Part shown: positions 1 through 33,167 of the stretch, one piece after another
How positions within the stretch are numbered: the stretch's first letter is position 1
Layout: every line of letters starts with the position of its first letter
DNA from: an uncultured Lachnospiraceae bacterium
GTDB lineage: Bacteria; Bacillota; Clostridia; Lachnospirales; Lachnospiraceae
Direction: 5' to 3'
DNA length: 33,167 bases
Assembly (NCBI GenBank): GCA_947624815.1
Contig: CANQME010000029.1
Coordinates: 1-33,167, forward strand
Translations under genes and position numbers: made by a program
The notes under the pieces: generated by a model
What the model was told of the DNA's origin: nothing
The model's database searches: none
The model's input: the letters and a program-made list of their open reading frames with translations, nothing else

Positions 1-147
1 TACCGCGACGATTACTATAATAAAGATTCTGATGCCAAGGATACGGCTGAGGTGATCATCGCCAAGCAGCGCAACGGCCCGATCGGGACGGTAAATCTGC
101 TGTGGCGGCCTGATATAACGAGATTTTTGAACGTGGCGAGGCAGTAA
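1..147 (+). CDS. dnaB: Replicative DNA helicase DnaB, C-terminal end (partial)
   Basis: The first 48 codons read in frame from base 1 to a TAA at 145-147. They match the last stretch of the RecA-like helicase domain of DnaB: an acidic segment with DYYNKDS, then the highly conserved AEVIIAKQRNGPIGTVNL block and the final FLNV segment. DnaB is the hexameric 5'-3' helicase that unwinds DNA at the replication fork. The rest of the gene lies upstream of the window. A strong terminator follows 20 bases after the stop, so dnaB probably ends its transcription unit here. The identification is firm even though only about a tenth of the protein is present. Confidence 0.93.
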   Translation, partial: YRDDYYNKDSDAKDTAEVIIAKQRNGPIGTVNLLWRPDITRFLNVARQ

Positions 148-166
148 CTCGCCTTATGGGTCCGGC

Positions 167-205
167 GCCCGCCGCATGTCCGGCAGGCGGCGGGCCTTTC
201 TGCTT
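167..205 (+). terminator. Intrinsic terminator after dnaB
   Basis: GCCCGCCGC (167-175) pairs perfectly with GCGGCGGGC (187-195) around an 11-base loop. The stem is followed by CTTTCTGCTTTCC, a broken T-tract. The stem is very GC-rich, which would compensate for the weak U-run. Confidence 0.7.
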
Positions 206-306
206 TCCGGGATACATCTTTGCCGCATTCTGGCATAATATCCATTCTCAACGCATATGTATAGTAGCAAGGTACGGAAATTACGTCGCCTAAAGGAGAG
301 ATTTGA

Positions 307-1170
307 ATGGCTGAGGCACGCTACCTGATATCGGACGCGGCCAGGCAGGTCAAAGTGGAGACGCATGTCCTCCGTTACTGGGAGGACGAGCTGGAGCTGG
401 CCATCCCACGCAATGACATGGGACACCGGTACTATACGGATTACCATATCCGTCTGTTCTGTCAGATCCGGGATCTGAAGGACAGGGGATACCAGCTGAA
501 GGCGATCAAAAACGCCTTGAATAAAATGTCGGGCGCGATGGAGGACATTACCATCACCGAAGATCTTATGGAGGAAGAGATGAAAGCAGCCTGGAAGGAA
601 AATCATGCGAGAGCGGAGCTGACCAAGGAGAAGGGCGTAAACGGGACGGAGAAGCAGAATGAGACGGAACGGCGGGAGAGCCGGACATCGGATGGACAGG
701 CTGCCGGCGGAGATCTGGAGACGGCAGATAAGGACGGCGCGGAGAATGAGGAGCAGTCCCGGACGGAACCCGGCGGCGGGCCGGACGGCGGAGAGGACGC
801 CGGTCTGATACCTGCCGGAGAACGGACGCCGGTGCAGGCGGCGGACGCCGGGGAGAAGATGGCGCGCTTCCAGGAGATCATGAATCATATTATCGGACAG
901 GCTGTCGAAGTCAATATGGCCCGGATCAGTCAGGAGATCACCGAGGATGTCAGCGAAGCGGTCAGTGAGAATGTGACCGACCGGGTGATGAAGGAAGTGG
1001 AGTATCTGCTGCGCGTCAGCGATGAGAAGGAGGAGGAGCGGTTCCGGCAGCTGGACGAGACGATCCGCGCCTATCAGAATAAAGGAAAAGGCCGGGCAGA
1101 AGCCGCGGCCACGAAGGTGCCTTTCTTCAGGAAGAAACGGTTCGGAAGAAGCGGGAAAAAGCTGCGCTGA
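307..1170 (+). CDS. MerR-family regulator with disordered linker and helical C-terminus
   Basis: 287 residues; ATG preceded by AAAGGAGAG at 292-300. Residues about 6-75 form a MerR-type winged helix: the ISDAARQVKVETHVLRYWE block, then an RYYTDYHIRLFCQIRDLKDRGYQ-type wing and recognition region. Most MerR proteins continue into a short dimerization helix. Here residues about 97-190 are instead a Glu/Gly/Asp-rich low-complexity linker, followed by a charged helical region (about 195-262) and a basic tail rich in Lys/Arg (FFRKKRFGRSGKKLR). No effector-binding domain or metal-site cysteines are visible. The role is inferred to be DNA binding; target and signal are unknown. It sits alone between dnaB and a convergent hydrolase gene, with no clear own promoter seen. 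Confidence 0.8.
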   Translation: MAEARYLISDAARQVKVETHVLRYWEDELELAIPRNDMGHRYYTDYHIRLFCQIRDLKDRGYQLKAIKNALNKMSGAMEDITITEDLMEEEMKAAWKENHARAELTKEKGVNGTEKQNETERRESRTSDGQAAGGDLETADKDGAENEEQSRTEPGGGPDGGEDAGLIPAGERTPVQAADAGEKMARFQEIMNHIIGQAVEVNMARISQEITEDVSEAVSENVTDRVMKEVEYLLRVSDEKEEERFRQLDETIRAYQNKGKGRAEAAATKVPFFRKKRFGRSGKKLR

Positions 1171-1225
1171 TACCGGCGTGCCGGAAGGAAGCCGGCGTCC
1201 GAAGGAGAAACGGCAGCACGGCAGC

Positions 1226-2020
1226 TTACCGGCCGCCTGCGGCCGCCGCCACAAACGCCCGGAACAGGTTCATTGCGGCGGGATCGTCCTCCCAGAGGTA
1301 TTCCGGATGCCACTGCACGCCGACCAGATACGGATAGTCTTTCATGACCACGCCCTCGATGATGCCGTCGGGGGCGAATGCGCACGCGGTAAGCTGCGGC
1401 GCTACGTCGCGTACCGCCTGGTGATGAGTGCTGTTGACCCGGATGATAAGCTGATGCGGCAGATGCCCGGTCTGACCGGACGTATCCGGGGCGGGGCTTA
1501 CGCTTCCGGGAAACCGTCCTGCGATGATCTCTGCCAGGAGACTGCCTTCCGCCACCTTCACCGTATGGGAGGGTACCCGGTGGGGAAACGGCTGCTGGTG
1601 GGCGATGGGAAGAACGCGTTCCGTCTGGGACGGGATATCCTGATAAATGGTGCCGCCCAGACCGATATTGATCAGCTGGATCCCCCGGCAGATGCCCATG
1701 ACAGGCTTTCGCTGCTCCATCGCCAGCTTAAGAAGGGCGAGCTCCATGCGGTCGCGCTTTACGGAGGCGCTGCCGCAGCCGACGCGGGTATCTTCCCCGA
1801 AGAGGAAGGGATGGACGTCCGGCCCGCCGGTGAACAGAAATCCGTCCAGGACGCCGGCCAGCTGCCGCAGGTCGTCTTCGGAAGCCTCAAGCGGCAGAAT
1901 GACCGGGATGCCGCCGGCTGCCAGAACGGCGCGGGGGCAGTAGGGAGCCTGGATGGTCTCGTCGGTCTGGATATCGTGAGATGTGGTAAGTCCGATCAGT
2001 GGTTTGGGATTGATGCTCAT
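1226..2020 (-). CDS. Gamma-glutamyl-gamma-aminobutyrate hydrolase family protein (peptidase C26)
   Basis: 264 residues, the usual size for the PuuD/C26 family of class I glutamine-amidotransferase-like hydrolases, which cleave gamma-glutamyl amide bonds. The oxyanion region is DGFLFTGGPDV (about 59-69). The nucleophile Cys111 lies in GICRGIQLINIGLGG, and the partners His238 and Glu240 are in GVQWHPE, so the triad is intact. Start is the ATG whose complement is at 2018-2020, with GGAG upstream. The actual substrate cannot be read from sequence: no putrescine-utilization genes are nearby, so a role in polyamine degradation is not supported by context. Convergent with the MerR-like gene, 55 bases apart. 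Confidence 0.88.
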   Translation of the reverse strand: MSINPKPLIGLTTSHDIQTDETIQAPYCPRAVLAAGGIPVILPLEASEDDLRQLAGVLDGFLFTGGPDVHPFLFGEDTRVGCGSASVKRDRMELALLKLAMEQRKPVMGICRGIQLINIGLGGTIYQDIPSQTERVLPIAHQQPFPHRVPSHTVKVAEGSLLAEIIAGRFPGSVSPAPDTSGQTGHLPHQLIIRVNSTHHQAVRDVAPQLTACAFAPDGIIEGVVMKDYPYLVGVQWHPEYLWEDDPAAMNLFRAFVAAAAGGR

Positions 2021-2082
2021 GGCTGGTCTCCTTCCGGCTTGGCGTACGGCCGCCGGGCGCGGCAGTACGGGGTTCTATACAG

Positions 2083-2115
2083 CAAAACACCCTCCCCGCG
2101 TGCCGGCGGGAAGGG
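2083..2115 (-). terminator. Intrinsic terminator after ferredoxin gene
   Basis: On the minus strand CCCTTCCCGC pairs with GCGGGGAGGG (one A-C mismatch) around CGGCAC, followed by TGTTTTGCT. It starts 17 bases past the ferredoxin stop codon. Confidence 0.75.
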
Positions 2116-2132
2116 CGTTATGTAGGTCCTGA

Positions 2133-2303
2133 TTATGCTTCGCTGATTGCTCCGGTCGGGCAGGCTGCTTCGCAGGCGCCGCAGTCGATGCAGCTGTCAG
2201 CATCTACGACATACTGTCCGTCGCCCTGGGAGATAGCCCCTACCGGGCACTCAGCCTCGCAGGTACCGCAGCTTACGCAAGCATCACTAATTACACGTGC
2301 CAT
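2133..2303 (-). CDS. Ferredoxin, 2[4Fe-4S] clostridial type
   Basis: 56 residues beginning MARVISDACV. Two classical cluster motifs are present: CVSCGTCEAECP and CIDCGACEAACP, with the pseudo-twofold symmetry of clostridial 8Fe ferredoxins. It is a soluble low-potential electron carrier, the likely partner for hydrogenases, pyruvate:ferredoxin oxidoreductase and, in this window, the Etf/lactate dehydrogenase complex. An ATG 18 bases further upstream would add MKEVFI, but those codons contain the ribosome site GAAGGAGG, so the start at 2303 is preferred. Monocistronic: own promoter at 2342-2370 and own terminator. Confidence 0.96.
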   Translation of the reverse strand: MARVISDACVSCGTCEAECPVGAISQGDGQYVVDADSCIDCGACEAACPTGAISEA

Positions 2304-2341
2304 AATAAATACCTCCTTCAATATTCTTTACATGTGTAATC

Positions 2342-2370
2342 ATTCTATAACAGATTCACAAAATATTCAA
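2342..2370 (-). promoter_or_regulatory. Probable sigma-A promoter of ferredoxin gene
   Basis: On the minus strand TTGAAT (2365-2370) and TAGAAT (2342-2347) are separated by 17 bases in an AT-rich stretch, about 40 bases before the ferredoxin start. Confidence 0.55.
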
Positions 2371-2428
2371 GAGGAAAATACAGATGCAAATGTACAAAAT
2401 TGGGAGCATCGCGGCTGCAGAGGAGACG

Positions 2429-3166
2429 CTAGAGCCGGCGCATCACCTGCAGCGCTTTCCCGCGGCAAACGACCTGATAATGCTCCTCATAGTAGGCTTC
2501 GCTGGCGTACTCGTGGCGGATCTTCGTGCCGTATTCCGCCAGAATATTGCAGACGCGGCTGAAGGCCAGCTCATCCGCCCCCTCGCGCGAGACCGTCAGG
2601 TAGTAGGAGGAGGTGTCCGGCTTCTTATACAGGGTGTTCACGCCGTCATACAGATCGCCGCAGGCCCTGGCTGCGTCGGAAACCCGGTCCAGACTGTCGA
2701 AGGTGTAGACGCGGACCGACGCTTCCTGCTGCGGCTCCTCCGTCTCCTGGGAGGCGGACTCTGCCTCGGCCGTCTGGTTCGCCAGTCCCATCGGGATCCC
2801 CAGCAGTCTCGCCAGACCGTCGGCGCCCTCCAGCAGCTCGCTGGCCAGCTCGTTCAGCATATCGGAATCCTCGTCGGACGCCGGGGAGAAGCGGGAGAAA
2901 CGGGTATCCAGCTCTTCCGGATCCTCGATCTTGGTGATGACCAGCATGACGCTCTCGTTGGACAGCGGAATGGCCTCCACCATCAGCGGAATGTCCTCCG
3001 CCTCGAAGCCGACCTCGTTCGAAGCCTTCTGGATCATCTCGCGGAACAGTCCCCGGGCTTTCTCGCTGCCGTAGGCCAGCTCGCGAAGGTTGAGATTGCG
3101 CACGCTCAGGTCAAAGCTTGTCAGCGTGCAGCGGATCTGGTTCTCGTTGATGCGCTCTATCTTCAT
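2429..3166 (-). CDS. mecA: Adaptor protein MecA
   Basis: 245 residues. The N-terminal domain starts MKIERINENQIRCTLT, the substrate-recognition domain of MecA/YpbH. A charged linker (about 85-150, Glu/Ser-rich) leads to the C-terminal ClpC-binding domain, with FDSLDRV and the LYKK and YYLTV blocks. MecA brings substrates (ComK in Bacillus) to the ClpC ATPase for unfolding and degradation by ClpCP. No comK or clpC is in this window, so the substrate here is unknown. Start ATG has GGAAGGA about ten bases upstream. It is divergent from the kinase operon, with a 213-base shared regulatory region. Confidence 0.9.
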   Translation of the reverse strand: MKIERINENQIRCTLTSFDLSVRNLNLRELAYGSEKARGLFREMIQKASNEVGFEAEDIPLMVEAIPLSNESVMLVITKIEDPEELDTRFSRFSPASDEDSDMLNELASELLEGADGLARLLGIPMGLANQTAEAESASQETEEPQQEASVRVYTFDSLDRVSDAARACGDLYDGVNTLYKKPDTSSYYLTVSREGADELAFSRVCNILAEYGTKIRHEYASEAYYEEHYQVVCRGKALQVMRRL

Positions 3167-3212
3167 ACAGGATCACATCCTTCCTTACAGGCGAATAAAA
3201 TACATCACCATA

Positions 3213-3242
3213 AATATACTATATGTTACGGTCAAATATCAA
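3213..3242 (-). promoter_or_regulatory. Probable promoter of mecA
   Basis: On the minus strand TTGATA (3237-3242) and TATATT (3213-3218) are separated by 18 bases. An overlapping pair, TTGACC and TATGGT with 17 bases between, also fits, so the exact start is uncertain. Confidence 0.5.
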
Positions 3243-3292
3243 TTCCTATGTAGTATTTTTTAGAAAAAATTTTGGAATTTTTCATTTTTCCG

Positions 3293-3321
3293 TTGCGAAA
3301 CGGGGCTGTTTATATTAAGAT
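3293..3321 (+). promoter_or_regulatory. Possible promoter of kinase operon
   Basis: TTGCGA (3293-3298) and TAAGAT (3316-3321) are 17 bases apart, each four of six to consensus. The -35 lies in a small inverted repeat, CCGTT-gcga-AACGG (3290-3303). This is the best match in the 213-base divergent region but it is weak. Confidence 0.35.
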
Positions 3322-3379
3322 AGACCATGTAAGAGATGGTATTGACAGAAGGAGGTGACTTGCCAAGGACACCGTTCTG

Positions 3380-4801
3380 TTGGACAAATACCAGCTGATC
3401 CGTATTCTGGGGCAGGGACGAAGCGGCACCGTATATCTGGCGAAGCATCTGGAGCTGGACGCCTGGCGGGCCATCAAGCAGGTTCCCAAATCTTCAGCCT
3501 GTTATGAACAGTTTCGCAGGGAAGCATTGCTTCTGAAGCGGCTGCGTCATCCGTGTATCCCCATTGTATACGATCTCGAAGAAGACAGTCAGTACAGTTA
3601 TCTCATGGAAGAGTTTCTTGAAGGAGACTCGCTCTACGACCTTGTGCATGCGCAGGGTCCTCTGAACCAGGACGCCGTTATCCGTTACGGAATTCAGATC
3701 TGCGGCCTGGTCCAATATCTGCATTCAGCAGAAATGATCCCTATTTTGTATCTTGATCTGCAGCCCAGAAATCTTTTGGTATGCCATGGGCAGGTGAAAT
3801 TACTGGATTTCGATCACTCCGATACGCTTACCGGGGCCAATGAGGCCGCCGAACGCTACGGTACGGAAGGCTTTATCGCGCCGGAGCAGCGGGAAGGCGG
3901 TTATCTGGATATCCGAACGGATGTGTATCAGATCGGGGCGGTGCTTTCCTATATGGCAGCCGGAGGGGTGCGGAACGAGGGATTATCTTCAGCGGTTCCC
4001 GGGGAACTGGGGGCCATTATCCGCAGGTGTCTCAGCCACGACGCCGGCCGGCGCTACGGGTCGGCGGAGGAAGTGGGGGAGGCGCTTGGCGGTCTGCACT
4101 CCAACAAAGAGTGTCTTCGTCAATTACGATCACCGTCTCTTACAGTCAGTCTCGCCTCGGCCCGTCCGGGAGCGGGAGTTACCCACATCGCCATCGGCCT
4201 GGCCGCATGGCTGAACCGGCATGGCTGTCCGGCCCTTTATGAGGAGCGGAACCGCTCCGGCGATGTAAGGGCGATCGGGGAGAGGCTGGGGATACCGGCC
4301 GATTCCCACGGGATCCATACCGTGAAGCAGCTGCCGATGAAGCCCCGCTACGGCGGGGCGGTAAGGCTTGAGGAGAGCTTCTATCCCGTGCTTGTGCGGG
4401 ATTACGGAGCGGCGCTTCACGAGGCGGCCGCTGAGGCCGTATCGGACCGGGAAGCCGGAAGAAGGACTCTGTTTCTGGCCGTCTGCGGCGGCAAATGGTG
4501 GGACGGGCGCAGCCTGTCCGCGATCCTCGGAGAGCTTGAGTCCGTGGGACCGGCGGAATCGTCCGGCCGGATCATTCTCTTCAATCATGCGGTTTCGGGA
4601 GCTCTGCGGCAGCCCGCCCGGAAGGGGAAAGCGCGCTGCCTGCAGGTCCCGTATTTTCCGGACCCTTTTCGTCCGGCAGGGGAAGCGGACGCCTTCTTCG
4701 AAACGGCCCTGGCCGGCTATCTTAAGAAGGAGGGAACGGAAAGGTGGGATTTATCCGGCAGAAGAAAAGCACCGTGGAGGAGCCGAGGATCATCGGCGTA
4801 A
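3380..4801 (+). CDS. Hanks-type Ser/Thr protein kinase fused to a ParA/TadZ-like domain
   Basis: 473 residues from a TTG start. Residues 1-240 are a protein kinase: glycine loop GQGRSGTVY (11-19), Lys33 in AIK, Glu48 of helix C, catalytic loop YLDLQPRNLL (Asp126, Asn131), DFD in place of DFG (Asp143), and APEQ (167-170). HRD is replaced by YLD, but the ATP and metal ligands are kept, so activity is plausible. From about 253 a second domain begins like a ParA/CpaE/TadZ P-loop protein (SARPGAGVTH, 260-269), with Val where the Walker A lysine should be. There is no transmembrane segment and no PASTA repeat, unlike PrkC. The start is uncertain: GGAGGTGA at 3351-3358 is 21 bases away and contains an in-frame stop, while AAGGA at 3365-3369 has good spacing. 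The 3' end overlaps the next gene by 58 bases. Confidence 0.8.
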   Translation: MDKYQLIRILGQGRSGTVYLAKHLELDAWRAIKQVPKSSACYEQFRREALLLKRLRHPCIPIVYDLEEDSQYSYLMEEFLEGDSLYDLVHAQGPLNQDAVIRYGIQICGLVQYLHSAEMIPILYLDLQPRNLLVCHGQVKLLDFDHSDTLTGANEAAERYGTEGFIAPEQREGGYLDIRTDVYQIGAVLSYMAAGGVRNEGLSSAVPGELGAIIRRCLSHDAGRRYGSAEEVGEALGGLHSNKECLRQLRSPSLTVSLASARPGAGVTHIAIGLAAWLNRHGCPALYEERNRSGDVRAIGERLGIPADSHGIHTVKQLPMKPRYGGAVRLEESFYPVLVRDYGAALHEAAAEAVSDREAGRRTLFLAVCGGKWWDGRSLSAILGELESVGPAESSGRIILFNHAVSGALRQPARKGKARCLQVPYFPDPFRPAGEADAFFETALAGYLKKEGTERWDLSGRRKAPWRSRGSSA

Positions 4802-5343
4802 CGGGAGCGGGCCGCAGTCTGGGGACGACGCATCTGTGCGTCCTTGCGGCCAACTATCTGTGCAGCGCCTGCGGCCGCAGAACGGCGGTCCTGGAGTGGA
4901 ACGGCCATGGGGATTTCAGGCGGTTCGGCAGCGTCTGCACGGGACTTTCAGCAGCGGAAAGCTGCTATCGGATCCAGGAGGCGGACTTCTATCCGGAGTC
5001 CGCCGGGGATGTACTGGCGGAATGCCTCCACAAAGGGTATGAGGAGATCCTGATCGATTTCGGAAGCCTTGGGGAGCAGGACGTCCAGGAGTTGCTCAGG
5101 TGCCACAGGGTGCTTCTGACCGTTTCCTTCAGCGAATGGCAGATGGAGGCGCCCGGGAATCCGCGGTCATGGGAGGAATGTGCGGAGAAGAACGGCTGGT
5201 TATGCCTGGCTGCCTTCGGCAGCGAGGAATCCAGAATCAGATGGAATAAGAGGCGCAGACCGGCCGTGCGGCGGATTCCGCTTTCAGCGGACGCGTTTAC
5301 TGTCACGCAGCAGGTGATGGAATTCATGAAGACAATCCTGTGA
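4744..5343 (+). CDS. TadZ/CpaE-like ParA-superfamily protein with degenerate P-loop
   Basis: 199 residues from a GTG start with an excellent AAGGAGGG nine bases upstream (4727-4734), inside the end of the kinase gene. The fold is suggested by an initial strand IIGVTG, a loop GAGRSLGTTH (21-30), a helix LCVLAANYL, AVLEWNGHGDFRRFG in the switch I position, and ILIDFGSLG as a Walker-B-like strand. The P-loop has Gly in place of the invariant lysine, as in many TadZ/CpaE proteins that localize pilus machinery rather than hydrolyse ATP quickly. It is short for the family and lacks a receiver domain. No Flp/Tad pilus genes are in the window, so its partner is unknown. Its resemblance to the C-terminal half of the preceding kinase suggests the two domains could pair. 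Confidence 0.65.
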   Translation: MGFIRQKKSTVEEPRIIGVTGAGRSLGTTHLCVLAANYLCSACGRRTAVLEWNGHGDFRRFGSVCTGLSAAESCYRIQEADFYPESAGDVLAECLHKGYEEILIDFGSLGEQDVQELLRCHRVLLTVSFSEWQMEAPGNPRSWEECAEKNGWLCLAAFGSEESRIRWNKRRRPAVRRIPLSADAFTVTQQVMEFMKTIL

Positions 5344-5417
5344 CATCCCCTTTCCCAACGATGTGTCACGAACAGCCTCCGGGAAGGGAGAGGAACAGTG
5401 AGGAGACAAAAAAAGCG

Positions 5418-5642
5418 ATGGATTGGTATCTTCAGGAGGAAAAGGACCAGTACGTAAACGGCCTCAAGCGTTACGAGGCCAGGGGGATCCCGGTCTACAT
5501 CGACGGCACGGTGCCGGAGGACGGAGACTGGGAAAAGATCTTTCAGGTAAATGAAGACGGTTCCTTCTATATGTGCGATTATGTAGGCGCGCAGGAGGGC
5601 TGTCTGCGGGAGATCCGGTTCGACCGGGTTTATAACCGGTGA
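5418..5642 (+). CDS. Small conserved-looking protein of unknown function
   Basis: 74 residues starting MDWYLQEEKDQYVNGLKRY. I do not recognise the family. The protein is soluble and acidic, without cysteine clusters or membrane segments. It has a central IPVYIDGTVPEDGDW segment and a final strand-rich part (GSFYMCDYVG, REIRFDRV). AGGAG at 5401-5405 lies 12 bases before the ATG. The frame is open back to a GTG at 5340, overlapping the previous stop, but that start has no ribosome site. It is the third member of the kinase/TadZ-like unit by position, 74 bases after the previous stop. Function cannot be assigned. Confidence 0.6.
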   Translation: MDWYLQEEKDQYVNGLKRYEARGIPVYIDGTVPEDGDWEKIFQVNEDGSFYMCDYVGAQEGCLREIRFDRVYNR

Positions 5643-5652
5643 GAACCGGTGT

Positions 5653-5706
5653 CAAAGTGGGGCCCCGGGGAGCATCATCTTCCGTCTGCAGCCGGCAAAG
5701 TGGGGC
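5653..5706 (+). repeat. Pair of 11-bp direct repeats upstream of GH18 gene
   Basis: CAAAGTGGGGC occurs at 5653-5663 and again at 5696-5706, 43 bases apart (about four helical turns), shortly before the promoter region. They may be protein-binding sites or a chance duplication. Confidence 0.4.
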
Positions 5707-5755
5707 ACAGGGTGGGTGGGAATTAAAAAAAAATTAAGAAGTTGAAGGGGGAAAA

Positions 5756-5782
5756 TATGTTATAATCTCGACAGAGATTATA
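5756..5782 (+). promoter_or_regulatory. -10 box inside a 9-bp inverted repeat (promoter/operator of GH18 gene)
   Basis: TATAAT at 5761-5766 is a perfect -10 hexamer, preceded by an AT-rich tract (5720-5740). It is the left end of TATAATCTC-gaca-GAGATTATA (5761-5782), a perfect inverted repeat. The nearest -35-like hexamer, TTGAAG (5742-5747), is only 13 bases away, too close for normal sigma-A use. Either an activator helps or another -35 is used. Confidence 0.5.
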
Positions 5783-5785
5783 GTG

Positions 5786-5828
5786 GCGCGGTCCGGCGTC
5801 CGAACGGGAGGAGGACGCCGGGCCGTGC
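5786..5828 (+). promoter_or_regulatory. Long 5'-leader hairpin before GH18 gene
   Basis: The strand 5786-5801 pairs with 5813-5828 over 16 base pairs, including two G-T wobbles. The core is CCGGCGTCC with GGACGCCGG and the loop is GAACGGGAGGA. It lies just after the expected transcription start and about 40 bases before the start codon. No T-tract follows, so it is not a simple terminator. Confidence 0.6.
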
Positions 5829-5867
5829 GCATCCCCCTAACGCATACATACCTCAGGAGGAATTTGT

Positions 5868-7532
5868 TTGAAACGTACAGTCATACCGGTTATCGTTGTG
5901 ATCGTTCTGCTGCTTCTGATCGTCGGCGGAGTTGCGGCTGCCAGATATATCGAGCGCTATATCCCGACCAGGGAGCAGGCGGACGTGGAAGAGGTCCTTG
6001 GCGTGTCAGGAGAAGACACCGCTTTTTACTATAATGACGAACGCTTAAGCGGCGTTTCCGTGATCGCGCGGGACGGCCAGGCGTACCTGCCCATTGAATG
6101 GGTGAATGAGAACCTGAATGAGAAGTTTTACTGGGACGGCGAGGAGAAGATGCTGGTCTATACGCTGCCGGATTCGGTCGTTTACGCGGACAAGCGGACG
6201 ACGGGAAGCAGCGGACAGCCGCTTCTTCTGGCGGAGGACGACGGGATCTGGCTTTCGGCGGGGCTCGTCGCCAGCTATACGGATATCCGTACCGAGCTGT
6301 TCACTTCGCCGGTGAACCGGTTCTTCCTGTATGATCAGTGGGAACCGCTGACGGTGGGGACCGCCTCGAAGGAAGCGCCGGTGCGCGTCAGGGGCGGCAT
6401 TAAGAGCCCGGTTCTGACCACGGTGGCGGACGGCGGGGAGTTTACCGTCCTGGAGACCGGTGAGGAATGGTCCCTGGTGAGAACGGAGGACGGATACATA
6501 GGCTGGATCCAGCATAAGTTTATACAGGGTACGTCCCAAAGCGAGCAGGTCAGTACCTTCACGGAGCCGGAGTACACCAGCATATCCCTGGGGGAGCCGG
6601 TCTGCCTGGCCTGGCATCAGACGCTTAAGGAAGAGGACAACAAAGAGATGGAGCGGCTGATCGCGCGCACGCAGGGGGCGGTCAATGTAGTCGCGCCCAC
6701 CTGGCTGATGCTGACGGACAACAACGGCAGCTTCGAATCCTTTGCCAGTCAGGAATACGTCGATAAGGCCCACGCCCTGGGCCTCCAGGTATGGGCGGTT
6801 CTCGATAACTTCAACAAAGGGGAGAATGTGAATTCTGCCGTGCTGTTTTCCAGAACGTCCGTGCGGCGGACGCTGGTGGACGCGCTGATGGAGGAGGCCG
6901 GCCGGTACGGCTTTGACGGCATCAACCTGGATATCGAGAGTATTTCTCCGGAGGCGCAGCCCCATTATGTACAGTTTATCCGGGAGCTGTCCGTGGCCTG
7001 CCGGAAGAACGGCCTGATCCTGTCGGTAGACAATTATGTGCCGTCGGGATATACCAGCGGCTATAACCGGGCGGAGCAGGGCCGCGTGGCAGACTATGTG
7101 ATCATTATGGGCTACGACGAGCATTATGCCGGCGGAGATCCCGGCCCGACGGCGTCGCTGCCGTTTGTGAAGCAGGGGATCGAGGACACACTGGCGGAAG
7201 TGCCTGCGCAGAAGGTGATCAACGCGGTTCCGTTCTATACGAGGCGCTGGGAGGAGACGGCCGGTTCGGTCAGCTCCACGGCGCTGGGACTGGAGGCCGC
7301 CCAGACCTGGGTGGAGGAGAATGACGTTCCTCTGTACTGGCAGGACGAGCTGGGCCAGTATTACGGGGAGCTGGCGACAGAGAACGGCGTGCAGACCATC
7401 TGGATGGAAGACGAACGGTCCCTGGAGCTGAAGATGGGACTGATCAGAGAATATAACCTGGCCGGCGTAGCCGGCTGGAAGCTGGGTCTCGATACGGAAG
7501 AGATCTGGAATATCGTAAATGTGAACAAATAA
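5868..7532 (+). CDS. Membrane-anchored glycoside hydrolase family 18 with SH3 domain
   Basis: 554 residues from TTG, with AGGAGG seven bases upstream. Domains in order: an N-terminal membrane anchor (about 4-27) with no cleavage motif; a region (about 45-125) like the copper-amine-oxidase N-terminal/stalk modules of clostridial wall proteins (YLPIEWV, YWDGEEKMLVY); a bacterial SH3 domain (about 167-220, VRVRGG through YIGWIQHKFI); and a GH18 barrel (about 240-550). The GH18 catalytic motif is DGINLDIE (350-357), with Glu357 as the acid, and it is intact. The closest known group is the spore cortex/wall hydrolases and SleL/YaaH-like N-acetylglucosaminidases, so peptidoglycan is the likely substrate, acting outside the membrane. 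It is followed after 13 bases by a lipoprotein phosphoesterase, forming an operon. Confidence 0.85.
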   Translation: MKRTVIPVIVVIVLLLLIVGGVAAARYIERYIPTREQADVEEVLGVSGEDTAFYYNDERLSGVSVIARDGQAYLPIEWVNENLNEKFYWDGEEKMLVYTLPDSVVYADKRTTGSSGQPLLLAEDDGIWLSAGLVASYTDIRTELFTSPVNRFFLYDQWEPLTVGTASKEAPVRVRGGIKSPVLTTVADGGEFTVLETGEEWSLVRTEDGYIGWIQHKFIQGTSQSEQVSTFTEPEYTSISLGEPVCLAWHQTLKEEDNKEMERLIARTQGAVNVVAPTWLMLTDNNGSFESFASQEYVDKAHALGLQVWAVLDNFNKGENVNSAVLFSRTSVRRTLVDALMEEAGRYGFDGINLDIESISPEAQPHYVQFIRELSVACRKNGLILSVDNYVPSGYTSGYNRAEQGRVADYVIIMGYDEHYAGGDPGPTASLPFVKQGIEDTLAEVPAQKVINAVPFYTRRWEETAGSVSSTALGLEAAQTWVEENDVPLYWQDELGQYYGELATENGVQTIWMEDERSLELKMGLIREYNLAGVAGWKLGLDTEEIWNIVNVNK

Positions 7533-7545
7533 GGGGCATGAACAG

Positions 7546-8985
7546 ATGAGAAAACAAACGATTGCTGTCCTGCTTGCCGCAGCGGTTCTGTTGGGGGGCT
7601 GCTCGGGATATTACGAGACGGGACCGGCGCAGGCGACGGAGGAATCCGCGCAGGCCGCGCCGGGTCAGACCCATGCGCCGGAGATCGGCGATTCCGTCGG
7701 ACCGGGAGGGGGAGTGCCCAGCTCGAAGGACGTCGTGATCGATTCCCTGGAGCTGCCGGATACGCCGGGAACGGCGATCAATCCCGAGATCTTCATCGCG
7801 ACGGATATCCATTATCTGGCCAAGGAGCTGACCGATTTCGGAGAGGCGTTCGACGAGATGTCGGAGAACGGAGACGGCAAGGTGATCCCCTACGTGTGGG
7901 AGATCGTGGATACCCTTCTTGACGTCGTTGTGGAAAGAAAGCCTCAGGCGCTGATCCTGAGCGGGGATCTGTCCCTGAACGGGGAATATCTGAGTCATCA
8001 GGCGCTCGCCAGAAAGCTGGCCCGCGCGGAGAGAGCCGGCGTTAAGGTCGTGGTGATCCCCGGCAATCATGACATCAACAATTCAGGCGCGGCCGCCTAT
8101 CAGGGGGACGACGTGATGCCGGCCAACAGCACGTCTCCCGAGCAGTTTGCGGAGATCTATGCGGATTACGGGTATGACGAGGCGATCAGCCGGGATCCGG
8201 CCTCGCTGAGCTACATCAGCGAGCTTGCGGACGGGACCTGGCTTCTGATGCTGGACAGCTGCCAGTATGAGGAGCGGAACCTGATCGGGGGAATGATCCG
8301 GCCTGAGACCTACGAATGGATGGAACCGTGGCTGGAGCAGGCGTGGAACGAGGAGCGCCATGTGATCGCGGTGGCGCATCACAATCTGCTGGATGAGAGC
8401 CGTATTTATGAAAGCGACTGTACCATCGAGCATGCGGAAGAGCTGGAGGAGATGCTGGACAGCTGGGGCGTGACCCTGTTTTTAAGCGGGCATCTTCATG
8501 TGCAGCATTTCCGTTCCTCTCAGTCGTATGATATCGACGAGATCGTCACCAGCAGCCTTGCCATGGCGCCGTGTCAGTTCGGCGTCCTCAAGTATTTCAG
8601 CCCGCACACCTATGATTACCATACGGAGCAGCTGGACGTGAAGGCGTGGGCGGAGCGTCACGATAACCCGGATGTGAATCTGGACGATTTCGATAATTAC
8701 GCAAGGGAGTATCTGCAGTCCGTATTCTACAGACAGGCGCTAAGCGCGGTGCAGGATAAGAACCTGGCGGAAGAAGACAAGGACGCGATGGCGGATTTCT
8801 ACGCCCTTCTGAGGACCTACGCCGTAGCCGGGAAGGCCGTGGATGTCCGGGAGGAGGCCATGGATTCCTGGGGGTACGTCGTGTGGTCGGAGTACAGCAG
8901 GACAGACCTGATGGCCATGTATCTGAACGAGATCCTGGAGGACGCGGTCTGCGATTACAATGTGTTCCGCCGCGACGACGAATAG
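7546..8985 (+). CDS. Metallophosphoesterase lipoprotein (calcineurin-like)
   Basis: 479 residues. The signal peptide MRKQTIAVLLAAAVLLGGC ends in a lipobox with Cys19, so the protein is lipid-anchored on the outer face of the membrane. A Thr/Pro/Gly-rich spacer (about 24-70) precedes the catalytic domain. All dimetal phosphoesterase motifs are present in order: ATDIHYL (D-x-H), LSGDLSLNGE (GD), PGNHDIN (GNHD, about 172-175), VAHHNLL (His) and SGHLHVQH (GHxH). A helical C-terminal domain follows (about 370-479). The substrate is unknown; teichoic-acid or nucleotide phosphodiesters are possible but unproven. The gene is 13 bases after the GH18 gene and ends 17 bases before the convergent cwlD stop. 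Confidence 0.9.
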   Translation: MRKQTIAVLLAAAVLLGGCSGYYETGPAQATEESAQAAPGQTHAPEIGDSVGPGGGVPSSKDVVIDSLELPDTPGTAINPEIFIATDIHYLAKELTDFGEAFDEMSENGDGKVIPYVWEIVDTLLDVVVERKPQALILSGDLSLNGEYLSHQALARKLARAERAGVKVVVIPGNHDINNSGAAAYQGDDVMPANSTSPEQFAEIYADYGYDEAISRDPASLSYISELADGTWLLMLDSCQYEERNLIGGMIRPETYEWMEPWLEQAWNEERHVIAVAHHNLLDESRIYESDCTIEHAEELEEMLDSWGVTLFLSGHLHVQHFRSSQSYDIDEIVTSSLAMAPCQFGVLKYFSPHTYDYHTEQLDVKAWAERHDNPDVNLDDFDNYAREYLQSVFYRQALSAVQDKNLAEEDKDAMADFYALLRTYAVAGKAVDVREEAMDSWGYVVWSEYSRTDLMAMYLNEILEDAVCDYNVFRRDDE

Positions 8986-9002
8986 ACGGCCCGCCGGGTA
9001 CG

Positions 9003-9710
9003 TCACCTCGTGTTCAGATATTCCAGGATCCCCATATGGATGGTCCAGGCCACCCGGTCCTGGTATTCCTCCGTGTTCAGCAGAGCCGCCTCGGAACGGT
9101 TGCTCAGAAAGCCGCACTCCACGATGACGATGGGGCTTTTGACGTGCAGCAGCAGATAGTAGCTGTCGTTGGCCCTGGCGGTGCGGGTGTTGGCGTCGCC
9201 CAGGACATAGTCGAAGCGTTTCTGCAGAATTTCGGCCAGACGTCTGCCGTGTTCGGAGGTCTTATAATAGAATACCTGCGCGCCCTTTACGGATTCCTCG
9301 TGGTAGCTGTTCTGATGAATGCTGACCACCAGATCGGGGGAGGCGTCGTTGATCAGCCGGCAGCGGTTGCGCATGTCGGCTGATTTTTTGTTGGAATCAG
9401 ACTCGCTGCAGAGAGCCGTATCGCCGTCGCGGGTCATGACGACCTCGACATCGGAAGCCTCCAGATACCGCCGCACACGGCGGGCGATCTGAAGATTGAT
9501 CTCCTTCTCAAGGCTCCCGTCCACGGCGATCTTGCCCGGATCGAAGCCTCCGTGGCCGCTGTCGAGGACGACGACCGGCTTTTCCTTTGGCGGGGCGGCT
9601 TCCGCCGCCGTGGCGGATACGAGGACGGCCGCCTGCCGGGACAGATGAAAGACGAGAACGAACATCAGAAACGCCATAAGCGATTCTGCGGGGAATCGAT
9701 ATCTTTTCAA
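9003..9710 (-). CDS. cwlD: N-acetylmuramoyl-L-alanine amidase CwlD-type
   Basis: 235 residues from a TTG (complement at 9708-9710) with GGAG upstream. An N-terminal hydrophobic segment (about 11-35) acts as signal or anchor. The Amidase_3 domain starts at PVVVLDSGHGGFDPG. Zinc ligands are His53, the Glu in GSLEKEINL and the His in VSIHQNSYH; the catalytic Glu is in VECGFLSN. Length, the LCSESDSNKKSADMRNR-like block and the absence of cell-wall-binding repeats point to CwlD, which removes the stem peptide so that muramic-delta-lactam can form in the spore cortex. This fits a spore-former. It is an isolated minus-strand gene, divergent from the Sua5 gene. Confidence 0.86.
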   Translation of the reverse strand: MKRYRFPAESLMAFLMFVLVFHLSRQAAVLVSATAAEAAPPKEKPVVVLDSGHGGFDPGKIAVDGSLEKEINLQIARRVRRYLEASDVEVVMTRDGDTALCSESDSNKKSADMRNRCRLINDASPDLVVSIHQNSYHEESVKGAQVFYYKTSEHGRRLAEILQKRFDYVLGDANTRTARANDSYYLLLHVKSPIVIVECGFLSNRSEAALLNTEEYQDRVAWTIHMGILEYLNTR

Positions 9711-9783
9711 AGGGAACTCCGGATCAACGGACGTTTTCTCTATTTATAGTGAAGGAACCGGGGAAAAAGAACCGGTTTTTGGC

Positions 9784-9812
9784 TTTACATGAAACCGGGA
9801 AAGAAGTATACT
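9784..9812 (+). promoter_or_regulatory. Sigma-A promoter of Sua5 gene
   Basis: TTTACA (9784-9789), 17 bases, TATACT (9807-9812). It lies inside the longer open frame that starts at 9749, so the coding start must be the ATG at 9866. Confidence 0.72.
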
Positions 9813-9865
9813 GTCCACATAGGCAGCGGGTATTGCGGCATTACGGGAAAGAGATCGGAAGACAT

Positions 9866-10993
9866 ATGGATACGAAGGTAGTAGTAATCGACAGAACCAG
9901 AACAGGAATCGCGGCCGGACCGGATGAAGGAACGGACCCAGGGACTTCGGGGCTCGACGCCCTTCTCGCCGAAGCGGCGCAGATCCTGCGCAGCGGCGGG
10001 CTGGTGGCGTTCCCCACGGAGACGGTGTACGGCCTGGGTGCCAACGGCCTGGACGATGCGGCGGCCAGGAAGATCTATGCGGCCAAGGGCCGTCCGTCGG
10101 ATAATCCGCTGATCCTCCATATTTCAGCCGTCCGGGAGCTGGCGCCGCTTGTGCGCAGGGTGCCGGAGACGGCCCGGAGACTGATGGACGCGTTCTGGCC
10201 GGGGCCGCTGACGATGATATTCGAGAAGAGCGGGATCGTGCCCTACGGAACCACCGGCGGACTGGACACGGTGGCGGTGCGGATGCCGTCCGATCCGGTG
10301 GCCAGCCGGCTGATCGCCCTGGCCGGGGTGCCGGTGGCGGCGCCCAGCGCCAATCTGTCCGGGAGGCCGAGCCCGACGACGGCGCAGCATGTGATCGGGG
10401 ATATGAGCGGACGGATCGATATGATCCTGGACGGCGGTCCGGTGGGGATCGGCGTGGAATCCACGATCGTGGACGTGACCGGTCCGGTGCCGGTGCTTTT
10501 GCGCCCGGGAGCCGTCACCATGGAGATGCTGCGGGATGTGGTCGGCGAGGTGGCCGTCGACCCGGCGATCGCAGGACCGGTGGCGGCCGGCGTGAAGCCG
10601 AAGGCTCCCGGTATGAAATACCGGCACTACGCGCCGAAGGCGGAGCTGGTGCTGGTGGAGGAAGACGGCCGCAGGGCCGGTGAAGGCGGCTGCGGCGATG
10701 CCGCCGTCGACACGATCAACCGTCTGGTCCGGGAACGGATGGCCGAGGGCCGGACAGTCGGGATCCTCTGTACCGACGAGACAAAGGACCGCTATCCGGA
10801 GGGCGTCGTCCGCAGCGTCGGGCTGCGGGCCAGTCAGGAGTCCGTCGCCCGCAGTCTGTTCGCCGTGCTGCGGGAATTCGACGATCTCGGCGTGGACTGT
10901 ATTTATTCGGAAAGCTTTGCGCGCGACCATCTGGGACAGGCGATCATGAACCGTCTGACGAAGGCCGCGGGTTACCGGATCCTGCACTGCTGA
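9866..10993 (+). CDS. L-threonylcarbamoyladenylate synthase (Sua5 type)
   Basis: 375 residues from the ATG at 9866, preceded by GGAAG. An N-terminal YrdC domain contains GGLVAFPTETVYGLGANG, then the KGRPSDNPLI and VAAPSANLSGRPSPT blocks, VGIGVESTIVD, and LLRPGAVTMEML. The linker PKAPGMKYRHYAPKAEL leads to the Sua5 C-terminal domain (about 240-375), so this is the two-domain Sua5 form rather than short TsaC. It makes threonylcarbamoyl-AMP from Thr, bicarbonate and ATP for t6A37 in ANN-decoding tRNAs. The frame is open 39 codons further upstream, but a good promoter lies in that part. It is followed by the dCMP deaminase gene, with a GC-rich CCGCGG palindrome pair in the gap. Confidence 0.93.
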   Translation: MDTKVVVIDRTRTGIAAGPDEGTDPGTSGLDALLAEAAQILRSGGLVAFPTETVYGLGANGLDDAAARKIYAAKGRPSDNPLILHISAVRELAPLVRRVPETARRLMDAFWPGPLTMIFEKSGIVPYGTTGGLDTVAVRMPSDPVASRLIALAGVPVAAPSANLSGRPSPTTAQHVIGDMSGRIDMILDGGPVGIGVESTIVDVTGPVPVLLRPGAVTMEMLRDVVGEVAVDPAIAGPVAAGVKPKAPGMKYRHYAPKAELVLVEEDGRRAGEGGCGDAAVDTINRLVRERMAEGRTVGILCTDETKDRYPEGVVRSVGLRASQESVARSLFAVLREFDDLGVDCIYSESFARDHLGQAIMNRLTKAAGYRILHC

Positions 10994-11070
10994 AGCCGCA
11001 GGACAGGACCGCGGATATGGCCGCGGCGCGTGCAGACGATACCAGAAAGAAAATGAGGAGGGAGAGCAAC

Positions 11071-11571
11071 ATGAACGAGAGCAGAAAGCGGACGGATTAC
11101 ATTTCGTGGGACGAGTATTTCATGGGGGTGGCGGAGCTGTCCGGCATGCGCTCCAAGGATCCGAACACACAGGTGGGCTGCTGCATCGTCAGCGCCGACA
11201 ACAAGATCCTGTCCATGGGCTACAACGGTCTGCCCATCGGCTGTTCGGACGATGAATTTCCGTGGAACCGGGAAAACGCGGACGACGATCCCTATAATGC
11301 CAAGTACGTATACGTGGCTCACAGCGAACTGAACGCGATCCTGAATTACAGGGGCGGAAGCCTGGAGGGCAGCAAGCTGTATGTGACGCTGTTCCCCTGT
11401 AATGAGTGCGCCAAGGCCATTATCCAGGCAGGCATCAAGACCGTTATCTATGCGGACGACAAATACGCGGACAGTCCGGGAACCCGCGCTTCCAAGAGGA
11501 TGTTCGACGCGGCCGGGGTGGATTACCGCGCGTACGGAGCCACGGGGCGCGTGATGAAGATCCGGGTGTAA
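11071..11571 (+). CDS. dCMP deaminase (ComEB-like)
   Basis: 166 residues; the ATG at 11071 has GAGGAGGGAG upstream. It is a zinc deaminase of the dCMP/ComEB type: WDEYFMGVAELS at the N-terminus, SKDPNTQVGCCIV, the catalytic HSELNAIL (His and Glu) and PCNECAKAII (two zinc Cys). The reaction is dCMP to dUMP, supplying thymidylate synthesis. The family also includes ComEB, named for its place in the competence locus, but no com genes are near. An in-frame start at 11017 is possible but lies before the ribosome site. Confidence 0.92.
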   Translation: MNESRKRTDYISWDEYFMGVAELSGMRSKDPNTQVGCCIVSADNKILSMGYNGLPIGCSDDEFPWNRENADDDPYNAKYVYVAHSELNAILNYRGGSLEGSKLYVTLFPCNECAKAIIQAGIKTVIYADDKYADSPGTRASKRMFDAAGVDYRAYGATGRVMKIRV

Positions 11572-11631
11572 GAGAATGGAAGCGGAACCGTACAGCCGGC
11601 TTCAAAAAGACAAAAAGAGGTCTTGCGCGAA

Positions 11632-11751
11632 TTGGCAAAATATCATAGAATAGATCTGACTGCGGATTCGGAAAATCTTTCCTGCAGCGAGGCTTTGCGA
11701 CTGACGGATAAAATGATTGCGCAGTACGGAAGAATAAGAAGAGACATTTGA
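11632..11751 (+). CDS. Spo0E-like aspartyl-phosphate phosphatase microprotein (tentative)
   Basis: A very short gene with stop TGA at 11749-11751. From a TTG at 11632 it encodes 39 residues beginning MAKYHRIDLT. The core LSCSEALRLTDKMIAQY matches the Spo0E signature (Leu-Ser-x-Ser/Glu, then Leu-Asp-x-x-Ile-x-x-Tyr). Spo0E proteins dephosphorylate Spo0A~P and delay sporulation. The frame also includes VLRELAKYH just upstream, which looks like the first helix of the family, so the true start may be the TTG at 11623. AAAGAGG at 11614-11620 spaces best with 11632. An ATG at 11576 in another frame could reach it only by a -1 shift at the A-rich stretch 11604-11616. The family call is inferred from a short motif. 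Confidence 0.5.
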   Translation: MAKYHRIDLTADSENLSCSEALRLTDKMIAQYGRIRRDI

Positions 11752-11775
11752 GAAAGAATAAAGAGGTGAGGAACT

Positions 11776-11886
11776 GTGTTTGATTTCAATAATAAGAAGA
11801 CGAAGAAGATCGTATCTTCGATCATCGTGATTCTGCTGGTTCTGGCCATGGTCGCGCCTATGGTGCTGAGCTCGATAAATTTCTGA
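11776..11886 (+). CDS. 36-residue single-pass membrane microprotein
   Basis: GTG start with AGAGGTGAGG a few bases upstream. The product begins with a polar, lysine-rich stretch (FDFNNKKTKKIVSS), followed by one strong hydrophobic helix (IIVILLVLAMVAPMVLSSI) and a Asn-Phe end. The charge pattern predicts the N-terminus inside. I do not recognise a named family. It sits between the Spo0E-like gene and the VanW gene in the same direction with short gaps, so it is probably co-transcribed with them. The good ribosome site, full-length TM helix and correct spacing are the reasons to call it real. Confidence 0.6.
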   Translation: MFDFNNKKTKKIVSSIIVILLVLAMVAPMVLSSINF

Positions 11887-11940
11887 TCGCGACGGGGCAC
11901 ATGGGAAGGACAGACCGGCCGGCAGCGTTAGGAGCGGGCT

Positions 11941-13557
11941 ATGAGGAATGTCTGGAAATGTGCCGGATCTGCCGCAGTGCTCTGCGGTCTGATCCTGATG
12001 GCGTCGCCGGAGGGCAGGGCTGCGGTCCCCGGGGGACTGTCCGTGGGGGGACAGGATATCAGCGGCCTTAAGACGGAAGAAGCGGAGCAGAGGATCCGGG
12101 AGTATGTGGCCTCTATGGCGGCCCAGAAGGTGATCATCGACGTGGCCGGGAATCCGGTGGAGACGGACGCGGCGGCGCTGGGGCTTTACTGGGCGAACGA
12201 CCGGGCGGTAGCGGAGACCGTGCAGGAATACGAGACCGGCAACCTGATCGAGCGCTATCTGAAGCAGAAGGATCTGGAGATGTCGCCGGTGGATGTGGAG
12301 CTTGAGCTTAAGGTCCCGTCCGGGAAAGCGGTCGAATATGCAGAGTCGGCCTGCGCCGGTTTCGCCGTGGAAGCGGTGGACGCCGTCATTACCCGGGAGA
12401 ACGGAAGCTTTGTCGTGACGCCGTCCCGGGACGGAACGGCGGTGGACGCGGAAGCGACCGGCGAAGCGCTCTGCCGGGCGGTGGAAGAGGCCGCGAAGAC
12501 CGGCCTTAAGGAGCCGGTCACGGTTGCGGCCGTGATGAAGACGGTCCCGCCGGTCCGGACGACCGGGATGCTGTCGGCGATCGGCGACGTTCTGGGAACG
12601 TATTCGACGGATTTCTCCGGAAGCAGTCAGAGCCGGGCAGAGAACCTGCGCGTGGGCGCCGGCAAGATCAACGGCTTCGTGCTGATGCCGGGAGAGACCC
12701 TGTCGGGTTACGCGTGCATGCAGCCCTTTACGAAGGCCAACGGCTACGCCACCGCGGCAGCCTATGAGAACGGCCAGGTGGTGGACAGCGTGGGCGGCGG
12801 CGTGTGCCAGATCGCGACCACGTTATACAACGCGGCTTTACTGGCGGAGCTGGAGATCACCGAACGGCAGGGCCATTCCATGATCGTCACCTACGTGCCT
12901 CCGTCGAGAGACGCGGCGATCGCAGGGACGTATAAGGACATTAAGATCACGAATCCGTATGATACGCCGGTGTATGTGGAGGCGCAAACGTCCGGACGGA
13001 CGCTGACGTTTACCATTTACGGTCACGAGACCAGGCCGGCGAACCGTACGGTTGAATATATATCCGAGACGCTTGGGACGACGGCCCCTCCGGCGGCGGT
13101 CAGCCAGTACGACGGATCCCTGGCGCCGGGCGAGAGGGTGAAGGTGCAGGCCTCCCATACGGGGCGGAAGTCCCGCCTGTGGAAGTGCGTCCGTGTCGAC
13201 GGCGCGGAGGTGGAGCGGACGCTTTTGCATACCGATACGTACGCCCCGTCGCCTGCGGTCTACCGGGTGGGCCCGGAAGCCGCGCCTGCGTCCGGGAACG
13301 TACCGGAGGAGACAGAGACGGCGGAATATGCGGCGGAGCCGGAAGAAACCGATGCGCCGGAGAAGTCTGGAACGCCGGAGCAAACGGCGGAACCGGAGAA
13401 GGCGGAGACGCCGGAACGTGCAGATGTGCCGGAGAAGGCCGGAACGCCGGAGCAAACGGCGGAGCCGGAGAAGGCGGAGACGCCGGAACGTGCAGATGCG
13501 CCGGAAAAGGCTGAGATGCCGGCCGGCACAGCCGGGCGGGAAAAGACAGGAACGTAG
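11941..13557 (+). CDS. VanW family protein with Pro/Glu repeat tail
   Basis: 538 residues; TTAGGAG precedes the ATG. Domains: a signal sequence or anchor (about 5-28); a region with PG_binding_4-like repeats (about 30-215), including GGQDISGLKTEEAEQRI; the VanW domain (about 225-365) with GEFLSGY-like motif MPGETLSGY, VVDSVGGGVCQIATTLYNAAL, and DIKITNPYDTPVYVEA; then a G5-like stretch (about 375-435). Such proteins (YoaR type) are exported and thought to act at the cell wall; VanW itself occurs in some vancomycin-resistance loci, but nothing here suggests resistance. The last hundred or so residues are Pro/Glu/Ala-rich with a 24-residue tandem repeat, likely a wall-spanning or extended tail. 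No sortase motif is visible. Confidence 0.88.
   Translation: MRNVWKCAGSAAVLCGLILMASPEGRAAVPGGLSVGGQDISGLKTEEAEQRIREYVASMAAQKVIIDVAGNPVETDAAALGLYWANDRAVAETVQEYETGNLIERYLKQKDLEMSPVDVELELKVPSGKAVEYAESACAGFAVEAVDAVITRENGSFVVTPSRDGTAVDAEATGEALCRAVEEAAKTGLKEPVTVAAVMKTVPPVRTTGMLSAIGDVLGTYSTDFSGSSQSRAENLRVGAGKINGFVLMPGETLSGYACMQPFTKANGYATAAAYENGQVVDSVGGGVCQIATTLYNAALLAELEITERQGHSMIVTYVPPSRDAAIAGTYKDIKITNPYDTPVYVEAQTSGRTLTFTIYGHETRPANRTVEYISETLGTTAPPAAVSQYDGSLAPGERVKVQASHTGRKSRLWKCVRVDGAEVERTLLHTDTYAPSPAVYRVGPEAAPASGNVPEETETAEYAAEPEETDAPEKSGTPEQTAEPEKAETPERADVPEKAGTPEQTAEPEKAETPERADAPEKAEMPAGTAGREKTGT
13354..13512 (+). repeat. 72-bp tandem repeat in VanW gene
   Basis: Two nearly identical 72-base units (13354-13425 and 13426-13497) and a partial third from 13498. 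Each encodes 24 residues of the pattern PEKxGTPEQTAEPEKAETPE plus RAD and one variable residue. The units stay in frame. Confidence 0.9.
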
Positions 13558-13560
13558 GAT

Positions 13561-14181
13561 ATGAGACGGATCGAGAGAGAAAGCAGGGGAACCATGCGGC
13601 CCGGCCAGGATCTGGTCGTGGCCGGCTATGCGGGGCTTGCCGGCGCCTGCCGGATCGCTGAGGAGCGGCCGGAGGAGCTGTCCCGGTGGTTTCCCGTATC
13701 TTATATAGAGAAGCTTAAGAAGGACGGCCGGGCCTGGTGCGCCGCCGGCGGATACGGCCTCGCCGAAGCGCGTTATGCTTCGGCGGAGACGGCCCCCGCG
13801 GCCTGGTCCGCGAGGGGTGCGTCGGAATGGGAAGAAGCAGGGGAGGGCGGTATTTATACCGCCCTTTGGAATCTGTCCGGGGCTTATATGACGGGGTTTA
13901 CCGTGGATCTGCGGAAGATCCCCGTAACGCAGGCGACCGTTGAGATCTGCGAGAGGTACGGACTGAACCCGTACCGGCTGCTGTCGTACGGCTGCACGGT
14001 GCTGGCGGCGGACAACGGCGGCAGGCTGGCGGAACGTCTGGAGACGGAGGGCGTCGCGGCCGCGGTGATCGGCCGCGTCCGGGAAGGGATCGCCCGGGAG
14101 GTTACATACGGAGATGTGCGCGGGTTCATGGAACGGCCGAGAGCGGATGAGCTCAGCCGGCTGGGGATCCGGGCCGAATGA
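13561..14181 (+). CDS. AIR synthase-related (HypE-like) protein
   Basis: 206 residues; starts three bases after the VanW stop. A second in-frame ATG at 13594 (MRPGQDLVV) has AGGGGA very close upstream. The C-terminal part (about 100-205) resembles the C-terminal ATP-binding domain of PurM/HypE/SelD/ThiL proteins: GGIYTALWNLSGAY, VDLRKIPVTQATVEICERYG, NPYRLLSYGCTVLAA, and AAVIGRV. PGQDLVVAGYAGLAGACRIA is like the start of the second half of HypE-type proteins. The N-terminal metal/ATP domain of full HypE (about 330 residues) is missing, so this is a half-length AIRS-family member and may lack catalysis. No hydrogenase genes are adjacent. The name is a family assignment only. Confidence 0.65.
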   Translation: MRRIERESRGTMRPGQDLVVAGYAGLAGACRIAEERPEELSRWFPVSYIEKLKKDGRAWCAAGGYGLAEARYASAETAPAAWSARGASEWEEAGEGGIYTALWNLSGAYMTGFTVDLRKIPVTQATVEICERYGLNPYRLLSYGCTVLAADNGGRLAERLETEGVAAAVIGRVREGIAREVTYGDVRGFMERPRADELSRLGIRAE

Positions 14182-14283
14182 GCGGGCCAGAGCGGCGGCT
14201 GCTTTGGAACCGGCCGGAGCGCCGGGACGGGGGAACAGCTGCCGGGTAAGATAGAGAAACCAGAAACAGAGGAGGAATCAGTC

Positions 14284-14766
14284 ATGAGAGAAAAGATTTT
14301 AGCGATTCTGGAGAAGAACGCCCGCATTGATCTGAAGGATCTGGCGGTTCTGCTGGGAGAAAGCGAGGCGGCCGTCGCCAACGCCATCGCCGATATGGAG
14401 CAGGAGCATATCATCTGCGGTTATCATACCCTGATCAACTGGGACAATACCTCCCAGGAGAAGGTGATGGCGCTGATCGAGGTGAAGGTAACGCCTCAGC
14501 GCGGCATGGGGTTTGATAAGATCGCCGAGCGTATTTACCAGTACAACGAGGTAAACGCGGTCTACCTGATGTCCGGCGCCTATGATTTCACGGTATTCAT
14601 CGAGGGGAAGACCATGAAGGAGGTCGCCCTGTTCGTGTCCAGCAAGCTGTCCACGCTGGATTCCGTCTTAAGCACGGCCACCCATTTTGTATTAAAGAAG
14701 TATAAGGACCACGGCACCGCCCTGGTGGAAGAAGTACACGATGAAAGGATGCTGGTTACCCCATGA
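14284..14766 (+). CDS. Lrp/AsnC family transcriptional regulator
   Basis: 160 residues with GAGGAATCAGTC before the ATG. The N-terminal winged helix-turn-helix (about 1-50) reads ILEKNARIDLKDLAVLLGES, then a RAM/AsnC ligand domain (about 60-145) with ALIEVKV, VYLMSGAYDFTVFI and STATHFVLKKYKD. Proteins of this family bind amino acids and act as octamers or dimers on DNA. The stop overlaps the start of the aminotransferase by four bases (ATGA), so the two are translated together; the most likely job is local control of that enzyme's unit. Confidence 0.93.
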   Translation: MREKILAILEKNARIDLKDLAVLLGESEAAVANAIADMEQEHIICGYHTLINWDNTSQEKVMALIEVKVTPQRGMGFDKIAERIYQYNEVNAVYLMSGAYDFTVFIEGKTMKEVALFVSSKLSTLDSVLSTATHFVLKKYKDHGTALVEEVHDERMLVTP

Positions 14767-15944
14767 GAAATCCTCTTTCCGAGACGATCGTTCAGATCGA
14801 ACCCTCCGGCATCCGCAAATTCTTCGATATCGTCAGCGAGATGAAGGATGCCATCTCCCTCGGCGTGGGCGAGCCTGATTTTGATACGCCCTGGCATGTG
14901 CGGGAGGAAGGAATCTACTCCCTGGAGAAGGGGCGGACCCATTACTCCGCCAACGCCGGTCTTAGGGAGCTGCGGAGCGAGATCTGCAGCTACCTGTACC
15001 GCCGCTGCGGCCTGACCTACCAGCCGGATTCGGAGATCCTGGTCACGGTCGGCGGCAGCGAAGCCATTGATATCGCCCTGCGCGCCATGCTGGATCCAGG
15101 CGACGAGGTGCTGATCCCGCAGCCGTGTTTTGTTTCCTATGTGCCATGTACGATCCTGGCGGGCGGCAGGCCGGTGACGGTCGAGCTGGAGGAGAAGGAT
15201 CAGTTTAAGCTGACGCCGGAGAAGCTTCTGGAGAAGATTACCGGCAGATCCAAGATCCTGATCATGCCGTTCCCCAACAATCCCACCGGAGCGGTCATGC
15301 GAAGGGAGGAGCTTGAGAGGATCGCGCAGATCGTGGTCGAGAAGGATCTGTTCGTGATTTCCGATGAGATCTACTGTGAACTGACCTTCGGAGACGAACG
15401 CCATGTGTCGATCGCTTCCCTGCCGGGGATGAAGGAACGGACCGTGCTGATCAACGGATTTTCGAAATCCTACGCCATGACCGGCTGGAGACTGGGCTAT
15501 GCGGCGGCTCCGAAGCAGATCCTGGAACAGATGCTCAAGATCCATCAGTTTGCGATCATGTGCGCGCCCACTACCAGTCAGTATGCGGCGGTCGCCGCAC
15601 TGCGCGACGGGGACGCGGATGTGGAGATGATGCGGGAGTCCTATGACCAGAGACGGCGCTTCGTCCTTCACGCGTTTCAGGAGATGGGACTGGAATGCTT
15701 TGAGCCGGAAGGCGCGTTTTACGCGTTCCCAAGCATCCGGCGTTTCGGAATGTCGTCCGAGGCGTTCGCCAACCGGTTCCTTCAGGAGGAGCGGGTGGCC
15801 GTGGTGCCGGGAAGCGCGTTCGGCGCCTGCGGCGACGGGTATCTGCGGGTCTCCTATGCGTATTCCTTAAAGCAGCTGAAGGAGGCCCTGGGACGGATGG
15901 CGAAATTTACAGAGAGACTGGACAAGGAGATGGCCGGAGGATGA
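14763..15944 (+). CDS. Class I/II pyridoxal-phosphate aminotransferase
   Basis: 393 residues. Fold type I motifs: LGVGEPDFDTPWHV, the substrate/PLP loop TVGGSEAIDIALRA, PNNPTGAVM, the ISDEIYCELTF aspartate, the Schiff-base lysine in INGFSKSYAMTGWRLGY, and the carboxylate-binding Arg in GYLRVSYA. This is the aspartate/aromatic aminotransferase (PatA/AspC-like) subgroup; the exact amino donor cannot be fixed from sequence. It overlaps the Lrp regulator by four bases upstream and trmL by four bases downstream (ATGA at both joints), a tight three-gene operon. Confidence 0.93.
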   Translation: MRNPLSETIVQIEPSGIRKFFDIVSEMKDAISLGVGEPDFDTPWHVREEGIYSLEKGRTHYSANAGLRELRSEICSYLYRRCGLTYQPDSEILVTVGGSEAIDIALRAMLDPGDEVLIPQPCFVSYVPCTILAGGRPVTVELEEKDQFKLTPEKLLEKITGRSKILIMPFPNNPTGAVMRREELERIAQIVVEKDLFVISDEIYCELTFGDERHVSIASLPGMKERTVLINGFSKSYAMTGWRLGYAAAPKQILEQMLKIHQFAIMCAPTTSQYAAVAALRDGDADVEMMRESYDQRRRFVLHAFQEMGLECFEPEGAFYAFPSIRRFGMSSEAFANRFLQEERVAVVPGSAFGACGDGYLRVSYAYSLKQLKEALGRMAKFTERLDKEMAGG

Positions 15945-16438
15945 ATATCGTGCTGCTGGAGCCGGAGATGCCGGCTAACACCGGCAATATCGGCCGCACC
16001 TGCGTGGCCACCGGCACGCGTCTCCATCTGATCCGGCCGCTTGGATTCCGGCTGAATGAGAGAATGCTGAAGCGCGCCGGCCTGGATTACTGGGACAAGC
16101 TGGATGTGACCGTCTATGACGACTACGAGGATTTCCTGGAGAGGCATCCCGGCGAGCGCATCTACATGGCGACGACGAAGGGACGGAAGGTCTACACGGA
16201 CGTGTGCTACGATCCCGACGCCTACATCATGTTCGGCAAGGAGAGCGCCGGGATCCCGGAGGAGATCCTTCTGGCAAACCAGGAGAACTGCGTTCGGATC
16301 CCCATGTGGGGCGATATCCGCTCCCTGAATCTATCCAACGCGGTCGCCATAGTCCTCTATGAAGCCCTGCGGCAGAACGGATTCGAGAAAATGACGCTGC
16401 AGGGGGAGCTGCACCGGCTTCACTGGCGGGAAGACTGA
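15941..16438 (+). CDS. trmL: tRNA (cytidine/uridine-2'-O-)-methyltransferase TrmL
   Basis: 165 residues, the usual TrmL size: a single SPOUT domain without extra RNA-binding parts. Visible motifs are LLEPEMPANTGNIGRTC, MFGKESAGIPEEIL, and IPMWGDIRSLNLSNAVAIV, which form the deep trefoil knot that binds S-adenosylmethionine. TrmL methylates the ribose at the wobble base 34 of tRNA-Leu isoacceptors. The end overlaps the convergent GNAT gene by 19 bases, and no terminator is visible between them. Confidence 0.95.
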   Translation: MNIVLLEPEMPANTGNIGRTCVATGTRLHLIRPLGFRLNERMLKRAGLDYWDKLDVTVYDDYEDFLERHPGERIYMATTKGRKVYTDVCYDPDAYIMFGKESAGIPEEILLANQENCVRIPMWGDIRSLNLSNAVAIVLYEALRQNGFEKMTLQGELHRLHWRED

Positions 16439-16953
16439 TACAGATCCTTCATCAGGATCGCCCGCCGCAGTCCGCCGTGCTTGAGCTTCTCGCCGATGAT
16501 TTGGTAGCCCTGCTTCAGGCCGTTGTTCATGCTGTATACGTTGTCCGGGTGGATGGTTCCCATCAGGTAGCGGAAGCCCATGGCCCGCAGATCGGCCTCG
16601 GCGGCCTGCATCAGCCGGTACTGGAGCTGGTGGCCCCGGTATTGGGGAAGAACTGCGGCGGTGTCCATGTGGGCGACCAGGGGAAGCTCTTCTTCCGGAA
16701 GGCCGGCGTCGCGGCCCATGTTTTCTTCGGAGAGGCCGGGGATTACGGCCAGGAAGATGCCGGCGACTTCGCCGGTTTCGGTTTCGATGGCTTTGTAGCC
16801 CAGACCTTCGCCGGAGGTGAGCATGTGGCAGGTGTAGTCGGCATTGTCTGCCAGGTACCAGTCTTTGTTGTCCATGCCGCGCCATACGGTCTGGATGATG
16901 TCGGCGAAGAGCTGGTAGTCGGAGGGGGTGGCTGGGGTGATTTGGAAGGTCAT
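16420..16953 (-). CDS. GNAT family N-acetyltransferase
   Basis: 177 residues from the ATG whose complement is at 16951-16953 (MTFQITPATPSDY). GNAT features: the N-terminal strand and DYQLFADIIQTVW helix, TGEVAGIFLAVIPG as strand 4, DTAAVLPQYRGHQLQYRLM as motif A (R/Q-x-x-G-x-x acetyl-CoA loop; RGHQL), and IHPDNVYSMNNGLKQGYQ as motif B. The substrate is unknown. The frame is open to 17118, but that extension runs through an intergenic hairpin and reads as non-protein sequence. No good ribosome site precedes the ATG (AAAGGA is 16 bases away). The end overlaps trmL by 19 bases. Confidence 0.85.
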   Translation of the reverse strand: MTFQITPATPSDYQLFADIIQTVWRGMDNKDWYLADNADYTCHMLTSGEGLGYKAIETETGEVAGIFLAVIPGLSEENMGRDAGLPEEELPLVAHMDTAAVLPQYRGHQLQYRLMQAAEADLRAMGFRYLMGTIHPDNVYSMNNGLKQGYQIIGEKLKHGGLRRAILMKDLYQSSRQ

Positions 16954-17280
16954 GGTTTTTGGTGTGAGGTCCTTTCGTTTGGTTTTTTGGGAGGAACGTT
17001 GAGGGATGGAACAACATTTGGGGGATGGGACCGCAGTGCGGGGCTCAAAGCCTGCGGCTTTTCGCCCACGGGCTGGCGCCCTATGAAAAAAGCCAGATAA
17101 GCGGCTGCTTACGTGCAAGCACGACGCAGCTGCTTGTCTGGCTTTTTTCGCACTGCTCCCTGCTTACGTGAGTATATCAAAAATTTTAGAATATAGATAG
17201 TGGTATATTGAGATTTTTTGTGGTAGACTAGAGGAACGGGGGGTAATGTTTATCCCGAATCGAAAAGGAGGGTAGTTGCT
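16954..17280. other. Gene-free stretch between GNAT and rubredoxin genes
   Basis: No coding sequence is convincing here on either strand. The left part is rich in G and T on the plus strand. A small hairpin AAAGCC-tgc-GGCTTT lies at about 17047-17061. The centre holds a large terminator-like hairpin, and the right part (17165-17225) is AT-rich and may hold promoters for both flanking genes, though no clean -35/-10 pair is seen for rubredoxin. TGCTTACGTG occurs twice (17105-17114, inside the hairpin, and 17161-17170). Confidence 0.6.
17085..17148. terminator. Large bidirectional terminator-like hairpin
   Basis: Strand 17091-17108 pairs with 17126-17143 over 18 positions with one wobble and one mismatch, and the loop itself can close as CGTG-caag-CACG (17112-17123). 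An A-run (17085-17090) lies on the left and a T-run (17143-17148) on the right, so it would stop transcription both ways. No gene ends close to it on either strand. Confidence 0.7.
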
Positions 17281-17439
17281 ATGAAGAAATATGTATGTCT
17301 GGTATGTGGGTATGTGTATGATCCGGCGGAGGGCGATCCGGATAACGGGATCGAGCCGGGGACCGAGTTTGAGGATCTTCCGGACGATTGGGTCTGCCCG
17401 ATGTGCTATGTGGGAAAGGATCAGTTCGAAGAGGAATAA
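17281..17439 (+). CDS. Rubredoxin
   Basis: 52 residues starting [18 protein letters not shown], with AAGGAGGG at 17265-17272. Iron is held by two CxxC knuckles, CLVCG and CPMCY. The core [18 protein letters not shown] is typical, as is the final VGKDQFEEE. In most rubredoxins the second knuckle is CPxCG; here Tyr replaces that Gly. A small electron carrier, usually in oxygen or peroxide detoxification in anaerobes. Monocistronic, ending in a strong terminator shared with the convergent ATPase gene. The gene was too short for many gene finders but is certain. Confidence 0.96.
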
Positions 17440-17446
17440 GTAAGAG

Positions 17447-17475
17447 AAAGCCGGAGAATCGATTCTCCGGCTTTT
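17447..17475. terminator. Bidirectional terminator between rubredoxin and yhaN-like gene
   Basis: A perfect palindrome: AAAGCCGGAGAATC (17447-17460) and GATTCTCCGGCTTT (17461-17474), with flanking A and T runs. It lies 7 bases after each of the two convergent stop codons. Confidence 0.9.
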
Positions 17476-17481
17476 ATAGTC

Positions 17482-19347
17482 TCAGATACGGATCATGTTA
17501 TAGCCGATCTGGTTGGCCGTCAGCATCTGGGCTTCTCTCTGGTGGCAGGTGAAGATGATCATCTGGCCGCTGTAGGAGCCCGACAGCCATTTCAGGGCGC
17601 TCTTCAGCCGTTCGTCGTCGTAGAGGACGAAGCTGTCGTCGAAGATCAGGGGCATGTCCTCTTTATCGCCCTGGATCAGCCTGGCGGCCGCCAGCCGCAG
17701 CGCCAGGTAGATCTGGTCCATGGTGCCGCTGGATACCTGCTCGATGGGAACCAGCTTCGTGGGGGTATTCATGAAGACGTTCAGGTTCTCGTCGATGCTC
17801 ATGCTGGAATAGATGCCGCCGGTGATGCCGGCCACCAGCTCGGAGGCCGTCTTGTTCAGGTACAGGCCGAAGGAGTCCCGGATGGACATGGACAGATCGT
17901 TCATCGTCTCCTGGGCCAGATCGATGGCCGCCAGCTCCTGGGAGATCCGCTGGTTCTCCGCCAGCGTATTCTTCAGAGTTTCCAGCTGGTTCTTGTAGTT
18001 TCCCAGAAGCTCCAGCTTCTTCTCCAGCTCCCACTGAAGCTTCTGCTGCTTCTCGATGGCGTCGCTGCAGTCGTTCTGCCTGGCGTTCAGTTCGGCAATC
18101 TCGCCGGTGAGAGTCGTCACGGCGGTCTCGGACTGCTCCGTGGCAGTGACCAGACGCTTGAATTCCGCCATCCTGGCCCGGAACGCTTCCAGCGTCTGCT
18201 CGGACAGATCCGCGTCGCCGATATGGCGGTGGAAGGTTTCCTGCAGCGCCTGGCTGCTGAGCAGGAGTTCCCTGCCGAGCCGCCGCGAACGGATCATAAG
18301 AGCGACTGCCGCACCGCAGCAGAAGACCGCTGCAATTCCGGCCCCGGCCGCCATGGCGATGACGGAGGCCAGAACCACGTTCTGCAGGATCGCGATGCTG
18401 TTGCCCATAACGGCCAGACCGACGGCGGCTGTGGCGAACAGGATCGTCAGGAGGAAGAACACTGCGGTCATCACCCTGCGCGACCGCTTCTTTGTGGCGG
18501 CCTTCACGTCCTGATAATCCCGGAAAATATCCTCGGTCTGCCGCTCGTACCGTTCGATGGAGGCCAGATCCTGAAACTGGTTCTCCTCCAGAAGCTGCCG
18601 GCCTCTGGCCGCCTTCTGGATCATGTCCTCCTTTTCGGCCTGCTTCTTCTCAAGCTCCTCCCGGGTATCCAGCCGGAGTTTGGTAAACGCCGGAAGACGG
18701 TTCTCATATTCCGGCGAGGCGATGTCCTTCTCGACGGCCTTGATCTCCCCCAGAAGCGTGGTGTAGGACCGCGCCGCCTCCGGCACCAGCTGGCTTTCCA
18801 TCTCCTTCCTCTGCGCTTTCAGGAACGCGGAGGCTTTGGTGATGTTTAAGGCCATGCTGCCCGAGGTGTTCATGTTGGCTATGTAATTCTTCAGCTCCGA
18901 CACCATGCCCCCGTCGGTGGCGCTTTTCAGCTGGCCGATGCTGATGGTGTTGTTGTAGGCGGTCTCGGTCAGGCCGCCCAGCAGGTTGCTTAAGAAGGCT
19001 TCGGGAGCGTCCAGCTCCCGGCCCAGGGTCTCGTCGATGATGTGCAGCTCCTTCTTGTCCTTGCGGAACGTCCGCTCGATCCGGTAGACGTGTTCGTCCT
19101 GCTTAAGACGCAGGGCTCCTTCGTAGGTGCCGCTGTTCTCCCAGGGCTCATACTGGCTGTACAGGTCCTTCCTGGCGGCCTTGCCACGCTGGGGCTTTAG
19201 GCCGAAGAGCATGCACCGGATGAAGGTATGGATCGTGGACTTGCCGGCCTCGTTCCTGCCGTATATCACATTGATCCCGTCTGTAAATGAAATGCTGCGG
19301 TCATGGAATTTTCCGAATCCTTTTATCTGAAGTTCCAGAAATGTCAT
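17482..19347 (-). CDS. YhaN-like SMC/Rad50-type ATPase with membrane hairpin
   Basis: 621 residues. The N-terminal ABC-type half has Walker A GRNEAGKST and the FLELQIKGFGKF start common to Rad50/SbcC/YhaN. Coiled-coil segments (about 160-285 and 365-470) flank two adjacent hydrophobic helices (about 290-312 and 320-345). The C-terminal half supplies the signature VSSGTMDQIYLALRLA and Walker B MPLIFDDSFVLYD. It should form the ATPase partner of the exonuclease encoded just upstream (three-base gap), in an SbcCD/Mre11-Rad50-like complex that processes DNA ends. It is short for Rad50-like proteins, and the zinc-hook CxxC is absent, replaced in place by the membrane hairpin. The gene is followed by a strong terminator. 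Confidence 0.85.
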   Translation of the reverse strand: MTFLELQIKGFGKFHDRSISFTDGINVIYGRNEAGKSTIHTFIRCMLFGLKPQRGKAARKDLYSQYEPWENSGTYEGALRLKQDEHVYRIERTFRKDKKELHIIDETLGRELDAPEAFLSNLLGGLTETAYNNTISIGQLKSATDGGMVSELKNYIANMNTSGSMALNITKASAFLKAQRKEMESQLVPEAARSYTTLLGEIKAVEKDIASPEYENRLPAFTKLRLDTREELEKKQAEKEDMIQKAARGRQLLEENQFQDLASIERYERQTEDIFRDYQDVKAATKKRSRRVMTAVFFLLTILFATAAVGLAVMGNSIAILQNVVLASVIAMAAGAGIAAVFCCGAAVALMIRSRRLGRELLLSSQALQETFHRHIGDADLSEQTLEAFRARMAEFKRLVTATEQSETAVTTLTGEIAELNARQNDCSDAIEKQQKLQWELEKKLELLGNYKNQLETLKNTLAENQRISQELAAIDLAQETMNDLSMSIRDSFGLYLNKTASELVAGITGGIYSSMSIDENLNVFMNTPTKLVPIEQVSSGTMDQIYLALRLAAARLIQGDKEDMPLIFDDSFVLYDDERLKSALKWLSGSYSGQMIIFTCHQREAQMLTANQIGYNMIRI

Positions 19348-19350
19348 GGA

Positions 19351-20424
19351 TTAACTCCTTTCGTCCGTTGTGCGCAGCAGTGCGTTGATGCCGTAGTACA
19401 GCGCCTTCTTCTCTACCGGGCTCGGATCCGGCTTATCGAAGGCCCGGATGTAGAAGCCGATCATATCGCCGGGGTGCTCGGCGAACAGAGCGCTGAAATC
19501 GTACTGGGGCTCCGACTCATCCGTGATCTCGACGATCCGAAACCGGGAGGTCAGGTTGTCGAAATCAAACTCGATATCCGGATCCCTCATGCCGCGGATC
19601 CGGAACCGGAAGATATTCTGGGGTCCGCGTTTGCGGATCTCCTGGGTGATCTTAAGCTCCAGCTCCGCGTTCGTCGTATGCGTCGTGATGTTGACGATCA
19701 GGGGAATGTACTGGGCGCGGCACAGCCTGACGAATTCCAGGGAATCCACCTGCCGGGTCACCTGGCTGACGCTGCCGAGAAACACGCCGTGGGGGCCTGT
19801 CTCCGTGTGGTCAAGGGGCTCCGGCGAGCCGGGGAATGCGGCCTTCTTCTCCGCGATCACCTCCGGCTTGTGGATATGGCCCAGGGCGATGTAGGAATAA
19901 TTGGACGCGGCCAGGACGCTTCTGTCCAGAGGCAGGTGCGACGCGTCGCCGCCGTGAAGCATCAGGATATGGACGCGGCCGTCAAAGGGTACCTGGAACC
20001 GGTCCGCCGGCAGGCTCTCGCGGATCTCCGGCGTATGGTAGCTGAAGCCGTGGACCTCCACGTTGCAGTCCGGAAAGTAGACGCTTTCCATCTCCTCGTC
20101 CATCAGAAAGGTGACGTTGGGGGCCCAGTTAAAGCTCAGTACCGCCGAATTGGGGCGGATCCGGTCGTGGTTCCCGGCGATCAGGACCACATGGACAGAG
20201 GGGATCGTCGAGAAGAGGTAGTTGATCTCCTTCAGATCCTTCTGAAGCGGCTGACGGTGAAACAGGTCGCCGGAGATGAACAGAAAATCCACCTCCCGCG
20301 CCCGCGCCAGGTCGATGATCTGTGAAAAGGTGTCCCTGACAGCCTGGGTCCGCTCTTTGCACCAGGGCTTGTCGCCGTCCGGCGTCATGCCCCAGTGGAT
20401 GTCGGCGGTGTGAAGGAATTTCAT
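19351..20424 (-). CDS. YhaO/SbcD-like DNA repair exonuclease (metallophosphoesterase)
   Basis: 357 residues; GGGAGG upstream of the ATG. Mre11/SbcD-type dimetal motifs in order: LHTADIHWG (D-x-H), FISGDLFHR (GD), IAGNHDRI (GNHD), LMLHGGD (His) and ALGHIHKPE (GHxH). A C-terminal part (about 210-357) is the capping domain. The protein is a manganese-dependent nuclease that works on DNA ends with the ATPase encoded three bases downstream. It lies 60 bases after asnS on the same strand, so all three may share the asnS promoter. Confidence 0.9.
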   Translation of the reverse strand: MKFLHTADIHWGMTPDGDKPWCKERTQAVRDTFSQIIDLARAREVDFLFISGDLFHRQPLQKDLKEINYLFSTIPSVHVVLIAGNHDRIRPNSAVLSFNWAPNVTFLMDEEMESVYFPDCNVEVHGFSYHTPEIRESLPADRFQVPFDGRVHILMLHGGDASHLPLDRSVLAASNYSYIALGHIHKPEVIAEKKAAFPGSPEPLDHTETGPHGVFLGSVSQVTRQVDSLEFVRLCRAQYIPLIVNITTHTTNAELELKITQEIRKRGPQNIFRFRIRGMRDPDIEFDFDNLTSRFRIVEITDESEPQYDFSALFAEHPGDMIGFYIRAFDKPDPSPVEKKALYYGINALLRTTDERS

Positions 20425-20484
20425 ACTTGATGGCCTCCCATTTCTTGTGTGTACAGGTCCGTAAAGCGGCGCCTTCGGAACCGC

Positions 20485-21876
<1,392 letters not shown>

Positions 21877-21908
21877 ATAAAACGGTCTCCTTTGAAAATA
21901 ATAAAATC

Positions 21909-21937
21909 ATTATACTTTATTTTTCTATATGATTCAA
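21909..21937 (-). promoter_or_regulatory. Sigma-A promoter of asnS
   Basis: On the minus strand TTGAAT (21932-21937), 17 bases, TATAAT (21909-21914), 32 bases before the asnS start. No T-box-like leader fits in so short a 5' UTR. Confidence 0.88.
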
Positions 21938-22055
21938 GGGCTTCCGGGGGGAAAGTTGGTCGTCGCGAAAGCTTTAAGGCAGTTGAAAAATAGCAAAATG
22001 ATACATAAAAAGTCGAATCTTGCATGGTTTGAAAAGAAATTTCTTTATTATTTTA

Positions 22056-22084
22056 TTCACTATTCAAAAATATTGTGATATACT
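22056..22084 (+). promoter_or_regulatory. Promoter of glgC-glgD with extended -10
   Basis: TTCACT (22056-22061), 17 bases, TATACT (22079-22084), with TG one base before the -10 (TGA then TATACT). The extended -10 compensates for the weak -35. Confidence 0.7.
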
Positions 22085-22107
22085 GTTCATATATGCGGTG
22101 AAACATG

Positions 22108-22136
22108 CCCTTTCGCGCATATGCGCGGAATAAGGG
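22108..22136 (+). promoter_or_regulatory. Leader hairpin with 14-bp palindrome before glgC
   Basis: CCCTT (22108-22112) pairs with AAGGG (22132-22136) around the perfect palindrome CGCGCATATGCGCG (22114-22127). It lies 20-50 bases downstream of the expected transcription start and ends 32 bases before the start codon. It may be an RNA hairpin or a protein-binding operator. Confidence 0.5.
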
Positions 22137-22168
22137 ATCATTAAGAACAGCAAGAAGGTGAGTATTCA

Positions 22169-23443
22169 TTGGTTAAGAAAGAGATGATCGCAATGCTGCT
22201 GGCCGGCGGCCAGGGGAGCCGTCTGGGCGTCCTCACCCAGAAGGTGGCCAAGCCTGCAGTATCATTCGGGGGGAAATACCGCATCATCGATTTTCCGCTC
22301 AGCAACTGCATCAATTCCGGCGTGGATACGGTAGGCGTGCTGACACAGTACCAGCCGCTTCGGCTCAATTCCCACATCGGGATCGGAATCCCCTGGGATC
22401 TGGACCGGAACGTGGGCGGCGTCACGATCCTTCCGCCGTATGAGAAAAGCATGGGCAGCGACTGGTATACCGGAACGGCCAATGCGATTTTCCAGAATCT
22501 GGAATATATGGAGAGCTATCATCCGGAGTACGTGCTGATCCTGTCCGGCGACCACATCTACAAGATGGATTACGAGGTTATGCTCAATTACCACAAGGCT
22601 AACAACGCGGACGTGACCATCGCGGCCATGCCGGTTCCGCTGGAGGAGGCCAGCCGGTTCGGCGTCCTGATCACGGACGATACCAACCGCATCGTGGATT
22701 TCGAGGAGAAGCCGGCGCATCCCAGGAGCAATCTGGCGTCGATGGGCATCTACATTTTCACCTGGAAGGCGCTGAGGGAGGCGCTGATCGCGCTTCGGGA
22801 CGTACCGGGCTGCGATTTCGGCAAGCATATCATCCCCTACTGCCACGGGAAGGAGCAGAGGATATTTGCCTATGAGTACAACGGCTACTGGAAGGACGTA
22901 GGCACGCTGAGCTCCTACTGGGAAGCCAATATGGAGCTGATCGACATTATTCCCGAGTTCAATCTCTATGAGGAATACTGGAAGATCTATACGAAGAGCG
23001 ACATTATTCCGCCCCAGTTTATCGCCGACACCGCCCGTGTGGAACGCAGCATCATCGGCGAGGGAACCGAGGTCTACGGCGAGGTCCGCAACTCCGTTAT
23101 CGGAGCCGGCGTCGTCATCGGCAGGGGAGCGGTAGTACGGGATTCCATCGTCATGCGGGGAGCCGTCATCGGCGAGGAAGCCGTCATCGACAAGGCCATC
23201 GTGGCCGAGGACGTGCGCGTGGGCAGCCGCGCCCGGGTTGGCGTCGGGGAATACGCGCCGAATACATACGATCCGAAGGTCTATCAGTCCGATCTCGCCA
23301 CGATCGGGGAACGTAGCGTGATCCCGGACGGCGTGAGAATCGGCCGCAATACCGCCGTTTCCGGCGAGACCGTCCCGGAGGATTATCCGGACGGCGAGCT
23401 TAAGAGCGGCGAATCCATCATGAAGGCAGGTGGTCTGCGATGA
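22169..23443 (+). CDS. glgC: Glucose-1-phosphate adenylyltransferase
   Basis: 424 residues from a TTG, with AAGGTGAG eight bases upstream. The nucleotidyl-transferase domain has [40 protein letters not shown], and [11 protein letters not shown]. The C-terminal left-handed beta-helix (about 300-400) shows hexapeptide repeats ([18 protein letters not shown]). It makes ADP-glucose from glucose-1-phosphate and ATP, the committed step of glycogen synthesis. The next gene, glgD, starts within its stop (ATGA), the usual Firmicutes arrangement in which GlgC is the catalytic and GlgD the modulating subunit. Confidence 0.96.
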
Positions 23444-24561
23444 GGGCGATCGGTATTGTACTGGCAGGCGGCAACAACAAGCGGATGCGGGAACTGTCCA
23501 ACAAGCGGGCCATCGCGGCGATGCCCATTGCCGGCAGCTACCGGAGCGTGGATTTCGTCTTAAGCAACATGACCAATTCCCACATTTCCAAGGTGGCGGT
23601 GTTTACGCAGTTTAATTCCCGTTCGCTGAACGAGCACCTGAATTCTTCCAAATGGTGGGACTTCGGGCGCAAGCAGGGCGGACTGTACCTGTTCACCCCG
23701 ACCATTACCACGGAGCACAACGACTGGTACCGGGGAACGGCGGACGCGCTTTACCAGAACCTGGATTTTCTGAAGAGCAGCCATGAGCCCTATGTGGTCA
23801 TGGCGGCGGGCGACGGGATCTACAAGCTGGATTACAATAAAGTCCTGGAGTACCATGTAGAGAAGAAGGCGGACATTACCATCGTCTGCAAGACGATGCC
23901 GGCCGGCGAGGATGTGACCCGGTTCGGCGTGGTGAAGGTGGCGGACGACGGACGGATCCTGGATTTCCAGGAGAAGCCCATGGTCGCCGACTCCAACACC
24001 GTTTCCTGCGGTATCTACGTGATCCGGCGGCGTCAGCTGATCGAGCTGATCGAGCGGGCCGCCCAGGAAGACCGTTTTGATTTTGTCAAGGATATCCTGG
24101 TCCGCTATAAGAACATGAAGCGGATCTATGCCTATGAGCTGGATACCTACTGGAGCAATATCGCATCCGTTGAGTCCTATTACAGGACCAATATGGATTT
24201 CCTGAAGCCGGAAGTGAGAAACTACTTCTTCCGGGAATATCCGGAGATCTACTCCAAGGTTGGAGACATGCCTCCCGCCAAGTATAATCCCGGCGCGGTG
24301 GTGAAGAACAGCCTGGTATCCAGCGGCAGCATTATCAATGGCGTTGTGGAGAACTCCATTCTGTTCCGGCAGGCGTACATCGGTAATAACTGCGTGATTA
24401 AGAATTCCATCATTCTCAATGATGTATATATTGACGACAATTCGGTTATTGAGAACTGTATCGTAGAAAGCCGTGATACGATACGGGCCAACACGACGTA
24501 TATCGGTTCGCCCGGCGACGTGAAGATCGTCGTCGAGCAGAACGCCAGGTATTCCCTGTAG
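23440..24561 (+). CDS. glgD: GlgD subunit of glucose-1-phosphate adenylyltransferase
   Basis: 373 residues, starting four bases before the glgC stop. Same overall fold as GlgC, but the nucleotide loop is [11 protein letters not shown] instead of GGxGxRL, so the ATP site is degenerate. [18 protein letters not shown] follows in the usual place. The C-terminal beta-helix has [18 protein letters not shown] repeats. In Bacillus and clostridia GlgD lacks strong activity itself and stimulates GlgC in a mixed tetramer. No glgA, glgB or glgP is next to the pair, so the rest of the glycogen pathway lies elsewhere. Confidence 0.95.
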
Positions 24562-24653
24562 GTTGATGGAAGGGGGCGTACGCCTTGCTTCGCCCTACCC
24601 GTGCCGTACTATGCGCAGGCGGGAATTCAGATGAAGACAGAGAGGAGTACAGT

Positions 24654-24941
24654 ATGCAGATCACAGACGTAAGGGTCAGGAAAATCGACAAAGAAGGTAA
24701 GATGAAAGCGATCGTTTCCATAACCCTTGATAACGAGTTTGTCATTCACGACATCAAAGTTATCGAAGGGGAACGCGGACTCTTCATCGCGATGCCCAGC
24801 CGCAAGACGGCCGAGGGCGAATATCGCGACATCGCTCATCCGATCAATTCCGAGACCAGGGATATGATTCAGCGTGTGATTCTGGATAGGTATGAGACTA
24901 CAGAGGCAGGCAGCGACGGTATATTCGGAAGCACAGAGTAA
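24654..24941 (+). CDS. spoVG: Septation regulator SpoVG
   Basis: 95 residues from the ATG at 24654 with AGAGGAG at 24641-24647. The start [20 protein letters not shown] and the blocks [17 protein letters not shown]-like (residues about 21-37) and [20 protein letters not shown] (45-65) are nearly invariant in SpoVG. It is a small DNA/RNA-binding regulator that in Bacillus affects septation and sporulation and in other Firmicutes virulence and metabolism. The RNA described at 24999-25174 lies downstream; no terminator separates the spoVG stop from it. Confidence 0.97.
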
Positions 24942-24998
24942 TGACGGCCGGGCGTAGGCGGTTCGGACGTCTGCTACGCAGGAAGCGCAGCGAGATTC

Positions 24999-25174
24999 GC
25001 GTTTCCCGCTATAGGTAAGAAGCGAGAAAATAGCGGAAACATAAGCGGCGGCAAGCCGCATAGGCATCCATAGAAGAGGCAGAATGAAACCAAGACGGCC
25101 ACGAACCTGGGAGACGGCTTTCACCAGGGGAGTGGCCGGCAGGAAAGAAATCAGCGGGAAACGCTTATTTTTTT
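24999..25174 (+). ncRNA. Candidate structured RNA or leader with alternative stems (unidentified)
   Basis: GCGTTTCCCGCT (24999-25010) is the exact reverse complement of AGCGGGAAACGC (25153-25164), which is followed by TTATTTTTTT. The same 5' strand can instead pair locally: GTTT and CCGCTAT with ATAGCGGAAAC (25030-25040), 11 pairs with one bulged C. Between the arms lie GCGGC-ggcaa-GCCGC (25045-25059) and a stem with an internal loop, GGCCAC/GTGGCC (25097-25102, 25132-25137) over CCTGG/CCAGG (25106-25110, 25124-25128), with GAA facing GGA. The single-stranded parts are purine-rich. It could be a free RNA (raiA motif and 6S are candidates by size only) or a regulatory leader of the etf operon. 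I could not assign an Rfam family. Confidence 0.55.
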
Positions 25175-25224
25175 AGACCTGGAGCGAAACTTTATTTCAT
25201 TTCAATGCAAAAAGGAGGGAACTA

Positions 25225-26130
25225 ATGAAAATTCTGGCGTGTGTGAAGCAGGTGCCGGGAACCAACCGGGTGGAGATCGACCCGGTTACCGGCGTGCTTA
25301 AGCGTGACGGGGTCAGCAGCAAGCTGAATCCCTACGACCTCTACAGCCTGGAGACCGGATTTCAGCTGGCGGAGCAGTACGGAGGCGAGGTGTACACGCT
25401 GACCATGGGACCGGATCAGGCGAAGACGGCGATCCGGGAGACCCTGGCGATGGGCGCGTCCGGAGGCACGGTGATCAGCGACCGGCGGTTCGCCGGCGCG
25501 GATGTGCTGGCCACCAGCTATACGCTGGCCCAGGGCGTGAAAAGAGCGGGGGAGTTTGACCTGATCCTCTGCGGCAAGCAGACCACTGACGGCGATACGG
25601 CGCAGGTAGGGCCGGAGCTGGCGGAGCATCTGGGGATCCCGCATGTGACGAACGTGCTGGAGGTGCGGCCTGCAAAACGGGAGGAAGACGGCGATATGCA
25701 GCAGAAAGAGCAGGACGCGCGCGTAAGCGGAACGGAGGGAGCGTCCGGTGCAGACGAAAAAGGGCCGGACGGCGCCGGGAATGGGCCGGGAGCCGGCCGC
25801 AGACTGTGGGTCCGGGCCCTGCGCGACGGCCTGATCGTGGAGCAGCTGGTCACGACGCCGTGTCTTCTGTGTATGGAGGACGGCGTGAATACGCCGCGGC
25901 TGCCGTCGTTTCGCCGTCAGAAGGCGATCACGGAGGAGCAGATCGGCGTTATGAATCTCGACGACATGGAAGACAGGAACGAGAAGGCATACGGCCTGTC
26001 CGGCTCCCCGACCCAGGTCGTGCGGATGTTTCCCCCGCAGAAGAGGGACGGCAAGGAGCTTTGGAACGGTACGGAGGAGGAGTCGGCGGAGCGCATCTTT
26101 GAGCTGCTTCGTGAACGGAAGATGATATAG
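25225..26130 (+). CDS. etfB: Electron transfer flavoprotein beta subunit
   Basis: 301 residues; AAAGGAGGG before the ATG. EtfB/FixA features: MKILACVKQVPGTNRVEID start, LNPYDLYSLETGFQLAE, TMGPDQAKTAIRETLAMGA, and the nucleotide-binding LCGKQTTDGDTAQVGPELAEHLG. In bifurcating Etf proteins this subunit holds the second FAD that splits electrons. Unlike ordinary EtfB (about 260 residues), there is a low-complexity insert of about 43 residues (about 150-192), rich in Gly, Glu and Asp, in a loop before RRLWVRALRDG. The order etfB-etfA-lctD is that of the lactate operon lctBCD in acetogens. First gene of this operon; the structured RNA precedes it. Confidence 0.94.
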   Translation: MKILACVKQVPGTNRVEIDPVTGVLKRDGVSSKLNPYDLYSLETGFQLAEQYGGEVYTLTMGPDQAKTAIRETLAMGASGGTVISDRRFAGADVLATSYTLAQGVKRAGEFDLILCGKQTTDGDTAQVGPELAEHLGIPHVTNVLEVRPAKREEDGDMQQKEQDARVSGTEGASGADEKGPDGAGNGPGAGRRLWVRALRDGLIVEQLVTTPCLLCMEDGVNTPRLPSFRRQKAITEEQIGVMNLDDMEDRNEKAYGLSGSPTQVVRMFPPQKRDGKELWNGTEEESAERIFELLRERKMI

Positions 26131-26147
26131 GGAAAGAGGGTGAGGGT

Positions 26148-27485
26148 ATGGCAGGCTTATATATTGATCAGGAGAAGCTGACGCCGGAGCTGGCCGCGCG
26201 TCTTTCGGAGCTTTGTCCCTTCGGGGCGCTTAAGGCGGACGGCGCCAGGCTGAGCGTGGAAGCCGGCTGCCGGATGTGCCGGTTATGTGTAAAGAAAAGC
26301 GGCGGGGTGATCGTGGAACAGAAGGATGACCGCCCCGCAATCGATAAAAAGGAGTGGCGGGGGATCGCGGTTCTGGCCGATTATTCCCACGGAAAGCTGC
26401 ACCCGGTCACGCTGGAGCTTCTGGGGAAGGCCAGGGAGCTGGCGAAGGTCACCGGCCATCCGGTGTACGCAGTACTGATGGGCCATGGGACGGAGCAGGC
26501 GGCGAAGACCGTGGCCGCGGGCGGCGCGGATCAGGTGTTCGTGTACGATTCGCCTGAGTTGGCGGAATTTGCGGTCGAGCCCTATGCGGACGCGTTCTCG
26601 GATTTTATCCGGAAGGTGAAGCCGTCCTCCGTACTGGTGGGCGCCACGAATCTGGGCCGGTCCCTGGCGCCGCGGGTGGCGGCGAGGTTCCGCACGGGAC
26701 TGACGGCAGACTGCACGGCCCTGGAGATGAAGGAGAATACGGATCTGGTGCAGATCCGTCCGGCCTTTGGAGGCAATGTCATGGCGCAGATCATTACGCC
26801 GAACCACCGGCCCCAGTTCTGCACGGTCCGGTATAAGATCTTTTCGGCATGCGAGTGCCCGCCTGAACCGGGCAGGATCGTACCGATGACGATGCCGGAG
26901 GCTTTAAGACCATATGGGATCGAGATCCGGAAGGTGACCGCCATGCCGGCGGAGGTGGATATCTCCGAGGCGGACGTACTGGTGGCGGTGGGCCGCGGCG
27001 TGAAAAACGAGGAGGATATGGCGCTGGCGGCGAGGCTGGCAGAGCTTCTGGGCGGGCAGATGGCATGCAGCAGACCCCTGGTGGAAGCCGGGATCTTCGA
27101 CGCGAAGCATCAGATCGGCCTGTCGGGACGGACCGTGAAGCCGAAGCTTCTGGTTACGCTCGGGATCTCCGGCGCGGTGCAGTTTGCGGCCGGGATCCAG
27201 GGCGCCGAATGCGTCGTGGCGGTGAACAGCGACCCGCACGCGCCGATCTTCGATTCGGCGCATTACAGCGTGGTGGGCGATCTGTCGAAGGTGCTGGCGG
27301 AGCTGGTGAGAAGGCTGGAGGCGGAACGCGGCGGCGAGGGTTCGGACGAGCGGGAAGCAGAATGCGGCGGCGAGGGTTCGGACGAACGGGAAGCGGACCG
27401 TGCGGCCGCCGGCCGGAAGCCGGACGCGGGGGCGGAAGGTAACGGCCGGGCAGCAGGAAGAGAGGAGGCGGACCATGTATCATAA
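26148..27485 (+). CDS. etfA: Electron transfer flavoprotein alpha subunit with N-terminal 4Fe-4S site
   Basis: 445 residues; starts 17 bases after etfB. The N-terminus (about 1-60) carries four cysteines, Cys23 in LCPFGAL and Cys41, 44 and 47 in CRMCRLC, enough for one [4Fe-4S] cluster as in LctC-type EtfA. Then the usual domain I ([21 protein letters not shown]) and the FAD domain with [31 protein letters not shown] and [10 protein letters not shown]. EtfA carries the electron-transfer FAD and here may also receive electrons from ferredoxin. The last 55 or so residues are a Glu/Gly/Arg-rich tail with two 12-residue repeats, not part of the normal fold. The end overlaps lctD by 11 bases. Confidence 0.94.
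27321..27392 (+). repeat. 36-bp tandem repeat in etfA tail
   Basis: Two 36-base units (27321-27356 and 27357-27392) coding [12 protein letters not shown] and [12 protein letters not shown], followed by a diverged continuation. They lie in the extra C-terminal tail. Confidence 0.85.
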
Positions 27486-28866
27486 TATAGAAGAAAGAGA
27501 TATCCGCGCGCTGCGCGATATCGCTCCGGGCCGTGTCCTGGCGGGCGCGGAGATCGGAGGGGACTACGGTCACGACGAGCTGGGAGGCATTTCCAGGATG
27601 CCGGATGTTCTGGTGAAGGTCCTGACCACGGAGGAGGTCTCTGCGGTCATGGCTTATGCCTATGCGAACGATATCCCGGTGACGGTCCGTGGCGCGGGAA
27701 CGGGCCTGGTAGGCGGATGCATCGCCGTGGAAGGCGGCATTCTTCTGGAGACGACGGCCATGAACCGGATCCTGGAGCTGGATGAGGACAATCTGACGCT
27801 GACCGTCCAGCCGGGCGTTCTCCTTATGGATCTGGCGGCCTATGTGGAGGAGCGGGACTATTTCTACCCGCCGGATCCGGGCGAGAAGACGGCTACCATC
27901 GGCGGCAATATCAGCACCAACGCCGGCGGCATGCGCGCGGTCAAGTACGGCGTTACCCGCGATTATGTCCGCGGGCTGACGGTGGTGCTGCCGGACGGCG
28001 GGATCGTGAAGCTGGGCGGCAAGGTGGTAAAGAACAGCTCCGGTTACGCGCTGAAGGATCTGATGATCGGAAGCGAGGGAACCCTGGGCGTAATCACGGA
28101 GGCGATCCTGAAGCTTCTTCCGCTGCCGGCCCTAAGCGTCAGCCTGCTGGCTCCGTTTGAGACCATGGAGAGCGCGATCGAAGCGGTGCCGGCCATCATC
28201 CGCTCCAAGGCGGTGCCGACGGCCATCGAGTACCTGTCCCGGGAGACCATCCTGTTTGCGGAGGAATATCTGGGGAAGCAGTTCCCGGACAAATCAAGCG
28301 ACGCCTATCTGCTTCTGACCGTAGACGGAAGCTCGCGGGCCGCCGTGGACGGCGAGACCGAAAGCCTGGCGGAGCTGTGCCTGAGCCTTGGGGCGAAGGA
28401 CGTCTACATCGTGGATACCGAGGAGCGCAAAAGCAGCGTCTGGACGGCCCGCGGCGCGTTTCTGGAAGCAATCAAGGCGTCTACGACGGAAATGGACGAA
28501 TGCGATGTGGTCGTTCCCCGCAGCCGTGTGGCGGAGTTTATCCGCTATACGAAGCAGGTGGCAGAGGAGACGGGGCTGCGCCTGCCCGGCTTCGGCCACG
28601 CCGGCGACGGAAACCTTCATATCTATCTGTGCCGCGACGAACTGGAGAAGGAGGAATTCGAGGCCCGGCTTGCGAAGGCGTTCGATCTCCTCTACGGGCG
28701 CGCGGCCGGGATGGGCGGCCTGGTCTCGGGAGAGCACGGCATCGGCTGGGCCAAGAAGGGCTATCTGGCGCGGCAGAGCGGCGACCGACTGATCGGCCTG
28801 ATGTCGGGGATCAAGACGGTATTCGATCCGAAAAACATTCTGAATCCCGGCAAGGTGTGCCGGTAA
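27475..28866 (+). CDS. lctD: FAD-linked lactate dehydrogenase (LctD/GlcD family)
   Basis: 463 residues from the ATG at 27475, with GAGGAGG at 27462-27468 inside the etfA end. A PCMH-type FAD-binding domain (about 40-215) has [15 protein letters not shown] and [20 protein letters not shown]; the C-terminal cap has [15 protein letters not shown] and [15 protein letters not shown]. GlcD/LctD proteins oxidize 2-hydroxyacids. Fused in one operon with etfBA, it most resembles the LctBCD complex of Acetobacterium, where lactate is oxidized with NAD+ as acceptor driven by reduced ferredoxin (electron confurcation). Related glycolate or hydroxyglutarate dehydrogenases have the same domains, so lactate is the best but not certain substrate. 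No lactate permease or racemase is in the window. Confidence 0.85.
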
Positions 28867-28887
28867 CGGGCCCGGATCACCCGTTTT
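28866..28887 (+). terminator. Weak terminator after lctD
   Basis: ACGGG (28866-28870) and CCCGT (28880-28884) close a short stem followed by TTTT. The stem begins in the lctD stop codon. Weak, and some readthrough into the str locus is possible. Confidence 0.4.
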
Positions 28888-28911
28888 CGTGCTTTCGCGA
28901 AAAAGATTTGC

Positions 28912-28939
28912 TTGACAACCTGCCAGAATCTGTTATAAT
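28912..28939 (+). promoter_or_regulatory. Sigma-A promoter of rpsL (str locus)
   Basis: TTGACA (28912-28917), 16 bases, TATAAT (28934-28939): both hexamers perfect. A 12-bp inverted repeat, CGTGCTTTCGCG (28888-28899) and its complement (28949-28960), flanks the promoter on both sides. Confidence 0.92.
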
Positions 28940-29029
28940 GGGAAGGCGCGCGAAAGCACGTTATTTGTTGTTGCGCGCAAAAGCTGACATACAGCAACCA
29001 CAGACACAATATCACAGGAGGTGAAATGA

Positions 29030-29449
29030 ATGCCAACATTCAACCAGTTAGTGAGAAAGGGAAGACAGACTTCCGTCAAGAAGTCTACGGCGCCGGCGCT
29101 GCAGAAGAGCTATAACTCCCTGCAGAAGAAGTCTACGGATCTTTCCTCTCCGCAGAAGAGAGGCGTGTGCACGTCCGTTAAGACCGCTACGCCGAAGAAG
29201 CCGAATTCTGCTCTGCGGAAGATCGCCCGTGTACGTCTTTCCAACGGGATCGAGGTTACCAGCTACATCCCCGGCGAGGGCCACAACCTTCAGGAGCACA
29301 GCGTTGTCCTGATCCGCGGCGGCCGTGTCAAGGATCTGCCCGGTACCCGTTACCACATCATCAGAGGTACTCTGGATACCGCAGGTGTGGCAAACCGCAA
29401 GCAGGCCCGCTCCAAGTACGGCGCGAAGAGGCCGAAGGCGAAGAAGTAA
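29030..29449 (+). CDS. rpsL: 30S ribosomal protein S12
   Basis: 139 residues, standard for Firmicutes. The start [12 protein letters not shown], the [11 protein letters not shown] loop near the decoding centre, and [13 protein letters not shown] and the lysine-rich end are all canonical. The lysines of PKKPNS and the following proline loop are the wild-type, streptomycin-sensitive residues. AGGAGGTGA before the ATG. S12 helps monitor codon-anticodon pairing. First gene of the str locus, with its own strong promoter. Confidence 0.98.
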
Positions 29450-29732
29450 ACATCTGCGAAGCAGATGCGCTGCGTAAGCGAAGCGCAGCAAAGTCCGCGC
29501 TTCCGTCTGATACAGATGGAGGCAGGAGCTTAAGCAACTGTGTACCACAATATGTTATAAAGTGTAAGTTATCCCGGATTCGTGATATTGTACCTGTTGG
29601 TTGCAGGGAATAATAGATACTGACCGGGCATGGACACATTTTATGCCACAGCGCACGGCGGAGCATCTGGCGCCGCGTGCGGGGATATGTGAGTACCGAT
29701 GAATTAACGTATTAGTTAAGGAGGGAAGTAAC
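29450..29732 (+). promoter_or_regulatory. Long folded rpsL-rpsG intercistronic region
   Basis: 283 bases without a gene. After the rpsL stop come two small hairpins, CATCTG-cgaag-CAGATG (29451-29467) and GCTGCG/CGCAGC (29469-29489), without T-tracts. Nearer rpsG, CACAT/ATGTG (29635-29639, 29687-29691) encloses CGCACGGCG paired with CGCC and GTGCG (29652-29681). A weak promoter-like pair, TTGTAC and TAATAG with 17 bases between, is at 29588-29616. Confidence 0.5.
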
Positions 29733-30203
29733 GTGCCACGTAAAGGACATACTCAGAAGAGAGATGTATTGGCAGACCCGATCTACAATAATAAGGTAGT
29801 GACGAAGCTGATCAACAACATCATGTTGGACGGCAAGAAGGGTGTTGCCCAGAAGATCGTATACCATGCCTTTGACCGTGTGGCTGAGAAGACCGGCAAG
29901 GATGCTCTTGAGGTATTCGAGGAAGCGATGAATAACATCATGCCGGTACTGGAAGTCAAGGCGAAGCGTGTCGGCGGCGCTACCTATCAGGTTCCGCTGG
30001 AGGTGAAGCCTGAGAGACGGCAGGCGCTGGCACTCCGCTGGCTGACCACATTCTCCCGTAAGAGGGGCGAGAAGACCCAGGAGGAGAGACTGGCCAACGA
30101 GATTATGGATGCAGCGAACAACACAGGCGCTTCTGTGAAGAGAAAAGAAGATATGCACAAGATGGCAGAGGCGAACAAGGCGTTTGCGCATTACAGGTTC
30201 TAA
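29733..30203 (+). CDS. rpsG: 30S ribosomal protein S7
   Basis: 156 residues from a GTG with AAGGAGGG at 29718-29725. Canonical S7: [67 protein letters not shown] and the C-terminal [15 protein letters not shown]7 starts assembly of the 30S head by binding 16S rRNA, and in E. coli it represses its own mRNA by binding the rpsL-rpsG intercistronic region. Followed by fusA after 20 bases. Confidence 0.98.
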
Positions 30204-30223
30204 TGGTTTAGGAGGAATTACAA

Positions 30224-32344
30224 TTGGCTGGAAGAGAATATCCGTTAGAGCGGACCAGGAATATCGGAATCATGGCCCATATCGATGCGGGTAAGACCAC
30301 ATTGACGGAACGAATTTTGTACTACACAGGAGTGAACTATAAGATCGGTGACACTCACGAGGGTACGGCTACCATGGACTGGATGGAGCAGGAACAGGAG
30401 AGGGGTATCACGATCACTTCCGCCGCTACCACCTGCCACTGGACGCTGCAGGAGAACGGGAAGCCGAAGCCCGGCGCCCTTGAGCACCGGATCAACATTA
30501 TCGACACTCCCGGACACGTTGATTTTACCGTTGAGGTAGAGCGCTCCCTGCGTGTGCTGGACGGCGCGGTAGGCGTCTTCTGCGCGAAGGGCGGCGTGGA
30601 GCCCCAGTCGGAGAACGTATGGCGTCAGGCCGACACCTATAACGTTCCCCGTATGGCGTTCATCAACAAGATGGACATCATGGGCGCCAACTTCTACGGA
30701 GCTGTGGAGCAGATTCGCACCAGACTGGGCAAGAACGCCATCTGTCTGCAGCTGCCGATCGGCAAGGAAGAGGATTTTAAGGGAATCATCGATCTGTTTG
30801 AGATGCAGGCCTACATCTATAACGATGATAAGGGCGAGGACATCACCATCACGGAGATCCCCGACGATATGAAGGACGATGCGGAGCTTTACCGCACCGA
30901 GATGATCGAGAAGATCTGCGAGCTGGACGACGATCTGATGATGCAGTACCTGGAAGGCGAAGAGCCTTCGACCGAGGATCTGAAAGCGGTTCTTCGGAAG
31001 GCCACCTGCGAGTGCACCGCGATTCCGGTGTGCTGCGGTTCCGCTTACCGGAACAAGGGCGTACAGAAGATGCTGGACGCGGTGCTCGAGTATATGCCCG
31101 CCCCGACGGACATCCCGTCGATCAAGGGCGTGGATATGGAAGGCAATGAGGTCGAGAGACATTCCTCTGACGAGGAGCCGTTCTCCGCTCTGGCGTTCAA
31201 GATCATGACGGACCCGTTCGTCGGCAAGCTGGCGTTCTTCCGCGTATATTCCGGCACCATGAACGCCGGTTCCTATGTGCTGAACGCGACGAAGGGCAAG
31301 AAGGAGCGCGTCGGCCGTATCCTTCAGATGCATGCCAACAAGCGGCAGGAGCTGGATAAGGTATATTCCGGCGACATCGCCGCTGCGGTAGGCTTTAAGA
31401 TCACGACGACCGGCGACACGATCTGCGACGAGCAGAATCCGGTGATCCTGGAGTCCATGGAGTTCCCGGAGCCGGTTATCGACATCGCCATCGAGCCGAA
31501 GACCAAGGCCGGCCAGGGCAAGATGGGCGAGGCGCTGGCGAAGCTGGCGGAAGAGGACCCGACGTTCCGCACCTCCACCAATCCGGAAACCGGTCAGACC
31601 ATCATTTCTGGTATGGGCGAGCTGCATCTGGAGATCATCGTCGACCGTCTGCTGCGTGAGTTCCATGTGGAGGCCAATGTAGGCGCTCCCCAGGTCGCAT
31701 ATAAAGAGACGTTTACCAAGGCCGTTGAGGTGGACAGCAAGTACGCCAGACAGTCCGGCGGCCGCGGACAGTACGGACACTGTAAGGTACGGTTCGAGCC
31801 GATGGACGCCAACGCGGAGGAGACCTTCAAGTTCGATTCCGAGGTCGTCGGCGGCGCCATCCCGAAGGAATATATCCCGGCGGTCGGCGAGGGCATCGAG
31901 GAAGCGGCCAAGTCCGGTATTCTGGGAGGCTTCCCGGTACTGGGCGTTCACGCGACCGTATTCGACGGTTCCTATCATGAGGTGGACTCCAGCGAGATGG
32001 CGTTCCACATCGCCGGTTCCATGGCGTTCAAGGACGCGATGCAGAAGGCCGGATGCGTGCTGATGGAGCCGATCATGAAGGTGGAAGTGACCATGCCGGA
32101 GGAATATATGGGCGACGTGATCGGGGACATCAACTCCCGCCGCGGCCGTATCGAGGGCATGGAGGATATCGGCGGCGGCAAGATGATCAAGGCGTATGTG
32201 CCGCTGGCAGAGATGTTCGGATACTCCACCGATCTCCGTTCCGCTACCCAGGGACGCGGCAATTTCTCCATGTTCTTTGAGCGGTATGAGCAGGTGCCGA
32301 AGTCGGTGCAGGAGAAGATCATCACGGAGAAGAAGGGCAGATAA
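30224..32344 (+). CDS. fusA: Elongation factor G
   Basis: 706 residues from a TTG with AGGAGG before it. G1 is [10 protein letters not shown]2 [14 protein letters not shown]3 DTPGHVDF, G4 NKMD and G5 CGSAYRNKG. The later domains II to V are complete, ending near [19 protein letters not shown]. It is the GTPase for ribosomal translocation and also works in recycling. The length and the ordinary effector loop fit the canonical EF-G rather than EF-G2 or a tetracycline-resistance protein. An antisense open frame of similar length is a codon-bias shadow. Confidence 0.98.
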
Positions 32345-32380
32345 ACCCTGCGGAATCACGATTTTTGTTTCAGAATAGGC

Positions 32381-32409
32381 TTGAAAAACCTGTTAATATA
32401 GCATATAAT
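32381..32409 (+). promoter_or_regulatory. Sigma-A promoter of tuf
   Basis: TTGAAA (32381-32386), 17 bases, TATAAT (32404-32409), 88 bases before the tuf start. This gives tuf transcription of its own in addition to any from upstream. Confidence 0.88.
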
Positions 32410-32496
32410 AGGTTCTAGCCTGTATCAAAGTTATGGCGTCAGACGGCGCCGGCAATAGGAAGCCCGGAAGGGGTTAATAAAGGAGGACTTTAGAAA

Positions 32497-33167
32497 ATGG
32501 CAAAAGCAAAATTTGAGAGAACCAAGCCGCATTGCAACATCGGCACCATCGGCCACGTAGACCATGGCAAGACGACTCTGACTGCCGCTATTACCAAGAC
32601 GCTGCATGACAGGAACGGTACCGGCGAGTATGTAGAGTTCGACAAGATCGACAAGGCTCCGGAAGAGAGAGAGCGTGGAATTACCATTTCTACCGCTCAT
32701 GTAGAGTATGAGACCGCGAAGAGACATTACGCTCATGTTGACTGCCCAGGACATGCCGACTACGTTAAGAACATGATCACCGGCGCAGCTCAGATGGACG
32801 GCGCGATCCTGGTTGTTGCCGCTACCGACGGCGTTATGGCTCAGACCAGAGAGCACATCCTTCTGTCCCGTCAGGTAGGCGTGCCCTATATCGTTGTTTT
32901 CATGAACAAGTGCGACATGGTCGACGATCCCGAGCTGCTTGAGCTGGTCGACATGGAGATCCGCGACCTGCTGAACGAGTATGAGTTCCCGGGCGACGAC
33001 ACGCCGATCATCCAGGGTTCCGCTCTGAAGGCCCTTGAGGATACCTCCAGCGAGTGGGGCGACAAGATCCTTGAGCTGATGGATGCTGTTGACAGCTGGG
33101 TTCCGGATCCGCAGCGTGAGACCGACAAGCCGTTCCTTATGCCTGTCGAGGACGTATTCACGATCAC
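32497..33167 (+). CDS. tuf: Elongation factor Tu (partial, cut by window end)
   Basis: 223 full codons of about 397; no stop before the window ends. AAAGGAGG at 32480-32487 precedes the ATG. G domain motifs: [40 protein letters not shown] and the GSALKALE block. EF-Tu delivers aminoacyl-tRNA to the ribosome. Codon use is strongly biased, as expected of one of the most expressed genes. Its own promoter and an 88-base leader separate it from fusA. Confidence 0.98.

Follow-up and report, generated by a model that had tools for sequence, protein, structure and literature searches.

The region behind spoVG in the window (the whole 33,167-nt stretch of DNA analysed here) is best explained as a composite, in which a stem-loop specific to the clade, placed in the 3′ region of spoVG and protecting the mRNA end or limiting read-through, lies beside the by-product of a repeat copy; we give this explanation slightly better than an even chance. 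Its conserved core, an AUAG motif followed by a stem-loop, sits in the intergenic region 3′ of spoVG in 12 of 26 genomes of the genus (the window, G011, G012 and G015 to G023). A first-pass annotation had proposed a switch-like RNA in front of an etf/lactate operon; our comparison lends no support to a ligand, to the lactate link or to the 24999-25164 switch.

The conserved core and its covariation

In the window, spoVG (24654..24941, 95 aa plus stop) is followed by etfB (25225..26130) as the next gene; both were read from their translations, carry the names of the first-pass annotation and lie on the plus strand, as do the other window features described below. The core opens with the conserved upstream motif AUCCAUAGAAGAGGCAG (25066..25082), whose AUAG is the same in every one of the 12 sequences of alignment A2, and continues with the stem-loop CGGCCAC-GAA-CCUGG-loop-CCAGG-GGA-GUGGCCG (25096..25138). 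Its near-invariant apical loop GACGGCUUUC (25113..25122) reads CGGCUUUC in 11 of the 12 genomes and CGGCUUAC in the other one, and is partly paired within itself in the predicted fold. Two further stems and an internal loop with opposed G-A pairs had been described between the arms of the supposed switch, and both stems (25045-25059 and 25096-25138) and the GAA/GGA loop do appear in the predicted fold, but the internal loop is not universal, being absent in G019 and G020, where the stem reads as uninterrupted. The smaller stem is the hairpin GCGGC-GGCAA-GCCGC (25045..25059), and its GCGGC/GCCGC arms also occur in G017, G019, G020, G021 and G023, with loops that differ by eye.

Alignment A2 contains the 12 members, all from one genus, fitted to a covariance model. 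The stem pairs in 91.0% of 189 cells of this alignment, compared with 85.1% after shuffling (0 of 500 as high) and 38.7-52.7% when the partner was slid; 6 of its 16 pairs carry changes in both partners, a count reached in 2 of 500 shuffles, and its covariation score reaches 0.283, against 0.159 in shuffles (0 of 500 as high) and at most 0.083 with the partner slid. The number of further pair types in the stem, 13, was not above the shuffles (12.7, with 294 of 500 as high). Alignment folding kept double changes in 7 of 18 pairs, with a small RNAalifold covariation term of -0.54. The five upper-stem pairs, for which the arms were chosen by hand, form in all 12 genomes, with an exchange of CG to UA at one position and of GC to AU in G017, and irregularities occur in the lower stem of G011, G016, G018 and G022. 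The core stem thus appears to be supported by covariation that is good but not formal proof, given the relatedness of the genomes and an alignment fitted to the model; as only one genus is represented, the covariation counts are not independent events.

A small protein gene is not supported, as no conserved frame spans the loop: the 11 members inspected (all except G012) have reading frames and starts that vary from one to another, with no frame common to them across the loop, and neither G015 nor G023 has an open reading frame with a start codon across it.

Distribution and gene neighbours

A DNA search of the 26 genus genomes returned homologous sequence at E <1e-8 in G012, G014, G015, G017, G018, G021, G022 and G023, most other matches being short and weak. 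The covariance model R1, which represents the central part of the region, was searched in the same genomes and yielded the 12 accepted occurrences; in G012 spoVG is represented by a fragment at the contig end that covers SpoVG residues 70-95 (26 residues), and in G023 an insertion places the element 184 nt behind spoVG. Matches of R1 that lay away from a found spoVG, with E 0.006-0.07 (in G007, G013, G014, G025 and a second one in G021), were dropped. A spoVG match was present in 22 genomes, comprising the 12 with the element, one whose contig ends before it (G014) and nine with other sequence (G001, G003 to G009 and G024), the SpoVG of these nine being close (88-91% identity). By eye, six of the nine element-less loci carry a hairpin of the GGCGGC type whose short loop varies, G008 is similar, and G006 and G007 have other sequence; these varying loops contrast naturally with the near-invariant one of the core.

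The gene downstream is etfB in 4 of the 12 members (the window, G012, G017 and G021) and pth in 7 (G011, G015, G016, G018, G019, G022 and G023), with G020 showing neither within the 700 nt examined and the pth of the window genome lying on a different contig, C50. Given these mixed downstream genes, the element is associated with spoVG rather than with the etf/lactate genes, and the redox or lactate-related signal previously suggested for the etf operon finds no footing, since the conserved part follows spoVG. The motif starts about 10 bases past the spoVG stop codon in G015 and G012 and is therefore probably inside the spoVG transcript. In G011, G016 and G018 the pth start lies 36-45 nt beyond the stem, a gap that is close for a separate promoter and leader, so that pth probably shares a transcript with the element there.

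A second conserved hairpin-like element, AGCGTTAGY...YTARCGCTTT, was observed once per genome in 10 of the 26 genus genomes (control 0), namely G000 (C50:14698-14746), G010, G012, G013, G014, G015, G017, G019, G020 and G023. It is located upstream of pth in the four genomes checked (G000, G015, G019 and G023), its inner sequence varies between genomes, and its loci in G015 (L041) and G019 (L049) had no Rfam match at E<=1.

When R1 was run on 9 genus loci together with 80 spoVG loci taken from named records, it gave 25 matches at E up to 10, of which five were strong (L079, L080, L082, L084 and L085) and the others had E of at least 0.08, one of them (L110, E 0.83) lying close behind spoVG. The loop word occurred within 260 nt after spoVG in 5 of the 80 named-record loci, the same five as the strong matches; all five are uncultured Lachnospiraceae assemblies, and four are G015, G017, G018 and G023, hence not new members. 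The isolate names of the five carriers begin with 'Lapin', which suggests the rabbit gut. Among 397 family genomes, R1, run with stricter filters on a sample including only two genomes of the window's own genus, matched seven outside the genus (E 2e-5 to 0.008), and the model R2 matched three weakly, one at the same place as an R1 match. The seven non-genus R1 matches were rejected as members, since spoVG, etfB and pth are absent from all of their 3-kb loci and two look by eye like terminators behind other genes; no convincing member in other genera was found among these family genomes with either model.

The proposed alternative pairings and the terminator

The segment 24990-25175 has an exceptionally stable predicted fold of -67.5 kcal/mol, shuffled sequences averaging -46.8 (sd 3.84; z -5.39; 0 of 200 as good), in line with a structured RNA at the locus. 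The 12-base complementarity on which the switch proposal was built is real: the 5′ arm GCGUUUCCCGCU (24999..25010; GCGTTTCCCGCT as DNA) is the exact reverse complement of the distal arm at 25153..25164 (AGCGGGAAACGC), and the spacing was likewise correct, the U-tract ending at 25174, 50 bases upstream of the etfB ATG at 25225. When the 283-nt intergenic region was dinucleotide-shuffled 3000 times, a perfect 12-nt complementary pair was obtained 4 times, and the whole window contains four 12-nt complementary pairs at most 180 nt apart, whereas 100 first-order Markov sequences averaged 0.25 such pairs, with no more than 2 in any of them; in view of these chance counts and of the four such pairs in the window, the 12-nt pair alone is modest evidence. 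The near alternative arm AUAGCGGAAAC (25030..25040; ATAGCGGAAAC) does form 11 pairs with 25001-25012, but one C must be bulged from the 5′ strand, a detail omitted in the first-pass annotation. In the window's own sequence, the distal pairing exceeds the near one (mean pairing probability of the 12 arm bases 0.67 vs 0.29).

Most of the 5′ arm, 10 of its 12 bases, belongs to a copy of a genus repeat (24974..25008; pattern GGAAACGCGAANNNCGCNNCGC). With at most one mismatch, this pattern has 39 matches in 15 of the 26 genus genomes, four of them at spoVG, compared with 2 for the reversed control; the window's own genome contains no second match. The repeat CGGGAAACGCGAACTCCGCTTCGCTCCGTTTGCGTAGCGCCGGA (24974-25008) was also seen as a 44-bp tandem array in G019 (contig C38). 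At the spoVG locus the 5′ arm is found, identical in all five, in the window, G014, G017, G021 and G023, and by eye it is missing in the other members, G012 with its neighbouring etfB among them. The near hairpin is available in five genomes and hardly varies. The distal arm is altered in G017 and G021, where the helix is partly broken with no compensating change, and G023 has no matching arm at a U-tract. The 5′ arm had a mean pairing with the final 45 nt of 0.67 in the window, 0.00 in G017, 0.16 in G021 and 0.01 in G023, so that the distal pairing dominates only in the window among the four genomes folded, and in these few genomes the two mutually exclusive pairings find no support as a switch. 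The comparison of homologous gaps, which had been proposed as a check, gave a divided answer: the inner stem-loop covaries in 12 genomes, but the 24999/25153 pairing is not conserved. From the sequences compared, the helix 24999-25010 x 25153-25164 may be read as a window-specific by-product of a repeat copy placed between spoVG and the element.

Folds of the 45-nt 3′ ends predict a local hairpin before the U-tract in the window, G017, G021 and G015, with the stem AGCG/CGCU in the window and AUGCG/CGCAU in the other three; G015 has this hairpin though its 5′ arm is absent, and in G012 the arm before the U-tract pairs further upstream instead. In the window, the hairpin and its U-tract (25145..25174; AAGAAAU-C-AGCG-GGAAA-CGCU-U-AUUUUUUU), which contain the distal arm, form a probable terminator. 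This hairpin has only 4 core pairs; a simple terminator scan needing 5 pairs did not list 25145-25174 and returned no plus-strand terminator in 24560-25260. The same interval held no sigma-70-like promoter, for which the chance expectation was only 0.6, and read-through control of the window's etf genes is possible. An inverted repeat, GAAACTTTATTTC (25186..25198), lies between the U-tract and the etfB ribosome-binding site in all four etfB loci compared, and might be an operator of the etf/lactate operon.

The core stem-loop itself is closely followed by U6-7 in G019, G020 and G022 and by only U4 in G011 and G018, and no U-tract directly follows it in the window, G012, G015, G016, G017 and G021; G023 has a UAUUUUAUUU stretch a few bases past the stem. 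Behind spoVG in G022 (L062), the core stem was seen to be followed by TTTTTTATCCCATAGGGGATCGCGTCCTGTGGGATAAAAAA, a long inverted repeat resembling a bidirectional terminator.

Mechanism, competing explanations and known systems

We propose that the AUAG motif and the stem-loop, just past the spoVG stop codon, would be the functional heart of the element, which would form the 3′ end of the spoVG mRNA or sit between spoVG and its downstream neighbour. The core stem-loop would most likely block 3′ exonucleases and lower read-through into downstream genes, and it could itself terminate transcription where a U-tract follows directly; given the missing or short U-tracts, a terminator role of the core does not fit all members. 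A plain barrier or terminator does not need a near-invariant loop and motif, and a partner that binds them, either a protein or a second RNA, is likely. In the window, the separate local hairpin with its U-tract (25145-25174) could end the transcript before etfB. Against this composite reading count the irregular lower stem in four genomes, the thermodynamics of the window, which favour the long-range helix, the lack of a second repeat match in its own genome, and the scan of 24560-25260, which returned neither a plus-strand terminator nor a promoter.

A true attenuator or riboswitch of the etf/lactate operon, in which a metabolite would decide whether the 24999 strand pairs with 25030-25040 or with 25153-25164 and hence the fate of the U-tract stem, could account for the availability of both pairings, the preference for the distal one in the window (0.67 vs 0.29), the U-tract adjoining the distal arm and the lack of a sigma-70-like promoter in 24560-25260, by which read-through may feed etf. 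We nevertheless consider it quite improbable, given a 5′ arm that is mostly repeat and was not seen in G012 with the same etfB neighbour, a distal pairing that falls to 0.00 in G017 and 0.16 in G021 with uncompensated changes of the distal arm, and the lack of a match to any Rfam family. A repeat copy beside a terminator arm can mimic a switch, which calls for caution when switches are called from a single sequence. The raiA motif is laid out as a compact RNA with a long-range closing helix next to its terminator, a layout that the window region resembles. A free non-coding RNA of this style, about 175 nt long, with the 24999/25153 helix as its closing stem and its 3′ end at the U-tract, had been offered by the first-pass annotation as well, and would agree with the compact minimum-energy structure (z -5.4) and the position of the closing helix beside the U-tract. 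The closing helix, however, is dominant in none of the three relatives folded, no promoter-like site lies in 24560-25260 (chance alone 0.6), and the raiA model has no match in the 26 genus genomes, which is a weak absence since its 14 control genomes were silent too; such an RNA is about equally hard to credit.

RNAs that are recognised by a partner typically carry a near-invariant loop on a covarying stem. It is conceivable, though we rather doubt it, that the element acts as a SpoVG-responsive or sRNA-type 3′UTR, with SpoVG binding the near-invariant loop or a cut-off 3′UTR acting on other mRNAs. In favour of this are the position of the element behind spoVG in 12 of 12 accepted occurrences and the reports that SpoVG binds RNA in Listeria (PMC4959528) and, according to a review, targets its own DNA and mRNA in Borrelia (PMC12472547). 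On the other side, the protein-RNA link is here drawn by analogy, from position and from other species, nine same-genus genomes have a close SpoVG (88-91% identity) without the element, and the review reports no identified consensus binding motif for SpoVG (PMC12472547). By that analogy, the CGGCUUUC loop and the AUAG motif could only tentatively be regarded as recognised by SpoVG in 3′UTR autoregulation or as released in a regulatory RNA, in either case clade-specific. If the loop served for recognition, SpoVG would find in it an obvious candidate RNA target, SpoVG being an RNA-binding regulator without a known consensus site according to the review (PMC12472547).

The comparison with known RNA families gave no assignment. 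The whole window had no Rfam match at gathering score, ten matches in 24900-25300 at E up to 10 were all unrelated families far below their gathering scores, and the loci of six relatives had none at E<=1; the raiA motif (RF03072), named in the first-pass annotation as a candidate, matched neither in the window at gathering score nor in 24900-25300 at E up to 10. The best of the ten by bits, a Sulfolobus sRNA, was rejected (23.7 bits at E 0.02, the gathering score being 44), ARAGORN detected no tRNA or tmRNA in the window, and a pseudoknot between a GAAGAG motif and a CUUUC loop, as well as resemblance to PyrR sites or to SAM or lysine riboswitches, found no support by eye. Among the papers listed on SpoVG, raiA, Lachnospiraceae repeats and candidate structured RNAs, no title or abstract opening contained a description of the element.

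The composite of a conserved core and a repeat by-product shares features with several known systems. It resembles a riboswitch or attenuator in having one strand with two partners, one of them beside a U-tract, but differs in that the alternative pairing is not conserved, the shared strand is mostly repeat and the downstream gene is not fixed. With an intrinsic (Rho-independent) terminator it shares U6-7 closely after the core in G019, G020 and G022 and the predicted local hairpin with U-tract at 25145-25174 in the window; unlike such a terminator, the core lacks an adjacent U-tract in the window, G012, G015, G016, G017 and G021, and its loop is conserved. In Ruminiclostridium cellulolyticum, stem-loops between genes are reported to lower downstream transcription and to affect the stability of the upstream transcript, and clostridial internal terminators to determine how abundant upstream mRNA is relative to downstream mRNA (PMC9045158). 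Like those intercistronic stem-loops, the element is GC-rich, directly follows a gene and has no or a poor U-tract in several members, and its position would fit the setting of an mRNA ratio. That system was described in ABC-importer operons, with an abstract that mentions no conserved loop, whereas here the loop and the upstream motif are near-invariant in 12 genomes and tied to spoVG. The element is a new, narrowly distributed representative of known structured 3′-region elements.
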